Source: Cyanobacteriota bacterium
GTDB lineage: Bacteria > Acidobacteriota > Vicinamibacteria > Vicinamibacterales > UBA2999
NCBI GenBank assembly: GCA_019752015.1
Contig: JAIEMQ010000004.1
Coordinates: 1-64,000 of the forward strand
Direction of reading: 5' to 3'
DNA length: 64,000 nucleotides
The notes beneath the pieces were generated by a model. That model was not told the origin of the DNA. It did not search any database and saw nothing but the letters and a program-made list of their open reading frames with translations. The number at the start of each line of letters is the position of its first letter. Positions within the stretch are counted from its first letter, which is position 1. Made by a program: the position numbers and the translations under genes. This document shows, piece by piece, positions 1 through 64,000 of the stretch.

Positions 1-204
1 CCGATCACCAGGGCCACAGAAAGCTCAGAACGCACCGATCACCAGGGCCACAGAAAGCTCAGAACGCACCGATCACCAGGGCCACAGAAAGCTCAGAACG
101 CGCCGATCACCAGGGCCACAGAAAGCTCAGAACGCACCGATCACCAGGGCCACAGAAAGCTCAGAACGCACCGATCACCGGGGCCACAGAAGGCGCAGAC
201 GGCA
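1..204. repeat. 34-bp tandem minisatellite, six copies
   Basis: Six contiguous units of 34 bp start at 1, 35, 69, 103, 137 and 171. The first five are nearly identical and the last has diverged. There are no spacers, so it is not CRISPR. The array touches the window edge and may continue outside. Up to 258 no gene is seen. Confidence 0.95.
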
Positions 205-258
205 CAGAATAGAAGGCACACATAACCGGGTGCGCTAAGATGAAGCAGGGTCGTCACC

Positions 259-819
259 ATGCCTATCGAACTGCTGAAACGCCGCTTCGATGCCGATGAG
301 TACCAGCGAATGGGACGGGCCGGCATCCTGACCGAGGACGACCGGGTTGAGCTCATCGATGGAGAGATCATCACGATGACTCCCATTGGGCCGCGGCACA
401 ACGCCGCCGTAGACCGCGCCAATCGGACGCTGGTCGGCGTTGTTGGCAATCTTGCGATAGTCCGGGTCCAAGGGTCCGTGCGACTCGACGTGTGGAGTGA
501 GCCAGAGCCTGACCTCGTTCTACTGCGCCCAGTACCCGACTTTTACGCCTCGCGCCTGCCGGGACCAGGCGATATCCTGCTCATTATCGAAATCGCCGAG
601 TCGACCGTTGACTATGACACCGAAGTGAAGGCGAGCCTTTACGCCGCTGCCGACGTACGGGAATACTGGCTCGCCAATCTGACGACGGGCACCGTGACGC
701 GATTCAGCGCGCCCTCCGGAGGCGCGTATCAGCGGCGCCAGCAGCACCGAGCGGGCGAGTCGATCGCCCCCGACGCACTGCCAGGGTGCAGCATCCTGGT
801 TGACGCGCTGCTGGCGTGA
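259..819 (+). CDS. Uma2-family (DUF820) PD-(D/E)XK endonuclease-like protein
   Basis: 186 aa, usual length for Uma2 proteins, which have a restriction-endonuclease-like fold and an unclear cellular role; they are often found in many copies in accessory DNA. Visible core: VELIDGEI near residues 30-37, EPEPDLVLL near 80-88 and IIEIAEST near 108-115 with a lysine about ten residues later, together giving the acidic PD-(D/E)XK-type site. The ATG at 259 is the first good start after the minisatellite. The gene stands alone on its strand ahead of a nucleotidyltransferase gene. Its last codons (DALLA, stop) and the following bases recur at 1720-1755. Family assignment is firm; substrate unknown. Confidence 0.9.
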   Translation: MPIELLKRRFDADEYQRMGRAGILTEDDRVELIDGEIITMTPIGPRHNAAVDRANRTLVGVVGNLAIVRVQGSVRLDVWSEPEPDLVLLRPVPDFYASRLPGPGDILLIIEIAESTVDYDTEVKASLYAAADVREYWLANLTTGTVTRFSAPSGGAYQRRQQHRAGESIAPDALPGCSILVDALLA

Positions 820-837
820 CGACCCTTCTCGCCGAGC
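802..837 (+). repeat. Uma2 3'-end segment, copy 1 of a 36-bp duplication
   Basis: 36 bp spanning the last codons and stop of the Uma2 gene. It matches 1720-1755 with two mismatches. Confidence 0.85.
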
Positions 838-920
838 CTGCGACAGGCACAAGATCTCGACGGTATTGCCGCTGATACCCCACTTGCGCCAGGCCGAGGT
901 CAGGAATCAAACTCAGGCAG

Positions 921-1424
921 ATGGCAAAGACGTCAGTGCACCCGATCTACGGCCAACTGATCGAGGAGGCCGCCGCGGCCTGCCGGCGCCACTATGGTGC
1001 CCGGCTCGTCAGTGTCGCGGTCTTCGGATCAGTGGCCCGCGGAACGCCATCCGCGGATTCCGATATCGATCTCCTCATCGTCGCCGACCCGCTGCCGACA
1101 GGCAGGGTCGCGCGGTCGGCTGAGTTCGCCGCCGTGGAGCAATCTCTGGCCGAGCCGCTTTTGCGCGCTGAACGGATCGGACTCCACCCAACCTTCTCCG
1201 CCGTCTTCAAGACCCGGTCCGAGGTGGCGGCGGGCAGCCCGCTCTTTCTCGACATGCTCGACGATGCACGAATCGTGGTCGACCGCGGCGGCTTCCTGCG
1301 CGGAGCGTTTGCCGCGTTTGCCGCTCGTCTTGCCCGGCTGGGGTCCCGCCGGGTGTGGCGAGGGGATCATTGGTTCTGGGATCTCAAACCCGACTACAAG
1401 CCTGGCGAGGTCTTCGAGCTGTGA
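921..1424 (+). CDS. MNT-type nucleotidyltransferase domain protein (antitoxin-like)
   Basis: 167 aa. The pol-beta-type motif runs GSVARG (36-41) to SDIDLL (47-52), with D48 and D50 as the probable metal ligands. Proteins of this kind pair with HEPN toxins and can silence them by adding nucleotides (established for MntA/HepT). The next gene is a HEPN protein whose GTG start overlaps this stop (GTGA), so the two are translationally coupled. The product is longer than minimal MntA and carries an Arg-rich C-terminal part of unknown role. The actual reaction here is inferred. Confidence 0.85.
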   Translation: MAKTSVHPIYGQLIEEAAAACRRHYGARLVSVAVFGSVARGTPSADSDIDLLIVADPLPTGRVARSAEFAAVEQSLAEPLLRAERIGLHPTFSAVFKTRSEVAAGSPLFLDMLDDARIVVDRGGFLRGAFAAFAARLARLGSRRVWRGDHWFWDLKPDYKPGEVFEL

Positions 1425-1720
1425 CCAACCGCTCGCTCGCGAAGAGCTACCTGCTCAAAGCGCGGACACGGCTGCTGGTGCTGGAACTGCTGCTGCGCGA
1501 AGAGGCGTACTCCGACGTCGTGCGCGAAGCGCAGGAGCTGGTCGAACTGGCCTTGAAGGGGCTGCTGCGCCATGCCGCTGTCGAGCCTCCAAAATGGCAC
1601 GACGTGGGCGGTACGGTGCGCGAGTTCCACGAGCGCTTTCACTCAATCTCCAGCGACGCGCTCGAGCGCCTGACGGCCGCCTCGTACTGGCTCCGTAAGG
1701 AGCGGGAAGCCGCGCTCTAG
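1421..1720 (+). CDS. HEPN-domain protein, C-terminally truncated
   Basis: 99 aa when started at the GTG at 1421, which overlaps the upstream stop; longer starts lie inside the nucleotidyltransferase gene. The HEPN signature is clear (REAQELVELALKGLLR, then KWHDVGG). Full-length relatives continue for roughly 30 more residues after a conserved LRKERE segment; here the frame stops at REAAL. Directly after the stop lies a 36-bp copy of the 3' end of a Uma2 gene, so the C-terminus was probably lost by recombination. It may be inactive or altered as a toxin. HEPN family firm, truncation by comparison from memory. Confidence 0.8.
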   Translation: MTNRSLAKSYLLKARTRLLVLELLLREEAYSDVVREAQELVELALKGLLRHAAVEPPKWHDVGGTVREFHERFHSISSDALERLTAASYWLRKEREAAL

Positions 1721-1755
1721 ACGCGCTGCTGGCTTGACGACCCTCCTCGCCGAGC
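1720..1755 (+). repeat. Orphan Uma2 3'-end remnant, copy 2 of a 36-bp duplication
   Basis: 34 of 36 bases match 802-837. In the frame beginning at 1717 it would read LDALLA and stop, as at the end of the Uma2 gene. It marks a junction directly behind the truncated HEPN gene. Confidence 0.8.
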
Positions 1756-1792
1756 GTGGTGGAATACCGGACCGGAAGCGTAGAATGCCGTA

Positions 1793-2167
1793 ATGGAGAT
1801 GCACGTCGCGGGCGTCGCCCGGGAATCCGCAGGCCTGCGGCTGCTGATTCTTCATGGCTCGCGCGCGCGAGGACAGTTCCGTCCCGACAGCGATTGGGAC
1901 TTCGCCTATATTGCCGATGCCACGTTCGATCCGGACCTGTTGCTCGCCAGGTTGAGCGAAACGCTCGGCGACAAGATCGACCTCGCTGATCTCGATCGTG
2001 CTTCCGCGCTGCTTCGCTTCAAAGCCGCCGCGGAAGGCCGGGCGCTGTTCGAGTCGGAACGCGGGATCTTCGATCGGTTTCGGCTGACGGCGATCCAGAC
2101 GTGGTGCGACATGCAGCCGGTGCTGTCCAGGGCCTACGGCGCCGCGCTGGCAAGGGCGGCGCAATGA
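1793..2167 (+). CDS. mntA: Minimal nucleotidyltransferase, MntA-like antitoxin
   Basis: 124 aa. GSRARG (22-27) and DSDWDF (32-37) form the nucleotidyltransferase core, with D34 and D36 as metal-binding residues. In type VII toxin-antitoxin pairs MntA inactivates HepT by AMPylation. The stop overlaps the ATG of the next gene (ATGA at 2164-2167), which is HepT-like, matching the usual gene pair. A C-terminal helical part (LTAIQTWCDMQPVL) fits this small family. Function is inferred from pairing and motif. Confidence 0.85.
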   Translation: MEMHVAGVARESAGLRLLILHGSRARGQFRPDSDWDFAYIADATFDPDLLLARLSETLGDKIDLADLDRASALLRFKAAAEGRALFESERGIFDRFRLTAIQTWCDMQPVLSRAYGAALARAAQ

Positions 2168-2601
2168 GCCCGATCGATCGCGCGGTGCTCGCCGAGCGGA
2201 CAGCCGCCATCACTCGCCACCTGGATCGGGTCGCCAGCCGGCTTCCATCCGAGGCGAGCGGCCTGGTCGCCGCGACCGATACCTCCGACGCCGTGATTCT
2301 GCACTTGTGGCAGGCCACCCAGGGCGCAATCGATCTGGCGGTCTCGGCGAGCGTGCAACTCGGCTACGGTTCACCCTCGACGTACGCAGAGGCATTCCGG
2401 CTGCTGCAACACAAAGGCGTGATCGAACAGGCGCTCGCGGACAAACTGGTCCGGGCCGCCGGGTTCAGAAACATCGTCGCACACGCCTACGACGCACTCG
2501 ACATGGGCCGCGTCTACCGCGCGGCGAAGGAGGGACCAGCCGACCTTCGCGCCTTCCTCCAGGCCCTTGCCAGGATCGTGTCAGAGGAGCGACATGGCTG
2601 A
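2164..2601 (+). CDS. hepT: HepT-like HEPN (DUF86) toxin
   Basis: 145 aa from the ATG that overlaps the mntA stop. The HEPN RNase motif R-x4-H followed by Y is present as RNIVAHAY (R102, H107, Y109). HepT proteins cleave RNA and are held inactive by the paired nucleotidyltransferase. All motif residues are intact, unlike the neighbouring truncated HEPN protein. The end overlaps the start of fcl by 8 bp, so transcription may run on into that gene. Confidence 0.85.
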   Translation: MSPIDRAVLAERTAAITRHLDRVASRLPSEASGLVAATDTSDAVILHLWQATQGAIDLAVSASVQLGYGSPSTYAEAFRLLQHKGVIEQALADKLVRAAGFRNIVAHAYDALDMGRVYRAAKEGPADLRAFLQALARIVSEERHG

Positions 2602-3559
2602 GGAGATGAATCTCACGTCCCGGATTTTTGTCGCCGGTCATCGCGGCCTCGTCGGCTCGGCTGTCCTTCGCCGGCTCGAGCAGATCGGCTTCGAGCACAT
2701 TCTCACGGCGACCCGCGATCAGCTCGATCTGCGCGACCAGGCCGCGGTGAACTACTGGTTCCGCGCCAATCGGCCTGAATATGTTTATCTCGTCGCCGGC
2801 ACCGTCGGCGGCATCATGGCGAACTCGACGCGGCCGGCGGAGTTCATTTACGACAACATGATGATCCACGCCACGGTGGTGCACTCGGCACACCTGTTTG
2901 GCGTGAAGAAACTCTTGTATCTCGGCAGCTCCTGCATTTATCCGCGACTCGCAATGCAACCGATGAAGGAAGAGGAGTTGCTCGCGGGTCCGCTCGAGCC
3001 GACGAACGAAGCGTACGCGATTGCGAAGATCGCCGGCATCAAGCTCTGCCAGTCGTATCGCCAGCAGTACGGCTGCGACTTCATCTCGGCGATGCCAACC
3101 AATCTCTACGGGCCGAATGACAATTTCGATTTGACCGCGTCACACGTGCTGCCGGCGATGATTCGGAAGTTCCATGACGCGCGTGAGGAGAAGCGGAAGG
3201 ACGTCACGATCTGGGGAACCGGCCGGCCGCGCCGCGAGTTCCTTCACGTGGACGATCTCGCCGATGCGTGCGTGTTCCTGATGAACAACTACGACGAGGC
3301 AATGCACATCAACGTCGGCACCGGCGAGGACGTCTCGATCGCCGAGCTGGCCGAAATGGTGAAGCGAGTCGTGTACCCGTCGGCGACGATCGTCTACGAC
3401 ACGACCAAGCCGGACGGCACGCCTCGAAAGCTGCTGGATGTGTCGCGGCTGCACGCGCTCGGATGGCGCCACCACATGTCGCTCGGCGAGGGAGTCGAAC
3501 ACACCTACAACTGGTTCCTCGCCAATCACGCCTCGGCTCGAGGAGTGTCTACCGCTTAG
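2594..3559 (+). CDS. fcl: GDP-L-fucose synthase
   Basis: 321 aa from ATG 2594, preceded by an AGAGGAG ribosome site; upstream starts would lie inside hepT. Extended SDR: VAGHRGLVGS (13-22) binds NADP, GSSCIYP (111-117) holds the catalytic Ser and Cys, and Y141-x3-K145 completes the site. The enzyme turns GDP-4-keto-6-deoxymannose into GDP-L-fucose for surface polysaccharide. The partner gmd is not in the window, and the gene sits oddly behind a toxin-antitoxin pair. Length matches the family. Confidence 0.93.
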   Translation: MAEEMNLTSRIFVAGHRGLVGSAVLRRLEQIGFEHILTATRDQLDLRDQAAVNYWFRANRPEYVYLVAGTVGGIMANSTRPAEFIYDNMMIHATVVHSAHLFGVKKLLYLGSSCIYPRLAMQPMKEEELLAGPLEPTNEAYAIAKIAGIKLCQSYRQQYGCDFISAMPTNLYGPNDNFDLTASHVLPAMIRKFHDAREEKRKDVTIWGTGRPRREFLHVDDLADACVFLMNNYDEAMHINVGTGEDVSIAELAEMVKRVVYPSATIVYDTTKPDGTPRKLLDVSRLHALGWRHHMSLGEGVEHTYNWFLANHASARGVSTA

Positions 3560-3749
3560 CCGATTCGACCGCCTTCAAGACCGACTTCTGCGGAACGAAG
3601 TCGTCCTCTTCCTCCCACGTCACGCGCGCCGTCCACAGGCATTTCTTGCAGGTGACGCGCTTCCTCCCCGTAAATATGCGCAGCAGGCGATCGAACACGC
3701 TCGATCGCGTACGGACAACATTCATCGATCCGCAACGCCAGCAGGTCAC
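3549..3749 (-). CDS. Small zinc-ribbon-like protein
   Basis: 66 aa, basic. Two CxxC knuckles (MTCWRC at the start and CKKC near residues 34-37) suggest one zinc ribbon. Convergent with fcl and overlapping its end by 11 bp. Not recognised as a named family; function unknown. Cysteine spacing and good codon use argue it is a real gene. Confidence 0.6.
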   Translation of the reverse strand: MTCWRCGSMNVVRTRSSVFDRLLRIFTGRKRVTCKKCLWTARVTWEEEDDFVPQKSVLKAVESAKR

Positions 3750-3759
3750 GATGGACTCC

Positions 3760-4206
3760 TTAACGGCCGTTCGCGGCCTGCAGCTGCAACGCGCGCTCGA
3801 TGGTGGATATCGCGCGCTTCGCGGAGCCCGGCGTCAGGTCGGCCGCCATGATCGAGACGATGTATTCGTCGCCGCTCACCGAGACGATGAGCAGCGCGCG
3901 GCCGCCGTTGACGGTCGCGACGCGCTTGATGCGCGCCAGGTCCAGCTCCCAGTCAGCCTGGCCAATCTGTTCGGTGAAGGTCAGCTTGTTGTCGCGCAGC
4001 TTGAGGACACCGATCAAGCGGCCGCCCTTCGACTCGCGGGCGTCTTCGCTCATCGAAGCCGGCCGCTCGCTCAGGGCAGGCAGCCACTCCGCCATCCACA
4101 GCGCGCGCGGCGAGTCCGCGGCGAAGACAATGGTCGGAACCGCGAGAACACCGAGAAACTGCACGGTCAACGCCAGCCGAATAATCCAAAGCGAGCTGTT
4201 TTTCAT
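3760..4206 (-). CDS. Hypothetical secreted protein
   Basis: 148 aa from ATG 4206. An upstream ATG at 4233 lies inside the likely -10 box, and GAGGG before 4206 is a fair ribosome site. The first 32 residues form a signal peptide ending near VFAAD. The rest has alternating strands (GRLIGVLKLRDNKLTF, ALLIVSVSGDEYIVSI) and no named domain. Downstream of it on the same strand, 10 bp away, lies the zinc-ribbon gene, so they may be co-transcribed. The bases encoding LPALSERP resemble one arm of a palindrome family seen elsewhere in the window. Confidence 0.65.
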   Translation of the reverse strand: MKNSSLWIIRLALTVQFLGVLAVPTIVFAADSPRALWMAEWLPALSERPASMSEDARESKGGRLIGVLKLRDNKLTFTEQIGQADWELDLARIKRVATVNGGRALLIVSVSGDEYIVSIMAADLTPGSAKRAISTIERALQLQAANGR

Positions 4207-4230
4207 GTGCAAAGCCCTCGACAACCGAAG

Positions 4231-4258
4231 CATATAATGTCCTATAATGTCATGTCAA
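4231..4258 (-). promoter_or_regulatory. Sigma70-type promoter for the 3760-4206 gene
   Basis: On the minus strand TTGACA (4258-4253) is followed after 16 bp by TATATG (4236-4231). A start near 4224 would leave a leader of about 18 nt before ATG 4206. Confidence 0.55.
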
Positions 4259-4307
4259 TATATGACTAAAAACACAAATAAGACAGTGTGCAGGGGTGTG
4301 CACATTC

Positions 4308-4496
4308 GGGTGCCTGAGTGCTTGGGTGCCTGAGTGCCTGGGGTGCCTGAGTGCCTGGGTGCCTGAGTGCCTGGGGTGCCTGAGTGCCTGGGGTGCCTGA
4401 GTGCCTGGGGTGCCTGAGTGCCTGGGGTGCCTAGTGCCTGGGGGTGCCTGGGTGCCTGAGTGCCTGGGTGCCAAAGGTGCCTGGGTGCCTGAGTGC
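4308..4496. repeat. Tandem array of about 18-bp units (GTGCCTGAGTGCCTGGG)
   Basis: About ten degenerate copies with 1-bp length changes between units. With the promoter above, this fills the gene-free interval 4207-4521. No gene or stable RNA is seen in it. Confidence 0.95.
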
Positions 4497-4521
4497 AATT
4501 GTTAAGATTCAGTAGGAATTG

Positions 4522-5298
4522 ATGCCGCTACGCGTTGGGTTTGATTTGGACGGCACCGTGGCCGATATGTTCTCCGCCCTGCACCGCGAGGCCGTGAAAC
4601 TGTTCGGCGAGGAAGTGCTGCGCAAGGCCGCGTACAAACAAAAGCCGGGAGCCGGGAACCGGGAGCCGGGAGCCGATAGCGCGGCCGAAGAAACCCTCAT
4701 CAACAAAGCGGCGGATGAATCAGCAAAGCCGGAAGACGATCAGGCTCCGGCAATGCAGGAGCTCCACCTGACATCGCGGCAACAGTCGCAGCTGTGGGAC
4801 CACGTCAAGCAGATGGAAAATTTCTGGACGACGCTCCCCGAGCTCGAGCCGGGCATCATCTCGCGCATTGCGAAGACCGCGCACGATCGGCGATGGGAGA
4901 TCATCTTCCTGACGACGAGACCGGCGACGGCCGGCGACCTGGTGCAGATACAGTCGCAGCAATGGCTCGCCGCGCACGGCTTCCCTTACCCGAGCGTGTT
5001 TGTCGTCCAGCGATCGCGCGGCAGGATCGCCGACGCGCTTCACCTCGATGCGTTCGTCGACGATCGCCCGGAAAACTGTCTCGACATCGCCGTCGAATCG
5101 AAAGCCAAAGTGATCCTGGTGTGGCACGGCCATCCAAAGGACGTTCCCGCGGGCGCGAAGCGCCTCGGCGTGCGGCCGGTGACCACGATCAGCGAAGCGC
5201 TTGCATTACTCGAGCAGCTCGACGACATCCGCAAGCAACCGAGCTTGATGAAGTCGCTCAAGCGGGCGTTGGGAAGGGAGAATCTGGTGGTCTGGTGA
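4522..5298 (+). CDS. HAD-superfamily phosphatase, 5'(3')-nucleotidase-like
   Basis: 258 aa from ATG 4522; TTG 4519 precedes it directly and a TAGGA box lies upstream. Motif I is GFDLDGTVADM (near 6-16) with nucleophile and acid Asp, motif II is FLTTRP (near 132-137) and the acidic motif IV is FVDDRPENC. The cap region is unusually long and polar, and contains KPGAGNREPGADS encoded by a GCCGGGA heptamer array (4644-4678), so part of it is repeat-derived. Likely acts on nucleotides or similar phosphate esters; substrate not determined. Octamer-like T-rich repeats follow the stop. Confidence 0.75.
   Translation: MPLRVGFDLDGTVADMFSALHREAVKLFGEEVLRKAAYKQKPGAGNREPGADSAAEETLINKAADESAKPEDDQAPAMQELHLTSRQQSQLWDHVKQMENFWTTLPELEPGIISRIAKTAHDRRWEIIFLTTRPATAGDLVQIQSQQWLAAHGFPYPSVFVVQRSRGRIADALHLDAFVDDRPENCLDIAVESKAKVILVWHGHPKDVPAGAKRLGVRPVTTISEALALLEQLDDIRKQPSLMKSLKRALGRENLVVW
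4644..4678 (+). repeat. Coding heptamer array, unit GCCGGGA, five units
   Basis: Five 7-bp units, the third with A for G and the last diverged. Same sequence family as 22000-22035. Gain or loss of one unit would shift the frame of the HAD gene. Confidence 0.9.
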
Positions 5299-5370
5299 TT
5301 TGGTGATTTTGGGATTTGTTAACGTTGAATTTTGTGATTTGGTGATTTAGATGATTTCATTTGGTGATTG
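5284..5370. repeat. Degenerate TTTGGTGA-type array between convergent genes
   Basis: Repeated TGGTGATTT units span the end of the HAD gene and the end of the Dabb gene. They supply the last residues (NEII) and the stop of the latter. Confidence 0.8.
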
Positions 5371-5682
5371 TCGTTCGAAGTCGTACGCCAGGACCGCTTC
5401 TGCAGACGTAAACAGCATCTTGCCGAGTTCGTCGTGCGCGGGGTGATCGAGATAGACGCGTAACTCCGCTTCGGATTCGAATTCGAGAATGGCCGCGTAC
5501 TCATAGTGCTCGGCCATTTGTGTTTCATAGCCCGGACGATTGAGGAGGATGCGCCTGCCGATCGTGAAGCGCTTGATCTGCGGAATGCCGTCGATGGCGC
5601 GCTGCAGCGCGCTCACCATGTCGGCACGCTGCGCCGCCGTCATCGACGGCTTGGGACGAAACAGAACGACGTGGGAAATCAT
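5347..5682 (-). CDS. Dabb-family (stress-responsive A/B barrel) protein
   Basis: 111 aa. MISHVVLFRPKP at the start, the central GIPQIKRFTIGRR and the AAILEFESEAELRVYLDHPAH segment are typical of the dimeric alpha-beta barrel Dabb family. Length is normal. Members range from stress proteins to cyclases and no substrate can be read from sequence. It is convergent with the HAD gene; its C-terminal residues and stop come from the T-rich repeat array. Confidence 0.85.
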   Translation of the reverse strand: MISHVVLFRPKPSMTAAQRADMVSALQRAIDGIPQIKRFTIGRRILLNRPGYETQMAEHYEYAAILEFESEAELRVYLDHPAHDELGKMLFTSAEAVLAYDFERQSPNEII

Positions 5683-5754
5683 TTCAGATCCCGGATGGCG
5701 GATGGCTGATCGAATTGCCGATCGGGGGCCGTCGGATTACCATTGGTACCGGGA

Positions 5755-6021
5755 ATGTTGCCTGACTCCATGCGGCGGCTGTTCTGGGACATCGACACTC
5801 GAACATTCGATCCGAAGGCCTTTCCACGATACACGATCGAACGCATCCTCGAATACGGCGATCCGCCGGCCGTGGAGTGGTTACGCTCCTCGTTCCCGAG
5901 AGACGCGATCGCGTCAGCTGTTCGCACCAGCCGCCGCCTGTCGCCGCGCTCGGCGACCTTCTGGGCCTTGATCCTCGACCTGCCGCAATCTCAGGTACGA
6001 GCGCTGCAGCAAGTCCCGTAG
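5755..6021 (+). CDS. DUF6922-like antitoxin partner of an AbiEii-type toxin
   Basis: 88 aa from ATG 5755. MRRLFWDIDTRTFDP, a central ILEYGDPPAVEWL and the ending SRRLSPRSATFWALIL match the small DUF6922-type proteins that precede AbiEii-like nucleotidyltransferases. The next gene starts 16 bp later and is such a toxin. Role as antitoxin is inferred from position. TTG 5743 is a possible alternative start. Confidence 0.75.
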   Translation: MLPDSMRRLFWDIDTRTFDPKAFPRYTIERILEYGDPPAVEWLRSSFPRDAIASAVRTSRRLSPRSATFWALILDLPQSQVRALQQVP

Positions 6022-6037
6022 ATCTTGGAATTCGCGT

Positions 6038-6679
6038 GTGAGACAACACCAGGCGGAGTGGCACGAAGAGGTACTGCCCGCCGGATGGCTGTCCGCGGCC
6101 GGGGAATTACGCCGCTGTGGCGCGGCCGACCGGTTCTATCTGGCGGGTGGCACAGGCCTGGCCTTGCAGCTGGGACACCGGATTTCCGTCGACCTGGATC
6201 TGTTCACGCCCCGCCACTTCGAACCACACAAGCTGCGCGACAGTTTGCGCCACGCGCCGGGCTTTCGTGTGGAGCAGATTGCCGAAGATACGCTTCACGG
6301 TGCCGTCGACGGCGTGCAGCTCAGCTTTCTGCATTATCCGTATGCGCTTTTGTTCGGGCCGCGTCAGTTCAAGGGGCTGCACGTCGCGGATGTCCGCGAC
6401 ATCGCGTGCATGAAACTGGATGCGCTGGCGGCCCGGGGCACCCGCCGCGACTTTATCGATCTCTACGCCGTCCTGCGCCGGTTTACGATGCCGGAGTTGC
6501 TGCGGTGGTTCGATCACAAGTACGAGTCGGCTGCTCCGAACCGTGTGCACCTGGCGAAGGCGCTGGCCTACTTTGCCGATGCCGAACAGGAACCCATGCC
6601 ACGGATGTTACAGAACCTCGACTGGCAGGACGTCAAAGACTTCTTCGAGTCCGAGGCGCGGCGCCAGGTCAGCCTGTAG
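6038..6679 (+). CDS. AbiEii/AbiGii-type nucleotidyltransferase toxin
   Basis: 213 aa from GTG 6038. FYLAGGTGLALQLGHR with SVDLDLF (near residues 33-56) is the nucleotidyltransferase core with paired Asp, and MKLDALAARGTRRDFIDLY (near 128-146) is the second conserved block. These enzymes stop growth by modifying RNA (shown for some AbiE toxins) and can give phage protection. Pairs with the small gene just upstream. The next gene is convergent 6 bp away. All motifs intact. Confidence 0.85.
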   Translation: MRQHQAEWHEEVLPAGWLSAAGELRRCGAADRFYLAGGTGLALQLGHRISVDLDLFTPRHFEPHKLRDSLRHAPGFRVEQIAEDTLHGAVDGVQLSFLHYPYALLFGPRQFKGLHVADVRDIACMKLDALAARGTRRDFIDLYAVLRRFTMPELLRWFDHKYESAAPNRVHLAKALAYFADAEQEPMPRMLQNLDWQDVKDFFESEARRQVSL

Positions 6680-6685
6680 CCTGAC

Positions 6686-7378
6686 CTACTCGCCCGTCTT
6701 CTTCTTCTTTGTTTCCCATCGCGTGCGAATGGTCTTCTTGAACTTCGTCCATTTCGCCTTCTTGGCGTCCTTGTACTTCTGTTTCGGATCGCGATGCTCG
6801 CCGCCGGGGCGCCACTTGCTGTCGCGCGGGGCTTCGATGCCCTGGGATTTCTTGTATTCGGCTTTCGGGATCCAGGCGCGCTTTTCGCGGGGCTTGGGAC
6901 CTGGGGCTTGGGGCTTGGGAGTCCAGTCGAGCCCGCCTTCGCGCTTCGCGCTACGGCGAGGTCCTCGGCCTTCGGCCTCGGACTTCTGAAACTTCGGTCG
7001 CCATTCTGGCTTGCGATCGCGATCGAACGAACCCTTCGGCTTCCACTCCGGCTTTTCAGGGCGCCTGGGAGCTGGTGTGAACTCGCCCTTCGGCTTCCAA
7101 TCGAGCTTTTCGCGCGTGTTCTCCCGCTTGCGATCGCGGAAGCCGCCGCGCTGGCGCTCGTCGCCGCGCCGGCCCATTTCGCCGCGCGCGCGCATGGCTT
7201 CCTGCGCATCGACGCGCGAGGGCCACAGCTTGCCGTTCTGAAACCACTGCATCACGGCCGATGGATGCCTCTCCTTCAATCGCTTGAAGGTCGGCAGCAG
7301 GTCTTCCTGCGCCGCGGCGCGAAAGGCGGTGGGCTGCCCGTCGACGATGATGGTCCAGTAGGCGTAGCGCGGAGGCAT
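6686..7378 (-). CDS. Basic low-complexity protein with WKPKG-type repeats
   Basis: 230 aa. The first 70 residues (PPRYAYWTIIVDGQPTAFR... WFQNGKLW) look like a folded domain; the remainder is rich in Lys, Arg and Trp with repeated W-K/R-P-K blocks (DWKPKGEF, EWKPKGSF, EWRPKF, DWTPKP). It may bind nucleic acid, but this is only from composition. Two dispersed repeats lie in frame: the CTTGGGG heptamer array (PQAPGPKPREK) and a palindrome (GRGPRRSAKREGG). No named family. Confidence 0.65.
   Translation of the reverse strand: MPPRYAYWTIIVDGQPTAFRAAAQEDLLPTFKRLKERHPSAVMQWFQNGKLWPSRVDAQEAMRARGEMGRRGDERQRGGFRDRKRENTREKLDWKPKGEFTPAPRRPEKPEWKPKGSFDRDRKPEWRPKFQKSEAEGRGPRRSAKREGGLDWTPKPQAPGPKPREKRAWIPKAEYKKSQGIEAPRDSKWRPGGEHRDPKQKYKDAKKAKWTKFKKTIRTRWETKKKKTGE
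6889..6978. repeat. In-frame heptamer array plus palindromic element inside the WKPKG gene
   Basis: 6889-6923 holds GGGGCTT-type units as at 14203-14256. 6931-6978 holds a CTTCGCGCTTCGCG element related to the 31-bp array at 29680. Confidence 0.75.
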
Positions 7379-7390
7379 GGGGAAAATAGA

Positions 7391-7444
7391 AAGTTAAAAG
7401 TTAAAAGTTAAAAGTTAAAAGTTAAAAGTTAAAAGTTAAAAGTT
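7391..7444. repeat. Heptamer array GTTAAAA, about eight copies
   Basis: Perfect 7-bp units between two minus-strand genes. The VapC frame ends inside it (final LLTFNF and TAA). Because 7 is not a multiple of 3, every forward and reverse frame meets a TAA within the array. Confidence 0.95.
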
Positions 7445-7859
7445 CGACCCTGAGCTTTGGCACCTTGCGGAAGTGGCGTTCGCCGGCAACGCCGACGAGC
7501 ACGCCGTAGTCAAGCCGCTTCGCGATGGCGGCGACCGTCAGATCGTTTGCGGGAATCAATGTGCCAAGGCGACTCAGCTCTCCGAACAACATCCCCCAGG
7601 TCTCGGCTGCCATTGCATCGAACTCGGCGAGCGGGGCGTGAGACGTCAGCGCTTCGATCCGCTTGCGACGGGCGGCTTGCCGGCTGCCGCCTTCAGCCAA
7701 CGCCACCCCGGCCCACATCTCGGCAAGCACAATCACGGGGACAACAACAGGCTCACCGGCAACGGCACTAAGCTGAGGGATCCAATCGCGCTCGTGTTTC
7801 CCCGAGAACCGCGCTCGCTCCACGTCGATCAGCGCACTCGTGTCGACTACGAGTCCCAC
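7422..7859 (-). CDS. vapC: PIN-domain ribonuclease, VapC-type toxin
   Basis: 145 aa. [12 protein letters not shown] (first Asp at 6), [10 protein letters not shown] (Glu near 48) and [12 protein letters not shown] (Asp near 105) form the Mg-dependent PIN site; the fourth acidic position is less clear because the ending reads [15 protein letters not shown]. VapC toxins cut tRNA or rRNA. The start overlaps the antitoxin gene by 13 bp. The last five or so residues and the stop lie in a GTTAAAA heptamer array, so the native end has been replaced or extended. Confidence 0.88.
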
Positions 7860-8113
7860 GGCTCCCCCGGGGGGACATCGGCCGCATTTACCTTTTCGAG
7901 ATCGTCTGCAAAGCCGCCATCAACCGGACCAGCCCCGCACCAGGCGGCCAATGCCAGGCCCAGCGTGGCGGGCTCGCCGTCTTCGACCGGCACAATGCGC
8001 GCGACGGGCTTGCCATTGCGCTCGATCAGCAACGACTCGCGCCTGTAACGCACTCGCGCCAGGTAATCGCCCAGCTTTCTCGCCAGTTCCGTGGCGGACA
8101 CGAGTGTTTCCAT
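7847..8113 (-). CDS. vapB: Phd/VapB-type antitoxin
   Basis: 88 aa. [15 protein letters not shown] is the N-terminal DNA-binding part and the [13 protein letters not shown] strand is typical of Phd/YefM antitoxins; the C-terminal tail would wrap the toxin. The next gene is VapC with a 13-bp overlap. A dyad lies 13-31 bp upstream and a perfect TATAAT ends 7 bp before the start codon, so the mRNA is probably leaderless and autoregulated. Confidence 0.85.
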
Positions 8114-8119
8114 GTCTGC

Positions 8120-8144
8120 ATTATACGTATTTCTGTAGAATACG
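8120..8144. promoter_or_regulatory. Divergent promoter with operator dyad between vapB and pgl
   Basis: CGTATT-N7-AATACG (8126-8144) is a perfect dyad. On the minus strand TATAAT occupies 8125-8120, so vapB RNA would start at or next to its ATG. On the plus strand TAGAAT (8136-8141) points to a pgl start near its GTG at 8149. Antitoxin binding here would affect both genes. Confidence 0.6.
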
Positions 8145-8148
8145 CATT

Positions 8149-8835
8149 GTGGAGTTTATAGGGGCGCCGGCAACCGATCTCAAGAGCTTGATCACCAGCT
8201 CATTCGAGAGTTGGGCCGCTGCGTCGGGTGCATCGGGTGCATCGTGTGCGCTGTCCGGGGGTGCGACCGCTCTCATTTTCCTCAGTGCGCTCCGGAACGC
8301 GAATGTGGATTGGCGGAAGATCACGCTGTTCTGGGCGGATGAGCGGGCGGTGCCTCCGGATGATCCCGAATCGAACTACGGTCTCGCGGAGCGGATGCTG
8401 CTCTCACCGCTCGGCGCCAGGGCGCCGCGGGCGATTCGGATGCCTGCCGACGCCTCGCACCTCGGCCAGTTGGCGCTCTGGTACGACGATGCGCTCGCGT
8501 CGGAACTGGATGGTGGCGTGCTCGATCTCGCGATACTTGGCGTGGGCGAAGATGGACACATCGCCTCGCTATTTCCCGGCCATCCCGCGTTGCTGCAAAA
8601 CGACCTTCGGGCCGTCGCCATCGAGGATGCGCCGAAGCCGCCTCGCCGTCGTCTCTCGCTAACGATGAGATATCTGCTGCAGACGAAGAAGATCTGGGTG
8701 ATCGCGATCGGGCCGAGGAAGCTCCCTGTCCTTCAAGCTGCCATTAACAAATCGAGCAATGCTACTCCGCTCGATTTGTTAATGCGCCAGGCCAAGGACG
8801 TAACGATCTTTACAGATCAAACGATACGGAGATGA
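8149..8835 (+). CDS. pgl: 6-phosphogluconolactonase
   Basis: 228 aa from GTG 8149. ALSGGATA near the start, the WADERAVPPDDPESNYGLA block and LGVGEDGHIASLFPG are the SolDevB/Pgl signatures. It hydrolyses 6-phosphogluconolactone in the oxidative pentose phosphate pathway. It is divergent from vapB with only 35 bp between start codons and no clear ribosome site, which fits leaderless translation. A large hairpin follows the stop. Confidence 0.92.
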   Translation: MEFIGAPATDLKSLITSSFESWAAASGASGASCALSGGATALIFLSALRNANVDWRKITLFWADERAVPPDDPESNYGLAERMLLSPLGARAPRAIRMPADASHLGQLALWYDDALASELDGGVLDLAILGVGEDGHIASLFPGHPALLQNDLRAVAIEDAPKPPRRRLSLTMRYLLQTKKIWVIAIGPRKLPVLQAAINKSSNATPLDLLMRQAKDVTIFTDQTIRR

Positions 8836-8896
8836 ATCCGCCTAAAGGCGGACACCACCTGATTCCAACAGGTAGTGTCCACCTTCAGGTGGATTA
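8834..8896. terminator. Long imperfect hairpin between convergent genes
   Basis: Two palindromes (TCCGCCTAAAGGCGGA at 8837-8852 and a relative at 8877-8892) are themselves arranged as an inverted pair of about 25-bp arms. It separates the ends of pgl and the sigma54 activator and probably ends transcription from both sides. Confidence 0.65.
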
Positions 8897-10297
8897 GAAC
8901 CTTTTCAACTTTTCGACTAACGTCGTCCGCTTCAAACCCAACAACCTTGCCGCCGCCCCTTTGTTCTGTTCCGTCCGCGACAGGGCGCGATCGATCAAGT
9001 CCTTTTCGATCTGCGCGACGAGAGCGGGGAGATCGATGCCCTGCGAGGGCAGGTCGAGCGACGGCTTCGCGCTCGACTCGCCTGTTGTCTGAAGATCCGC
9101 GGGGAGATCGGCGACGTCGAGCTGCGTGCGGCTGCCGCTCATGGCGATGGCGCGCTCGACGGCATTCTCCAATTGACGAACGTTGCCGGGCCAGGCGAAC
9201 GCCATCAGGCGGCGCATCGCGTCCTGCGATACAGTCACTTCCGGTCCTGAGGTCTTGAGGTCGTGAGGTCTTGAATATTTCTTGATGAACTCCTGCACCA
9301 GCAGCGGAATGTCCTCGATGCGCTCGCGCAGCGGCGGCAGGTGCACGTGGATCACGTTGAGGCGATAGTAGAGATCCTCGCGGAACGATCCCTCCTTCAC
9401 CATCTTCACCAGGTCCGCGTTCGTCGCGGCGACAATGCGGACGTCGACCTTGATGGTGCGCGTGTCGCCAATGCGCTCGAACTCGCGCTCCTGCAGGACG
9501 CGCAGCATCTTCATCTGCAGCGCCATCGGCATGGTCCCGACCTCGTCGAGGAAGAGCGTGCCGCCGTCCGCCTGCTCGAGCCGCCCCTGTCGCATCGCGA
9601 CCGCGCCGGTGAAGGCGCCGCGCGCGTGACCGAACAGCTCCGCATCCAATAACGTTTCGGGAATCGCGCTGACGTTGATCGCCACGAAGCGCCCGCGATG
9701 GCGCGTGCTGGTTTGATGAATCGCGCGCGCGACCATTTCCTTGCCGGTGCCGGTCTCGCCGGTGATCAGAATCGTCGCCGCGGTCGGGCCGACCGTCTCG
9801 ATCAACTGAAAGAGCGCGCGCATCGGCGCGCTCTTGCCGGCCATCGACGCGAGACCGAATCGCTCATCGAGCTGTTGATGCAGGTACGCGTTCTCGCTCT
9901 TCAATCGCTTCTGCTCGAGCGATTTGTTGAGCACGTGCATCAGCTCATCGAACTGAAATGGTTTGGCGATGAAATCGGCAACGCCGAGTTTCGTCATCTC
10001 GACGGCATCCTTGACGGTGCCATATCCGGTGACGACGATCGCCACGATGCCGGGATAACGAGAAAGCGCGGTTTCAATTACCTCCTTGCCTTGTGTTTTC
10101 CGGGCGTCGGATGGCAAGCCATCCGCGCCGGAGAGCCGCAGATCAGAAACGATCACATCGAACGCAAAACTGTCGAGCGCCTTGATCGCCGCCTCGCCGT
10201 CGGCAGCCTCGGTCACCTCGTAGCCGGCGTCGGTAAGTCTTTCAGCTACAACACTTCGCAGCGATTCCTCATCGTCTACCAAGAGGAGGTGAGCCAT
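8894..10297 (-). CDS. NtrC-family sigma54-dependent response regulator
   Basis: 467 aa. Receiver domain (1-135) with LLLVDDEES and phospho-acceptor in VSDLRL; AAA+ domain with Walker A GETGTGKE, the sigma54-contact loop GAFTGA, and R-finger region; C-terminal Fis-type HTH (GAAARLLGLKRTTLVEKLKR). It should activate sigma54 promoters when phosphorylated. The receiver contains an extra loop (ADGLPSDARKTQG) encoded around a perfect palindrome at 10109-10124. A GTCA-N6-TGAC dyad lies 6 bp upstream of its ATG and recurs twice upstream of the sigma-factor gene at 11178. No kinase is adjacent on its strand. Confidence 0.95.
   Translation of the reverse strand: MAHLLLVDDEESLRSVVAERLTDAGYEVTEAADGEAAIKALDSFAFDVIVSDLRLSGADGLPSDARKTQGKEVIETALSRYPGIVAIVVTGYGTVKDAVEMTKLGVADFIAKPFQFDELMHVLNKSLEQKRLKSENAYLHQQLDERFGLASMAGKSAPMRALFQLIETVGPTAATILITGETGTGKEMVARAIHQTSTRHRGRFVAINVSAIPETLLDAELFGHARGAFTGAVAMRQGRLEQADGGTLFLDEVGTMPMALQMKMLRVLQEREFERIGDTRTIKVDVRIVAATNADLVKMVKEGSFREDLYYRLNVIHVHLPPLRERIEDIPLLVQEFIKKYSRPHDLKTSGPEVTVSQDAMRRLMAFAWPGNVRQLENAVERAIAMSGSRTQLDVADLPADLQTTGESSAKPSLDLPSQGIDLPALVAQIEKDLIDRALSRTEQNKGAAARLLGLKRTTLVEKLKRF
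10109..10124. repeat. In-frame palindrome inside the receiver domain
   Basis: Perfect 16-bp palindrome GGATGGCAAGCCATCC. On the coding strand it reads within ADGLPSD, directly after the phospho-acceptor strand. Confidence 0.7.
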
Positions 10298-10302
10298 GAG
10301 TC

Positions 10303-10316
10303 GTCAAAGTATTGAC
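10303..10316. promoter_or_regulatory. GTCA-N6-TGAC dyad, candidate activator site 1
   Basis: The site is CGTCAA-AGTA-TTGACG when extended by one base on each side. It lies directly upstream of the sigma54-activator start codon and fits autoregulation. Confidence 0.5.
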
Positions 10317-10405
10317 GCGCTGGATCGGGCTGTCAAGAGATCTTCGGTCTGCACGCCTAATCCCAGAAAGGCTTGCACCGATACATCCTTTGGAGGGCAA
10401 CCCCA

Positions 10406-10600
10406 GTGGAACGGCAAACAGTCAGCATCATGAAGGCGTGCGAGATGGTCGGCGTGAGCCGCCGGACGATCTACAACTGGATCGCGGCGAACAAGGTGGA
10501 ATATCTGCGCACCGCCGGCGGGAGCATCCGAATTTTCGTCGATACTCTGTGGCGCGAGCCCGACGGCACCAAGCACCCGACCAACCACACGGCGGCGTAA
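10406..10600 (+). CDS. Small excisionase/MerR-type HTH DNA-binding protein
   Basis: 64 aa from GTG 10406, with GGAGGG about 10 bp upstream. IMKACEMVGVSRRTIYNWI is a helix-turn-helix followed by the wing KVEYLRTAGGSIRIF. Such short proteins bind DNA as architectural factors or regulators. Divergent from the sigma54 activator and directly ahead of the H-box stub and the sigma gene, so it is probably part of the same regulatory set. Target unknown. Confidence 0.75.
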   Translation: MERQTVSIMKACEMVGVSRRTIYNWIAANKVEYLRTAGGSIRIFVDTLWREPDGTKHPTNHTAA

Positions 10601-10603
10601 GTT

Positions 10604-10816
10604 GTGAGTGGTGAGTTCGGAGTGGTGAGCACATCTTCCAAAGAGCTGTTGCACAAGCTCAATAACCAACTCGGCGTGATTCTCGCGCACGCCGAGTTGC
10701 TCGAGACCAAGGCGCAGGACGCGTCGCAGAAGGCGCGCGCCTCGCAAGTGGTCAACGCCGCGCTCCAGGCGATGGCGGTGTCGCGCGAGCTCCGCGAACA
10801 AGTCGGCGAAAAGTAG
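10604..10816 (+). CDS. Stand-alone histidine-kinase dimerization-like (H-box) protein
   Basis: 70 aa from GTG 10604; GTG 10628 is another possible start. LLHKLNNQLGVILAHAELLE resembles a kinase H-box (H-x-LNN-x-L-x-x-I) with the phospho-accepting His near residue 17. The rest is a second helix, as in a DHp hairpin. There is no ATPase domain. It starts 3 bp after the HTH gene. A phosphotransfer or kinase-interacting role is possible but inferred. Confidence 0.65.
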   Translation: MSGEFGVVSTSSKELLHKLNNQLGVILAHAELLETKAQDASQKARASQVVNAALQAMAVSRELREQVGEK

Positions 10817-10866
10817 TACCTCCCTGACAATCTGCGTTCGGATTTTTCGCGTTGGCCTCCGGTGCG

Positions 10867-10884
10867 GTCCGCCTGAAGGCGGAC
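10867..10884. repeat. Dispersed palindrome GTCCGCCTGAAGGCGGAC
   Basis: Perfect 18-bp palindrome followed by CCTCACAGG. The same pair of sequences is at 34717-34742 and 59880-59905. It could end transcription of the two small genes upstream. Confidence 0.85.
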
Positions 10885-10968
10885 CCTCACAGGACTGACC
10901 TGGGGCCCACGGAAATCGACCTCTCTGCTAACAGATCCGTAAGTAGTCGTGCAAAAACAAAACTGTTA

Positions 10969-10982
10969 GTCAATCTGATGAC
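10969..10982. promoter_or_regulatory. GTCA-N6-TGAC dyad, candidate activator site 2
   Basis: GTCAATCTGATGAC, about 200 bp upstream of the predicted sigma54 start site near 11174. Confidence 0.5.
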
Positions 10983-11000
10983 GCACAACCTGTAGAAACC

Positions 11001-11014
11001 GTCAAAACGTTGGC
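11001..11014. promoter_or_regulatory. GTCA-N6-TGGC dyad, candidate activator site 3
   Basis: GTCAAAACGTTGGC. Its centre lies 32 bp (three helical turns) from site 2. One mismatch to the dyad at 10303. Confidence 0.45.
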
Positions 11015-11075
11015 GTAATTTGAATGTTTTTCCGACGCGACTTTTCACATGACGGTTCGAGAAGTTCCGTATAAG

Positions 11076-11093
11076 TGTCTGACTTTTCAGACA
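11076..11093. promoter_or_regulatory. Perfect 18-bp dyad upstream of the sigma-factor promoter
   Basis: TGTCTGA-CTTT-TCAGACA, centred about 90 bp before the predicted start of transcription. It may be an activator site or a small hairpin. Confidence 0.45.
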
Positions 11094-11147
11094 TTTACAC
11101 GGTCGAGCCAGCGGCGCTTTACAGCACTGCAAGGCCTGACGCAGCTC

Positions 11148-11163
11148 TGGCATCGCAGTTGCC
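11148..11163 (+). promoter_or_regulatory. Sigma54 (-24/-12) promoter for the FliA/WhiG-type sigma gene
   Basis: TGGCATCGCAGTTGCC has the invariant GG and GC elements 10 bp apart and 9 of 11 consensus positions of TGGCACG-N4-TTGC. The start would be near 11174, leaving at most a few nt before ATG 11178. With the three dyads above, this accounts for the gene-free stretch 10817-11177. Confidence 0.6.
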
Positions 11164-11177
11164 TTAGGGCAAGCAAC

Positions 11178-12311
11178 ATGAAAACTAGCACCGCCTCCGC
11201 CAAGGCTACGGCGAGTCAGGCTGGACGCGTTGAAGCCGGTCTTCCATTCGTGGAAGCGCTGGCCCGGCGCATGGCCGCGACGATGCCGCATTCGATCGAC
11301 CTCAGCGATCTCGTCCAGGATGGCGTGATCGGATTGATCGACGCGGCGCACCGCTTCGACGATTCGCGCGGCATCAAGTTCGAGACGTTCGCCGAGCGTC
11401 GCATCCGCGGCGCGATGATCGATGCGCTGCGCAAGGATGCGTGGCCGCGCGGCGTGCGGCGCGTGAGGCGCGAGCTCGAAGCGGCGCGCGAGAAATTACG
11501 CGCGACCCTCGGCCACGAGCCGTCGCTCGCCGATCTCGCCGAAGCGATCGGCTCCGACGAGAAGCGCTTGGGCAAGACCATCGTCCGGATCAACACGATC
11601 GAGTCGACGTCGCCGTTCTCGAGCGCCGAGAACGTCGATGAAGCGCAGCTGCCGGCGGTGCTGGTCCCCGCGGAGCCCGAGCGCCCCGACATGCAGTATG
11701 AGCGCGACGAAGTGAAGGAGCGCGTGCGCAACGCCATTGCCACGCTGCCGCCGCGCGAGCAGCGCGTGATCGCGCTTTACTACTACAACGAAGTCACGAT
11801 GAAGGACATCGGCGCCGAGCTCGGCGTCAACGAGTCACGCGTTTCGCAGTTGCATGCGCGAGCCATTCGCCGCCTGCGCGAAGCGCTCGGAGCGGACGTC
11901 ACGCCAGTTGCCGCATCGGCAGCCCTGCGTGACGCTATTGCAGCGTTCGAAGCGAACTCGAAGCCGAAGATGGCGAAGGCCGCGTTGCCGGCCGTCGCCG
12001 CGAAGCCGAAGCCGAAGGTTTCGATGCCGGAATCCGATACGCGAGTGCCGCATGCGGCGCAGAAGCGCGCGGGACTGGTGCTGGTGAAGAACGGGGATCA
12101 GGGATCGGGGATCGGGGATCGGGGATCGGAGAAAACTCAGGACAAAGTATCCCGAGCCGCGCGCAGCAAGTCGCCCAACCTGAAGGGCTTGGAGAGCCAG
12201 CGGCAACCGGTTTCCTCGAGGAAGCGTTCGGCGTCGGTGCCGGCCACGTCGCCGGTGACGAAGATCACGCGTCGCGCCAGCGCGGGCGTGGCGGCCGCCA
12301 TCGCGCGGTAG
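11178..12311 (+). CDS. FliA/WhiG-type RNA polymerase sigma factor with long C-terminal extension
   Basis: 377 aa from ATG 11178. Region 2 (LSDLVQDGVIGLIDAA, KFETFAERRIRGAMIDALR), region 3 (LEAAREKLRATLGHEPSLADLAEAIG) and region 4 (LPPREQRVIALYYYNEVTMKDIGAELGV) give a sigma28-type factor ending near residue 236. About 140 further residues are Ala/Lys-rich; after a GGGATCG heptamer array they run antisense through the end of the kinase gene. The native stop has probably been lost or moved. The N-terminal ASAKATASQAG comes from another dispersed element. No flagellar genes are nearby, so its regulon is open. Confidence 0.85.
   Translation: MKTSTASAKATASQAGRVEAGLPFVEALARRMAATMPHSIDLSDLVQDGVIGLIDAAHRFDDSRGIKFETFAERRIRGAMIDALRKDAWPRGVRRVRRELEAAREKLRATLGHEPSLADLAEAIGSDEKRLGKTIVRINTIESTSPFSSAENVDEAQLPAVLVPAEPERPDMQYERDEVKERVRNAIATLPPREQRVIALYYYNEVTMKDIGAELGVNESRVSQLHARAIRRLREALGADVTPVAASAALRDAIAAFEANSKPKMAKAALPAVAAKPKPKVSMPESDTRVPHAAQKRAGLVLVKNGDQGSGIGDRGSEKTQDKVSRAARSKSPNLKGLESQRQPVSSRKRSASVPATSPVTKITRRASAGVAAAIAR
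11191..11222. repeat. CGCCAAGGCTACGGCG-type element at the sigma-factor N-terminus
   Basis: Shares GCCAAGGCTACGG with 60900-60924 and nearly with 37822-37850. Read in frame as ASAKATASQ. Confidence 0.6.
12094..12129 (+). repeat. Heptamer array GGGATCG, five units, coding
   Basis: Units GGGATCA then GGGATCG four times. Encodes DQGSGIGDRGS in the sigma-factor extension. Same family as 45690-45725. Confidence 0.9.
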
Positions 12312-13723
12312 AACTGCATGCCGTCAATGCGCGGCATCTTGAGATCGCAGACGATCAAATCGTAACGGGCTTCGGTGAGGCGGGTCAGTCCCTCCTCACC
12401 ATCACCCGCTCGATCGACGGTAAAGCCCGCATCGACGAGCGCCTCTGATACCGCGACGGCCAGCGCGGGCTCATCCTCCACCACCAGCACACGCAAGCCC
12501 TTGAACGCTTCGAGCGAGATCGGCTGCTGCGGCGTCCGGCCCGCGGGCGCGTTGAGATGCTGGCCCGACACCGGCAGCTCGATGAAAAACGTCGCGCCCT
12601 GTCCTTTCTTCGACTCGACCCAGATGCGTCCGCCATGTTCCTGGACGATCGCGTAGGCAACCGTCAATCCAAGACCGGTGCCCTGGCCAACTTCCTTGGT
12701 CGTGAAGAACGGATCGAACACTTTTCCGGCACGCTCTTCAGGAATGCCAGGGCCATCATCGCTGACTTCGAGCACGAGCGATCCGCGCTCGGTGTCGTGC
12801 GACGTGCGGACGACGATGGTGCCTTTGCCGTTGGCGCCGATGCAGGCCTGCTCCGCGTTGATCAGGAGATTGAGAAGGACCTGCTTGATCTGGTGGCTGT
12901 CGGCGAAGACGTCCGGGAGCCCGGTGGCGAACGCCTCGACGATCTGGATGTTGGAAACCTTCTGCTCGCCCCTCGACGTTGCTCGGGGCGACCCTGAGCC
13001 TGTCGAAGGGTCGTAGGCGCGGAGCGCCAGCGTTTCGCGCGCGACCTGGTTGAGATCGACCATCGCGCGCGTGGTCTGTCGCTTGCGCGCGAAGGTCAGG
13101 AGGTTGCGGACAATGCGGGCGGCGCGCTCGGATTCGCCGAGGATGACCTCGAGCCCCTGCTTCGTCTTGTCGTCGACGTTTCTTTCGGAGAGCCGTTCGG
13201 CCCACGAGAGGATCGTCGCGAGCGGATTGTTCAGCTCATGCGCGACGCCTGAGATGGTCTGGCCGAGCGCGGCCATCTTCTCGGCCTGCAGCATCTGGTA
13301 GCGGCCGTCGCGAGTCTGATCCTCGCGCTTCTTCCGCTCGCTGACGTCGCGGACGAGCGCCTCGATATGCAGCATGGCGAGCTGCGTTTGATTCGCATGG
13401 ATCGGGCGGTGCGATGCGGTCGCGGAGACTTCGATCCAGATCGGCGATCCGTCGACGCGGCGGACGCGGATCAGGTGATCGGTGACGCCGCCGTCGCGAT
13501 CGAGCAGCTCGATGAAGTCCTGACGCGCCTGTGGATCGACGAAGCGCGTCGGCTCGAACGGCTGCACGAGATTTTCGGCAGCGTCGTGCGGGTATCCGAA
13601 GATTTCTTTGAGATGCGGATTGGCGGCAAGAGTGCTGGTGCTGTTGGCACCGAGGGCGCCGATGTAGACGCCCTCTTTTACGCCTTGAAATAATCGTGCG
13701 AACGCTATGGTGCGTTCATCCAC
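12137..13723 (-). CDS. PAS-domain hybrid histidine kinase with C-terminal receiver
   Basis: 528 aa, cytoplasmic. PAS domain (about 10-130), HisKA with VAHELNNPLATI, HATPase with NLLINAEQA, DDGPGIP and GQGTGLGL, then a receiver with phospho-acceptor in CDLKMPRIDG. No membrane segment, so the signal is intracellular. An insert DPSTGSGSPRATSR between the HisKA and HATPase parts is encoded by a palindromic element at 12989-13013. Its 3' end overlaps the sigma-factor frame by 175 bp in antisense. A partner for the sigma54 activator is possible. Confidence 0.93.
   Translation of the reverse strand: MDERTIAFARLFQGVKEGVYIGALGANSTSTLAANPHLKEIFGYPHDAAENLVQPFEPTRFVDPQARQDFIELLDRDGGVTDHLIRVRRVDGSPIWIEVSATASHRPIHANQTQLAMLHIEALVRDVSERKKREDQTRDGRYQMLQAEKMAALGQTISGVAHELNNPLATILSWAERLSERNVDDKTKQGLEVILGESERAARIVRNLLTFARKRQTTRAMVDLNQVARETLALRAYDPSTGSGSPRATSRGEQKVSNIQIVEAFATGLPDVFADSHQIKQVLLNLLINAEQACIGANGKGTIVVRTSHDTERGSLVLEVSDDGPGIPEERAGKVFDPFFTTKEVGQGTGLGLTVAYAIVQEHGGRIWVESKKGQGATFFIELPVSGQHLNAPAGRTPQQPISLEAFKGLRVLVVEDEPALAVAVSEALVDAGFTVDRAGDGEEGLTRLTEARYDLIVCDLKMPRIDGMQFYRAMAAATPALARRVIFVTGDVAGTDAERFLEETGCRWLSKPFRLGDLLRAARDTLS
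12989..13013. repeat. In-frame palindromic element (CGACCCT ... AGGGTCG) in the kinase gene
   Basis: 25 bp with 7-bp outer arms. On the coding strand it reads CCT TCG ACA GGC TCA GGG (PSTGSG), the same frame as the elements at 50268 and 50924. Confidence 0.8.
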
Positions 13724-13734
13724 CTCTGTCTCTT

Positions 13735-13753
13735 AGCCCGCCTCCGGCGGGCT
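13735..13753. repeat. Palindrome AGCCCGCCTCCGGCGGGCT
   Basis: Lies 11 bp upstream of the kinase start codon, in the gap to the PCYCGC gene. Confidence 0.7.
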
Positions 13754-13804
13754 GGACGTCTCGAAGGCCAACGTTGAAAGTCTCATCGGGCCTTCGATAC
13801 GTCG

Positions 13805-14344
13805 CTATTTCTTCGCGGGTGGTGCGGGAGTCGGTGTGCGGCCGGCGGCGTTGCCGGGGGCCCAGCGCTTCTCGATGGCGGCGCGGATCGAATTGACGTC
13901 GGCGCCGGAGTTATAGAGCTGCATCGATTCACGCGCCACATCGACGCAGATCGTGCAGCCGAAGCCGTGCTCGTCCCACTGCAGCACGTTGCCTTTTGGA
14001 TCGCGTCGCGCGACGAAGCACGATTCGTTGGCCTTGTGTCCCTGTTCGCCGCATCCGCAGTAGCACGGGACGTACTTCAGAATCTCGGGATGCTGCGCCG
14101 CGAAGTCATACGTGGCGCGCACGACGTCCATCGGGCGCACCGGCGCGAAGCCGACGTTCGGGAGCGGCGGCGTCGAGACGCGCGTGCGCACGGGACCACT
14201 CAGGGGCTTGGGGCTTGGGGCTTGGGGCTTGGGGCTTGGGACTTGGGGCTTGGGGGCTGCCTGGTCTCCGGCCGCAACGACCGTCACGATGAGTGCGGCG
14301 CCTGCAAATCCGAGCAACGGTGTAATGAAATTCCGCGCTTGCAT
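13805..14344 (-). CDS. PCYCGC-motif secreted protein with heptamer-encoded linker
   Basis: 179 aa. Signal-like N-terminus (ITPLLGFAGAALIVTVVAAG), then a Pro/Lys linker of PSPKPQA units, then the Cys-rich domain YVPCYCGCGEQGHKANESC and GCTICVDVARE. PCYCGC proteins are exported and usually found with electron-transfer or metal proteins; function is unknown. The linker is encoded by seven GGGGCTT-type heptamers, so one extra or missing unit would abolish the Cys domain. Confidence 0.82.
   Translation of the reverse strand: MQARNFITPLLGFAGAALIVTVVAAGDQAAPKPQVPSPKPQAPSPKPLSGPVRTRVSTPPLPNVGFAPVRPMDVVRATYDFAAQHPEILKYVPCYCGCGEQGHKANESCFVARRDPKGNVLQWDEHGFGCTICVDVARESMQLYNSGADVNSIRAAIEKRWAPGNAAGRTPTPAPPAKK
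14203..14256. repeat. Heptamer array GGGGCTT, seven units, coding on minus strand
   Basis: Six GGGGCTT and one GGGACTT units in phase. It encodes the period-7 amino acid linker of the PCYCGC protein. Confidence 0.95.
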
Positions 14345-14372
14345 ACTGCAACTCTAACAGGGGTCGAAACTT

Positions 14373-14403
14373 CTGGCTACTGGCTACCGGATACTGGATA
14401 CTG
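14373..14403. repeat. Heptamer array CTGGCTA/CTGGATA
   Basis: Four 7-bp units between the PCYCGC and GGDEF start codons. A reverse-complement relative is at 31025-31060. Confidence 0.85.
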
Positions 14404-14415
14404 CAGGCGAAGCCC

Positions 14416-15645
14416 ATGAAGATCTTCGGCCGTCAGGATTTACTGCTGATAGCAGCGCTCACGACGGCCCTCGTCATCGTGTTTTCGTCGTCGATTTCGC
14501 GGCTGCTGGACTTCGCCCGCGACATCGAGCGGCAGAGCGGGCTGACGCTGGTCCCGGCGCTCGTCCTCCTGACCGGCGCATTTTTCTTTCATCAATACCG
14601 CCGCAATCACCAGCAAATGGCCAAGGCGGAAGCCGCCATGCTGGCGACTAAGGAAGCCGAGCACCGCGCCGAAGAGCTCGAGCGGCTGGTCGGATTCGGC
14701 CAGGCGCTCGGCCGCGGGCTGGATTTCGACAGCATCCGCGTGGCGATCACGCAGCACTTGCCGCAGATCGCCGGCACCGATCGCATGTGGGTGCTCGTGC
14801 AGCAGGGCGCCGACTGGATGGCGCTGGCCGGCGACACGCGCGGCGCCGAGGATGTCCTGCAGTGGGGCGATCTCGCCGAGCAGCTGCTGGCGAGCGGACC
14901 CGAGAAGACGCCGCAGAATCTCACCGACCAGCGCGCGATCGGCTTTCCATTGATCGTCGGCGGCAAGGCGGTCGGCGTGCTGGGCGTGAAGCCGCAGAAC
15001 GGCGTGCTCGATACCGATCGCCGGCGGATCATCGAAGCGGCGGCGGCGCTGCTCGCGGTATCGGTGAAGAACGCGCAGTTATTCCGCGAGGTGAAGGACA
15101 ACAGCGTGAAGGACGCGCTCACCGGTTGCTTCACGCGCGGACATGCGATCGACGTGATCGACGCGGAGCTCCGCCGCGCGCGCCGCAGCCAGACGCCGGT
15201 GTCGCTGATCATGTTCGACCTCGATCACTTCAAGGACGTCAACGATCGCTACGGCCACTTGTGTGGTGATGCGGTGTTGAGCGCGGTCGGCAAGCGCATG
15301 AAGGAAGTGCTGCGCGGATCGGATTTGAAGTGCCGCTACGGCGGTGAAGAATTCCTCGTGCTCTTACCCGAGACACCGCTGCATGGCGCGCGTCGAGTGG
15401 CGGAGACGCTGCGGCGTGAGATCGCCGAGCGGCCCGTGCCGTGGGCGGGTGAGGGATTGACGGTGACGGCGAGCTTCGGCCTCGCGCAGGCCATGCCGGG
15501 CGAAGTCAACGTGCAGGCCGTGATCGCGCGCGCGGATCAGGCGCTGTATCGAGCGAAGGATGACGGGCGGAATTGCGTTCGCATTGCCGCGGAGGCCGCG
15601 ACGCTCGTCTCAGACGAGACGCATCGACACAATCGGGTTAGCTGA
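14416..15645 (+). CDS. Membrane diguanylate cyclase with GAF domain
   Basis: 409 aa. Two membrane helices (about 8-25 and 42-60), coiled linker, GAF domain (about 90-215) and GGDEF domain (about 230-390) with active-site RYGGEEF. The inhibitory I-site RGSD lies five residues before GGEEF, so product inhibition is likely intact. It should make cyclic di-GMP. ATG 14416 follows a heptamer array; it is divergent from the PCYCGC gene. Confidence 0.93.
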   Translation: MKIFGRQDLLLIAALTTALVIVFSSSISRLLDFARDIERQSGLTLVPALVLLTGAFFFHQYRRNHQQMAKAEAAMLATKEAEHRAEELERLVGFGQALGRGLDFDSIRVAITQHLPQIAGTDRMWVLVQQGADWMALAGDTRGAEDVLQWGDLAEQLLASGPEKTPQNLTDQRAIGFPLIVGGKAVGVLGVKPQNGVLDTDRRRIIEAAAALLAVSVKNAQLFREVKDNSVKDALTGCFTRGHAIDVIDAELRRARRSQTPVSLIMFDLDHFKDVNDRYGHLCGDAVLSAVGKRMKEVLRGSDLKCRYGGEEFLVLLPETPLHGARRVAETLRREIAERPVPWAGEGLTVTASFGLAQAMPGEVNVQAVIARADQALYRAKDDGRNCVRIAAEAATLVSDETHRHNRVS

Positions 15646-15725
15646 ATCTGTTGATCTGTTGATCTGTTGATCTATTGATCTGTTGATTCCAGCTCAAGAG
15701 ATCAACAGCTCAATAGCTCACGAGA
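15646..15725. terminator. Hairpin of TGTTGATC octamers between convergent genes
   Basis: About four TGTTGATC units are followed by the reverse-complement GATCAACA, giving a long stem between the ends of the GGDEF and MFS genes. Confidence 0.65.
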
Positions 15726-15729
15726 TTCA

Positions 15730-16953
15730 CTACACCATTCTCCGTCCCTTCGTCTCCGGAATACCCAGCCATAACGCTGCAGCAATGATGTAGGCGACAG
15801 CTGTGTACGTGAACGCCGCGCCGTAACCGCGGCTCTGCACCGTTGTGCCGACGATGAACGGCGCGATGGCGCTCAGCAATCGCCCGCTGTTGTAGGTGAT
15901 GCCGAGCGCGGTGGCGCGGATCGACGTCGGGAAAATTTCGGACGCCACCGCACCGAAGCCGCTGAAGAATCCTGTTCCGAAGAACGCGACGAACGGTCCG
16001 AGCACCAGCAGGATCCATGGCTCTCTCGCGAAGCCGTAATACCAGACGAGCAGAGCGGCGATGAGCAGGTACGAAATGTACGTCGGCCGGCGGCCGACGG
16101 CGTCGGCGATGAATCCGAACGTCACGTAGCCAAGCCACATGCCGACCTGCATCGCGACGATGAACATCGCCATCGTTTGCGTGGACAACGCAATCCCGCC
16201 CTGCGTGGTCGGCGACGACAAGTACGAAGGAATCCAGATTCCTTGTCCCCAATACGCGAACATCGTCGCCGCGTTCATCGCGGTCAAGAACACCGCAATT
16301 CGTACCGGGAAGCGCGATGCTTGCCGGGGGGACGACCCTTGCCGGGGCGATGACGCTTGCCGGGAGCTCTCCCACATCGCGGGCTCTTTGACGGATCGCC
16401 GAATCCAGAAAGTAAAGAGCGCTGGAATGATTCCGGTGAAGAACACCGCGCGCCATCCGAAGACCGGCTCCACGATGGCGACGACGATCGCGGCCAGGCC
16501 GTAGCCGATCGCCCAGCAGCTCTGCATGACGCCGAGCGCTTTGCCGCGATGCTTCTCCGGCCACGTCTCGCTGACGAGCGTTGCGCCGCTGGCCCACTCG
16601 CCGCCCATGCCAATGCCGAGCAGCACGCGGAAGGTGGCGAGCTGCCAGAGGTTCTGCGCAAATCCGCATGCGAACGTGAAGATTGAATAAATCAGGATGC
16701 TGAGCGACAGCGCGCGCGTGCGTCCCACCCTGTCGGCGATCACGCCGAAGAGGAGCCCGCCGACCGCCGACGCCGCCAGCGTCAGGGAGGCCATCAGTCC
16801 TCCCTGGGCCTGCGTGAGCCCCAGCTCCTCGCTGACGGACTTCAGGACGAGCGCATAGAGCATCACGTCGAAGGCATCCAACAGCCAGCCCATGCCGGCG
16901 GCGACCAGTGCTGTCCGCGCCTCCGGCGACGCTCCGCGCCAGAAGGGCGTCAT
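15730..16953 (-). CDS. MFS transporter, metabolite:H+ symporter-like
   Basis: 407 aa, about 12 membrane helices. Motif A copies GVIADRVGRTRAL (loop 2-3) and GFIADAVGRRPTY (loop 8-9). The WLLDAFDVMLYALV first helix and GGEWASGATLVSE resemble aromatic- or carboxylic-acid and sugar-acid symporters. The central cytoplasmic loop holds three 18-bp repeats (SSRQASSPRQGSSPRQ). Divergent from an Lrp/AsnC regulator gene 59 bp away; a 17-bp dyad overlaps its start codon, so control by that regulator is plausible. Substrate unknown. Confidence 0.88.
   Translation of the reverse strand: MTPFWRGASPEARTALVAAGMGWLLDAFDVMLYALVLKSVSEELGLTQAQGGLMASLTLAASAVGGLLFGVIADRVGRTRALSLSILIYSIFTFACGFAQNLWQLATFRVLLGIGMGGEWASGATLVSETWPEKHRGKALGVMQSCWAIGYGLAAIVVAIVEPVFGWRAVFFTGIIPALFTFWIRRSVKEPAMWESSRQASSPRQGSSPRQASRFPVRIAVFLTAMNAATMFAYWGQGIWIPSYLSSPTTQGGIALSTQTMAMFIVAMQVGMWLGYVTFGFIADAVGRRPTYISYLLIAALLVWYYGFAREPWILLVLGPFVAFFGTGFFSGFGAVASEIFPTSIRATALGITYNSGRLLSAIAPFIVGTTVQSRGYGAAFTYTAVAYIIAAALWLGIPETKGRRMV
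16319..16372. repeat. Three 18-bp tandem units coding for the MFS central loop
   Basis: Unit around CTTGCCGGGG, period 18, 54 bp in total. Six codons per unit keep the frame. Related CTTGCCGGG pieces occur at 46470-46520. Confidence 0.85.
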
Positions 16954-16969
16954 GGGTGCTTGGCACCAA
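16953..16969. promoter_or_regulatory. 17-bp dyad, candidate Lrp/AsnC operator at MFS-lrp
   Basis: TGGGTGCTTGGCACCAA overlaps the MFS start codon and lies just upstream of the -35 position of the regulator gene. Relatives are at 44542-44558 and 44574-44590. Confidence 0.45.
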
Positions 16970-16997
16970 CTGCGGCTATTACAAGGTTGAAACTGGG

Positions 16998-17003
16998 TAT
17001 AAT
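16998..17003 (+). promoter_or_regulatory. -10 box TATAAT of the Lrp/AsnC gene
   Basis: Perfect TATAAT ending 9 bp before ATG 17013, implying a leader of about 3 nt. No good -35 hexamer is visible, which fits an activator-assisted promoter. Confidence 0.55.
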
Positions 17004-17012
17004 TCGGTTCAT

Positions 17013-17513
17013 ATGGCTGTTGAGCGAATAATCGACGAAATTGACGGCTCTATTCTGGATATTCTTCAGTACAACGCTCGAACCACCCAGGCCGAACTGG
17101 CGAAGGCCGTTGGCCTTGCCCCTTCCGCCGTGCTCGAGCGACTTCGGAAGCTCGAATCGAAGGGCATTATCAGGGATTACGTCGCGCTGATCGACCCTCA
17201 CGTTGTCGAGCGCGGGATGCTCGCATTCGTCGCCGTCAAGACGACCGAACACGGACCGGACATGCCTTCCGCCTACGAGCTCTCTCGCATCCCGGAGGTG
17301 CTCGAGGTCCATCACGTCGCCGGCGAGGACTGCTACCTCTTGAAGGTGCGCGCGCGTGATGCCGAGCATCTCGGTCAAATTCTGCGTCAGCAAATCGGGC
17401 CGACTCCTTCGGTGACCTCGACGCGCACAACCATCGTCCTCGAGACGGTCAAGGAGGATCCGCGCATCTCCATTCCCAAGAATCTGACGATGCGAGAAGC
17501 CGCCCGGACATGA
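17013..17513 (+). CDS. Lrp/AsnC-family transcriptional regulator
   Basis: 166 aa from ATG 17013. N-terminal HTH (DEIDGSILDILQYNARTTQAELAKAVGLAPSAV, split here by the usual AsnC turn) and C-terminal ligand-binding RAM domain (HHVAGEDCYLLKVRARDAEHL). Family members sense amino acids and control transport and metabolism. The stop overlaps the DMT exporter start (ATGA), so the two are one unit, and the MFS gene is divergent. Autoregulation through the 17-bp dyad is inferred. Confidence 0.92.
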   Translation: MAVERIIDEIDGSILDILQYNARTTQAELAKAVGLAPSAVLERLRKLESKGIIRDYVALIDPHVVERGMLAFVAVKTTEHGPDMPSAYELSRIPEVLEVHHVAGEDCYLLKVRARDAEHLGQILRQQIGPTPSVTSTRTTIVLETVKEDPRISIPKNLTMREAART

Positions 17514-18406
17514 CCGCGAGCCGCCCGCAATCGCTGGCCTACATCGCGTTCATCACCGTTTGCGTGGTCTGGGGCACGACGTATCTCGCGATTCGTGTCG
17601 CGCTTGAAACCGTTCCGGTCCTGCTCGTCGCCGGGCTGCGGTGGATGGCGGCCGGCGTGATCATGTCGGGACTGATGCTCGCGACCGGCCGCGGCCTGCC
17701 AAAGCCGCGGCTGTGGGCGCCGCTCGCGCTGCTCGGCTTCCTGATGAACATCGTGGGCAACGGCTTCGTTGTCTACGCGCAACAGTATGTCGCGAGCGGA
17801 TTGACGGCCGTCCTGATCGCGACGACGCCATTCTGGTCCGCGCTCGTCGAGCGGCTGTTGCCGAACGGTGAACGCTTCACGACGCGATCGCTGACCGGAC
17901 TCGCGCTCGGCTTCAGCGGCATCGTCGTGCTGGTATGGCCGGAGATGACGAACGGCGGCGCCGGCGGCGGCATGTTCGTCGTCGGAGTGATCGCGATTCA
18001 GCTGGCGTGCGTCGGCTGGGTGATCGGCACGTCGTATGCGAAACGGCACGAGCTCGGCGACAATCCGTTTCGATCGACGGCGCTGCAGATGGTGTTCAGC
18101 GGAATCATGCTGTTGACCGCGGCAACCGCGCACGGTGATTGGGCGCAGCTCTCCTTCACATCGCGGACCGTCGCGGCAATGCTGTATCTCAGCATCGCCG
18201 GATCGCTCGTCGCCTACTCGGCGTACATCTACGCGATCCAGCACCTGCCGCTGCAGCTGGTCTCGCTCTATGCGTACATCAATCCGATGATCGCGGTGTC
18301 GCTCGGCACGTTACTGTTGAACGAGCCGTTGTCCGCTCGAATCATGGCGGCCGCGGTACTGGTATTTGCGGGAACGTGGATCGTGGGAAATTATGAAATC
18401 TGTTGA
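17510..18406 (+). CDS. DMT-family (EamA) metabolite exporter
   Basis: 298 aa, ten predicted membrane helices in two EamA repeats (FITVCVVWGTTYLAIRVAL and the second half around VIAIQLACVGWVIGTSYAK). Members export amino acids and related compounds. Coupling to an Lrp/AsnC regulator by ATGA overlap suggests amino-acid-responsive efflux. The final codon and stop (TGT TGA) are part of an octamer-repeat hairpin. Confidence 0.9.
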   Translation: MTASRPQSLAYIAFITVCVVWGTTYLAIRVALETVPVLLVAGLRWMAAGVIMSGLMLATGRGLPKPRLWAPLALLGFLMNIVGNGFVVYAQQYVASGLTAVLIATTPFWSALVERLLPNGERFTTRSLTGLALGFSGIVVLVWPEMTNGGAGGGMFVVGVIAIQLACVGWVIGTSYAKRHELGDNPFRSTALQMVFSGIMLLTAATAHGDWAQLSFTSRTVAAMLYLSIAGSLVAYSAYIYAIQHLPLQLVSLYAYINPMIAVSLGTLLLNEPLSARIMAAAVLVFAGTWIVGNYEIC

Positions 18407-18476
18407 GCTGTTGATCTGTTGAGCTGTTGATCTGTTGATTGCAGATCAACAGATCAACAGCTCACAAGCTCATTAG
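18402..18476. terminator. Long hairpin of TGTTGATC/TGTTGAGC octamers
   Basis: Five units on the left are mirrored by their reverse complement on the right around TTGC, giving a stem of over 20 bp between the ends of the DMT gene and the HD gene. Confidence 0.7.
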
Positions 18477-18478
18477 AT

Positions 18479-19435
18479 TTATTTACCCTTGTAGAGCACC
18501 CGTCCCAGCCGCTTGTTCCAGGACGTAAATTCTTCGTCGGAGGGATCTTCGGCGATCGCTTTCCTCACCTGGTTCAACTTGGCATCGAGTTCGTCGATCG
18601 AGGCGAGGATGAAGGCTTCGATCGTCTTCGGCTCCACCGGCGATCCGTACTCATGCACGCCGTGATGCGACGCGATCAGGTGTTCGATCTGCGCTCGTAG
18701 ATCGAGCGGGAAGCCGGAGATGCCGTTGCACGCTTCGCGCACCAGCATCAGGCCGAGCGCGATGTGGCCGACGAGATTGCCGTCGCGAGTGTAGCTGCCC
18801 TGCCCGCCGTCGTAGCCGAGCTCCTGCAGCTTCCCAATGTCGTGCAGCACGACGCCGGCGAGGACGAGATCTTCATCCGCGCCGTACGCGCGCGCCACGA
18901 GGCGGCCAACTTCGGCCATCTTGGTGATGTGCTCGAGGAAGCCGCCGCGATAGGCGTGGTGAATCTGCTGCGCCGCCGGCCATACGCGCAGCTGCTGTTC
19001 GTGATCGGTGACGATGCGATTCAGCAGAACGCGGATGTGATTGTTCTTCACGCCGCCGAGATGTGACTGCAGCTCCGCCCACATCTCGTCGATCGGACGC
19101 GGCGCGCTGAGGATTGCATCCTCCTCGCGGAATCCTTCACGGCGATCCTGATCCGGATTGACGCGGCGAATCGACGTCAGCACCAGCTGCAACTGGCCGT
19201 TGTAGAGGCTGCCGTGTCCTTCGACGCGCACGAACTCGCCGGCCTCGAACTCGTTCTTGTAGCGCTCGACGTCGGTGAGCAGCTTCGCAACGATCTGCGC
19301 CGACGCATCCTGCAGAGAGAGGAAGACGAACTCGCTGCCGCTGCGGCCGGCGCGAATTTCCTTATAGGTGCAGAGGAAGAATCCCCAGCCTTGATCTTCT
19401 GTCGTGAGCGCGGAGAGTTTCGGAAGCTTATTCAT
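18479..19435 (-). CDS. YhaM-like 3'-5' exoribonuclease (OB-fold plus HD domain)
   Basis: 318 aa. N-terminal OB fold (FFLCTYKEIRAGRSGSEFVFLSLQD) and C-terminal HD domain with GGFLEHITKMAEV, VLHDIGKLQEL and LIASHHGVHEYG. This order is that of YhaM, a Mn-dependent exoribonuclease acting on RNA or short DNA ends. Length is normal. It precedes the FabZ-like gene in the opposite order of transcription (FabZ-like upstream, 24 bp gap with a palindrome). Substrate range inferred. Confidence 0.87.
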   Translation of the reverse strand: MNKLPKLSALTTEDQGWGFFLCTYKEIRAGRSGSEFVFLSLQDASAQIVAKLLTDVERYKNEFEAGEFVRVEGHGSLYNGQLQLVLTSIRRVNPDQDRREGFREEDAILSAPRPIDEMWAELQSHLGGVKNNHIRVLLNRIVTDHEQQLRVWPAAQQIHHAYRGGFLEHITKMAEVGRLVARAYGADEDLVLAGVVLHDIGKLQELGYDGGQGSYTRDGNLVGHIALGLMLVREACNGISGFPLDLRAQIEHLIASHHGVHEYGSPVEPKTIEAFILASIDELDAKLNQVRKAIAEDPSDEEFTSWNKRLGRVLYKGK

Positions 19436-19440
19436 TCACC

Positions 19441-19458
19441 GCGGGACTGAAGTCCCGC
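19441..19458. repeat. Palindrome GCGGGACTGAAGTCCCGC
   Basis: Perfect 18-bp palindrome filling the gap between the FabZ-like gene and the exoribonuclease gene. Confidence 0.75.
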
Positions 19459-19459
19459 C

Positions 19460-19903
19460 CTACTCGGAACCCAAAGCGAAGGTCATCGTCCCGTTGATGA
19501 CGACGCGGCCATTCACGGTGGCGCGGCCGCCGAGCACGCCCATGCGGCTGCGCAACCGCTTGACGGTCGCTTCGACGATCACGACGTCGCCCGGATGCAC
19601 CGGCCCGCGGAAGCGGACGCGCTCCATGCCGCGGAAGAAGATCAACTGATCCTTGTTCTCGGGTTTTGCGAGGATCAGGATGGCCCCTACCTGAGCCACG
19701 GCCTCGGTCAGGATGGTTGGCGGCAGCGACGGACGCCCATTCGCCGGGCGCGACAGGTACGGCTCATTCGAAGCCACGTTCTTCACGCCCACAATCCGCA
19801 GATCGGGCTCGAATTCCGTGATCTTGTCCACGAGCAGGAACGGATACCTGTGCGGGAGAATGCGCTCGATTGCCGAATAGTCCAGCGGAAGCTGCAAATT
19901 CAT
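19460..19903 (-). CDS. FabZ-like hot-dog dehydratase, divergent
   Basis: 147 aa. ILPHRYPFLLVDK is the FabZ signature with the catalytic His, and TILTEAVAQVGAIL holds the acidic residue. The usual FPG-x-P-x-MPG loop is replaced by RPANGRPSLPPT, so substrate or activity may differ from 3-hydroxyacyl-ACP dehydration. No other fatty-acid synthesis gene is adjacent. The start codon abuts a heptamer array that offers no ribosome site on this strand. Confidence 0.78.
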   Translation of the reverse strand: MNLQLPLDYSAIERILPHRYPFLLVDKITEFEPDLRIVGVKNVASNEPYLSRPANGRPSLPPTILTEAVAQVGAILILAKPENKDQLIFFRGMERVRFRGPVHPGDVVIVEATVKRLRSRMGVLGGRATVNGRVVINGTMTFALGSE

Positions 19904-19940
19904 AAAAGGCAGAAGGCAGAAGGCAAAAGGCAGAAAGCAA
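19904..19940. repeat. Heptamer array AGGCAGA/AGGCAAA
   Basis: Five units between the divergent FabZ-like and S9 genes, starting at the base after the FabZ-like start codon. The same array lies in frame at 40778-40812. Confidence 0.9.
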
Positions 19941-19961
19941 AATCAGTATACTTCGTCCCCT

Positions 19962-21998
19962 ATGCGCCACCTTGTTATCGCACTCACGCTCGTCGCCACC
20001 ACGGTCTCGGCTCAAACCAAACGGCCTGCGACGTTTGACGACGTGTTGAACATCAAGGCGGTCCAGGGACCGCAGCTCTCGCCTGACGGCCGATTGGTGA
20101 TCTACACCGTGCGGCAGTGGGTCGACGAGCAGGACAAGAAGGAGTCACGCTCGCACATCTGGCGCGTGGCCACGGACGGCAATTCGCCGGCGCGGCAGAT
20201 CACGTTCGGCGAGAAAGGTGAAAGCGCGCCGCAGTTCTCGCCCGATGGCAGGTTCATCAGCTTCATGGCCGCGCGCGGCGGCGCCGACGCCAAGACGCAG
20301 CTCTATCTGATGCCCGTCGAAGGCGGCGAAGCCTGGAAGCTGACCGACACCAAAGAGGGATTCAGCGTCCCGCAGCAACAGGGTTACTCGTGGTCGCCCG
20401 ACTCGAGCAAGATCGTGTTCGTCACGACCGATCCGCGCAGCGCCGCTGAAGAAGCCGACATCAAGAAGCGCGACGACGAGCGCGTGTTCGAAGGCGATTT
20501 CCGATTTGCGCATGCGTGGGTCATCGACGTGAACTCGAAGGAGGCCACGCGCATCACCGAAGGCACGCAGTGGACCGTGCAGGGTGCGCCGTCCTGGTCG
20601 CCCGATGGCAAGCAGCTGACGTTCGGCGTTGCGACGACACCGATGCTGCGCGACAACCGCCGCGACGTTTACGTGGCCGACGTCGCGTCGAAGAAGGTCG
20701 AGAAGATCAGCACGAACTGGGGCAACGACGGCAACCCGCGCTGGTCGCAGGACGGCAGGACGATCGCCTGGGTCGGCGAGCCCAACACGACCGCGCCGTT
20801 GCCGGACGGCACCGCATCGGGCGTCGTGATGCAGCAGCGGCTGATGCTCTACGACGTGAAGGCGAAGACAATCAAGGACACGCTGACACCGTCGTTCGAC
20901 AGCGACGCCGGCGCGCCGATCTGGACCAACGAAGGCACGCGCGTGATGTTCGTCACCGGCAAGCGCGCTTACAACGAGGCGTTTGCCTACGACGTCACCT
21001 CCGGCACCTACACGCAGTTGACACGCAACAAGACGATCAGCTCGACGTCGATCAGCAAGGACGGCAAAACGATCATCGTCACGATGGACGCGCCGGATTC
21101 GGCGACTGAGATCTACGTCACCGATCCGTCGTTCTCGAATCTCAAGCGGCTGACGACGACCAATCCGCAGCTCGCCGATGTGCGGCAGGGCGAGACCGAA
21201 GTGATCACGTGGAAGAGCAGCGACGGCGTGGAGGTCGAGGGCGTGCTGTTGAAGCCGGTTGGCTTCCAGCAGGGCCGCCGCTATCCGACGCTCGTCGTCG
21301 CGCACGGCGGGCCGGCGGGGGCGTATGTGAACGGCTTCCGTCTCGGCGGACTCGAGGGCGGCCAGGTGTGGGCGGGCAAAGGCTGGGCGGTGTTCTATCC
21401 GAATCCGCGCGGCAGCTCGAACTACGGGCAGAAGACGCTGGCGGCGAACGTCAACGACTGGGGCGGCGGCGACTTCAAGGACATCATGACCGGCGTCGAT
21501 GCGCTCGTGGCGCGCGGCATTGCCGATCCCGACAAGCTCGCGCACATCGGCTGGAGCTACGGCGGCTACATGACGGCGTGGACGATCACGCAGACGACGC
21601 GCTACAAGGCGGCGATGGTCGGCGCCGGCCTGACCAACATGTGGAGCATGTACGGCACCAACGACATCCCCAGCGTGCTGATCGCGTATTTCGGCGGCAT
21701 CCCGAACAAGCAGACGCTGCCGCTCTATCTCGATCGCTCGGCGATGTCGCACATCGACAAGGTGACCACGCCGACGCTGATCCTGCACGGCGCCAACGAC
21801 GAGCGCGTGCCGACGGGGCAGGCGTATGAGCTGTATCGCGGCCTGAAGGATCGCGGCAAGGCGACCGAGCTGGTGTTCTATCCGCGCGAGGGCCACGGCA
21901 TTGCGGAGTACTACCACCAGAAGGATCGCATGCAGAGGATTTACGACTGGGTGACGAAGTACACTCTAGGGACAGGTGGAAACACGACCGCTCAGTAG
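19962..21998 (+). CDS. Secreted S9 (prolyl-oligopeptidase family) peptidase
   Basis: 678 aa. Signal peptide (MRHLVIALTLVATTVSAQ), beta-propeller with repeated LSPDG/FSPDG/WSPDS blades, then the hydrolase domain with nucleophile in GWSYGGYM, Asp in HGANDERVP and His in REGHGI. Acts outside the cytoplasm on peptides, probably dipeptidyl- or acylaminoacyl-peptidase-like. A second S9 enzyme of another subfamily is at 57403-59844. The stop is followed within 2 bp by a heptamer array. Confidence 0.93.
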   Translation: MRHLVIALTLVATTVSAQTKRPATFDDVLNIKAVQGPQLSPDGRLVIYTVRQWVDEQDKKESRSHIWRVATDGNSPARQITFGEKGESAPQFSPDGRFISFMAARGGADAKTQLYLMPVEGGEAWKLTDTKEGFSVPQQQGYSWSPDSSKIVFVTTDPRSAAEEADIKKRDDERVFEGDFRFAHAWVIDVNSKEATRITEGTQWTVQGAPSWSPDGKQLTFGVATTPMLRDNRRDVYVADVASKKVEKISTNWGNDGNPRWSQDGRTIAWVGEPNTTAPLPDGTASGVVMQQRLMLYDVKAKTIKDTLTPSFDSDAGAPIWTNEGTRVMFVTGKRAYNEAFAYDVTSGTYTQLTRNKTISSTSISKDGKTIIVTMDAPDSATEIYVTDPSFSNLKRLTTTNPQLADVRQGETEVITWKSSDGVEVEGVLLKPVGFQQGRRYPTLVVAHGGPAGAYVNGFRLGGLEGGQVWAGKGWAVFYPNPRGSSNYGQKTLAANVNDWGGGDFKDIMTGVDALVARGIADPDKLAHIGWSYGGYMTAWTITQTTRYKAAMVGAGLTNMWSMYGTNDIPSVLIAYFGGIPNKQTLPLYLDRSAMSHIDKVTTPTLILHGANDERVPTGQAYELYRGLKDRGKATELVFYPREGHGIAEYYHQKDRMQRIYDWVTKYTLGTGGNTTAQ

Positions 21999-23817
21999 TC
22001 CGGGAGCCGGGAGCCGGGAGCCGGGAGCCGGAAACGGATCGCCGTCGGATGCTGAACTCTTAACGATTCTCGCGGAGCTCGCCCGGGAGGTGAGCTCCGT
22101 ACTCGAGCTCGACGATCTGCTCGAAAAGATTCCGCAGCTGATTTCGCGGCTGACGAGCTTCACGGTGTTCTCCGTGTATCTGCTGAACGAGCAGCGCGAA
22201 GAGCTCAGCATCGCCTACGCGGTCGGCTACCCCGAAGAGATCGTCAAGCACTTCACGCTGAAAGTCGGACAGGGCACGGTCGGCACCGCGGTGGCGGAGC
22301 AGCGCCCGATCCTCCTGAACGACGTCGATCAGGATCCGCGCTACCTCGCGGTGGTTCCCGGCGCGAAGTCGCAGCTCGCGGTGCCGCTTCGCAACAAGGG
22401 CCAGGTGATCGGCGCGCTCAACCTGCTCAGCGATCGGCTCGGAGCGTTCACCGAGCGCGACGAGTGGATCCTGCGGCAGTTCGGCGCGCACGTCGCCCAG
22501 GCGATCGCCACGGCGCGGCTGTTCGAGTCGGAGCGCGAATACACCGAGACGCTCGAAACGCTGGCGGAGATCGGCCGGGAGATGAGCGCGATCCTCGATC
22601 CCGACGAGCTGCTGACCAGGCTCGCGCACTTGATCAAGCGCGTCATCGACTACCGCATCTTCGGCATCGCGCTGCTCAACGAGGAAGCGCAGGAGCTCGA
22701 CCTCAAGGTGACGATCAAGTACGGCGACGATCCGCGCGCCGTCTCGCCCGTCAAGCTGGGCGAAGGACTCGTCGGCTATGCCGCGCTTCACAAGGAAGTG
22801 GTGCTCGTGCCCGACGTGACGAAGGATCCGCGCTACATCGCGGCGGTCCCCGGCGTGCGATCGGAGCTCGTGGTGCCGCTGTTGCTGAAGGATCGCTGCA
22901 TCGGCGTGTTCGATCTCGAGAGCCCAGACATCAACGCCTTCAACAAGAAGCACGTCAAGCTGCTGACGCTGCTGGCGTCGGAAGCCGCGGTGGCGATCGA
23001 GAACGCCCGGCTGGTCGAATCGATCCGGTCGAGCGAAGAGCGATTCGAAAAGGAATTGCGGCTGGCGCAGCGCGTGCAGATGGCGCTGCTGCCGCAGGAG
23101 CTGCCAAAGCGCCTGCGCGGCGTCGATATCGCCTGGCATTTCGATCCGGCTCGCGAGCTCGGCGGCGACATCTGCGACTTCCTCTCACCCGAGCCCAACG
23201 CCCTCGTCGTCGTGCTCGGCGACGTGTCGGGCAAGGGCGTGCCGGCGGCGCTCTACGGCGCGGCGATCGGCGAAATGGTGCGCGGCCGCACCTTCCGGCG
23301 GCGGCTCGAGAAGAATGAAACGACGCCGGCGGAGCTGCTCGGCGGCATGAACCGCATCCTCCACGATCGCAACCTCGAGGAGTACTACTGCACGCTCTGC
23401 TACGCGATGTTCGAGTTCAAGAAGAAGATCGTGACGTTCGCGAATTCGGGGCTGCCGTATCCGGTGCGCTGCAGGGGCGGCAAGGCCGAACAGCTCGACA
23501 TGCCCGGCACGCCGCTCGGCTCATTCGGCGCGTCGCAGTACGACAACTTCCAGTTCGCGCTCGAGACCGGCGACATTTTCGTGCTGTGCTCCGACGGCAT
23601 CTTCGAAGCGTTCGACGAGGCGGGCAAGGAATTCGGCGCCGAGCGCGTGATCGAGATCATCGAGCGCACGCAGGCGATGACGTCGAAGGAAATCGTGAAC
23701 GAGCTGTTCGGCGCCGTTCAGAATTTCTGCGGCGACGCGCCGCAGTCAGACGATCGGACCGTGGTCGTCGTCAAGATCAATCAGCTAGGACCAGCGAAAC
23801 CAGGACAATCCGGCTAA
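21976..23817 (+). CDS. GAF-GAF-PP2C (RsbU/SpoIIE-type) phosphatase
   Basis: 613 aa from GTG 21976; no ATG fits, and the first 20 residues come from a GGGAGCC heptamer array, so the true start may be GTG 22090. Two GAF domains (about 40-185 and 215-360), then a coiled linker and SpoIIE-type phosphatase with ELGGDICDF, LGDVSGKGVPAAL, LCSDGIFEAF and QSDDRTVVV, all metal Asp present. Likely dephosphorylates an anti-anti-sigma protein. The last codons and stop come from a TCCGGCTAAAGCCGGA palindrome. Confidence 0.9.
   Translation: METRPLSSPGAGSREPGAGNGSPSDAELLTILAELAREVSSVLELDDLLEKIPQLISRLTSFTVFSVYLLNEQREELSIAYAVGYPEEIVKHFTLKVGQGTVGTAVAEQRPILLNDVDQDPRYLAVVPGAKSQLAVPLRNKGQVIGALNLLSDRLGAFTERDEWILRQFGAHVAQAIATARLFESEREYTETLETLAEIGREMSAILDPDELLTRLAHLIKRVIDYRIFGIALLNEEAQELDLKVTIKYGDDPRAVSPVKLGEGLVGYAALHKEVVLVPDVTKDPRYIAAVPGVRSELVVPLLLKDRCIGVFDLESPDINAFNKKHVKLLTLLASEAAVAIENARLVESIRSSEERFEKELRLAQRVQMALLPQELPKRLRGVDIAWHFDPARELGGDICDFLSPEPNALVVVLGDVSGKGVPAALYGAAIGEMVRGRTFRRRLEKNETTPAELLGGMNRILHDRNLEEYYCTLCYAMFEFKKKIVTFANSGLPYPVRCRGGKAEQLDMPGTPLGSFGASQYDNFQFALETGDIFVLCSDGIFEAFDEAGKEFGAERVIEIIERTQAMTSKEIVNELFGAVQNFCGDAPQSDDRTVVVVKINQLGPAKPGQSG
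22000..22035 (+). repeat. Heptamer array CGGGAGC, five units
   Basis: Begins two bases after the S9 stop and lies within the proposed 5' end of the phosphatase gene. Same family as 4644-4678. Confidence 0.92.
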
Positions 23818-23862
23818 AGCCGGATGCTCCAGTGACGGTGAAGCGTCCGCCTTTCGGCGGAC
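23809..23862. repeat. Two dispersed palindromes at the end of the phosphatase gene
   Basis: TCCGGCTAAAGCCGGA (23809-23824) contains the TAA stop of the upstream gene. GTCCGCCTTTCGGCGGAC (23845-23862) lies just before the end of atpB. They may act as a two-way terminator. Confidence 0.8.
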
Positions 23863-23867
23863 TGTTC

Positions 23868-24629
23868 CTAATGCGCCTGAGCGTGGGGGTGATGAGCGTC
23901 AACGCCGCCCATGTCGTCGTCGTGGTGATCCACGTGCGTGGCGGCGGTGAGGTAGATCGCGCCGAGCGTCAGGAAGATGAACGCCTGCAGCGGGCCGACG
24001 ATCAATCCCAAAAACTGAATCGGCAGCGGCACGATGAACGGCACAATGCTGGCGATGATCAGCACGACGAGGTGCTCGCCGAAGATGTTGCCGAACAAGC
24101 GGAGCGTCAACGAGAGCACGCGCGAGAGGTGGCTGATGATTTCGATCACGAAGATCATCGGCGCCAGCGCGATTGGCACGCCGGGCATCACGGCGAAATG
24201 CTTGATGTAATTGAGCGGCCCGTTCGCGAGAATGCCCTGCCAGTGATAGTAGAGCCACAACGTCAGCGCCAGTCCGAGCGGCACGTTGATGTTGCTGGTC
24301 GGCGAGCCGAGGCCGGGAATCTGGCCCATCAGGTTGCCGAGCAGGATGAAGACGAAGATCGATCCGAGCAGCGGCAGGAACTTGCGTCCCTTCGGACCCA
24401 TGTTGCTTTCGAGCACGCCAACCAGGAACGCGACGATGTCCTCGAGGACGATTTGCAGCGTGCCGGGGTTGTCGATGCTCAGCGACGAGCGAATGGCGAG
24501 GCCGATGAAGAGGATGAAGAGCGTGATCAGCCCGATGAAGACCATGTGATCGGGCACGAGGATCCCGAGCGGCGCGAACAGCAGATTGATGAGCGCGACC
24601 AGTGGGGACGGATGTTCGATTGCTTCCAC
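23868..24629 (-). CDS. atpB: F0F1 ATP synthase subunit a
   Basis: 253 aa, five or six membrane helices. LSLTLRLFGNIFGEHLV carries the essential Arg that faces the c-ring, and GPLQAFIFLTLGAIYL is the last conserved helix. Subunit a forms the proton half-channels. C-terminal His-rich tail (THVDHHDDDMGG) is unusual. No other atp gene is in the window: a convergent gene lies downstream and a lipoprotein gene 125 bp upstream. Confidence 0.95.
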   Translation of the reverse strand: MEAIEHPSPLVALINLLFAPLGILVPDHMVFIGLITLFILFIGLAIRSSLSIDNPGTLQIVLEDIVAFLVGVLESNMGPKGRKFLPLLGSIFVFILLGNLMGQIPGLGSPTSNINVPLGLALTLWLYYHWQGILANGPLNYIKHFAVMPGVPIALAPMIFVIEIISHLSRVLSLTLRLFGNIFGEHLVVLIIASIVPFIVPLPIQFLGLIVGPLQAFIFLTLGAIYLTAATHVDHHDDDMGGVDAHHPHAQAH

Positions 24630-24710
24630 AGCCCAGACATTGTACTACTTTTCACAAGCCCGGCTGCGACGTTCGGAGGCGATGGCTTCAACCGTCGCCG
24701 TACGTGAAAA

Positions 24711-24730
24711 GCGGCCGCTAAAGCGGCCGC
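24711..24730. repeat. Palindrome GCGGCCGCTAAAGCGGCCGC
   Basis: Lies between the lipoprotein gene and atpB. Same layout as the TCCGCC-TAAA-GGCGGA family with other arms. Confidence 0.75.
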
Positions 24731-24754
24731 TCTCCAAACGCGTAAGTCTATGTC

Positions 24755-25117
24755 TTACAGATACTTGATAGACTTTTCCCGAAGATGAAGACCGAAGGAG
24801 CGGCCCCCGAAAAGACCGACCTCTTTCACTTCACCGCGAACGCGGACGCGGGCGTTCTTGCTCGGGATGCGGCTGTCGTCCGAAATCACCAGCATCTCCT
24901 CCGACCCGTCGCTGACGCGGAAGACCTTGAAAGGCGCGAGCGGGATGCCGAACGACGTCGTGACGATGCCCTCGACCGTCACGGTCTTGTTGTTGAATTT
25001 GCCCGGGTTGGTTTTCACTTCCGAGATCGAGCGCGTGCCCATCGAGGCGCAACCGCCGCTGAGCGTGGCCGCCGCGATGATTAGGACCAGGGCGAAATAC
25101 TTCATGCGTGACAACAT
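24755..25117 (-). CDS. Small lipoprotein with OB-fold-like domain
   Basis: 120 aa from ATG 25117, preceded by GGGAGA. Lipobox LSGGC near residues 19-23. SISEVKTNPGKFNNKTVTVEG followed by alternating strands resembles small bacterial OB folds. Function unknown. About 220 bp separates it from glnA upstream; that stretch has an octamer array and otherwise nothing seen. Confidence 0.75.
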   Translation of the reverse strand: MLSRMKYFALVLIIAAATLSGGCASMGTRSISEVKTNPGKFNNKTVTVEGIVTTSFGIPLAPFKVFRVSDGSEEMLVISDDSRIPSKNARVRVRGEVKEVGLFGGRSFGLHLREKSIKYL

Positions 25118-25280
25118 TCTTTTCTCCCGTCGACCGCAAGGAAATTGGCCGCGGCCGGATCGTGAATCGTGCGGTCGGAAGGCGGCGATGCCAGCGCCTG
25201 CCTGATAGTTCGCCTTCCGATGATCCGCCGCAGCCTATGCCTTTTGATATCAAGGGCTGTGCCATCAAGAAGTGGCCTGA

Positions 25281-25317
25281 ATCTGTTGATCTGGTGATCT
25301 GTTGATCTGTTGATCTG
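25281..25317. repeat. Octamer array TGTTGATC downstream of glnA
   Basis: About four units, one as TGGTGATC, 22 bp beyond the glnA stop. Here no mirrored half is present. Confidence 0.85.
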
Positions 25318-25338
25318 TCCCCGGGCAGGGACGATCGA

Positions 25339-26656
<1,318 letters not shown>

Positions 26657-26664
<8 letters not shown>

Positions 26665-29278
26665 CGGGTGATGTTAACAGTCGAGTGACTTCTGCGGTGA
26701 GCGCCGTCGCCTCGACGGGCTTCGTCAGGTAGACGTTGGCCCCGAGGCGCAGCGCCTGCAATTCGGTCGACGATCGATCCGTGCCGGTCACAACCACGAC
26801 CGGGATCGAATCGCCTTTCCGGATCTCTTTCAATCGCGCCAGGACTTCGAAACCGTCGATGTTCGGCATCACCAGGTCAAGCACCAGCAGATCGACCTGA
26901 TCGCGCTCGATCGCCGCGAGCGCCTCGGCGCCGTCTCGCGCCGGGATGACGCGATGTCCGCTGCGGGTCAGCGATGCGGTCAGCACGCCTCGCAGATCGG
27001 TGTCGTCTTCCGCGACGAGAATCGTGGCGCCCCTGCGGCCCGCGAGCGCGAGACTGATCTCGCGCAACAACCGCTCCTGTCCCTCGCCCTTGCCGATGAC
27101 AGACACGTCGATCGGCAGCCTCGAATCCGTTTTCGCATCCGCGGCGCCCGACACGACGATGATCGGGATGTTGGCGAGGCCTTCTTCCTGGCGCAGCTGA
27201 TCGATGAACGACCAGCCGTCGATGCCGGGCATCAGCAAGTCGACGGTGATGACATCCGGGATCGTCGTGCGCGCAATCTGGAAAGCGGAGGCGGCATCGC
27301 GCGCATCGAGCACGGTATAGCCGGCGTGACTCAGCTGCGCCTTCATCAATCCCCTGAAGTCATCATCATCGTCCACGATCAAGACGCGGCGGGGAGCGAG
27401 GCGCGCTGAGCCATCGGTCTTCGCCGCCACGGGCGCGAGCGAGGCCGCCTCTTCCGCGGTTGCCGCCGGCAGCGTGAACGAAAAGCGAGTGCCCTTGTTC
27501 AGCTCGCTGTCCACGAAAATGCGGCCGCCGTGCTGTTCGACGAGCGCCTTGGTGATCGCCAGGCCGAGGCCGGTGCCGCCCTTGCGGCGCGACGAGGAGC
27601 TGTCGACCTGCTGGAACTTGCGGAACAGCCGGTTGAGATTCTCCGGAGCAATGCCTTCGCCGTGATCGGCGACGGCAATCGTCACCATGTGGTCCGAGCC
27701 GGTGGCGGTCACCGTCACGGTCGATGCCGTGGGCGCGAACTTCACCGCGTTCGACAGCAGGTTCACGAGCGCCTGCACGATGCGATCGGGATCGACCATC
27801 ACCGGGCGAATGTTGGCCGGCACCGTGACCTCGAGCGTGACTCCCGAGGTGCGGGCGGGTCCGGCGACGACTTCGACGGACTGGCGAATCAAATCCGCGA
27901 TGTGCGCCGGCTTCTTGCGCAGCGTCAGGTTGCCGGACTCGATCTTCGAGACATCGAGGATGTCGTTGATGATGCGAACGAGGCGCTCGCAGTTGTTCAG
28001 CGCGATCTGCAGCAGCGTGCGATGCTCCTCGTCGGCGAACGACTTGTCGTCGTCAAGTACGAGCTGTACTGAGCCGCGAATCGAGGTCAGCGGCGTGCGC
28101 AGCTCGTGGCTGACGATCGACACGAATTCGTCCTTCATGCGATCGACTTCCCGCATCTTGGCGATGTCCTGGAAGGCGACGATGCAGCCGGCGACGTGGC
28201 CGAGCTCGTTCCTGAGCGGCGCGCCGCTGGCGAGGATGGGGAAGACGCGGCCGTCGGGATGATGAATCTCGAGCTCTTCGTTCCGGATGATTTCGCCCTG
28301 GAGCGCGCGCGTCGAGATCCAGCGCTCGCGCGGGATGAGTGAGCCGTCCTTCGCAATCCGCTTGAAGCGATCCCAGTAGTTTCGCCGCAGCTCCGGGTTC
28401 TGCGGCTCGATGCCCATCACTTCGGTCGCCGCGCGATTACGCAGGCGCACGCTGCCGTCGGTGTTGAAGATCATCAGCGCGGCGGGCACGGTTTCGAGCG
28501 TGGCGAGCAGATCCGCGTGCGCGGCTTCGACGCGCCGGCGCGACTCCGTGGTCACGCTGGCAAGCTCGCGCGAATCGGTCAGGGCCATCGCCAGCTCGCG
28601 CTCGCGGATCTGAACACCCTGGACCATTTTCGCGAACGAGTTGATCAGCACGCCGATCTCATCCGCGCGCAGCGTCTGATGCGCGGTGGTGAAGTCGCCG
28701 AGCTCGATGCGTCGCGCCGAGTCGGTCAGCTCGGTCAGCGGATCGAGGATCACCTGCTTGGCCCTGAAGATCGCCACCGCCATGATCGTCAGGAGCAGCG
28801 TGGCGATCACGGCGAGGATTGCGAAGAACACCTCGCGGCGCTGGATCAGCCAGCGGCTCGCTTCGTCCCACGTCTGGCGCTCGCGCTGATCGAACTCCGC
28901 GAGCAGCTTCTCCGCCGGCTCAAACGCGATCTCGCTGCCCTCGAGCTGCGCCCTGATCTGCTTGAGCCGTTCGCGCTGATCGGGTTCGACGACGAGCGTG
29001 TCGAGGTGAGAGAGGTAGTCCGTGATCGACTGCCGCTCGGTTTCGATCCGCGCGGCGATCGACGGCGCGTTGAGCTCGACCAGATCCCGCTGATCGTGTT
29101 TGAGCTCCACGACCGTGCGCCACAACGAGCCGTGGATGCTGAGAATCCCGGCGACGCGCTGGCGCTCGACGTCCATCCGGCCGGCGATGTTGAGCGCTAC
29201 CACGATGAAGGCGATCGTGCCGGTGATCAGGATCGTGATCACCCAGAGGGCCACGAGCGCGCGGGTCCGGATGTTCAC
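26657..29278 (-). CDS. Membrane hybrid histidine kinase (HAMP-PAS-HisKA-HATPase-REC-REC)
   Basis: 873 aa. Two membrane helices (about 8-30 and 152-172) flank an extracytoplasmic helical sensor, then HAMP, PAS (about 260-370), HisKA with [15 protein letters not shown], HATPase with [15 protein letters not shown] and GGTGLGL, and two receivers (DLLMPGIDG and DLVMPNIDG). Coupled on both sides: its start overlaps the receiver gene (ATGA) and its stop overlaps glnA. A role in nitrogen control is suggested by this context only. Confidence 0.94.
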
Positions 29279-29646
29279 TGATTCAGCTTGCTGACGATGT
29301 CCCTTACGTGTTCGCCAAGGGTGAGCGCGTCGAACGGCTTGGTCACGTAACCCGCCGCGCCAAGGCTGAGGCCGCGCTGGATCTCGGCCTCCTGCGACTT
29401 GGCGGTGAGGAAGATGACCGGGATCGACGACGTGGTGGGATCGGCCTTCAGCCGGCGGCAGGTCTCCGGGCCGTCGAGCTCGGGCATCATCCAGTCGAGC
29501 AGGATGACGTCAGGCGGCTGCGCCTTGACGGCATCGATGGCTTCCTGGCCATTGCCGACGACCTTGACGGTGAACCCGGCCCGCTTCAGGGCCAGGCGGG
29601 CGACCAGCTGGATGTCGAGATCATCTTCCGCGAGAATGACAGTCAT
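29275..29646 (-). CDS. Single-domain response regulator
   Basis: 123 aa, receiver only. EDD near residue 7, phospho-acceptor in [12 protein letters not shown], conserved T in LTAKS and K in VTKPFD. No output domain, so it should work in phosphorelay or protein contact. Its stop overlaps the hybrid-kinase start, making it the first gene of a receiver-kinase-glnA unit. Confidence 0.93.
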
Positions 29647-29679
29647 CTGACGATGTCAGATTTTAGATCGTCCGCCCGC

Positions 29680-29803
29680 CTTCGCGCTGCGCGCTTCGGC
29701 GAGGCAGGCCCTTCGCGCTGCGCGCTTCGGCGAGGCAGGCCCTTCGCGCTGCGCGCTTCGGCGAGGCAGGCCCATCGCGCTGCGCGCTTCGGCGAGACCG
29801 GCT
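29680..29803. repeat. 31-bp tandem array, four copies
   Basis: Units start at 29680, 29711, 29742 and 29773 with core CTTCGCGCTGCGCGCTTCGG, followed by CGAGGCAGGCC. The last copy runs to the stop of the GAF gene. A relative of the unit lies inside the gene at 6686. Confidence 0.95.
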
Positions 29804-31020
29804 CAGATAGCCGCCCGTTGTGGGTCCGAGACTGTATTTTCCACCGGTGCCGGGGTCTGAATCGGCATGGTCAGCGTGGCCAATTGCGCCGCGATAATCG
29901 AGGCCAGCGCCACCTGCTGATCGTCCACGGTGTGCCCGGGCTTGAGCTCGATCGACAGCACGCCGGCGGCGCCGGTGGGGCTGCACATCGGCACGGCCAG
30001 CGCCCCCGGGGTCTTCTCCGTCATGGCGCTGACCCTGGCCGCGTTCTCGCGGAACGCCGCGGCGGTGAGGTTCGAGCTGTCGCGCGCAATTTTGCCGATG
30101 CGGGCGACGAGCCTGGGATCGAAGCCGTTGGTCGCGACCGGCGACAGCGTGCTGTTGTCGTGGGAGGCGATCCACACGATCAGGCCGGTCGCGCCGATCA
30201 ACGTGCTGACGCGCGCCAACGCGCCTTCAAGCGCGCCTGGATCCGAGAGCGCGGAGAGATCGCTGCAAATCTGGGAGACCTCCTTCAACGCATTGATCTC
30301 GATGCCCGGAACGATCGTGACTTGCGGCTGCGGCGGCGCCAGGGTCTGCGGCGTTGTTGGAATCGGTTTCTTCAGCGATTCCTTCAGCTCGTGCCGCCAC
30401 TCGCCCGGATCCTTCACGGCCGGAACCAGCTTGACGGATTCGGTTGGGAAGAACAGCAGCGCGATGATCAGCCAGACCGCAACGGCGGCTCCGGCGAGCG
30501 CCATCTGTTCCTGCCGGATCCGTGCGGAGCGTTGATCGCGCTGGCGCAGCATGCGTTCGCGCACGGACTGCACTTGCGTGGTGGCGGCGGCCAGGAGATC
30601 GCGGACCTCGGTGAAGATCACGTCGCCGGCGAGCTGCATTTCATCGCGGCTGACATAGGTGCGCGCGCGCTGCTCGGCGGCGGTCAGCTGATCGACGGCA
30701 TCGAGCGATTCGGAGAGTGACCCGCCGGCCGGTGTCACGATCGCATCCAGATCGACGAGACTCTGGCGCAGCTGATCGAGCGTTTCCTGCGCGCGCTTGC
30801 CCCAGAACGGCAGGCCCTGTCCCGGCGCGACGTACGCATGCAGCGACGCGCGGAGATCGAGCAGCAACTCAGCTGTTCTGCCGACGGCAGCAGCGCCGGC
30901 GGCGGCCGACTGCCGCTCGCGCGCGAGCGCGTCTTCATCCTGGAGGAAGCGATATGCAATGCCGGCGGTTGCCAGCAATCCGATCACGAGGCAGGCAATG
31001 CGTACGGACCTGCGGAACAT
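29803..31020 (-). CDS. Membrane protein with C-terminal GAF domain
   Basis: 405 aa. First helix at 5-22, an extracytoplasmic helical domain of about 140 residues (with coiled-coil character), second helix near 170-192 (ALAGAAVAVWLIIALLFF), a Pro-rich linker and a GAF domain (about 245-390). No output domain is present. It could be a sensor for the receiver-kinase pair downstream, separated from it by a 31-bp repeat array. Assignment of GAF is moderate. Confidence 0.75.
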   Translation of the reverse strand: MFRRSVRIACLVIGLLATAGIAYRFLQDEDALARERQSAAAGAAAVGRTAELLLDLRASLHAYVAPGQGLPFWGKRAQETLDQLRQSLVDLDAIVTPAGGSLSESLDAVDQLTAAEQRARTYVSRDEMQLAGDVIFTEVRDLLAAATTQVQSVRERMLRQRDQRSARIRQEQMALAGAAVAVWLIIALLFFPTESVKLVPAVKDPGEWRHELKESLKKPIPTTPQTLAPPQPQVTIVPGIEINALKEVSQICSDLSALSDPGALEGALARVSTLIGATGLIVWIASHDNSTLSPVATNGFDPRLVARIGKIARDSSNLTAAAFRENAARVSAMTEKTPGALAVPMCSPTGAAGVLSIELKPGHTVDDQQVALASIIAAQLATLTMPIQTPAPVENTVSDPQRAAI

Positions 31021-31024
31021 CGCA

Positions 31025-31060
31025 GGACAGTATCCAGTATCCAGTAGCCAGTAGCCAGAA
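31025..31060. repeat. Heptamer array AGTATCC/AGTAGCC
   Basis: Five 7-bp units between the dsbD and GAF genes; reverse-complement family of 14373-14403. Confidence 0.85.
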
Positions 31061-31068
31061 AAATTCTG

Positions 31069-32847
31069 CTACTTCGGTGTCAACACCACGTAGGTGGGAA
31101 GACCGACCGCGCCGAATCGCTGCATCACTTCACGCGCGGGGGACTCGTCGGGCGATTCCGCCTGGAACTTGATCTTCACGAAGCCATCGAGCGCCGCCTT
31201 CACGGAGGGATCGACCAGCGTCGTCTTGTCCATGATGAGGCAGTTCTTGCACCACGTTGCCCACATGTCGATCAGCACGGGCTTGCCGTCGCGCTCGGCG
31301 ACGGCGAGGCCTTCGGCGAGGTCGGCGTACCAACCTTCCTTCAACAGTTCGTCGACGCTCGACGAGACCTGCGCGGGGTCGACGGAACGATCGCGGAAGA
31401 TGCCGTAGGCGGTGTAAGCGTAGTAGCCGGCGGTCAACAGGATGATCACGCCGAAACCCTGTTTCACTCGAACCATCCAGGCGCCCGGCTTCGGCAGCGC
31501 GCTGATGCCCGCGCCGGCGACGGGCCACGGCGCCGCCATGCCGAGACCCAGCACGAACGGGAGCGCGAGCGCCGCCGTCGTTCCGGTTGCGTAGAGATTG
31601 GTGGAGAACAGCACGACCTGGATCACGACCGGTGCGACGCACGCGCCGGCGAGCAGCGCGGCCACGCCGCCCATCGTGAAGGCCAGCATCACCGAGCCGC
31701 GGCTCGATCCGGTGCCGACGTTGGCGGAATATTTCGAGAAGTCGATCTCGAACACGTCGAACATCGCGAGCGCGAGGGCAACGAACAGCACGGCGATGCC
31801 AAGGTTGAACCACGGCGAGGCGTTGATCGTGCCGAACGTCTGCGCCGAGAGGATCACGATCAGCCCGAGCACACCGTAGACAAGGGCCATGGCGGCGCCG
31901 TAGACGCTGCCGAGCAGGAGGCCGCGCGAACGCGAGCCCTCTGCCTGCTTAACCTGCGATCCGGCGCCGATGATGGCGAGGTTCACCGGGATCATCGGCA
32001 GCACGCACGGCGTGAGATTCAGCGCCAGGCCACCGAGGAAGACGATCAGCAGGATCGCCAGCGGGCCGCGGCCCTCGAACATCCCCTGCCGGGCCACGCC
32101 GGCCTGTGCGTCCTTGACGAACTTGGTAAACGTTGCGGCCGGGAGGTACCCGCCTTCAGTGCCGCGCACGGTAAAGCGGTCGAGCATTGCCATGGCGTCG
32201 ACGGGAGTCGAAGGCGCAGCCGGGGCAGGAGCCACGGGCTTCGGCGCGACGATCGGCACGGCGGCGGCGTTCGCGAAATTCAGCTTCGCGATCGCCGGCG
32301 GCACAACGACCGCGGCGTTTGCCGATACCGACAAATTCAGTTCGAGCGAGGCCGTGACGGGCAGGTAGCACTGCTTCTCGTCGCAGGCTTGATACCGGAC
32401 GCGCAGCGGCAGCTTGTGAGCGCCGGCGGAAGCATCAGATGCGGCAGTGACCTGCAGGCCGATCGCGAACTCGCGCTCGAACACACGCAGCGGAAGGGCG
32501 GCGCCTTCCTGCTTGAGATCGACTGCGTCGGGAAAGGCCGCGGTCGCGCCGGTCACCGCCGGCACTGCCTCCATCGAGACGGTGATGGGGATCAGGTTTT
32601 CCTCGCGCGGCTTGTCGGAGTTCATGTGGAGCCCGTCCGGCAGCTTCACGGTGATCGCTGCGCGGGCGGAGCCGCCGGGTTGGACGTCGAGAGCGGCCGG
32701 CACCACGGCCAATTCGGCCACTCCGGGCCGGGTGCGCGGGGCCTGCTCGTCCTCCGTAGCGCCTGGCGCGGAGGAGGAAGCCGATAGAACGCCGCCCAGC
32801 AAGGCCGCCCCAACCGCCGCCAGGGCCGTCACAATTCGCGTCTGCAT
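31069..32847 (-). CDS. dsbD: Thiol:disulfide interchange protein DsbD
   Basis: 592 aa. Periplasmic N-domain with the CDEKQC pair, eight-helix membrane domain with LTPCVLPMIP and GACVAPV cysteines, and a C-terminal thioredoxin domain with WATWCKNCL. It carries reducing power from thioredoxin across the membrane to periplasmic partners. Starts 6 bp after nuoG ends, so they are one transcript. Full length; all six active cysteines present. Confidence 0.94.
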   Translation of the reverse strand: MQTRIVTALAAVGAALLGGVLSASSSAPGATEDEQAPRTRPGVAELAVVPAALDVQPGGSARAAITVKLPDGLHMNSDKPREENLIPITVSMEAVPAVTGATAAFPDAVDLKQEGAALPLRVFEREFAIGLQVTAASDASAGAHKLPLRVRYQACDEKQCYLPVTASLELNLSVSANAAVVVPPAIAKLNFANAAAVPIVAPKPVAPAPAAPSTPVDAMAMLDRFTVRGTEGGYLPAATFTKFVKDAQAGVARQGMFEGRGPLAILLIVFLGGLALNLTPCVLPMIPVNLAIIGAGSQVKQAEGSRSRGLLLGSVYGAAMALVYGVLGLIVILSAQTFGTINASPWFNLGIAVLFVALALAMFDVFEIDFSKYSANVGTGSSRGSVMLAFTMGGVAALLAGACVAPVVIQVVLFSTNLYATGTTAALALPFVLGLGMAAPWPVAGAGISALPKPGAWMVRVKQGFGVIILLTAGYYAYTAYGIFRDRSVDPAQVSSSVDELLKEGWYADLAEGLAVAERDGKPVLIDMWATWCKNCLIMDKTTLVDPSVKAALDGFVKIKFQAESPDESPAREVMQRFGAVGLPTYVVLTPK

Positions 32848-32853
32848 ATCCCG

Positions 32854-34686
32854 TTATTCTGATGTTCTCGAGATTTCCTCGGTTACAAGGCGCAGGGGAA
32901 TCACCGTGGGCTGCGACATCTGCTCCATCTGCACGTTGTGGCCCTTCACGGGCGGCAGGTCCTGGAACATCGTGTCCCACTTCCAGCGTTCCATCGGGTT
33001 GCTGGCCTTCAGCCAGTGCTCGGCGCTGACGGGACGATTGAAGACCTGGTCGGTGAGGCCGGCGTAGGCCGCGTTGCTGGAGAGATGACGCGCCAGATCG
33101 GCGCGCACCTGGTTCGACGTGGTGTAGGTGTAGGGCAGGCCGAGGGCCGCGGCCACGCTCGTCAGGACCTGCCAGTCCTCGACCGATTCGCCGGGCGCGT
33201 TGATCGCCTTCGACGCCGCCTGCACGATGCCCTTGTCGTTGGTGTAGGTCGCATCCTTCTCGACCCACGCGGAGCCCGGCAAAACGACGTCGGCGATCTT
33301 CGCGAGGTCGGTCTGCAGCACACCCTGGTAGATCACGGTCGGCACGCGGCCGGCCTTCCTCGCGTCGACAATCCACGACACGTCGCCCATCGATCCATCG
33401 GGGCCCGGATCGAGGACGTAAAGGACCGCGACGCGGCCCTGATCGATCGCGGTGCGGAGCGCGGAGAGATCGGCGTCGCCGTCGCCCTTGCTCGCGACCG
33501 CGAGACCAAGATCCTTTGCGCCGTTGACGTTCGGCGCATCGATCGCCGGCACGCGGAATCTGGTGTTGATTGGCTGCGGCTTTTCCGTGCGGCGCCACGC
33601 CACGTGCACATGCGCCGCGCCGCCATCACCCTTTAGATCCTCGGCGACGCGCTTGAGGAGATACAGCTCTTCGTGCGAAGCATGCGCCGACGCGAGCAAC
33701 CGCACCGACGCCGGATCCTTGCGGCCCGCGGCGTTCAGCAGATCGCGCACCTTCATCAACGCGTCTTTCCACGTCACGACCTGCTGCACGCCTTCGCGCG
33801 TGTTGATCAGCGGTTTACGCAGACGCTGCTCGCCTTCGACCCAGAGGTACTGGAAGCGGCCGATGTCGCACATCCAGAAGTCGTTGACCTGCGGGTTGTA
33901 GCGCGGCGTGACGCGCGCCAGCCGCGCGCCTTTCGCCCACTCCGGCTTGGCCTTGAGCCACGCGGTGGTGCTGCAGCCCTTCGAGCACAACGTGCAGGTG
34001 GTATCGACGGCGTGCGGGTTGTCCCACGGACGCGAGCGGAAGCGGTACTGCCTGGTGGTGATCGCGCCGACCGGGCAGACGTCCATCAGGTTGCCCGAGA
34101 GCAGCGAATGCACGCCCTCCTCGTTGAACGTCGCGATCTCGCTGCCGTTGCCGCGGTTGATCGTGCCGATCTGCGCGTCGCCGTCGACTTCCGCCATGAA
34201 GCGGATGCATCGCGTGCACAGGATGCAGCGATTGCGATTCAGCATCAGCGTCGGGCCGAAATCCACATCGGCCTTGACGCCCTCGCCGTCGAACGTGCGG
34301 CGCGGGAAGTCCATTCGGCTCTCGTCGTTACCGAAGGCGTACGAGAAATCCTGCAGCGGGCACTCGCCGCCCTTGTCGCACACCGGGCAATCGAGCGGGT
34401 GATTGATCAGGAGGAACTCGAACACGCCTTTGCGGCCGTCGACCGCTTCCGGATCCTGCGTGTGCACCACCATGCCCTCGGCCACCGGCGTCGAGCACGA
34501 CGTCTGCAGCTTCGGCATCTTCTCGATCTTCACCAGGCAGACGCGGCACGACGCGTCGATGCCCAGGCCGGGGTGGTAGCAGTAATAAGGGACCTGGATG
34601 CCGGCCTCGATCGCCGCTTTCAGAACGCTGGTGCCCTTGGGGACGGAAAGCTGCCGACCGTCGATGGTCAGCGTGACGAGATCCAT
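32854..34686 (-). CDS. nuoG: NADH-quinone oxidoreductase subunit G
   Basis: 610 aa. N-terminal [2Fe-2S] ferredoxin domain (YYCYHPGLGIDASCRVC), His/Cys [4Fe-4S] site (HPLDCPVCDKGGECPLQ), two more clusters (CILCTRCIRF, CPVGAI) and a partial molybdopterin-oxidoreductase-like C-domain (CTLCSKGC). It relays electrons from NADH in complex I. Shorter than many NuoG proteins and without any other nuo gene nearby; dsbD follows. It could be a second or stand-alone copy. Confidence 0.88.
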   Translation of the reverse strand: MDLVTLTIDGRQLSVPKGTSVLKAAIEAGIQVPYYCYHPGLGIDASCRVCLVKIEKMPKLQTSCSTPVAEGMVVHTQDPEAVDGRKGVFEFLLINHPLDCPVCDKGGECPLQDFSYAFGNDESRMDFPRRTFDGEGVKADVDFGPTLMLNRNRCILCTRCIRFMAEVDGDAQIGTINRGNGSEIATFNEEGVHSLLSGNLMDVCPVGAITTRQYRFRSRPWDNPHAVDTTCTLCSKGCSTTAWLKAKPEWAKGARLARVTPRYNPQVNDFWMCDIGRFQYLWVEGEQRLRKPLINTREGVQQVVTWKDALMKVRDLLNAAGRKDPASVRLLASAHASHEELYLLKRVAEDLKGDGGAAHVHVAWRRTEKPQPINTRFRVPAIDAPNVNGAKDLGLAVASKGDGDADLSALRTAIDQGRVAVLYVLDPGPDGSMGDVSWIVDARKAGRVPTVIYQGVLQTDLAKIADVVLPGSAWVEKDATYTNDKGIVQAASKAINAPGESVEDWQVLTSVAAALGLPYTYTTSNQVRADLARHLSSNAAYAGLTDQVFNRPVSAEHWLKASNPMERWKWDTMFQDLPPVKGHNVQMEQMSQPTVIPLRLVTEEISRTSE

Positions 34687-34716
34687 AAGAAGAGAATTCT
34701 ATCCCGGAGCGGCGCG

Positions 34717-34900
34717 GTCCGCCTAAAGGCGGACCCTCACAGGTTTACAGAAGAATCGTCTGGGTTTACAAAAGAATCGTCGGGGTTTACAAAAGAATCG
34801 TCGGGGTTTACAGAAGAATCGTCTGGGGTTTACAGAAGAATCGTCTGGGGTCGAGTTTAGTTTACAGAAGAATCCTGTGGGGGTCCGGCTTTAGCCGGAC
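34717..34900. repeat. Composite repeat: palindrome, six 22-24-bp units, palindrome
   Basis: GTCCGCCTAAAGGCGGAC (34717-34734) plus CCTCACAGG, then about six GTTTACAGAAGAATCGTC units (34743-34880), then GTCCGGCTTTAGCCGGAC (34883-34900) ending just before the M1 stop. No gene is seen in the gap 34687-34901. Confidence 0.92.
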
Positions 34901-34901
34901 C

Positions 34902-37742
34902 TTACCGCTTTTCGATGATGGCGATGGCGGCGCCGTCGGGGTTCGCCTCGACCCCTCTGACCGCGCCGGTCAGCGGAAAACTGGTCACAGTCGTGGCCTC
35001 ATTCACCTGGGCGATGAATTCCACGACCTTGCCGTCTCCGTATGTCACGGCCATCGTGACGGGGACGTCATACACGTCGCCGGTCTGTTCGAAGCGAACG
35101 ACGAGCTCGCTGCCCTCCACGGCCGTGCTGTAGCGGAGGCGTGGGATGCCGTTGTCGTAGATCCAGCGATCGAAGAAGCGGTTGAGATCGCGGCCGCTGG
35201 CGGCTTCCATGGCCTTTCGCAGATCGTCGGTGCCGGCTTTCTTGAACCGGTTCTCCGCGTAGAAGCGCTTGATGCCGGCGAAGAACGCCTCGTCGCCGAT
35301 GGTGCGGCGCAGCATGTGCAGCACCGCGGCGCCTTTGTTGTAGACCAGCGCGCGGAAGACGCGGCTCTCACCCTTGACGTGCCCGAGGCGATACCCGAGA
35401 TAGACCGGGCCCTGGTCGGAATCGTCGATCGACCAGCGGCGGAACTGGCGCAGCAGTTCGCGGAACGCCGGCTCGCCGCGCCGCTCGTTCGCGTAGAGCG
35501 CGGCGAAGTACTGCGCGAACCCTTCGCTCAGCCACTGCTCGTGATAGTTCTTCCAGCCGACCGCCTGGCCGAACCACTGATGCGCGAGCTCGTGCGCGAC
35601 GAAGAATTCCGGGAAGCCCTGGAACGCGGCCGGATCGTTGCGCCAGTTGTAAGGCGTCACCGGCGGCGGGTTGTTGATCATCGCGAAGTACGCGGGTGCA
35701 TGCCCGCCAGGCACATCGTCCTCGACCATCGCCATGGTCAATTGATCGTACGGGACGTCGCCGGTCAGCGAGGCATACAGCCGCAGCAAGTCCGCGGCGG
35801 TGCCAATCGCGTCGCGGCCGCGTGATTCCTGCCGGCGATTGGCATCAACGGCGAGCCGCACCGTGTTGCGCGCGCCGACCGGCGGGATCGCGAGCTGCGA
35901 GTTGATGCGATTGATCTGCGCCTGCAGCGTCAAGGTGCCGCGCATGTCGGGCGCGGGGATTTTTGCCGGGACGATATCGAGCGCCACCGTCGCGGCGTCG
36001 ACGCGCGACATGCGGCTGATCAGGAGGCCCATGTAGCGCACCGGCTGCGGCGCGGCGAACGTGTACGAGACGCGTGGAATCATGCGCGTCGAGTTCTCGA
36101 CGCCCGCCGGCGGCGCCGCGCTCGGCGATCGGTCCTCGAGGATTCCCGACGCGACCACGGCGTATTCGACGGGGACCGTCATACGGATCCGCGCGGTCGC
36201 GAAATCGGTGACCTGGTTCTGCGGATACCAGTAGTTGCGATTGCTATAGAGCCACTTCGGCTCGGGCGGCACCAGCGGCACGTCGTCCGGCTGGCTGTTG
36301 CGTTGGCCGTCAAGACGCGTGCCTTCGCCAAGAACAATAGTTTCTTCGAGCGTGTTCTGCCGCGGCAACCGCCCCGAGTACGCGATCGTCAGCGACAGGA
36401 AGTAATCGCGCGTCACCGGCGACGGCAGATTGACGAGCACGCTGTTCTGGTTGCGCACGCGCAGGAACAACAGCCGGCCGAACTCGTCGCTCGCCACCGA
36501 CGACACGTTCAAGCTGTCGGCGAATCGCAGCGTGAGCACGCCGAGCGCGTGGGACTTGATGCGGATGTTCATCCGCGTGCGCCCCTGCATCCATTCACGC
36601 TCGGGGAAGAACGACGCATCGATGTCGTAGTCGATCACGTCGTAATCGACGTTGTCGTCTTCGTCGAAGAAACGGCCGCGGCTTGCCAGCTTCTGTTCCG
36701 ACGTGTACGCGCAGATGTTCCGCTTGCGCGCGCGCTGGAACAAGCTGACGTCTTCGGCCTCGCCGCTCGCGCGCGCGAAGGTCAGGTCGTCGAAGCGCCG
36801 CGTCTTCACCTCGGCAACGAAGTCGCCCGCTTGCGGCAACAGCGACCAGACGTCGCGGCTCAGATCGCTGAGATCGAGATTGAATGACTTCGGCAGTCCT
36901 TCGTCGAATACGCCAAGGCCGCGGCGATACGCGCGGTTGTCGATCGCGACGGGCTCGAGCATCCCGGCGCTGATGCGCTGCTCGAATTCAAACGGATTGA
37001 GTCGGACAAATGCAGATGTGAACGGCGTTTCGAGCGTCTCGACGCCCGCAAACAATCTGAGCTGGCCTTTCTCCACCTTCGGCGCGGGATCGAACATCAT
37101 CGTGCCGTCGCCCATCAGCACGATTCCCGTCACGCCTTCGGGCGTTTCAGAAACGAACACATCGCCGGCCGGCAATCGCAGCTCGAAGTCCACCGACCGG
37201 AGCACGAGATTCTTCGCGGCGAACTGTTTGTCCGGGTGCAGGCTCAGGCGATGCAGGCCTTCGATCGACGCGAGGCGATCCTGCGTGAGGATGCGCCACG
37301 GCTGGCGGCCGATGTCGTCGCCGCGCGGCCGCCGGATGTCGAGGCGCCACGTCGTGATGCGTCCGCGCGGGCCGGTCTCCATGAACACTTCGACGACGAG
37401 CCGGTAGCCCTCGCCCGGCAGCGTGCCCTGCAGCGCCGATCGATCGCGCTCTTTGACGACGACGCGCGTGATGCCTTGCGGGACCATGGCCTCGAAGAAT
37501 TCGAGCGCCTGATCCTTGTCCGCGGTCGAAGAGAGCAGATCCGTCCATCGCGCGCGATCCATCGTCGAGATCGACGTTTCGACGGCCTGCAGAAAATTCT
37601 GGATGGAAATGTCTTCGTCGTCGAGCGCGCGAGACGGTACTTCCACCCCACCGCGCTGGGAAACGCGCGGCGGGGATCCCGGCTGTCCCGCGAACGCGGG
37701 CAGCGACAACGCCACGAAAAGGGAAAGCAGGCTTACACGCAT
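34902..37742 (-). CDS. Secreted M1-family metallopeptidase
   Basis: 946 aa from ATG 37742; the longer GTG start at 37763 lies in a heptamer-type repeat. Signal peptide (MRVSLLSLFVALSLPAFA). A large N-terminal region of unclear fold, then the M1 catalytic part with HELAHQW near residue 715 and the third zinc ligand Glu in WLSEGFAQY. The catalytic Tyr is likely near RVFRALVYNKGAAVLHML. It trims peptides outside the cytoplasm. Longer than typical aminopeptidase N because of the N-terminal domain. Confidence 0.9.
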   Translation of the reverse strand: MRVSLLSLFVALSLPAFAGQPGSPPRVSQRGGVEVPSRALDDEDISIQNFLQAVETSISTMDRARWTDLLSSTADKDQALEFFEAMVPQGITRVVVKERDRSALQGTLPGEGYRLVVEVFMETGPRGRITTWRLDIRRPRGDDIGRQPWRILTQDRLASIEGLHRLSLHPDKQFAAKNLVLRSVDFELRLPAGDVFVSETPEGVTGIVLMGDGTMMFDPAPKVEKGQLRLFAGVETLETPFTSAFVRLNPFEFEQRISAGMLEPVAIDNRAYRRGLGVFDEGLPKSFNLDLSDLSRDVWSLLPQAGDFVAEVKTRRFDDLTFARASGEAEDVSLFQRARKRNICAYTSEQKLASRGRFFDEDDNVDYDVIDYDIDASFFPEREWMQGRTRMNIRIKSHALGVLTLRFADSLNVSSVASDEFGRLLFLRVRNQNSVLVNLPSPVTRDYFLSLTIAYSGRLPRQNTLEETIVLGEGTRLDGQRNSQPDDVPLVPPEPKWLYSNRNYWYPQNQVTDFATARIRMTVPVEYAVVASGILEDRSPSAAPPAGVENSTRMIPRVSYTFAAPQPVRYMGLLISRMSRVDAATVALDIVPAKIPAPDMRGTLTLQAQINRINSQLAIPPVGARNTVRLAVDANRRQESRGRDAIGTAADLLRLYASLTGDVPYDQLTMAMVEDDVPGGHAPAYFAMINNPPPVTPYNWRNDPAAFQGFPEFFVAHELAHQWFGQAVGWKNYHEQWLSEGFAQYFAALYANERRGEPAFRELLRQFRRWSIDDSDQGPVYLGYRLGHVKGESRVFRALVYNKGAAVLHMLRRTIGDEAFFAGIKRFYAENRFKKAGTDDLRKAMEAASGRDLNRFFDRWIYDNGIPRLRYSTAVEGSELVVRFEQTGDVYDVPVTMAVTYGDGKVVEFIAQVNEATTVTSFPLTGAVRGVEANPDGAAIAIIEKR

Positions 37743-37821
37743 TTCAAACGGTTCCCGGCTCACGGCTCCCGGTTGCCGATTAATTAGACCCCTGTGGGAC
37801 GAAAAGTTCTAGACCTGAGCG

Positions 37822-37850
37822 ATCCGCCTTCGCCAAGGCTTCGGCGGGAC
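37822..37850. repeat. Element CCGCCTTCGCCAAGG/CTTCGGCGGG
   Basis: Imperfect palindrome just upstream of the M1 gene and after the SpoIIE gene. Shares TTCGCCAAGGCT with 60900-60924. Confidence 0.75.
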
Positions 37851-37857
37851 GGCTCGC

Positions 37858-39021
37858 TTACGCGAGCCGGCTGACCACGAGCACTGTCAGGTCGTCCTGC
37901 AGGCGGTGGTCACGGCGATGGCGCTCGACGGCATCGAAAACCGCCTTACCCAGCTCGGCAGCCGCCGATTTCTGATACGCGCCCGCATACAGCGCCAGGG
38001 TCCGCTCGAGGCCCGCCTCGTCGAACGGCTGGCCATCCGGGCTTTCCGCTTCGGTCAAGCCGTCGCTATACATCAGCAACGCATCGCCGGGATTGAGCTG
38101 CACCTCGCCGGCCTGATACGTGCTGCCTTCGAACATGCCGAGCGCGACGCCACCCAGCAGGAGCCGCTCGATCGATCCATTTTGCCGGCGCAGCAGCGGT
38201 GGTGTCTGGCCGGCGTTGACGAATTCGAGCCGGCCCGTGGCGGGAGTGAACGAGGCCAGGAACAGCGTGATGAAACGCGATGCCGGCGCGTGACGCGAGA
38301 CCTGGATGTTGAGGCGCTGCACGAGCGCGGTGAGCGGCAGGCCTTCGTCGACGAGCGTGCGCAGGATTGCGAGCAGCAACGCCATCAACAGCGCCGCCGG
38401 GCTCGCCTTGCCGGCCACGTCGCCGAGCGCCACGAGCACGGTGCCATCAGGCTGCGGCAGGATGTCGTAGAAATCCCCGCCGACGGTGTTGGCAGGCTTG
38501 GTGAGTCCGAATGCTTCGACGCCGGGTCCGGACCACGTGCCTTCCGGCAGCATTGCGTTCTGAATCTCACGGGCGACTTCGAGATCGCGCTTCAGCGAGA
38601 GGCGATCGGCGACCTCGAGGAGCACGAGCAGGTTCATCAACAGGAACCCGCCGAGCAGCCACAGCGTGCCGTCGTGGAAGAGCGGCGCCGGGATGCCGAC
38701 GTTCACAAAGAACAGCGCGATCGGAATCGGGACGCGCATCAGGCCGAAGCCCTGAAAGAGCTTGAGCAGGCCGAGCACGCTGAAGACGAGCGACACGCCG
38801 TACATCAGGCGGCGCGCCGGCGACAGGCGCATGGTGAACGCGAGGAAGAACCCCTGCGCGTACTTGATCGCCTTCTGGTGACGGGGCAGCCCTTCGAGCT
38901 CGGCGGTGTTGATGCCGCGCGCGAAGAATCGATAGGCCTCCGGCGTCTCGCGCGTGAAGAGCTTGCCGAGCTCCTCCTTGGTCAGGTCGTGCGTGTAGCG
39001 CGAGATGAATTCGCGAGGCAT
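37858..39021 (-). CDS. Membrane PP2C (SpoIIE-type) phosphatase
   Basis: 387 aa. Two hydrophobic helices in the first half (about 75-100 and 103-140), then the phosphatase domain with ANTVGGDFYDI, LGDVAGKASPAALL, MYSDGLTEAES and LQDDLTVLVV; metal-binding Asp are intact. The N-terminal 60 residues (FISRYTHDLTKEELGKLF) are a helical region of unknown role. Probably controls a partner-switching sigma system; no anti-sigma or STAS gene is in the window. Confidence 0.9.
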   Translation of the reverse strand: MPREFISRYTHDLTKEELGKLFTRETPEAYRFFARGINTAELEGLPRHQKAIKYAQGFFLAFTMRLSPARRLMYGVSLVFSVLGLLKLFQGFGLMRVPIPIALFFVNVGIPAPLFHDGTLWLLGGFLLMNLLVLLEVADRLSLKRDLEVAREIQNAMLPEGTWSGPGVEAFGLTKPANTVGGDFYDILPQPDGTVLVALGDVAGKASPAALLMALLLAILRTLVDEGLPLTALVQRLNIQVSRHAPASRFITLFLASFTPATGRLEFVNAGQTPPLLRRQNGSIERLLLGGVALGMFEGSTYQAGEVQLNPGDALLMYSDGLTEAESPDGQPFDEAGLERTLALYAGAYQKSAAAELGKAVFDAVERHRRDHRLQDDLTVLVVSRLA

Positions 39022-39069
39022 GAGACCGGGTTGGGTCAGTCTACAGTCGACAGTTAAGAGTTAGACGTC

Positions 39070-40251
39070 TTAAAGAACTCCGAGTTCCCGGCCGACCTTG
39101 GCAAACGTGTCCAGCGCATATTGCAGGTCTTCCTTGGTATGGGTGGCCGACACGATGGTCCTGAGGCGCGCCTTGTCCCGCGCAACCGTGGGAAAACCAA
39201 TGCTCTGGGCGAAGACACCACGCTCGAAGAGGGTATCCGACATCTTCGCGGCGGTGGCCGCCTCGCCGACGATCACCGGCGTGATCGGGCTCTCGCTCAT
39301 GCCGGTATTGAAGCCGAGCGAGTCGAGGCCGGCTTTGAAGAATCGGGTGTTGTCCCACAGCTGTTCGATCCACTGCGGCTCGGTCTCGAGGATGTCCAGC
39401 GCGGCGAGGCACGCGGCGGTGACGGCGGGCGGATGCGACGTCGAGAACAGGAAGGGGCGGGCGCGGTGATACAGGAACTCGATCAGGTTCTTCGAGCCCG
39501 CGACGTAACCGCCGAGCACGCCGATCGCCTTCGACAGCGTGCCGACCTGGATGTCGACGCGTCCGTGACACTTGAAGTGATCGACCGTGCCGCTGCCGTT
39601 CTTCCCGAACACGCCGCTCGCATGCGCATCATCCACCATCATGATCGCGCCGAACTCCTCGGCGAGCGCCGACAGCTCGGGGACGCGGCCGAGATCGCCG
39701 TCCATCGAGAAGACGCCGTCGGTGATCAGGATCTTCTTCTGCGTCCTGGGGATGTCCTGCATGATCTTCCGCGCCGCATCGACGTCCTTGTGGGGGAAGA
39801 CCTTGATCGTGGCCTTGCTCAACCGGGCGCCGTCGATGATGCTCGCGTGATTCAACTCGTCCGAGACGATCACGTCCTCTTTCGTGAGGACCGCGGCGAC
39901 GGTGCCGGCGTTGGCGGCAAACCCGCTCTGAAAGACGACGACGGATTCGACGTGCTTGAACGTCGCGAGCCGCCGCTCGAGCTCCATGTGCATTTCCATG
40001 GTGCCCGAGATGGTGCGCACCGCGCCTGATCCCACACCGAACTTTTCGACCGCATCGAGAGCCGCCTGCTGCAACTTCGGATGCGTGGTCAGTCCGAGGT
40101 AGTTGTTCGACGACAGGTTGACGACCGATTTGTGATCGAACGTGGTGTGCGATTCGGGCTTGCCTTCGAGGACGCGCAGCCTTCGGTAGAGGCCTTGCTG
40201 CTTCAGAGACTCGAGCTCGGTGCCCAGGAATGCGAGCGGATCTTGTTTCAT
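39070..40251 (-). CDS. kbl: 2-amino-3-ketobutyrate CoA ligase (glycine C-acetyltransferase)
   Basis: 393 aa from ATG 40251; a TTG start 12 bp upstream is less likely. Alpha-oxoamine synthase: NYLGLTTHPK, HMELERRLA, DDAHASGVFG and the PLP lysine in GTLSKAIGVLGG. It splits 2-amino-3-oxobutyrate with CoA to glycine and acetyl-CoA in threonine breakdown. The partner tdh is not adjacent. 5-aminolevulinate or other synthase activity is possible within this family, but the sequence is closest in feel to Kbl. Confidence 0.9.
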   Translation of the reverse strand: MKQDPLAFLGTELESLKQQGLYRRLRVLEGKPESHTTFDHKSVVNLSSNNYLGLTTHPKLQQAALDAVEKFGVGSGAVRTISGTMEMHMELERRLATFKHVESVVVFQSGFAANAGTVAAVLTKEDVIVSDELNHASIIDGARLSKATIKVFPHKDVDAARKIMQDIPRTQKKILITDGVFSMDGDLGRVPELSALAEEFGAIMMVDDAHASGVFGKNGSGTVDHFKCHGRVDIQVGTLSKAIGVLGGYVAGSKNLIEFLYHRARPFLFSTSHPPAVTAACLAALDILETEPQWIEQLWDNTRFFKAGLDSLGFNTGMSESPITPVIVGEAATAAKMSDTLFERGVFAQSIGFPTVARDKARLRTIVSATHTKEDLQYALDTFAKVGRELGVL

Positions 40252-40267
40252 AACCGAAGTCAAAAGT

Positions 40268-42286
40268 TTAAGGTTGCAAGGTCAAAAGGAGATCGCCGTC
40301 TGGAAGGCGCTCAATCTCGGCCGCGCCGTGTGATTTCAGCCAGCTCTCCACCGTATCAGCGTCCGCGTGATTTGCAAACGCGTTTCGGTGGATGACGACG
40401 TGCGTCGAGCCGGAGTCTTTGAGCGACTGCCACGCGCCGTCGGGATCCTTCGCGATGAGCTGCATTCGCGCGACGCGTTCCTTGTAGCGCGGCGGGAAGC
40501 TGCCGCTGTAGCCGTTGGTGATCGGCTTCCAGTGCGCCGCGGCGTAATAGACGTAGCGAATCTCCCACGCGGCGTCGCCGAACGGGAACTCGGTGATCGC
40601 CGTGCCGGCCGGCAGCGCCTTGACGCGCGCGTAGATGGGCGGGACACCTTCGCCAAGACTACGGTGTCCCAGCGCGTTGTTGGCATAGACCCGCGGTGGA
40701 GGCATCGTTTCGTTTTGACTCCACGTGCGATTGATTTCGAGGGGCAGTGCCGCTCCCTCGATCAGGATGAGCGCTGATAAAGGCAGAAGGCAAAAGGCAG
40801 AAGGCAGAAAGCGGACGGCTGACATCAATCGCTGAGCGCCGTATCCCGCGAGGATGGCGAGGAAGAGTCCCGCGATCATCGCGTAGCGCGCGGGCACGCG
40901 GACGCCGTTGAAGCCGGGCACGTATTGATAGAGCAAGCCGTAAAGGCCGAAGTCCGAGATGCGAGTGTTGCCGGTCGCGGGCAGCGGGCCGAGCGAGAGC
41001 CACATCGCGAGGATCGTTCCCACGAGCGCAAGGGTGATCGGCGATCGAATCACGTCGCGCGCGCGCTGAGCGATCGCGAGCAGTAGCGCGACAGCAATCG
41101 CGAATTGCGCCAGCAGCCGTTGCGGTGTTCGCGCGCTGATCGGGCCGAGCTCGAAGCCGCCGAACAGGACGACGCTCAGTACGCCAATGAGCTGCGTCAC
41201 CACGACGAGCAACAGAAACGCCGACAAATACCGTTGCCACGGAGGCACGGCGGCACGGAGGTCGTCATTCTCTTGCCGGTGCCAGATCAAGCTGCTAAGA
41301 GCAATCAGCGCTAATAGCCAGGGTACGAAACCCAAGAACGTTTCACCTTCGCCGTGTGGGTAGAAGCGCAACGTCGTGCCCCACAGGTCGAGGTTCTCGG
41401 ACGCGGTGACGTACGAAAGGACATTGGCCGAGAACTGGACGATCTCGCCGAAGGGGCGCTCGATGCCGAATAGCTGCTGCACTTGCTGATACGGAAACAG
41501 GAACGGCAATGTCAAAGCGAGCGTGGCGACGGCGCCGCCGGCGAGTGATGCCCAGATGCGAAGGTCCTTGAGTTTTCCGAGCGTCCACATCCGATGAACG
41601 ACAAACAGCGGCACGAACGGCGCGAAGTAGAGCAGGTAGTAACCGCAGCTCCAGTTCTGCATGACGAGCGATGCGGTGCCGCCGATCAGGGCCCCCGACT
41701 TCGCTCGCCAGAATTCACGCGAGCTTCGTCGAGGCAGGCTGGGGTCGTCCGTCACAAACCGGTTGAATCCATACAGCGCGAGCGGCATCCACTGCGAGCT
41801 GATCACCTGGAGGTGCGGCACCGAGGCGATCCGATACGGCAGGAAGCCGTAGACGAGGCCGGCGATGAACGCCGCGCGCTTGTCGCCGGTGAGATCGCGA
41901 ACGAGCAGGTAGGTCCCGAATGCTGACAGCGCGAAGCTCGAGATGAAGAGCAGGTTGTAGCAGAGGATGATGTTGCCGGTGAGCCAGTAAATCGGAAGGA
42001 TCTGCAGCACTTGCCCGAAGAGGTGTTCCGATAACGCGAGCGCGAGCGGATCGGGATGAAAGATGTTCGCGTTCCAGAAGTCGGACCAGCCGATCGATCC
42101 CACGAGGAGGCGAGGCACGTGTTCGGCGCCCCAGCCGAGAATCCACATGTTGAGCAGCGAGTCGCCGAGATCGCCGGGCACGTCGCTGCCGAGGCCGATC
42201 ACGAGCGGCCACGTGAGAGCGATTGCGAGGAGTGAATAAAGACCGAACGCTGCCAATCCGCCTGACGGCGGACTCCACCTGTTCAC
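40268..42286 (-). CDS. Polytopic membrane protein, GT-C glycosyltransferase-like
   Basis: 672 aa with about 11-12 membrane helices and a soluble C-terminal domain. The SDVPGDLGDSLLNMWILGW loop with acidic residues after the first helix resembles the catalytic loop of GT-C-type enzymes. Not firmly assigned. Four dispersed repeats lie in frame: SPPSGGL at the start, PSLPRRSSREFWRAKSG, the hydrophobic FLPSAFCLLPLSA from an AGGCAGA heptamer array, and GHRSLGEGVPP. The start overlaps the AI-2E gene stop by 4 bp. Confidence 0.7.
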   Translation of the reverse strand: MNRWSPPSGGLAAFGLYSLLAIALTWPLVIGLGSDVPGDLGDSLLNMWILGWGAEHVPRLLVGSIGWSDFWNANIFHPDPLALALSEHLFGQVLQILPIYWLTGNIILCYNLLFISSFALSAFGTYLLVRDLTGDKRAAFIAGLVYGFLPYRIASVPHLQVISSQWMPLALYGFNRFVTDDPSLPRRSSREFWRAKSGALIGGTASLVMQNWSCGYYLLYFAPFVPLFVVHRMWTLGKLKDLRIWASLAGGAVATLALTLPFLFPYQQVQQLFGIERPFGEIVQFSANVLSYVTASENLDLWGTTLRFYPHGEGETFLGFVPWLLALIALSSLIWHRQENDDLRAAVPPWQRYLSAFLLLVVVTQLIGVLSVVLFGGFELGPISARTPQRLLAQFAIAVALLLAIAQRARDVIRSPITLALVGTILAMWLSLGPLPATGNTRISDFGLYGLLYQYVPGFNGVRVPARYAMIAGLFLAILAGYGAQRLMSAVRFLPSAFCLLPLSALILIEGAALPLEINRTWSQNETMPPPRVYANNALGHRSLGEGVPPIYARVKALPAGTAITEFPFGDAAWEIRYVYYAAAHWKPITNGYSGSFPPRYKERVARMQLIAKDPDGAWQSLKDSGSTHVVIHRNAFANHADADTVESWLKSHGAAEIERLPDGDLLLTLQP
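40641..40670. repeat. In-frame palindromic element GGGACACC ... GGTGTCCC
   Basis: 8-bp arms around TTCGCCAAGACTACG. Reads GHRSLGEGVP on the coding strand. Confidence 0.75.
40778..40812. repeat. In-frame heptamer array AGGCAGA/AGGCAAA
   Basis: Five units. On the coding strand it gives hydrophobic residues (FLPSAFCLLP), matching the intergenic array at 19904-19940. Confidence 0.88.
41694..41742. repeat. In-frame inverted element with CGACTTCGCTCGC/GCGAGCTTCGTCG arms
   Basis: Two imperfect 13-bp arms separated by CAGAATTCAC. Encodes a polar segment (PRRSSREFWRAKSG) in a membrane protein. Confidence 0.65.
42257..42272. repeat. Palindrome TCCGCCTGACGGCGGA at a gene start
   Basis: Encodes PPSGG in the first residues of the 672-aa membrane protein. 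Identical copy at 61696-61711. Confidence 0.85.
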
Positions 42287-43338
42287 GCCGGATCTTTCTC
42301 AGCCAGATACAACTCTTCGATGAGCACCTGAATAATCGCCGCGGTCGGGACTGCGAGCAGCGCGCCAACGACGCCCAGCAGGGAGCTGCCGATGATCAGC
42401 GAGGCGATGACCGTCACCGCGCTCAAGCCGACCGTCTGGCCCATCACCTTCGGCACCAGCACGTTGTTCTCGAGCAGTTGCAGGGCCCAGCAGTAACCTG
42501 CCACACCAAGCGCGAGACCGGGCGAGACCGTGAGTGCAACGAGGACGGCCGGTATCGCCGAAAGCAGCGGGCCGACCATCGGGATCATCTCGCCGATGCC
42601 GGCGATCACGGCGAGCACGAAGAAATACGGCACGCCCATGAAGAAGAAGCCGATTGCCGACATGGTGCCGATGATCAGGCCGAGCAGCATCTGGCCGCCG
42701 AGCCAGGCGCTGATCTTCGCGGCGACGAGCCCGCTGATCTTCGAAACGCGATTACGTTCGCGGCGGTGAAACAGCCGCACGAACAACTCGGACAGACCGT
42801 GCGCATCGACCAGCAGGTAGAACGTCAGCAGCAGAATCGTGATCAGACCGAAGATGCCGCCAATGAAACCCCACAACGTCGCGATGACGACGGTGACCGC
42901 GTCGCCGCTGCCGGCCGGCGCCTGCTGCAGCAGCTCCTTGAACGATGCGCCCGGAGCAATCAGCCCCCACGATGTCAGCCGCCGCTGGGCCATGTCCATG
43001 TATGCGGGCAGCTGTGTCCAGAATTCCTGCGACTGGCGAACGAGCGGCGGGACGACCGCCGCGCCAAGACCGGCGAACGCGCCAATCACCGTCGCGTAGA
43101 TCACCAGAATCGCCGCCGGACGCGGCAGCTGGCGCCTGCCAATTTTCCAGCTGCGCCGTTCGATGGCATGGACGAGCGGCGCGATCCCCGTCGCAAACAG
43201 CGCGCTGACGTAGATCAGCAGCAGCGGTCCGCGAACGAGATACAGCGTCCACAGCAAAATGACTGTGATCGCGGCCGCGGCGCACGCGTAGCGGATGAGG
43301 CTACGCGGATCGGAACTGTGCGGTGAAGTCGGCGACAT
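42283..43338 (-). CDS. AI-2E-family (TerC/YdiK-like PerM) permease
   Basis: 351 aa, about eight membrane helices. The fold order and the GEMIPMVGPLLSAIPAVLVAL and QLLENNVLVPKVMG blocks are typical. Members include TqsA and PerM; real substrates vary and are mostly unknown. It overlaps the aminotransferase gene upstream by 38 bp and the membrane protein downstream by 4 bp, so the three genes form a run. Confidence 0.88.
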   Translation of the reverse strand: MSPTSPHSSDPRSLIRYACAAAAITVILLWTLYLVRGPLLLIYVSALFATGIAPLVHAIERRSWKIGRRQLPRPAAILVIYATVIGAFAGLGAAVVPPLVRQSQEFWTQLPAYMDMAQRRLTSWGLIAPGASFKELLQQAPAGSGDAVTVVIATLWGFIGGIFGLITILLLTFYLLVDAHGLSELFVRLFHRRERNRVSKISGLVAAKISAWLGGQMLLGLIIGTMSAIGFFFMGVPYFFVLAVIAGIGEMIPMVGPLLSAIPAVLVALTVSPGLALGVAGYCWALQLLENNVLVPKVMGQTVGLSAVTVIASLIIGSSLLGVVGALLAVPTAAIIQVLIEELYLAEKDPA

Positions 43339-44512
43339 CTTGGTAGATCGCGTCGAGCTCTTGCCGCGAAGCCAGGAAGACGATCCGGAAGAAGCCGTCT
43401 TCGAGCGCGGTGCCGAATCCGGATCCGTAGACCGTCAGCACGCCCTTGGATCGCAGCAGGCCGAGCACGAAGTCGGTGTCTTTCTTCCCGGGCGGCAAGT
43501 CCACTTTCGGCATCGCGTAGAACGCGCTCTTCGGCATCACGCACGACATGCCCGGTATCGCGTTGATGCGCTTCGTCGTCAACTCGGCGCGGTCGCGCAG
43601 CTCTTTTCTGAACGAGACCTGGTGCGATCGATCGCCGGTGAGCGCCGCCGTGACCGCGTACTGCATCGGTCCCGGGCTGCACAGGCGGCCATCGGCGAGC
43701 TTCTTGATCGCCGCGAGCGCGGGATCGAGGCGCGGCGACGAGCCCACCGCCATCCAGCCGGCGCGCCAGCCGGGCGCGAGATACGCCTTCGACAGGCTCG
43801 AGTAGGAAATGATCGGCGCGTCGTTATCGAGCGCCGCCATCGCCGGCACCGGGCCGTCATACGAGAGATCGCCGTAGACTTCGTCGGCGAGGATCACCAA
43901 CCCGTGCTGCTCCGCGATCCCGATCAGCGCGCGTCGCGTGGCGTCGGGATACACGGCGCCGGTCGGATTGTTCGGATCGATCACGACCAGCGCGCGGGTC
44001 TTCGCGGTGATCTGGCTGCGGAGGTGATCGAGGTCGGGCTGCCAGTCGTTGGTGTGATCGGTGCGATAGTACGCCGGCGTCGCGCCGATCTTCGCGAGCA
44101 CCGCGGTGTAGAGCGGATACGTCGGCGACGGCACCAGCACTTCTTCGCCTTCGTCAACGATGCCGGTCAGCGCGAGCTCGATGCCTTCGGATGTTCCCGA
44201 CGTGATCAACACGCGATCGGCGGACACGTTGACGCCGCGCGCCACGAAATCGGCGGCCGCGGCTTCACGCGCTTCGACAATGCCCGGCGACGGCACGTAG
44301 CCGTTGTGGCCGTCGCGCATCGCCTTGATCACCGCTTCGATTAGATGCGGCGGCGTCAGGAATCCAAACTGATTCGGATCGCCGATGTTGAGATAGCGGA
44401 CTTTCTTACCGCCGGCCTCGACCTTTTTCGCTTCCGCGACGATGTTCCGAATCGCGTACGTAAAACGATCGACGCGCTGAGCGGTACGAATGGCCGAGGC
44501 AGTCACCGACAT
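43301..44512 (-). CDS. Alanine-type PLP aminotransferase (class I/II)
   Basis: 403 aa from ATG 44512; ATG 44542 would add MTPIRDNRWT but lies inside a palindrome. LNIGDPNQFGF, ITSGTSEGIELAL, DPNNPTGAVYP, ILADEVYGDLSY and the PLP lysine in SLSKAYLAPGWRAGW are all seen, closest to AlaA-like enzymes making alanine or handling other amino acids. Two 17-bp dyads, 32 bp apart, lie just upstream and match one at the Lrp/AsnC locus. Confidence 0.9.
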   Translation of the reverse strand: MSVTASAIRTAQRVDRFTYAIRNIVAEAKKVEAGGKKVRYLNIGDPNQFGFLTPPHLIEAVIKAMRDGHNGYVPSPGIVEAREAAAADFVARGVNVSADRVLITSGTSEGIELALTGIVDEGEEVLVPSPTYPLYTAVLAKIGATPAYYRTDHTNDWQPDLDHLRSQITAKTRALVVIDPNNPTGAVYPDATRRALIGIAEQHGLVILADEVYGDLSYDGPVPAMAALDNDAPIISYSSLSKAYLAPGWRAGWMAVGSSPRLDPALAAIKKLADGRLCSPGPMQYAVTAALTGDRSHQVSFRKELRDRAELTTKRINAIPGMSCVMPKSAFYAMPKVDLPPGKKDTDFVLGLLRSKGVLTVYGSGFGTALEDGFFRIVFLASRQELDAIYQDVADFTAQFRSA

Positions 44513-44533
44513 TGTCCAGCGATTATCCCTGAT

Positions 44534-44566
44534 GGGCGTCATTGGTGCTTAGCACCAACGACGCCC
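44534..44566. promoter_or_regulatory. 33-bp near-perfect palindrome with 17-bp core dyad
   Basis: Core TTGGTGCTTAGCACCAA (44542-44558) flanked by GGGCGTC and GACGCCC. It covers one possible start codon of the aminotransferase. Candidate Lrp/AsnC site or dispersed palindrome. Confidence 0.6.
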
Positions 44567-44573
44567 CGCCCGG

Positions 44574-44590
44574 TTGGTGCAAAGCACCCA
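44574..44590. promoter_or_regulatory. Second 17-bp dyad upstream of the aminotransferase
   Basis: TTGGTGCAAAGCACCCA, centred 32 bp from the first dyad and followed by the same CGACGCCCC. Confidence 0.5.
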
Positions 44591-44748
44591 CGACGCCCCC
44601 AACGGATGAGTCCAAAATGCCGTCTGCGTCATGTAATAGCTACACACTTACATGGGTGCGCAGGATGACCCACCTCGGCAATTTTGGGTTAAACTGCTGA
44701 AACGGAATGCCTTACTCGTTTGGCAAGAAACTTGGTTATGTAAGGGGC

Positions 44749-45687
44749 ATGCGGCGGATCCTCCAAGCCCTCGCCATCGTGCTTACGCCATTAACGGCGG
44801 CGGCGCAGGGGACCGCGGAGAACCAGCAGGCCACGTTCCGCTCAGGTGTCGATCTCGTCACCGTGAGCGCCACGGTCAGAGACGGAAAAGGGCGACTCGT
44901 GAAGGACCTGACCAGGAAGGATTTCGAAGTGATCGACCGCGGCGAACGCCGCGCGATCAACGAATTCCGATCCGAGCGGGCGCCCCTCAGCCTGGCGATT
45001 CTCTTCGACGTGAGCGGCAGCATGGACACTGCCGATCGCAAGACCGCCGCGAAGTTTGCGGCCCACCATCTGATTAATCAGCTGGACGGGGGCCGCGACG
45101 AGGCCGGGCTGTTTGCTTTTGACAGCCGGCTACGCGAGGTGGCCCCGTTCTCGGTCGATACGCGCGCCCTCAAAGGCGCGCTGGGGGAGGTCGATCCGTT
45201 CGGGGCTACCTCGTTACATGACGCGATTTCCGCAGCCGCGGAGCGCGTCGCAACGAGACCCATGGCGCGGCGCGCCGTGGTCGTGCTCACGGACGGCATC
45301 GATACGGCGAGCCGCCTGACGCCCGCACAGGTGTCGGCGAAGGCGGCGGCGATCGACGTTCCTGTCTACATCATCGCAACGGTTCTTCCCATCGACGATC
45401 CGACCTCCGACCGCGCCACCCCAGGCTCAAAGCGGCAGGCCCCTGCGTCGATTGGCACCATCGAGGACCTCGCGCGGTGGACGGGTGGAGCGCTGCATTA
45501 CAGCAGCACGTCGGCGTCGGCCTACCAGGCCGCGCGCTCAGTGATCGATGAACTGCGTCACTTGTATCTGATCGCGTTCGAGCCGGGCGCAGATCCGGGG
45601 TGGCACCCCATCGAGATTCGTACGTCGCAGAAAGACTTCGTGGTGCGGACGCGCGGCGGATATGTCGCTGGTCCAAATGCTCGTTAA
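44749..45687 (+). CDS. Secreted VWFA-domain protein, acidobacterial type
   Basis: 312 aa from ATG 44749 (MRRILQALAIVLTPLTAAAQ is a signal peptide). FRSGVDLVTVSATVRDGKG then a von Willebrand A domain with MIDAS DVSGSM (near 97-102), T in GATSLHD and D in LTDGIDT. This is the VWFA-related domain common in Acidobacteria, probably an adhesion or complex-assembly protein outside the cytoplasm. Function unknown. A GGGATCG heptamer array follows 2 bp after the stop. Confidence 0.88.
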   Translation: MRRILQALAIVLTPLTAAAQGTAENQQATFRSGVDLVTVSATVRDGKGRLVKDLTRKDFEVIDRGERRAINEFRSERAPLSLAILFDVSGSMDTADRKTAAKFAAHHLINQLDGGRDEAGLFAFDSRLREVAPFSVDTRALKGALGEVDPFGATSLHDAISAAAERVATRPMARRAVVVLTDGIDTASRLTPAQVSAKAAAIDVPVYIIATVLPIDDPTSDRATPGSKRQAPASIGTIEDLARWTGGALHYSSTSASAYQAARSVIDELRHLYLIAFEPGADPGWHPIEIRTSQKDFVVRTRGGYVAGPNAR

Positions 45688-45689
45688 CT

Positions 45690-45725
45690 GGGGATCGGGG
45701 ATCGGGGATCAGGGATCAGGGATCG
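45690..45725 (+). repeat. Heptamer array GGGATCG/GGGATCA
   Basis: Five 7-bp units directly after the VWFA stop codon; same family as 12094-12129. Confidence 0.92.
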
Positions 45726-45767
45726 GTTGATCTCCCGAAGTGGTGAAAGGTGGAGGAGAGACTAATC

Positions 45768-46445
45768 ATGCGTAACTCCCTTATGACTGTCGGAGTGATC
45801 GTGACCGCGCTCAGCGTGGCGCCGGCGTGCGCGACCAAGAAGTTCGTGCGCACCTCGGTGGGTGAAGTGAACGACAAGGTGACCAGCCAGGGCAAGACGC
45901 TCGAAGAGACGCAGGAGCGTGTCCGTCAGGCCGAAGGCCGCATCACCGAGGTCGACGCGAAGGCGGCGGCCGCGGGCGATTCGGCGACCAAGGCCAACAG
46001 CGCCGCTGCCGAAGCGGCCAACCGCGCCACCGAAGTCGGCCGCACCGCGGAAGCGCGTGCGGTCAGCATCGAAGGCGAAATGCGCAAGCTGATCTTCGAG
46101 ACGGTGCTCAGTGAAGACCGCGGCCAGTTCAAGCTCGGCAAGTCAGTGTTGCCCGAGGACGCGACCGGCGCGCTCGACAACATGGTCAGCCAGCTCAAGG
46201 CGGACAAGAAGAACGTGTGGGTCGAGATTGAAGGCCACACCGACAGCACCGGCGACAAGCTGATGAACGAGAAGCTCGGTCTCGCCCGCGCCGAAGCCGT
46301 GAAGCGGTATCTCTACGAGCGTCACCAGATCCCGCTGCACAAGATCAATGTGATCAGCTACGGCGAGGAGAAGCCGGTGGCGCCGAACAACACCCGCGAC
46401 GGGCGGGCGCAGAACCGTCGTGTTGTCATCAAGGTGTTGGCGTAA
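45768..46445 (+). CDS. OmpA/Pal-like outer-membrane lipoprotein
   Basis: 225 aa from ATG 45768 with a strong GGAGGAGAG ribosome site. Lipobox near SVAPAC, an Ala-rich coiled coil with heptad pattern (about 30-100), then an OmpA C-domain with IEGHTDSTGDKLMNEKLGLARA and NRRVVIKV, which binds peptidoglycan. It tethers the outer membrane to the wall. The long coiled coil is reminiscent of Lpp-Pal hybrids. Confidence 0.9.
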   Translation: MRNSLMTVGVIVTALSVAPACATKKFVRTSVGEVNDKVTSQGKTLEETQERVRQAEGRITEVDAKAAAAGDSATKANSAAAEAANRATEVGRTAEARAVSIEGEMRKLIFETVLSEDRGQFKLGKSVLPEDATGALDNMVSQLKADKKNVWVEIEGHTDSTGDKLMNEKLGLARAEAVKRYLYERHQIPLHKINVISYGEEKPVAPNNTRDGRAQNRRVVIKVLA

Positions 46446-46525
46446 TCAATTCGTGAACTGCCGGGCGCGGCACTTCTTGCCGGGGGCTTCAACGCCGCCG
46501 GGGGATGTGCCGCTTGCCGGGTCTG

Positions 46526-47230
46526 CTACTTCGGTTTCCAGCCCCAGAATCGCACGATCGTGTAGACGGCCTTGAAGGCGTCTTTCAACCCGATCTTCTT
46601 TCCCTCTTCATACGTTCGGCCGTGATACGAGATCGGCACCTCGTAGATCCGCGCGCGCATGGCCGCGACCTTCTGCGTGATCTCAGGCTCGATGCCGAAA
46701 TCGCGTGACTGCAGATCGAGCCGATCGGCCACCTTCCTCACCATCACCTTGTAACAGGTCTCCATGTCGGTGAGGTTCAGATCGCTGAACATGTTCGACA
46801 GCGTGGTGAGGAGCTTGTTGCCGACGGAGTGCCAGAAGTAGAGGACCCGATGGCCGCGCGGCGATCCGAGGAAGCGCGAGCCGTAGACCACGTCGGCTTC
46901 GCCGTCGAGAATGGGCCGGATCAGTTGCGGATACTCGCGCGGGTCGTATTCGAGGTCGGCGTCCTGGATGATCACCATATCGCCGGTCGCTTCCTGAATG
47001 CCGCGCCACACCGCCGCGCCCTTGCCCTGGTTGTGCGGCTGGAAAAACACGCGCACGCCGTTCTTGCCGTCGAGCTCTTTGAGGATGTCGCGGGTGCCGT
47101 CGCTGGAGCCGTCGTCCACGATGATCAGCTCTTTCGAGACGGAGCCAAGATCAACGTCGAGGACGCGGGAGACGATGGTGCGGATGGTGGCCTGCTCGTT
47201 GTACGCAGGCATCACGACGGAAAGTTTCAT
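46526..47230 (-). CDS. Family 2 glycosyltransferase, dolichyl-phosphate-mannose-synthase-like
   Basis: 234 aa, soluble. [23 protein letters not shown] and the metal-binding QDADLEYDP are the GT-A motifs; GSRFLG follows. Likely transfers a sugar from a nucleotide sugar to a polyprenyl phosphate. The missing membrane anchor is common for this subgroup. CTTGCCGGGG repeats lie beyond the stop and a GGTTCC-based hairpin upstream. Confidence 0.9.
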
Positions 47231-47259
47231 CGGGCGTGAATATCTTAGCCCGATGACGC

Positions 47260-47345
47260 GGTTCCAACTGTTCCAGGGGTTCCAATAGTTCCAAGGGCGG
47301 GTTCTCCACCCCTGGAACCGCTGGAACCCTTGGAACCTATGGAAC
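47260..47345. repeat. GGTTCCAA/TTGGAACC inverted array
   Basis: Four GTTCCA-type units on the left and four GGAACC-type units on the right form a long stem between the GT2 start and the CHRD end. The CHRD stop (TAG) is made by the last unit. Confidence 0.8.
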
Positions 47346-47822
47346 CCTGATGACCTGTCCGCGGATCTCGCCGCCGGGGTTTGCCGTCGAGTGGACGTTC
47401 ATGTAGACGTTGCCGAGCAGCAGCGCCTGGATGAAGTCCTCCCATGAGTTGATGCCCTGCGCCGCACGCGCGGTCAGGTCGGTCGCCGACGCGGTACCGC
47501 TGATTGCGAAGTCGTTCGAGACGTTCGGTGCCCCCGGGACCGTGAAGTTGACGACGACCGGGCCGTTGGTGCCCTGGGCGCCAACGTGGAAATGCGACGC
47601 CGTGGTGCCGACCGGCATGTTGTAGACGTCGATACGGTAGGTCACGACCTGCGTCGCCAGGTTTACCGACACGGTGCCGGTGCCGACCGATCCGGTGTTC
47701 ACTGCCGGATTCTCGTTGGCGCCGCTCAGCGCCGCCGTGAAGTTGATGGTTTGAGCCTGGGCCGACGAAGCCGCCAGGATGAAGAGGGCCGCTAGAGCTA
47801 GAGCCAGTGAAAGACGTCGCAT
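47337..47822 (-). CDS. Secreted CHRD-domain protein
   Basis: 161 aa. Signal peptide [23 protein letters not shown], then a CHRD fold: [29 protein letters not shown] and [18 protein letters not shown]. Such proteins are exported, may bind metals, and are poorly understood. AAGGAG lies 8 nt before the ATG, and a sigma54-like promoter is upstream. Confidence 0.9.
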
Positions 47823-47877
47823 CTCAGATCACTCCTTTGAAGCGCCCCTGAAGGGAATGGCGCAAGCCCGGGGGTAA

Positions 47878-47892
47878 GCAGGATGCGGGCCA
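47878..47892 (-). promoter_or_regulatory. Sigma54-like promoter for the CHRD gene
   Basis: On the minus strand TGGCCCGCATCCTGC has GG and GC 10 bp apart, with two mismatches to TGGCACG-N4-TTGC. The start would be about 45 nt before the ATG at 47822. The remaining 47893-48012 shows nothing certain. Confidence 0.45.
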
Positions 47893-48012
47893 AGGCAATT
47901 CCCCGAACTTTATTGAGATCTTTAACTGTTCAATAGCGCGGGATTACGTACGGCGAAACTCGTTACGGCAGGCGTACTTTCGTGCAAACGGGTTCGGGCG
48001 TATCCTTCCGCG

Positions 48013-48615
48013 ATGGCGCGCAAGAAAATCGACGAATCCCGACGGGATTTCTTAAAGACGGTCGGCGTGGTGGCGTCCGCTTCCGCGTCGCTCACTATCG
48101 CCCCCGAGGCTAGGGCGAGACAGGCCCTCGCTACGCTCGGGCCTGGCGAGGTTCCCGTCACGCTGACAATCAACGGACGACGGCATCAGTTGAACGTCGA
48201 GCCGCGCGTCACGCTGCTCGATGCGATGCGGACGCGGCTCGAGATCACCGGCCAGAAGCGCGTCTGCGATCGCGGTGCGTGCGGCGCGTGCACTGTAATC
48301 ATCGAGGGGCGCACGTATTACTCCTGCTCGATGCTGGCAATCGAAGCGCAGGGAAAAAACATCCGGACCGTTGACGGGCTCGCGAACGGCAGCACGCTGC
48401 ATCCCGTGCAACAAGCCTTCTGCGACAACGACGGTCTGATGTGCGGCTTCTGCACGCCGGGCTTCGTGATGGCGACGGTCGCGCTGCTCGAGAAGAATCC
48501 GAATCCAACTCCGGAACAGGCCAAGCGGGCGCTCGACGGAAATCTCTGTCGATGCGGCACCAACATCGGCGTATTGAAAGCTGCGCTTGCCGTGAAGGGA
48601 GGCGCGCGTGGATAA
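48013..48615 (+). CDS. Tat-exported [2Fe-2S] subunit of aldehyde/xanthine oxidoreductase (PaoA/YagT-like)
   Basis: 200 aa. Twin-arginine signal SRRDFLKT, then plant-type ferredoxin (CDRGACGACTV with the fourth Cys in YYSC) and the C-terminal second cluster domain (CGFCTPG and CRCGT). First gene of a three-gene Mo-hydroxylase operon, overlapping the large-subunit gene by 8 bp. The signal implies a periplasmic enzyme, as in PaoABC. A palindromic element at 48122-48144 extends the linker after the signal (EARARQALATLGPGE). Confidence 0.92.
   Translation: MARKKIDESRRDFLKTVGVVASASASLTIAPEARARQALATLGPGEVPVTLTINGRRHQLNVEPRVTLLDAMRTRLEITGQKRVCDRGACGACTVIIEGRTYYSCSMLAIEAQGKNIRTVDGLANGSTLHPVQQAFCDNDGLMCGFCTPGFVMATVALLEKNPNPTPEQAKRALDGNLCRCGTNIGVLKAALAVKGGARG
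48122..48144. repeat. In-frame element AGGCCC ... GGGCCT in paoA-like
   Basis: 6-bp arms around TCGCTACGCTC. Lies in the linker between Tat signal and ferredoxin domain. Confidence 0.6.
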
Positions 48616-50869
48616 CGGTTCCCGGATCCCGGCTTCCGGTTCCCGCCAGGTTGCGGAGGTGCAGGCGCCAGCGAGACCTCCGCAACATGAAAAGTATCCG
48701 TGGCCCGAGAAGTCGCGGCTCCTCGGCACGCGCGTGTCGCGCATCGACGGGCCGATGAAGGTTTCGGGACGCGCGAAATATTCGTACGACATCGTGCGGC
48801 CGGGCATGCTCTATGGCCGGATCCTGCGATCGCCGCACGCGCACGCGCGTTTGAAGAGCATCGACGCATCGGCGGCGGAGAAGGCGCCCGGCGTCAAGGC
48901 ACTGCTCATCACGATCAAACCGGGCGAGAAAGTGATGTTCCCCGGCGAGGAAATCGGCGCGCTCGCGGCCGCCACCGAACAGCAGGCGGCAGACGCTCTG
49001 CGAATGATCAAGGTCGAGTGGGAAGTGCTGCCCGCGCTCGCGAACGTCGAGCAGGCCATGCGTCCGGAAGCGCCGCAGGTGTTCACGCCCGCCAACACAC
49101 GCCGCGGCACGGCGCAGGAAGACGGCGATCTCGCCGCGGGCTTCAAGTCAGCCGCGTTCACCGTTGAAGGCACTTACTCGACGCAGGTGCAGACGCACAC
49201 GTCGCTCGAGACGCACGGCTGCGTGTGCGAATGGAACGGCGACAACCTGACGGCGTGGGTGTCGACGCAGGCGGTGCACGGCACGCGCGAAGGCTTCGCG
49301 CAGGGGCTGAAGATTCCGCAGGCCAACGTGCGCGTGATCACCGAATTCATGGGCGGCGGCTTCGGCAGCAAGTTCGGCCCCGACATGCAGGGGTTGCTGT
49401 GCGCGCGGCTCGCCAAGGCGGCCAACGCGCCCGTCAAGCTGATGCTCGATCGCAAGGAAGAGCATCTCGCAACCGGCAATCGTCCATCCGCGTTCGCCAA
49501 GGTCAAAGCGGGTGTGTCCGCCGACGGCAAGCTCACCGCGTTCGATGCGACGACGTGGGGTACGGGTGGAGCGGGAGCGGGATCCGATTACCCGCTGCCG
49601 TATATCTACGTGTTCCCGAATCGCCGGCGCATGCACACCGACGTCTACATCAACTCGGGACAGCAGCGCGCCATGCGCGCGCCGGGACATCCGCAAGGAT
49701 GTTTCGTGACCGAAGTGTTGATGGACGAGCTCGCGGATCAAGTGCGGATGGATCCGATGGAGTTCCGCCTCAAGAACCTGCCGCCGCTGGCGCCGAATGC
49801 GATGTGGGCGAAGTACTTCCCGATGGGCGCGGAGCGGATCAACTGGAAGAGCCGGCATGTCACGGGTGATCCCACGCCTGGTCCGATCAAGCGCGGCCTC
49901 GGCTGCTCCGCGAATCGCTGGGGCGGCGCGGGCACCGGCGCTCGCGCGCATTGCGAGATCGCGTCGGACGGCAGCGTCGTGATGCGCTGCGGCACGCAGG
50001 ACATCGGCACCGGCAACCGCACCATCATGGCCATGGTCGTCGCGGAAACGCTCGGGCTCGAAGTGCCGCAGATCACGATCGAGCTCGGCGACAGCCATCA
50101 TCCGTTCGCGCCGGGCTCGGGTGGATCGACAACGGCCGCCGCCGTGATGCCGGCGATGAGAGTGACCGCGGGCAAGGCGCGCGATGCGTTGTTCGAGCGC
50201 ATTGCGCCGCAGCTGGGGGTGGCGGCGACGGAGATCAACATCGGTGTCGGCGAAGTTCACGTCGTGAGCCCTTCGACTCCTGACAGTTCGGCCTCTGGCC
50301 AAACTGCCAGTCGCTCAGGGCAGGCTCCCATTCTTCGCCGAGTCGCCTGGCGCGACGCCTGCAAGATGCTCGGCACGGTTCCGGTGTCGGTGGATGGGCA
50401 GTGGGAGCGCGGCCTGTCGGCCGGCGGCACGAGCGGCGTGCAGTTCGCCGAGGTCGAAGTCGACATCGAGACCGGCATCACGAAGGTGAAGAAGATCGTG
50501 TGCGTGCAGGACTGCGGGCTGGTCGTCGATCTGAAGACCGCCGAGACGCAGTGCCACGGCGGCATCATCAGCGGCGTGAACTACGGGGTGTTCGAAGAGC
50601 GCATTCTCGATCGCAACACCGCGAACATGGTCAACCCGAACATGGAGTGGTACCACATGGCCGGGCAGTCGGACATTCCGGAGATTGATGTCGTGCTCGT
50701 CGACACACCGGAACGGGGAGTGATTGGCATCGGCGAGCCGCCCGCCGTGGCGACCGCGGCAGCGGTCGCGAATGCGATACGCAACGCCACTGGCGTGACG
50801 CTGCGCAACATTCCGATCACGCCGGACAAATTGCTGACGGAGCTCGAGCGGGCGGGAGGCACGAATTGA
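48608..50869 (+). CDS. Molybdopterin-binding large subunit (PaoC/YagR-like)
   Basis: 753 aa. GTRVSRIDGPMKVSGRAKY start, GGGFGSKFG Moco site, QRAMRAPGHPQ, GTQDIGTGNRT and the catalytic Glu in GIGEPPAVAT. Oxidises aldehydes or N-heterocycles with water as oxygen source. The gene order is A-C-B rather than A-B-C as in E. coli. A 54-bp palindromic insert (50268-50321, SPSTPDSSASGQTASRSG) interrupts the domain near residue 560. The N-terminal NGSRIPASGSRQ also looks repeat-derived. Confidence 0.92.
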   Translation: MDNGSRIPASGSRQVAEVQAPARPPQHEKYPWPEKSRLLGTRVSRIDGPMKVSGRAKYSYDIVRPGMLYGRILRSPHAHARLKSIDASAAEKAPGVKALLITIKPGEKVMFPGEEIGALAAATEQQAADALRMIKVEWEVLPALANVEQAMRPEAPQVFTPANTRRGTAQEDGDLAAGFKSAAFTVEGTYSTQVQTHTSLETHGCVCEWNGDNLTAWVSTQAVHGTREGFAQGLKIPQANVRVITEFMGGGFGSKFGPDMQGLLCARLAKAANAPVKLMLDRKEEHLATGNRPSAFAKVKAGVSADGKLTAFDATTWGTGGAGAGSDYPLPYIYVFPNRRRMHTDVYINSGQQRAMRAPGHPQGCFVTEVLMDELADQVRMDPMEFRLKNLPPLAPNAMWAKYFPMGAERINWKSRHVTGDPTPGPIKRGLGCSANRWGGAGTGARAHCEIASDGSVVMRCGTQDIGTGNRTIMAMVVAETLGLEVPQITIELGDSHHPFAPGSGGSTTAAAVMPAMRVTAGKARDALFERIAPQLGVAATEINIGVGEVHVVSPSTPDSSASGQTASRSGQAPILRRVAWRDACKMLGTVPVSVDGQWERGLSAGGTSGVQFAEVEVDIETGITKVKKIVCVQDCGLVVDLKTAETQCHGGIISGVNYGVFEERILDRNTANMVNPNMEWYHMAGQSDIPEIDVVLVDTPERGVIGIGEPPAVATAAAVANAIRNATGVTLRNIPITPDKLLTELERAGGTN
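50268..50321 (+). repeat. 54-bp in-frame palindromic element in paoC-like
   Basis: Begins GCCCTTCGACT and ends CGCTCAGGGC; the centre is an imperfect 14-bp inverted repeat (CTGACAGTTCGGCC / GGCCAAACTGCCAG). Adds exactly 18 codons. Confidence 0.8.
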
Positions 50870-51882
50870 AGACGTTCTCTTACGTGAACGCGACGAATGA
50901 AAAAGAAGCCGTCGCGGCGCTCAGCCCTTCGACTCGCGACGGCCACGGCGACGCCTTGGCCGCCGCTCGCTCAGGGCACCAACCCTCGAAGGTCCCGATT
51001 GCCGGGGGGATGGACCTTCTCGGGTTGATGAAGGACTACATCGTGTCGCCCGACCGCGTGGTGTCGATCAAGGGACTCGATCAGACGATCGCATCCGGCG
51101 ATGGTGGATTGCGGATCGGCGCTGCCGTGAAGATCGCCGATCTTGCCGAGCATGCCGCCGCGCGAAAGATGTATCCCGCGCTGGTGACCGCTGCTGAAGG
51201 CGTCGGCACGCCGCAAATCCGCAACATGGGCACCGTCGGCGGCAACATCATGCAGCGGCCGCGCTGCTGGTACTTCCGCAATGAAGAGTTCAACTGCCTG
51301 AAGAAGGGCGGCTCGCGCTGCTTCGCGGTCGACGGCGAGAACCAGTTCCACGCGATCTTCGGCGACGGTCCGTGCCACATCGTTCACCCGTCGAGCCTCG
51401 CGGTGCCGGTGATCGCGTACGGCGGCAGGTTCCGCGTTGCCGGACCGAACGGCGCGCGCGAGATCGACGCCGGCGAATTCTTCCAGATGCCGAACGCGAA
51501 TCTCTACGGCGAGAACGTGCTGCAGCCGAACGAGATCGTCACGCACGTGATCCTGCCGGCGCCAGGGCAGCGCAGCGCGTCGTATGAAGTGCGCTTCAAG
51601 CAGTCGCACGACTGGCCGCTCGCGGCGGCGTCAGTCAACCTCGTGATGTCGGGATCGACAGTGAAATCCGCGCGCATCGTGATGGGCGCCGTCGCGCCGA
51701 TTCCGTGGCGGGTCCAGGCGGCGGAGCGCATGCTCGCCGGCAAAACGATTACCGAAGGCGTCGCGACCGACGTTGCGAACGCGGCTGTCGCCGGCGCGCG
51801 GCCGATGACGGGCAACCAGTACAAAATTCAAATCGCGAGAACGGCCGTTAAGCGCGCGGTACTGGCAGCGGGGCGAGCGTGA
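50866..51882 (+). CDS. FAD and [4Fe-4S] subunit (PaoB/YagS-like)
   Basis: 338 aa from TTG 50866 overlapping the stop of the large subunit (TTGA). FAD-binding PIAGGMDLLGLMK and GTVGGNIMQRPRC, and an inserted Cys set (CWYFR, NCLKKGG, RCFAVDG, PCHIV) that binds a [4Fe-4S] cluster as in PaoB and 4-hydroxybenzoyl-CoA reductase. A 54-bp element (50924-50977) adds SPSTRDGHGDALAAARSG after residue 19, just before the FAD loop. Confidence 0.9.
   Translation: MKTFSYVNATNEKEAVAALSPSTRDGHGDALAAARSGHQPSKVPIAGGMDLLGLMKDYIVSPDRVVSIKGLDQTIASGDGGLRIGAAVKIADLAEHAAARKMYPALVTAAEGVGTPQIRNMGTVGGNIMQRPRCWYFRNEEFNCLKKGGSRCFAVDGENQFHAIFGDGPCHIVHPSSLAVPVIAYGGRFRVAGPNGAREIDAGEFFQMPNANLYGENVLQPNEIVTHVILPAPGQRSASYEVRFKQSHDWPLAAASVNLVMSGSTVKSARIVMGAVAPIPWRVQAAERMLAGKTITEGVATDVANAAVAGARPMTGNQYKIQIARTAVKRAVLAAGRA
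50924..50977 (+). repeat. 54-bp in-frame palindromic element in paoB-like
   Basis: Same length, ends and reading frame as 50268-50321, but a different centre. Arms GCCCTTCGACTCGCGACGGC and its imperfect mirror ending CTCAGGGC. Confidence 0.8.
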
Positions 51883-51890
51883 ACAAACAT

Positions 51891-51923
51891 ACACGGAACC
51901 ACAGAACCACAGAACCACAGAAA
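51891..51923. repeat. Nonamer array ACCACAGAA
   Basis: About three and a half 9-bp units after the paoB-like gene. Related to 53466-53555. Confidence 0.88.
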
Positions 51924-51928
51924 GGCTT

Positions 51929-52162
51929 ATGGATACACCGAAACCAAGTTCATCACTGGTCACTGAACATCATTGCGGCAATCTCCGGCATAAGGGCATG
52001 TACGTGATGACCGTGCCGGACCCGGATGAATTCAAGTTTTACGACCGGTACGACGCGACGCATTACTGGTGCACGTGCACGCAGAGGGCGCTCGGGCCGG
52101 ACGGGCAGCCCGTTCATCCCGGCAGTTGCAGGCACGACGGCCAGCGGGGCTGTTGCGAGTAA
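51929..52162 (+). CDS. Small Cys-rich hypothetical protein
   Basis: 77 aa, no signal. Six cysteines (HHCGN, YWCTCTQ, GSCRHDG, GCCE) suggest metal binding. It begins 46 bp after the Mo-hydroxylase operon and may belong to it. Not recognised. Confidence 0.6.
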   Translation: MDTPKPSSSLVTEHHCGNLRHKGMYVMTVPDPDEFKFYDRYDATHYWCTCTQRALGPDGQPVHPGSCRHDGQRGCCE

Positions 52163-52207
52163 CCAATCCGCGCCGATCAGTCGTATGCTCCTGGTAACGA
52201 GGCATCC

Positions 52208-52870
52208 ATGAAGCTTGCAGCCATCCTCCCCGCGGCGTTGCTGGTCACGGCGGTCCTGTCCGCCGATGAAAAGGCGCGCATTACCGGCGACTACGTCGAG
52301 GCGCGCACGGCGGAGGTGTTTGCCGGCGGCTGCATCATGAACAGCGAAGCGGAGACCATGGGCCGCCAGGCGATCATGGCGTGGCGCATCAGCTCGGGAT
52401 CGTTCGAAGGCGTGCCGCTCGATGGGTTGACCGTCGCCGCTGCCGTGGCCGGCGATCGCAATCTCGGCATGCGCGAGATGGGCGGCGAAGAGCCGACGGC
52501 GGTGAAGGCCATCATCACCGTCGATCCGCGCGCGGCGGCGGCGCAGCGTGATGCGCTGGTGCGTTTCGCGCGCGCGATGTCGCGCGGACTGATTACGCAG
52601 GTCGTGCGCGTCGATACCGCGCCGATCAAGTTTGCGACCTCCCAGAGCCACGTCGAGGTCAGCGTGCGGGAGAGCATGCAGCTCACCGTCAACAAGGAAA
52701 TGAAGCACGATCCAAGCTGCGGCGCGATGCAGTGGTTCAAGCCGTTCTCGACACTCCACGAATCCGCCATGGGTGTCGCCGAAGCGCATTCATTCTCAGG
52801 GCAGGGTCTCGGCACAAAATGGTCGGCTCCAGACAAGCGATCCGCGTTCTTCGGCACGTTTGTTTACTAG
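52208..52870 (+). CDS. DUF1326-family secreted protein
   Basis: 220 aa. Signal peptide (MKLAAILPAALLVTAVLSADE), then ITGDYVEARTAEVFAGGCIMNSE, the start of the DUF1326 domain, and AAVAGDRNLGMREMGG. Function of the family is unknown. The following gene starts inside its last 52 bp, suggesting coupling. Length normal. Confidence 0.82.
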   Translation: MKLAAILPAALLVTAVLSADEKARITGDYVEARTAEVFAGGCIMNSEAETMGRQAIMAWRISSGSFEGVPLDGLTVAAAVAGDRNLGMREMGGEEPTAVKAIITVDPRAAAAQRDALVRFARAMSRGLITQVVRVDTAPIKFATSQSHVEVSVRESMQLTVNKEMKHDPSCGAMQWFKPFSTLHESAMGVAEAHSFSGQGLGTKWSAPDKRSAFFGTFVY

Positions 52871-53469
52871 CCGCGTTCGCCGCGGCCGCCCACGCTCAGC
52901 CGAAAGTCAGTCCTGTTCCGGAGAAACCGCCCGCGGATCTCGCGCCGGCAGTTGCGGCATTGCTGCAATCGTCCGGCGCCAACGCAATCGTCGGTGCCGC
53001 GACGCTCGACATCTGGTGGGTGCAATCAATCGCGGGTGACGGCCCGGGGTGGAGTGGTATCGAGAGCGGCACGCTCGTCGGCGCCATGCGCGTCACCGGT
53101 GCGTTCAAGGAAATCCGCGGCAAGGCCGTCGCACCGGGCGTTTACACGCTGCGCTTCGGACTGCAGCCGCAGAACGGCGATCATCTCGGCATCTCGACGT
53201 TCCGCGAGTTCCTGGTGTTGAGTCCCGCCGCGGTCGACACCGATCCGAAAGTGCTCGGCTTCGACGGCGTGGTCGCGTTGTCGAAGCAGGTGATCGGCAC
53301 ATCACACCCCGCTGGATTGAGCCTCGACCCGCCCGAAGACGCCCCCGGCGCCGTGCTGTCCGCCTACAAAAACGACTCGGGCCACGACGGGATCGTTTTC
53401 GAGATCAAACAGGCCGGCGGCAAAAACCTGAAATTTGGCCTGATCGTCGCTGGGCTCATAGTCCACTAA
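52819..53469 (+). CDS. Hypothetical secreted protein
   Basis: 216 aa from ATG 52819, which makes a signal peptide (VLRHVCLLAAFAAAAHAQ) possible. Later part PGVYTLRFGLQPQNGDHLGISTFREFLVL suggests a beta-rich domain. A start at 52732 would spoil the signal. Not recognised. Overlaps the DUF1326 gene by 52 bp. Confidence 0.7.
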   Translation: MVGSRQAIRVLRHVCLLAAFAAAAHAQPKVSPVPEKPPADLAPAVAALLQSSGANAIVGAATLDIWWVQSIAGDGPGWSGIESGTLVGAMRVTGAFKEIRGKAVAPGVYTLRFGLQPQNGDHLGISTFREFLVLSPAAVDTDPKVLGFDGVVALSKQVIGTSHPAGLSLDPPEDAPGAVLSAYKNDSGHDGIVFEIKQAGGKNLKFGLIVAGLIVH

Positions 53470-53555
53470 AACCACACACAGAAGCACGGAACCACAGAAA
53501 CACAGAAGTGTTTTTCTATGCTTCTGTGTTTCAGTGATTCTGTGTATGGTTTCAG
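53466..53555. repeat. ACCACAGAA array folded with its reverse complement
   Basis: ACAGAAGCACGGAACCACAG-type repeats are mirrored by CTTCTGTGTTTCAGTG after TTTTTCTATG, forming a long hairpin that could end transcription. The SDR start codon follows at 53560. Confidence 0.8.
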
Positions 53556-53559
53556 TGGA

Positions 53560-54297
53560 ATGCCCGCAACCAAGGTCGCCTTAATCACGGGCGGCAAACG
53601 CATCGGCGCGGTCGTCGCGGCCACGCTCGCGAAGGCGGGCGCCGATATTGCGCTGGTCTACAACCGATCGCGCGAAGAGGCGGATGAGACATCTGCCGAA
53701 GTGCGCGCGCTCGGCCGGCGCGCGTTCGCCGTTCAAGCCGACGTCAGCAGCGATCAGGCCTGCGGCAACGCCGTCGCCGCGACCATCACAGAGCTCGGAC
53801 GCATCGACATTCTGATCAACATGGCGTCGCTCTACGCGTCGAAGCCATTCGATCAATTGACGGCCGCGGACTGGGACAAACAGCTCGCGGTCGATCTTCG
53901 CGCCGCGTTCCTGTTCTCGCATGCCGCCGCTTCGTCGATGAAAAGGAACGGCGGCGGACGCATCATCAATTTCTCCGACTGGGTTGCTGCCAGCGCGCGG
54001 CCGCGATATCCGGGCTACGTTCCGTACTACGTCGCCAAGGCCGGCGTGAAGGCGCTGACCGAAGTGCTGGCGCTCGAGCTCGCGGCCGATCAGATTCTCG
54101 TCAACGCGATCGCGCCGGGGCCGATTCTTGCGCCGCCGGAGATGTCGAAGGAAGAAAGCGATGCGGTCGTGAAGAGCACGCCGCTCGGCCGGTGGGGCGG
54201 CGAAGAGGAAATCGCGAAGACCGTGATGTTCCTCGTCAACTCGGATTTCGTCACCGGCGAAACCATTCGCGTGGATGGAGGAAGGCACGTGAAGTAA
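53560..54297 (+). CDS. SDR oxidoreductase, pteridine-reductase-like
   Basis: 245 aa from ATG 53560. The cofactor motif TGGKRIG follows the TG-x3-R-x-G pattern of PTR1/FolM enzymes, with YNRS suggesting NADPH. Catalytic parts: INMASLY, Ser near FSDWVAAS and YYVAKAG. May reduce dihydropteridines or dihydrofolate; other ketoreductase roles are possible. The stop is followed directly by a GTTAAAA array. The MetF-like gene at 55665 makes a folate link plausible. Confidence 0.85.
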   Translation: MPATKVALITGGKRIGAVVAATLAKAGADIALVYNRSREEADETSAEVRALGRRAFAVQADVSSDQACGNAVAATITELGRIDILINMASLYASKPFDQLTAADWDKQLAVDLRAAFLFSHAAASSMKRNGGGRIINFSDWVAASARPRYPGYVPYYVAKAGVKALTEVLALELAADQILVNAIAPGPILAPPEMSKEESDAVVKSTPLGRWGGEEEIAKTVMFLVNSDFVTGETIRVDGGRHVK

Positions 54298-54360
54298 GTT
54301 AAAAGTTAAAAGTTAAAAGTTAAAAGTTAAAAGTTAAAAGTTAAAAGTTAAAAATTAAAA
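54298..54360. repeat. Heptamer array GTTAAAA, nine copies
   Basis: Starts at the base after the SDR stop. Same unit as 7391-7444. The interval from here to 54478 has no recognisable gene. Confidence 0.95.
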
Positions 54361-54478
54361 ATGATTCCACGTTCCGGGAGCGGTGATGTCGCGGATCTGG
54401 TATCTGTGGCTTCGGGGCCCAATACTCTCTCCAGGCACGATCGGATGGATGAGAGGCTCGCGGCGCGGGAACCTGTTC

Positions 54479-55672
54479 TCAGCGGGCGGCGACGCGCGAC
54501 AGCGCTTCCTTCATCGACTGCAGCGCGCCGGTGAGCTCTTCGCGCGAGCGGCACGTGCAGAAGCGCAGGTAGCCTTCGCTGTTGGCGCCGAAGTCCACGC
54601 CCGGCACGCAGCCGATGCGGGCGTTCTTGATCAGGTATTCCGCCATTGCCCAGGACAGCGACTCGCCGGCAATGCCGGCATTCTTCGCCACCTCCGGATT
54701 GATCTTCACGAACGCGTAGAACGCGCCGTCCGGCGGCGTTCCCGAGAACATGCCGGGCGCCGCTTCCTGCAGGCCCTGGTAGAACATGTCGCGGCGGAAC
54801 AGCAGCTCGGTCGTGAAGTCGGCGATGCACTGCTGCGAGCCTTCCATGGCGCCGACGGCGCCGTACTGCGCGATCGACGAGACGTTGCTGGTCGTGTAGA
54901 GCACGATCTTGAGCGCGCGATCGCGCAGCGCCTTGTCCTTGATCGCGAAGTAGCCGACGCGCACGCCGGTGATCGCGTAGGACTTGCTCAGCGTATAGAC
55001 CGGAATCGTGCGGTCGTACATCCCCGGCAGCGACGCGATGCTGACGTGCTCGCCGCGATAGACGACGTCCTCGTAGGCTTCGTCGGAGACGACCCACAGG
55101 TTCTTCGCCGTGGCGATCGCGGCCAGCCGCTCGAGATCTTCCTTCGTCAGCACGCCGCCCGACGGGTTGTTCGGCGAGTTGAGATACAGCACGCGCGTCT
55201 TCGGCGTGATCGCCTTTTCGATGTCGTCGATGTTCCAGCGGAAGCGCAGCTCTTCGCGCAGCGGCACCTGCACGGCTTTGCCGCCCGCCGCCTGCACCAT
55301 GGCCATGGTCGGCGGCCACTCCGGATCCGGAATGATCACCTCGTCGCCGGGTTCGAGCAGCGCGTGGAACACCGCATACAGGCCGTGCGTGCCGCCGTTG
55401 GTGACGAGAATCTCCTCGTCGGACTCGACGGGAATGTGATTCTTGTCGCGCAGCTTTTTCGCGAACGCCTTGCGGAGCGGCGGAATGCCCGCGGTCGGCA
55501 GATAGTGCGTGCGGTTCTCGGTCATCGCCTTGGCGACGGCCTGCTTGAACGTGTCGGGCGCGTCGAAGGAGACGTCGCCCTGATCGAGGCGGAACGGATC
55601 CTTGACGGTGTACATCATGTCGCGGATGCGCACGATGGCAGAGACAGGAACTGAATCGTAGAACTTACCCAT
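54479..55672 (-). CDS. PLP aminotransferase (class I/II)
   Basis: 397 aa. GDVSFDAPDTF, VTNGGTHGLYAVFHAL, YLNSPNNPSGGVL, WVVSDEAYEDVVY and the PLP lysine in YTLSKSYAITGVRVGY identify an aspartate/aromatic-type enzyme; substrate not clear. Its start overlaps the MetF-like stop by 8 bp, so they form a unit. Confidence 0.9.
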   Translation of the reverse strand: MGKFYDSVPVSAIVRIRDMMYTVKDPFRLDQGDVSFDAPDTFKQAVAKAMTENRTHYLPTAGIPPLRKAFAKKLRDKNHIPVESDEEILVTNGGTHGLYAVFHALLEPGDEVIIPDPEWPPTMAMVQAAGGKAVQVPLREELRFRWNIDDIEKAITPKTRVLYLNSPNNPSGGVLTKEDLERLAAIATAKNLWVVSDEAYEDVVYRGEHVSIASLPGMYDRTIPVYTLSKSYAITGVRVGYFAIKDKALRDRALKIVLYTTSNVSSIAQYGAVGAMEGSQQCIADFTTELLFRRDMFYQGLQEAAPGMFSGTPPDGAFYAFVKINPEVAKNAGIAGESLSWAMAEYLIKNARIGCVPGVDFGANSEGYLRFCTCRSREELTGALQSMKEALSRVAAR

Positions 55673-56537
55673 TCGCTAAGACTCCGGCTTTATCGAGAAT
55701 TGTATTCAAAGTTGCGGCAGTTTTCCTTGCCGGCAGGTTGCTCACGTAAAAATGCCGTGCGCCCATGTCGATCAGGAATCGAATGGTGCGGGCGCAGACA
55801 TCGATCGGCGTCGCGTCCTCGGCAAACTCCTGCTTCAGCTCCTCGACGGGCACCGGCAGGAATTGACTCAGCATTTCGAGCGTCTTCGCGTTGGCGCTGC
55901 GGTAATAGAAGACGCCGAACACGCCGGGGATCGCGAGGCCGCCGGCGCGTCCCGCGTCGAGAAACGCGCGCACGCGATCGGCCTGGTGATGCGAGACGAT
56001 CTGCGTCAGGTAGAAGTCCGCGTAATTATCGGGCCGCAGCAGGAATTCGACCTGCTTGATCGGATCGGCGATCGGATTGGCCCAGCCGCCAAGCTCCAGA
56101 TCCGGATGACGCTCCTTAATCAGCTTGCGCAGCTGCCACGCATGCTCGAGCGCCCGCGCGCGGCCGACGTGCTTGTCGCCGCCCAGCACCACCAGCGATG
56201 GAAAGCCGTTGTGCACTGCCTGATCCGCGTAGGCGAGGCAGAACTCGAGCGAATGCTTGGTGGTGAGAAACGGAATGATCTGATGGCGGCTGACGGCGCT
56301 GCCGAGATTGTTGACGAGATGGCGCAGGTTGTTTTCTTCCTGCGCGCCGACGGCGCTGTCGGTCACCATGACGCGCACGTCGTGACGCGTCAGCGATCGG
56401 ATCGCGTGGTAGGTGTCGATCCACGCGTCCATGCCTTCAGCCGCTTCGAGCTCCGCCCGCGGCGGGCGGAGCTCCACGGCGACAACGCTGGTTGACTCGC
56501 GTAACCGCGAGAGAAAAGAAGACACTCGTTGGAACAA
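55665..56537 (-). CDS. Methylenetetrahydrofolate-reductase-like (MetF fold) protein
   Basis: 290 aa, near the usual MetF length. VVAVELRPPRAELEAAEGMDAW at the start, the VVLGGDKHVGR loop and QVEFLLRPDNYADFYLTQIV match a TIM-barrel flavoprotein of this family. The usual GD-P-P segment is GGDKHVG, so substrate may differ from CH2-H4folate. First gene of a pair with an aminotransferase. Confidence 0.78.
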   Translation of the reverse strand: MFQRVSSFLSRLRESTSVVAVELRPPRAELEAAEGMDAWIDTYHAIRSLTRHDVRVMVTDSAVGAQEENNLRHLVNNLGSAVSRHQIIPFLTTKHSLEFCLAYADQAVHNGFPSLVVLGGDKHVGRARALEHAWQLRKLIKERHPDLELGGWANPIADPIKQVEFLLRPDNYADFYLTQIVSHHQADRVRAFLDAGRAGGLAIPGVFGVFYYRSANAKTLEMLSQFLPVPVEELKQEFAEDATPIDVCARTIRFLIDMGARHFYVSNLPARKTAATLNTILDKAGVLANG

Positions 56538-56553
56538 TCCGGCTACAGCCGGA
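56538..56553. repeat. Palindrome TCCGGCTACAGCCGGA
   Basis: Fills the gap between the DUF4412-like stop and the MetF-like start; no space is left for other signals. Confidence 0.8.
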
Positions 56554-56555
56554 TG

Positions 56556-57347
56556 CTACTTCTGCTCCTTGATCTTGTAGCCGGCGGGGACCGCGAAGAT
56601 GTCGGCGGCGATCGCGCCGGTCTCAACCGACGTGACGGTGGTCGTCATGGTCATGCCGCCCATCTTCGCCATCATCCCGGCCATCGGTCCGTCGCCCGTC
56701 ATCTTGAAACTCATTTCCTGCTCGTACGGGATGCCGCCGGTCGCCGCGAGCTGCCGGTACATCTCGGCCATCGCCTTGGCCTGGCCGGGATTGCCCTTGG
56801 CGCCGCTCGGGTCGCTGAAGATCCAGCCCTTCTCGACCGCGCCCTTGTAGAAGTTGATGAACTCGGCGGTGCCGGGCGCGCCCTTGACGATCCAGACCGG
56901 ACCGGAGAGGACGACGGTCATCTTCATGCCGCCCTTGCCGCCCATCATTGCCGGCATCGACATTTCCAGGTCGTAACCGGTCGCGCTCCTGCCGGCGATC
57001 GGCTTGGTCTGGCCGTTCGGCTTGAGCGACTGCTTCATGGCGCTGACGTCGACGGACGACTCGAGACTCTTTCCGAACGCCTGCATGTCCCACGCGTCCG
57101 CTTCCTTCTTCCTGGAATCGAACGAGTAGAGGCGCTGCGCGTCGACGTCGAAGATCATGCTGATGGTCCTGTCACCCATCTCGGTGTCAGTCCGCATCTT
57201 GTTGCCCTTGATGTAGGTCGTGGTGGTCGTGTTGCCGCCCATGCCCATGCCTTTGCCGGATCCGGCGGCTTTCATGGTCACGTCGGCGAACGCTGGTGCA
57301 ACGGGCGCAACGAGTGCAACGAGTGCGACGAGGATCCAACGCTTCAT
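56556..57347 (-). CDS. DUF4412-like secreted protein
   Basis: 263 aa from ATG 57347, which has GGAGAGAC upstream. Signal peptide MKRWILVALVALVAPVAPAFA. YIKGNKMRTDTEMGDRTISMIFDVDAQRLYSFD is typical of DUF4412 exported proteins. Met- and Gly-rich stretches (GKGMGMGG, MAGMMAKMGGMTM) are notable. Function unknown. Confidence 0.72.
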   Translation of the reverse strand: MKRWILVALVALVAPVAPAFADVTMKAAGSGKGMGMGGNTTTTTYIKGNKMRTDTEMGDRTISMIFDVDAQRLYSFDSRKKEADAWDMQAFGKSLESSVDVSAMKQSLKPNGQTKPIAGRSATGYDLEMSMPAMMGGKGGMKMTVVLSGPVWIVKGAPGTAEFINFYKGAVEKGWIFSDPSGAKGNPGQAKAMAEMYRQLAATGGIPYEQEMSFKMTGDGPMAGMMAKMGGMTMTTTVTSVETGAIAADIFAVPAGYKIKEQK

Positions 57348-57373
57348 CAGTCTCTCCAAAGGGGGGAACTCCA

Positions 57374-57404
57374 TTTTAGATCTCAGATTTTAGATTGCAG
57401 ATTT
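57374..57404. repeat. Heptamer array AGATTTT/AGATTGC
   Basis: Four degenerate 7-bp units upstream of the DUF4412-like gene. The stop of the S9D gene (57403-57405) uses its last unit. Confidence 0.75.
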
Positions 57405-59844
57405 ATTGTTGTGCGCTCGTTGCGGGGCGCGGCTTGGCGTTCTTCGCCCATTCATTCGCCCAGTTCAACATCTCGGCAACGGTGTGCAGCACCGATTCGC
57501 GCGCGGCGTAGCCGTGCGCTTCATAGGGCAGCGTCACGTATCGGACCGTCGCGCCATGACCCTTGAGAGCCACATAGAGCCGTTCCGACTGGATCGGGAA
57601 CGTGCCGCTGTTGTCGTCTGCCTCGCCGTGGATCAGCAGGATCGGCTCGTTGATCTTGTGCGCGAAGTAGAAGGGCGACATTGCCGCATAGATCTGCGGC
57701 ACTTCCCAGAACGTGCGCTGTTCGTTCTGGAAGCCGAACGGCGTGAGCGTGCGATTGTAGGCGCCGCTGCGGGCGATGCCGGCGCGGAAGATGTCGGAAT
57801 GCGCCAGCAGATTCGCGGTCATGAATCCGCCGTAGCTGTGACCGCCGACGACAATGCGATTGCGATCGGTGACGCCGAGGCTGACCGCGCGATCGACCGC
57901 GGCCTGCGCGCTCGCCACGAGCTGCGGGATGTAGGTGTCGTTGGCCGTCTCACCCGGTCCCACGATCGGCATCGTCGGGTCGTCGATGATCGCGTAGCCC
58001 TGCGTGAGAAACAGCAGGTGCGAGGCGCCGGCGATTGCGGTGTAGCGGTCGGCGGAGCCGGTGACCTGTCCGGCGTTGTTCGGATCGGTGAACTCGCGCG
58101 GATACGCCCAGAGGATGGTCGGCAGTGGTCCCTGCGCCGGCGTCCAGCCCGGCGGCGTGATGATTGTCGCGGACAGCTCGACGCCGTCGCTGCGCTTATA
58201 CGTCACGAGCTGCTTCTGGATGCCGCGGAGCTGCGGCGCGGGATCGGCGTAGGACGTGAGGGCTCGGCGCGTGCCCGCTTTCAGATCGCGCACGTAGACG
58301 TTTGGTGGATCGGTGCGCGTCTCGTAGCGCGTCAGGATCTTCGAGCCGTCGTCCGACAGCACGCCGATCACCGTCTCGTACGAACGGCCGGTGGTCTGGA
58401 ACAGACGCTCGCTCTTGAGCGTGGTGAGATCGAGCCGATCGATGAACGGCCGCGCGCCCTCCGGCGCGGCGCCGGTGCCGGCGAGGTAAATCGAATTCGC
58501 GTTCTGCTGAATCGTCGACACACCCGACGCGACGTCATGCCGTGTCGGCGTGCCCGGATTGCCGTACGAATCTTCCTGGCTGCGATCCCACAGCTTGCGC
58601 GGCGCGGCGCCCGGCTTGTCGATCACCCAGGTCCGCGTCCAGCGACGTGCGCGATCGTTTTCTGTCAGCAGCATCAGGCCGGCATCGGTCCACGACACAT
58701 TGCCGACGCGGTATTCGGTGCGGCTCAGCTCGGTCGGCGCGGCGGAGAACGGCGCGCTCACCGTCATGATCTTGTCGCGATGCGGCACCTTGTTTTTCGG
58801 ATCGCCGTTGTCCAACGCTTCGGCCCACACGATGGTCGCCGGCGCGAGCGGCTGCCACTGGAAGCTGCGTGGTCCGGTCAGCACGCCGCCGTTCGGCACG
58901 TGATCGGCCACCGGCTGCTGCGCGATCTGCTTCACCGTTGCGCCCTGGCGATCCCATACTTCGATGCTCGCCGCAAAATTCTGGTAGGGCACGAGCCACG
59001 AATACGGGTGACGGGAGCGGCGCACGAGGATGAACTGACCGTCCGGCGACGGCGCCGCCGTCATGAACAGCGCAGGCGTGCCGGCGTTGGTGCGTTGACC
59101 GGTCGTTGCGTCGACGAATGCGAGCTGGCTCGTTCCGTAATAATCGAACAGCGCTTCGTCATGCGCGCTGGTGAGCAGATCCTCGTAAGTGCGCACCGGC
59201 GCGATGCCGCCGCGATGCTCCTGGATGTTCGGCCCGGTCGGCACGCCGGCGGTCGGCACGGGGCCGCGGTTGGCGGGCACGAATTCACAAAGAAGTGATC
59301 CACCGCCGGCGACCCATTCGCACGGCGTTCCAAGCGCCGCGTTCAACGGCGCCGTCGTGATCGCCTTCGCTTGTCCGGTCGCGATGTCGGCGATCCACAG
59401 CTCGATGCCGTTGTCGCGATGCTGCGTGAACGCGAAGCGTTTGCCATCCGGCGAGAAGCCAATCCACGCGAGTGACGGAGACGCGGGCAGTGTGACTTTC
59501 CGCTCGGATCCGTCGGCGATCACCTTGATCGTGAACGCGCGATAACGCGGATAGACAGCGGCACCGGCGCGATGTTGCCCGTTGGTCTTCGGGCTGATGC
59601 GAAGGCCCGCGAGTCGCAGCATCGGCTGCGCGAGCTCGGCAATGCCCGGCATCCCCGCCCGCTCGAGCAGCACGATCACGTCTTTCGACGGGCTCAATTC
59701 GACCACGGGTGGCTGCGGTGCGTCGAGGATGTCGACGATGGCTTTCGGCGGCAACAGGTAGCCGGACGCCGGCGCATGCGTTTGCGCGAAGGCGGTCGAG
59801 GCAGCCAGAACAAGAGTGACGACGGCGATCAGTCGGTTACGCAT
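57403..59844 (-). CDS. Secreted S9D (glutamyl-endopeptidase-like) peptidase
   Basis: 813 aa from ATG 59844 (signal MRNRLIAVVTLVLAASTAFAQ). N-terminal propeller region followed by the hydrolase domain: nucleophile in GGHSYGGFM, Asp in HGEADDNSGTFP and His in YEAHGYAARES. This Asp/His context is that of the S9D branch, which includes plant chloroplast glutamyl endopeptidase. Acts outside the cytoplasm on peptides. All triad residues present. Confidence 0.93.
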   Translation of the reverse strand: MRNRLIAVVTLVLAASTAFAQTHAPASGYLLPPKAIVDILDAPQPPVVELSPSKDVIVLLERAGMPGIAELAQPMLRLAGLRISPKTNGQHRAGAAVYPRYRAFTIKVIADGSERKVTLPASPSLAWIGFSPDGKRFAFTQHRDNGIELWIADIATGQAKAITTAPLNAALGTPCEWVAGGGSLLCEFVPANRGPVPTAGVPTGPNIQEHRGGIAPVRTYEDLLTSAHDEALFDYYGTSQLAFVDATTGQRTNAGTPALFMTAAPSPDGQFILVRRSRHPYSWLVPYQNFAASIEVWDRQGATVKQIAQQPVADHVPNGGVLTGPRSFQWQPLAPATIVWAEALDNGDPKNKVPHRDKIMTVSAPFSAAPTELSRTEYRVGNVSWTDAGLMLLTENDRARRWTRTWVIDKPGAAPRKLWDRSQEDSYGNPGTPTRHDVASGVSTIQQNANSIYLAGTGAAPEGARPFIDRLDLTTLKSERLFQTTGRSYETVIGVLSDDGSKILTRYETRTDPPNVYVRDLKAGTRRALTSYADPAPQLRGIQKQLVTYKRSDGVELSATIITPPGWTPAQGPLPTILWAYPREFTDPNNAGQVTGSADRYTAIAGASHLLFLTQGYAIIDDPTMPIVGPGETANDTYIPQLVASAQAAVDRAVSLGVTDRNRIVVGGHSYGGFMTANLLAHSDIFRAGIARSGAYNRTLTPFGFQNEQRTFWEVPQIYAAMSPFYFAHKINEPILLIHGEADDNSGTFPIQSERLYVALKGHGATVRYVTLPYEAHGYAARESVLHTVAEMLNWANEWAKNAKPRPATSAQQ

Positions 59845-59879
59845 GGATCCCCCAGAGACAGGCATTCTACGTCCGTTCG

Positions 59880-59935
59880 GTCCGCCTGAAGGCGGACCCT
59901 CACAGGCTTTGGTGAGGGTCCGGCTTTAGCCGGAC
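59880..59935. repeat. Two palindromes joined by CCTCACAGG
   Basis: GTCCGCCTGAAGGCGGAC (59880-59897) and GTCCGGCTTTAGCCGGAC (59918-59935), the same pair as around 34717-34900. The second encodes VRLKPD at the end of the next gene and the stop lies between them. Confidence 0.88.
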
Positions 59936-60892
59936 CATTTGATCTTCCAGCTCAGCGACTGCAAGCGGAATCACCAGAATCATGAAGGGCAGTAAATGGC
60001 GCAATTCGCGGATATACACGACCATCCACGCGAGCACGACGTAGCAGGCAAGCGTCAGCCCCAGCGACACGACGAATGAATCGCGGGTCCGCCGCAACGC
60101 CCGCCACGCCCAGAACAGCATCACGTTGAAAAACAGCAGCACTTTCAGGTTGTCGCGCAGGGATTTCGAGATCACGACCGGATCCCACACGAGGAACGGG
60201 ACGTTCATCCTGAAAGTGTCCCACCATGCCCACTCGGAGATCGGCGCGGGATAGATCGTGCGCAGGAACAGCGTCGGGATCGCGAAGGCGATGCCGCATG
60301 CGAGTGGCGCCGGCCACGGCGCGCGCTTGCGCAGCGCCTCGAAGCCGGCGAGAAAGGCGATCAACATCGCCGTCTCCTTCGCCCACGCGCCAGCGAAGGC
60401 CGCGAGCGCGGCGAGCCACCACCGCCGGCGTTGCAGCGCCACGACGCCGGCGAAGAACGAGAGGATCGCGAGGTAATCGTTCGTGAAGTAGATCGCGTAG
60501 CCTTCGGATCCGAAGGCCGCGGCAGTCACGAACAGATACATCATCGCGGCGAGCACCGCGCCCAGCCCGCTGACGATCGTCGTCGAAAACATGTAGATCA
60601 GCGCGGCGGATGCGGCGAGCGCGACCGTTTTGATCGCCGCGTCGATCAGGTGGGGATCGATCGGCGCGACGGTGGTGCCGGCCTTCACCATCCAGAAGGC
60701 GAGCACGCGCCATTGATACGGGAACGTGCGAACGCCGGCGAGCGTGTCGTTGTATTGCGACATCGACAGATCGCGGAACGGCATTCGGGTGACGAGATCG
60801 AAGTTGTTCAGGTCGACGTAGCGCGTGTAGACCGACCAGCCGCTGAACAAGACCAGGCCCACGAGCAGCAACAGCTTCGCGCGCGAGGTCAT
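59900..60892 (-). CDS. Polytopic membrane protein of unknown function
   Basis: 330 aa with about eight membrane helices. No catalytic motif recognised; overall shape recalls small GT-C-like or EpsG-like proteins. The C-terminal VRLKPDPHQSL and the stop are encoded by the dispersed palindrome pair at 59900-59935, so the native end is altered. Its start overlaps the BaiN-type gene stop (ATGA). Confidence 0.7.
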   Translation of the reverse strand: MTSRAKLLLLVGLVLFSGWSVYTRYVDLNNFDLVTRMPFRDLSMSQYNDTLAGVRTFPYQWRVLAFWMVKAGTTVAPIDPHLIDAAIKTVALAASAALIYMFSTTIVSGLGAVLAAMMYLFVTAAAFGSEGYAIYFTNDYLAILSFFAGVVALQRRRWWLAALAAFAGAWAKETAMLIAFLAGFEALRKRAPWPAPLACGIAFAIPTLFLRTIYPAPISEWAWWDTFRMNVPFLVWDPVVISKSLRDNLKVLLFFNVMLFWAWRALRRTRDSFVVSLGLTLACYVVLAWMVVYIRELRHLLPFMILVIPLAVAELEDQMVRLKPDPHQSL

Positions 60893-62136
60893 GCGCGCTC
60901 CTCCTTCGCCAAGGCTACGGAGGACAAGCCCGCCGCGAGTCCGGCAGCGCGGCCCGTCGCCCAGGCCCAGGAGAAGTTATGGCCGCCGATCGGCCCGAAG
61001 GCGTCGAGCATTTCGCCACAAAGATACAGCCCCGCGACCCGTTTGCTTTCGAGTGTTTTCGGATCGACCTGGTCGAGCGCGACGCCGCCGCCGGTGACCT
61101 CCGCCTTCTTGTAGCCCTCGTTGCCGCTCCATGGCAGCGGATAGCCCGTGAGCGCATCGATCAACGCGAGGCGCTCGGATCGTTTGAAGCTGCTCGTGCG
61201 GCGATCGGCAGGAATGCCGATCTCGATCATCAAGTGCTCGGCAAGGCGTGCCGGAATGTAGCGCGAGAGGATCGTCAACACCGATGCCGACCTGGCTTCG
61301 AAATCCTTCGTCCATTCTGCCGGCGTGCGCACCGACCACGTCGCTCGAATCGTAGGGGCATCGCCTCGCGCCGTCAGGTGCGAGATGTCGAGGACGCTCG
61401 GGCCGCTGTAGCCGCGATGCGTGAAGAGAAAGCCGCCGAACGTTTCTGTGATCTTCGAGCCCGACTTGGCGCGCAGCCGCGCATCGAGCGACACGCCGGA
61501 GAGCGACGCATGTGATTCGTCCTTGTCGACGAGCGGCGTCAACGCGGGATACGTGTCGATCATGCGATGACCGAAACGGCCCGCAATGTTGAGGCCGGTG
61601 CCGTCGCTGCCGGTGGCGGGAACCGATAGTCCGCCGGTCGCGAGGATCACGCGATCGCAGGTGAGCTCGCCTTTCGATGTTTCGAGTGTGAACAATCCGC
61701 CTGACGGCGGATGCCCCACTGTCAGATCCGTGACGGTCGTGTCGAATCGGATCTCGGCGCCTTTCGATCGCGCATAATCAACGAGCGCATCGCGGACGTC
61801 CTTCGACTTGTTCGATCGGGGAAACAGTTTGCCGGACTCTTCTTCGAGAGCGAGCGGGATCTTCAGATCGTTCTCGAAGAACGCGCGCTGTTCGTGGAGC
61901 GGCCAGGCGCGCAGCATGCCGCGGAGCAGATGCGGCGGCGAGTCGGTGACGAAGCGCTCGGGCGCCAGCACCGACGGCAGCACGTTGCAGCGGCCGCCGC
62001 CGCTGATCAGGATCTTGCGGCCGCCGTCCCTGGTGCGTTCGATGAGGATCGTCTTCGCGCCGGACGAGGCTGCAAATGCCGCCGCCACGAGACCCGCGGC
62101 ACCAGCACCGATCACAGCGACGGAAGACACAGACAT
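60889..62136 (-). CDS. NAD(P)/FAD-dependent oxidoreductase, BaiN/HI0933-like
   Basis: 415 aa. FAD motif GAGAAGLVAAAFAA, KILISGGGRCN (family signature), ATGGLSVPATGSDG and the C-terminal FGPIGGHNFSWAWATGRAAG. Members act as flavin reductases of uncertain substrate; BaiN works on bile acids. A palindrome at 61696-61711 inserts HPPSGGLF and another element makes the C-terminal VALAKEERA. Divergent from the next gene with 17 bp between start codons. Confidence 0.9.
   Translation of the reverse strand: MSVSSVAVIGAGAAGLVAAAFAASSGAKTILIERTRDGGRKILISGGGRCNVLPSVLAPERFVTDSPPHLLRGMLRAWPLHEQRAFFENDLKIPLALEEESGKLFPRSNKSKDVRDALVDYARSKGAEIRFDTTVTDLTVGHPPSGGLFTLETSKGELTCDRVILATGGLSVPATGSDGTGLNIAGRFGHRMIDTYPALTPLVDKDESHASLSGVSLDARLRAKSGSKITETFGGFLFTHRGYSGPSVLDISHLTARGDAPTIRATWSVRTPAEWTKDFEARSASVLTILSRYIPARLAEHLMIEIGIPADRRTSSFKRSERLALIDALTGYPLPWSGNEGYKKAEVTGGGVALDQVDPKTLESKRVAGLYLCGEMLDAFGPIGGHNFSWAWATGRAAGLAAGLSSVALAKEERA
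60900..60924. repeat. Element CTCCTTCGCCAAGG ... ACGGAGGA at the BaiN-type C-terminus
   Basis: Imperfect palindrome encoding SSVALAKE, 9 bp before the stop. Confidence 0.7.
61696..61711. repeat. In-frame palindrome TCCGCCTGACGGCGGA in BaiN-type gene
   Basis: Encodes PPSGG, identical to 42257-42272 and in the same frame. Confidence 0.85.
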
Positions 62137-62153
62137 ACATTACAGTCTCGAAC

Positions 62154-62735
62154 GTGTCCAGGGAGCGGTGCGCCGTTGGATTCACGATCAAATCGGGTTG
62201 GGCGGCCGCGGTGCTGATCGGAGGACCCGCCGGCGCGCCGTCGCGGCTCGACTGCCGCCGCGTCGAGATCAGCGATCCGGAGATTCCCGACGCGACGCAG
62301 CCGTATCACGCCGGGTTTGGTGCCGCGCGCGATTCGGGCGATGAGCTCAAGCGGCTGGTGTCGTCGGTCAAATCATTCGGACGCAAGTCCGTTCGCGCGT
62401 TACTGAACGACTATGAGAAGCGTGGCGCGCTCCGTGGCGCCGGCGTGGTGTGCGGCAGCCTCATCGACCCGAAAACGATCGGCAACGATCACATTCGCAT
62501 TCACGCGATGGAAGGGCAGCTGTTTCGCACCGTGGTGATTGACGCCGCGGAAGCAAGTGGGCTGAAGTGTGAAGTCCTTCGCGAGCGGTACCTGTATGCG
62601 GCTGCCGCACGATCGTTGAAGAAGCCCGAAGCCGCAATTCGTAAAATGGTCGGCGAGATTGGACGCGGAATCGACGGCGGCTGGCGCGCGGAGCAGCAGG
62701 CGGCGGCTGTGAGTGCATGGATGTTGCTTTCATGA
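62154..62735 (+). CDS. Hypothetical protein, RNase-H-like fold suspected
   Basis: 193 aa from GTG 62154. CAVGFTIKSGWAAAVLIGG and the later RTVVIDAAEASGLKCEVLRERYLY with AEQQAAAVSAWMLL suggest an RNase-H/actin-like alternation, but no family is named with confidence. The stop overlaps the ATG of the next frame (ATGA). Confidence 0.55.
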   Translation: MSRERCAVGFTIKSGWAAAVLIGGPAGAPSRLDCRRVEISDPEIPDATQPYHAGFGAARDSGDELKRLVSSVKSFGRKSVRALLNDYEKRGALRGAGVVCGSLIDPKTIGNDHIRIHAMEGQLFRTVVIDAAEASGLKCEVLRERYLYAAAARSLKKPEAAIRKMVGEIGRGIDGGWRAEQQAAAVSAWMLLS

Positions 62736-63018
62736 AATCACTTGTCTTGATGACAGTGTTGTTCGGAATCGCCGTCGATTCGGCGGCGCAGGAACGGACG
62801 ATCGGCCTCCTAGCGCTTCCGGAAGTGTTCGGCACGCGGTTGTGCGCGCCGTTCGAGCCGGAAGCCATACCTCTTCATCACGCGCCGAACGATGGTCATG
62901 CATTCGCATCGATCGTCGTGGATCGGAACTGGTCGTTCTCGCCGCATGGCGGTTGCGACGGGCTCGCGGTCAGCGTTCACCGGGGCGAGCAGCGGCACGA
63001 GCTGCCGACGCTCGCGCC
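62732..63018 (+). pseudogene. 5' part of a secreted-protein gene, truncated
   Basis: MKSLVLMTVLFGIAVDSAAQ is a signal peptide, followed by about 75 residues of plausible sequence (ERTIGLLALPEVFGTRLC to RHELPTLA). After about 63018 the frame runs antisense through dinB to 63280 and no longer looks like protein. Coupled to the upstream gene by ATGA. Probably lost its 3' end in the event that joined it to dinB. Confidence 0.6.
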
Positions 63019-63500
63019 TTCGAATAAAACAGATCGTGATCGCCCGGCGGCGCAAAGCCGGCGGCGCGGACCGCGGCCGCCATCTGCGCCCAGTGACGCA
63101 CTTCGTGGAGCGCCATGTGGAACAGCAGCTTGCGCGGCGAGAGCGGATAAGTGCCGCTGGCGACGACAACGTCGCGCGGTGTGTTGGCGTCCTTCTGGCT
63201 CAACGTCGGCAGATACTTTCGAACGCCGTCGCGGCCGCGGGCGGCGTAAGCGTACAGCGCATCGATGTCGCCGGGCTTGATGCCCGACTCCGCCGGCAGC
63301 TCCCTGCCTTGCCGCCGCAAGGTGTGGCGATGCTCGACCAGGAAGATGTGATCGATCAGCGAGCAGACGGTGGGGAAGCGGCCGCCGGGTTGCACCGTCA
63401 CGTCGAGCGCCTTCGGATTCGCCTTCAGCCAGGGCAGCCACCTGGCGCGCTCTTCAGCGGTCCATGCCAGGAGTTCGTCGAGCGTGATAGTAAGGGTCAT
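62970..63500 (-). CDS. DinB-family protein with altered C-terminus
   Basis: 176 aa. Metal-binding His pattern: LIDHIFLVEHRH and HMALHEVRHWAQ, as in DinB/YfiT four-helix proteins (thiol-dependent or hydrolase roles). The last 15 residues (RASAARAAARPGER) are antisense of the truncated secreted-protein gene. Its ATG overlaps the ATG of the divergent SnoaL-like gene (CATG at 63498-63501). Confidence 0.8.
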   Translation of the reverse strand: MTLTITLDELLAWTAEERARWLPWLKANPKALDVTVQPGGRFPTVCSLIDHIFLVEHRHTLRRQGRELPAESGIKPGDIDALYAYAARGRDGVRKYLPTLSQKDANTPRDVVVASGTYPLSPRKLLFHMALHEVRHWAQMAAAVRAAGFAPPGDHDLFYSKARASAARAAARPGER

Positions 63501-63975
63501 GATGAAGGCTTTGATGCTGCTGGTTGTGCTGGGTGTCGCGGGATTATCGGCCCAAACGAAGAGCGACGAAGCATTGATTCGCGATTCGAGAGCTCAATCG
63601 AACGCGGCGATCGCCAGGCACGATGCGCCAGGCATCGCCGGCTTCTGGATGGACGACATTCACATCACGACGTCGACGAGCGCGCAGGCGACCGGCATCG
63701 CCACCAACCGCGATCGCATGTCGCAGCAATTCAACCGGCGTCCGGACACGGTCTACGTGCGGACGCCCTCGACGATCGATGTCTTCGCCGCGTGGGCGGT
63801 GGCGTCGGAGCGAGGCGAGTGGGTCGGGCGGTGGACGGAGCCTGACGGCGCCATGGAGATTCGCGGCACGTATCTCGCGCAGTGGCGCAAGGTCGACGGC
63901 CGATGGCTGATTCAGTCGGAGTTGTACGTGCCGACGCAGTGCAAGGGAAGCAAGTATTGCAGTCAACGTCCGTAG
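63499..63975 (+). CDS. SnoaL/NTF2-like (DUF4440) secreted protein
   Basis: 158 aa from ATG 63499 or 63502. Signal MMKALMLLVVLGVAGLSAQ, then SDEALIRDSRAQSNAAIARHDAPGIAGFW, the NTF2 N-terminal helices, and GTYLAQWRKVDGRWLIQSELY at the end. May bind or turn over small ligands; role unknown. Ribosome site AAGGG lies within the dinB start region. Confidence 0.82.
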   Translation: MMKALMLLVVLGVAGLSAQTKSDEALIRDSRAQSNAAIARHDAPGIAGFWMDDIHITTSTSAQATGIATNRDRMSQQFNRRPDTVYVRTPSTIDVFAAWAVASERGEWVGRWTEPDGAMEIRGTYLAQWRKVDGRWLIQSELYVPTQCKGSKYCSQRP

Positions 63976-64000
63976 TAGGCGGGACTCGTCCGCGGAAGGC

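Follow-up and report, generated by a model that had tools for sequence, protein, structure and literature searches.

Two adjacent genes, coding for the large and the FAD-binding subunits of a molybdenum hydroxylase, each carry an in-frame palindromic insert in the 64-kb window analysed here (the whole stretch of DNA), and the question raised by this locus is what kind of element these inserts belong to. As first noted, the stretches 50268-50321 and 50924-50977 are each 54 bp long, start with GCCCTTCGACT, end with CTCAGGGC, and are imperfect palindromes with unlike inner stems, the first made of a left arm (50280-50293), a loop (50294-50296) and a right arm (50297-50310), the second of the corresponding segments 50936-50949, 50950-50952 and 50953-50966. 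The paoC-like gene reads its insert as VSPSTPDSSASGQTASRSGQ and the paoB-like gene as LSPSTRDGHGDALAAARSGH. The shorter relative reported at 12989-13013, in a minus-strand kinase gene, does translate as DPSTGSGS and, judged by eye, is half of a two-hairpin stretch located between the Pfam domains HisKA (ending at residue 216) and HATPase_c (beginning at residue 275). Another 54-bp copy, at 4024-4077, had been overlooked, and no Pfam match was found for the three ORFs tested around it. With at most one mismatch, GCCCTTCGACT occurs seven times in the window (three exact) vs. 1.79 expected, a number reached by none of 100 shuffles; a looser 17-bp pattern with up to three mismatches is not above chance (12 occurrences vs. 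8.7, with 13 of 100 shuffles reaching 12).

Coordinates of the elements and of their host genes in the window
Feature	Position	Strand	Description
Element in paoC-like gene	50268..50325	+	GCCCTTCGACTC, inner hairpin 50280-50310, TCGCTCAGGGC, AGGC tail
Element in paoB-like gene	50924..50977	+	GCCCTTCGACTC, inner hairpin 50936-50966, TCGCTCAGGGC; AGGC tail lost
Third long copy	4024..4081	+	AGGC tail present; 54-bp copy at 4024-4077
Two-hairpin stretch in histidine kinase gene	12968..13012	-	Short copy CCCTTCGACAGGCTCAGGG 12992-13010 beside GCCCCTCGACGTTGCTCGGGGC 12968-12989
Host gene, molybdenum hydroxylase large subunit (XdhA/PaoC-like)	48608..50869	+	NCBIfam matches below cut-offs; Pfam MoCoBD_1, MoCoBD_2
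Host gene, FAD-binding subunit (XdhB/PaoB-like)	50866..51882	+	NCBIfam matches below cut-offs; Pfam FAD_binding_5
Host gene, histidine kinase	12137-13723	-	Pfam HisKA, HATPase_c

As a whole, the genome holds 42 matches to the pattern CCTTCGACT-N20-50-GCTCAGG vs. none for the pattern read backwards, which bears out the earlier claim that the family is dispersed and its ends are shared, and all nine genomes of the genus that were examined carry it, with 1 to 98 matches each. Of the 146 elements pulled, two nested ones (L128 and L202) were dropped and 144 analysed, comprising 60 of the 98 copies of G006 and five of the 24 copies that G007 and G008 hold together, all five under the label G007. The consensus is (Y)CCTTCGACTC - inner stem - TCGCTCAGG(R)CAGGC, for an element of about 45-60 bp with a core spanning 37-54 bp. 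Its ends are common but asymmetric, CCTTCGACTC and TCGCTCAGGRCAGGC being inverted copies over only about 4-5 bp. The AGGC tail (GCCT on the other strand) is exact in 57 of the 144 elements, matches at three of four letters in 44 and differs further in 43. Since the search pattern admits only perfect ends, their constancy is partly a matter of ascertainment, and the copies found without it (paoC of L069 and paoB of L070) show small changes in their ends. Carriage by phages was considered and rejected; a stricter version of the long pattern occurs in five stretches of a viral collection. As for the short-form sequence and peptide strings, no relevant paper was found in a literature set lacking most subscription journals, and absence from print is not claimed.

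Concerning gene context, 43 copies are clearly genic, 40 are unsure and 61 are not inside an ORF that extends 40 codons to either side; the genic calls come from a codon score for which 40 ORFs of the window served as training set. Besides the genes listed above, flanking fragments point to aconitase AcnA, MurG, RsmE, FabZ, threonine synthase, Mfd, a dihydrolipoyl acyltransferase and a sulphur transporter as hosts. The clearly genic copies are read in frames +0 (15), +2 (17), +1 (5) and minus (6), so that the single fixed reading frame originally proposed does not hold. An element retained, like the Rickettsia palindromic elements, for the peptide that it encodes is highly improbable: in-frame copies in unrelated housekeeping proteins and the over-representation of frame-neutral core lengths speak for it, but four frames are in use, the encoded peptides differ from copy to copy, and 61 of the 144 elements fall outside the ORF criterion. 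The notion of a protein-invading family survives as regards in-frame presence in unrelated proteins, but not as regards specificity for proteins. A bias in length modulo 3 was found, cores divisible by three numbering 101 of 144, or 55 of 89 with related copies merged.

In the comparison of PaoB and PaoC homologues, the 18-residue inserts were, in agreement with the original prediction, missing from the three closest outgroup orthologues (L100-L102). On the strength of these gaps and of the reversed-pattern control, chance or a shared domain is rejected as the origin. Two relatives of the same genus (L070 and L069) carry inserts at both the paoC and paoB sites, most simply because the insertions are old, and their stems at the paoB site are different yet paired. 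In threonine synthase, the G007 linker without an element is only 3 nt shorter. Eighteen shared sites, picked by hand, were kept, four of them (L048/L159, L129/L179, L156/L160 and L200/L096) supported by one flank, and six pairs were omitted (L054/L196, L128/L094, L131/L164, L164/L173, L185/L201 and the L205 tandem pair).

Pairing of the inner stem is the rule: a symmetric stem at least 60% paired is present in 132 of the 144 elements (12 fail), with Watson-Crick pairs at 1339 of 1555 positions in those 132, even though 142 of the 144 inner sequences are distinct. The stem score is 8.5, whereas shuffling of the inner sequences gives 3.0, and 91.7% of the 144 elements exceed the 95th percentile of their shuffles; the 41 elements of 48 bp have 456 of 533 positions in Watson-Crick pairs vs. 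221 ± 12 when right arms are re-dealt (maximum 267 in 1000 deals). The middle, described earlier as free to vary, is free in sequence but not simply free, as its self-complementarity is kept. In f19, a family of another class, 449 of 468 positions are paired, vs. 281.5 ± 9.5 in the control, in 52 long-stem elements picked by eye, the shorter types being left out. Its arms were not seen changing, eight of 11 shared sites being identical; flanks are 94-100% alike at nine of the 11, hence little informative, and one identical site is common to five genomes with flanks 82-88% alike.

At orthologous sites within the genus, the arms covary. Native pairing amounts to 420 of 482 positions, vs. 323 of 482 in chimeras joining a left arm to the right arm of its orthologue. 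At 12 shared sites, 45 pair-columns are altered in both arms and paired in both genomes, nine are altered in both arms without such pairing, and 35 are altered in one arm. The pair-columns of these sites, 241 in all, come from 19 genome pairs, nine of which belong to two sites, and so are not independent events. Twenty of the 45 compensated columns are transversion pairs, for which G.T intermediates alone are insufficient. An alternative is wholesale replacement, in which stems are overwritten by other copies of the same genome, whether by gene conversion or because an element inserts again where one already sits. In its favour is the G006 paoB stem, which is 90% identical to L167 located elsewhere and, by eye, near the paoC stem of that genome, unlike in G000 and G001, where the two sites differ. 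Element length also differs at six of the 18 shared sites, and equal-length pairs with an identity of at least 0.75 are commoner within genomes (27/446) than between them (17/1041). Nevertheless, we regard replacement as unlikely: in several cases (S3 and S5) the differences between orthologous stems of equal length consist of compensated pairs scattered about a core that both retain, similarity is higher between orthologous stems (mean identity 0.68 over 19 pairs) than between non-orthologous stems (0.40-0.43), and the common ends, of only about 10 bp, are short for homologous exchange.

Both mismatch types and folding energies favour the strand opposite to the one on which the element is written, i.e. 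5'-GCCTGYCCTGAGCGA...GAGTCGAAGG. Within stems, A.C mismatches outnumber G.T (82 vs. 30; p = 9e-7), C.T outnumber A.G (44 vs. 15; p = 2e-4) and C.C outnumber G.G (28 vs. 9; p = 0.003), these counts including related copies; the closing pair is C-G in 104 elements, C.A in 20, T-A in 18, C.C in two and T.G in none. With DNA parameters, the inner stem folds at -10.89 on the opposite strand vs. -10.00 on the element strand (p = 1.4e-8), although for the window copy at 4024 the element strand gives the more stable fold (-17.3 vs. -15.6). Strand-biased mutation could be the source of part of the mismatch asymmetry. In G330, orientation tracks the skew half in 41 of 50 copies (50 of its 60 matches being used, with boundaries set after the skew was seen), so that the strand favoured in folding serves as template for the leading strand, although transposition of a single strand would be expected to use the lagging-strand template.

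These asymmetries also bear on selection for an RNA hairpin (mRNA stability, termination or attenuation) as the keeper of pairing at each site. The stems covary as structured RNAs do, the opposite strand has the more stable fold with RNA parameters as well (128/144), and RNA roles have been argued for REPs from GT pairing of stem residues, according to the cited excerpts (PMC3733652). Yet the mRNA carries the less favoured strand in 37 of the 43 clearly genic copies, A.C exceeds G.U (21 vs. 8) in the mRNA sense, the same asymmetry recurs outside the clearly genic copies (A.C 62, G.T 24), and no Rfam score came near the gathering threshold within 50100-51100; RNA selection is accordingly given little credence.

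Mobility is indicated by near-identical copies in unlike flanks, such as L184/L195 (identical), L176/L204, L076/L171 and L168/L194. Separate copies within a genome with an inner identity of at least 0.85 form 16 pairs, all in G006, and in 14 of them the flank scores do not exceed the 95th percentile of the background on either side. One copy with a 39-bp core forms a tandem array of period 45, i.e. core + 6. Neither a clean empty site nor a target duplication was seen in the orthologous linkers compared, which are diverged. A RAYT mobiliser was considered and is unsupported: among 48 Y1-transposase loci (all 44 of the genus plus four of G411/G389), only one has an element nearby (L392 in G001, ca. 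0.46 kb from the Y1 match) where genome density predicts 2.6, and copy number does not correlate with Y1 count over nine genomes (rho = 0.06; p = 0.88). A RAYT may act from a distance.

On balance, and with slightly more belief than doubt, we favour a REPIN-like, strand-specific family of non-autonomous mobile DNA hairpins with common ends and stems free in sequence yet self-complementary. A nuclease or recombinase would act on the opposite single strand, recognising its ends and its hairpin shape but not the stem sequence, so that the stem could drift while folding persists. Template switching during replication, a process able to make and mend hairpins, as far as the cited excerpt goes (PMC8794818), would probably transfer a change in one arm to the other, and copies no longer able to fold would fail to propagate. 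Insertions in genes would survive if they lengthen the sequence by a multiple of three and fall within a protein linker, and in a gene-dense genome this would give an advantage to element lineages whose length is frame-neutral. A bolder formulation, advanced tentatively and as a possibility, is that of a shape-defined selfish DNA, whose ends would be read by a single-strand enzyme, whose stem would be rewritten arm-to-arm and whose length would be tuned to a multiple of three.

REP-like hairpins thus reside in-frame within housekeeping genes of Acidobacteriota, and annotators are warned that some protein segments there are repeat-derived. Orthologous hairpins occur as a natural series of states (none, short, long, re-paired), which could serve to test whether template-switch copying or selection keeps DNA stems paired, a question also open for RNA stems in the portion of the source cited (PMC8794818).

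Among known systems, Rickettsia palindromic elements are likewise palindromic and in-frame in unrelated proteins, but are described in the cited extract as ca. 150 bp long with a conserved peptide (PMC10969869), whereas the present family measures ca. 54 bp and has no fixed peptide or frame. Integron attC sites resemble it, on the evidence of the excerpted text, in being folded single strands recognised by structure, with little sequence conservation and use of one strand (PMC2727003), but the present copies are dispersed singly, many of them within genes, and the integron core-site motif is absent from their consensus. Arms are also kept complementary in template-switch hairpins, for which copying of arm from arm was proposed (PMC8794818), and in the mitochondrial palindromes of Nematomorpha, which lie in coding sequence (PMC6649704); the cited parts of these two sources do not describe dispersed families with common ends. 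With REPs/REPINs and RAYTs, as portrayed in the excerpts of PMC3116915 and PMC3733652, the family has in common that the hairpins are short and mobile and their ends conserved, and that length and folding matter in a variable middle in which changes are compensatory; REPs within genes are known from several species. Unlike REPs, it lacks the GTAG/CGTC tag and bears an AGGC (GCCT) tail instead, its ends are not, as in REPINs, one REP and its inverted copy, and it has no regular RAYT neighbour. REP doublets of P. fluorescens SBW25 are spaced 71 or 110 bp according to the same excerpts (PMC3116915, PMC3733652), vs. ca. 54 bp here. A further difference from REPs is that many copies of the present family lie in-frame in housekeeping genes.

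The original prediction had described two palindromic 54-bp inserts in adjacent Mo-hydroxylase genes of the window; both were borne out as described, and the pattern search added a third copy. In the own genome (G000), 42 long, i.e. two-ended, matches were found vs. none for the pattern read backwards, and CCCTTCGAC-N1-30-CTCAGGG gave 62 matches, short and long forms together. Within the genus, each of the nine genomes has between 1 and 98 long matches. The reversed control gave none except one in G007, so that one long match apiece in G005 and G008 carries little weight. In the phylum sample, 88 of 396 genomes had matches, but those with a single one are at chance level, since about 58 genomes (counted from the table of matches) had at least one reversed match. 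At least five matches were present in 30 genomes (same count; largest control total 3): five belong to the genus, four to other parts of the order and 21 to f19, a family of another class. A total of 146 distinct long elements were pulled, 144 of which were analysed.

Features of the window
Feature	Position	Description	Source
Molybdenum-hydroxylase cluster	48013-51882	PaoA-, PaoC- and PaoB-like genes, both inserts inside; NCBIfam names are best matches, all below their own cut-offs	NCBIfam, Pfam
Insert, paoC-like gene	50268-50321	54 bp	
Insert, paoB-like gene	50924-50977	54 bp	
Third copy	4024-4077	54 bp	Whole-window and genome pattern search
Other palindromic family	29674-29802, 6931-6961	Tandem 31-bp units CCTTCGCGCTGCGCGCTTCGGCGAGGCAGGC, ending in GCAGGC like the elements	
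34-bp copies (n = 3)	10860-10893, 34710-34743, 59873-59906	Around a palindrome of GGTCCGCCTGAAGGCGGACC type	
Short tandem arrays (numerous; examples)	12079-12143, 14203-14255, 15626-15699, 54265-54377	Units of ~7-8 bp, some common to different places in the window	

The consensus of the element is (Y)CCTTCGACTC[G] - stem - [C]TCGCTCAGG(R)CAGGC. In 130 of the 144 elements, the best stem is centred at one common position; at least 60% of the symmetric positions are paired in 132, with Watson-Crick pairs at 1339 of 1555 positions within these, while 142 of the 144 inner sequences are distinct. For the 41 elements of 48 bp, pairing reached 456/533, vs. 221 ± 12 when right arms were dealt anew; in f19 (52 hand-picked elements whose left arms are of 40 different sequences), pairs formed at 449 of 468 positions vs. 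281.5 ± 9.5.

Flank comparison yielded 18 sites, chosen by hand, that are filled in at least two genomes. At the 12 sites of equal length (lengths are unequal at the other six), native pairing was 420/482 vs. 323/482 when the left arm was set against the orthologue's right arm. Among their 241 pair-columns, 152 were unchanged, 35 had changed on one side, 45 had changed on both sides and were Watson-Crick in both genomes (25 transition and 20 transversion pairs), and nine had changed on both sides otherwise. As for f19, no difference was seen at 8 of 11 shared sites. Just two of the f19 sites had flanks below 90%: one holds a 47-bp element (L306, L333, L300, L325, L346) that is identical in five genomes although the flanks are just 82-88% alike, and the other has an unchanged stem. 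Arm turnover is thus documented in the genus of G000 only.

Inserts occupy the same paoB and paoC positions in two Acidobacteriota records, L069 and L070, which are taken to be G006 and G001, respectively, both congeneric with G000; the alignment of L070 exactly equals that of G001 locus L098. Both inserts are missing from the orthologues of three other genera (L100-L102, PaoB 60-62% identical), and on these alignments the simplest reading would be that insertion predates the split of G000, G001 and G006. At the paoB site, the stems of these three differ strongly and pairing is kept in each. In G006 paoB (L069 5250-5360), the element begins with a tandem repeat of its 5' end (PSTRD-PSTRD), with the frame kept. 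At the aconitase site, the long form is present in G000 and G006, the two stems being paired but unlike each other and that of G006 interrupted by further hairpins; the short form is read PSTGSGQ in G002 and G003 and PSTSSGQ in G007, and neither form is present in G001, G004 and G005. The long form thus looks like a short one whose loop has received a hairpin, or else the short form looks like a long one that has lost it. The predicted kinase relative of the inserts is present; by eye, it belongs to a stretch of two hairpins, of which it forms one half, located between HisKA and HATPase_c. A tandem pair of elements in G006 has a repeat period of the core plus 6 bp.

Concerning host genes, 43 copies are clearly genic, 40 unsure and 61 outside any ORF with 40 codons on each side. 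The idea of a single reading frame failed: the element-strand frames are used 15, 5 and 17 times and one opposite frame six times, the third opposite frame having a stop codon within the element ends, and the strand split deviates from 3:2, the ratio of frames open on the two strands (p = 2.7e-4). The length of the core is a multiple of 3 in 101 of 144 elements, in 55 of 89 after merging orthologues and similar stems (p = 5e-8), and in 22 of 40 clusters outside ORFs (p = 0.006). Within the genus, and with gene names taken from the flanking fragments, RsmE has no element in three relatives (net +27 nt in G000), MurG none in six (+33 nt; +54 vs. one relative) and the sulphur transporter none in four (+36 nt), G004 carrying a copy there. 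Threonine synthase has copies in G000, G002 and G005 (ends decayed in the latter) and none in four others, with +24 nt vs. three element-free relatives and +3 nt vs. G007.

As to mobility, sixteen pairs made up of separate copies in one genome had an inner identity of at least 0.85, every one in G006. For 14 of them, flank scores were inside the background 95th percentile on both sides; those above background were L162/L172 (23 vs. a maximum of 18) and L176/L181 (15 vs. 14), and L172, L176 and L181 sit in similar short tandem arrays. L184 and L195 do not differ at all, and their flanks score at background level.

Mismatches on the element strand are uneven: A.C 82 vs. G.T 30 (67 and 31 with an alternative stem definition; 11 and 4 in the small f19 sample), C.T 44 vs. 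A.G 15, and C.C 28 vs. G.G 9. Read on the opposite strand, A.C, C.T and C.C become G.T, G.A and G.G, which are more stable. Closing pairs are C-G (104), C.A (20), T-A (18), C.C (2) and T.G (0). With DNA parameters, the inner stem energy was -10.89 on the opposite strand vs. -10.00 on the element strand (p = 1.4e-8), the opposite-strand fold being better in 91 elements, worse in 35 and equal in 18, whereas random windows show a slight lean in the other direction (p = 0.03). Not every copy follows the trend; for that at 4024, the element strand gives the better fold. Part of this asymmetry could alternatively stem from strand-biased mutation. Since the mRNA carries the less favoured strand in 37 of the 43 genic copies, the asymmetry would point to folding of single-stranded DNA rather than of host mRNA. 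On G330:C1, from a further genome, element orientation agrees with the GC-skew half for 41 of 50 copies of either form (p = 9e-6, Fisher; z = -4.8, runs), with skew boundaries set post hoc and an orientation favouring the unexpected strand.

As described in the cited part of PMC8266576, TnpA-REP enzymes recognise hairpins of single-stranded DNA with strand specificity and, in some systems, tolerate tag changes. An enzyme of this type may act on these elements. Matches to Y1 transposases numbered 13 in G000, 1 in G006, which has the most elements, and 5 in G005 and G008, with one element match each. An element lay beside the Y1 gene at only one of 48 Y1 loci (44 of the genus, four of G411/G389) vs. 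2.6 expected. That lone element (L392/L145, G001:C178) is about 0.46 kb from the gene.

REPs inside genes (PMC3733652) and in-frame RPEs (PMC10969869) are already known from the cited passages, and that on REPINs reports a middle whose length and folding matter, with compensatory changes common and ends conserved (PMC3116915). These passages do not cover an asymmetric-ended, GCCT-tailed Acidobacteriota family, covariation at its orthologous sites, or its strand asymmetry and frame-neutral length. As far as that REPIN passage goes, the elements follow the same logic of conserved ends, a folding middle and compensatory changes (PMC3116915).
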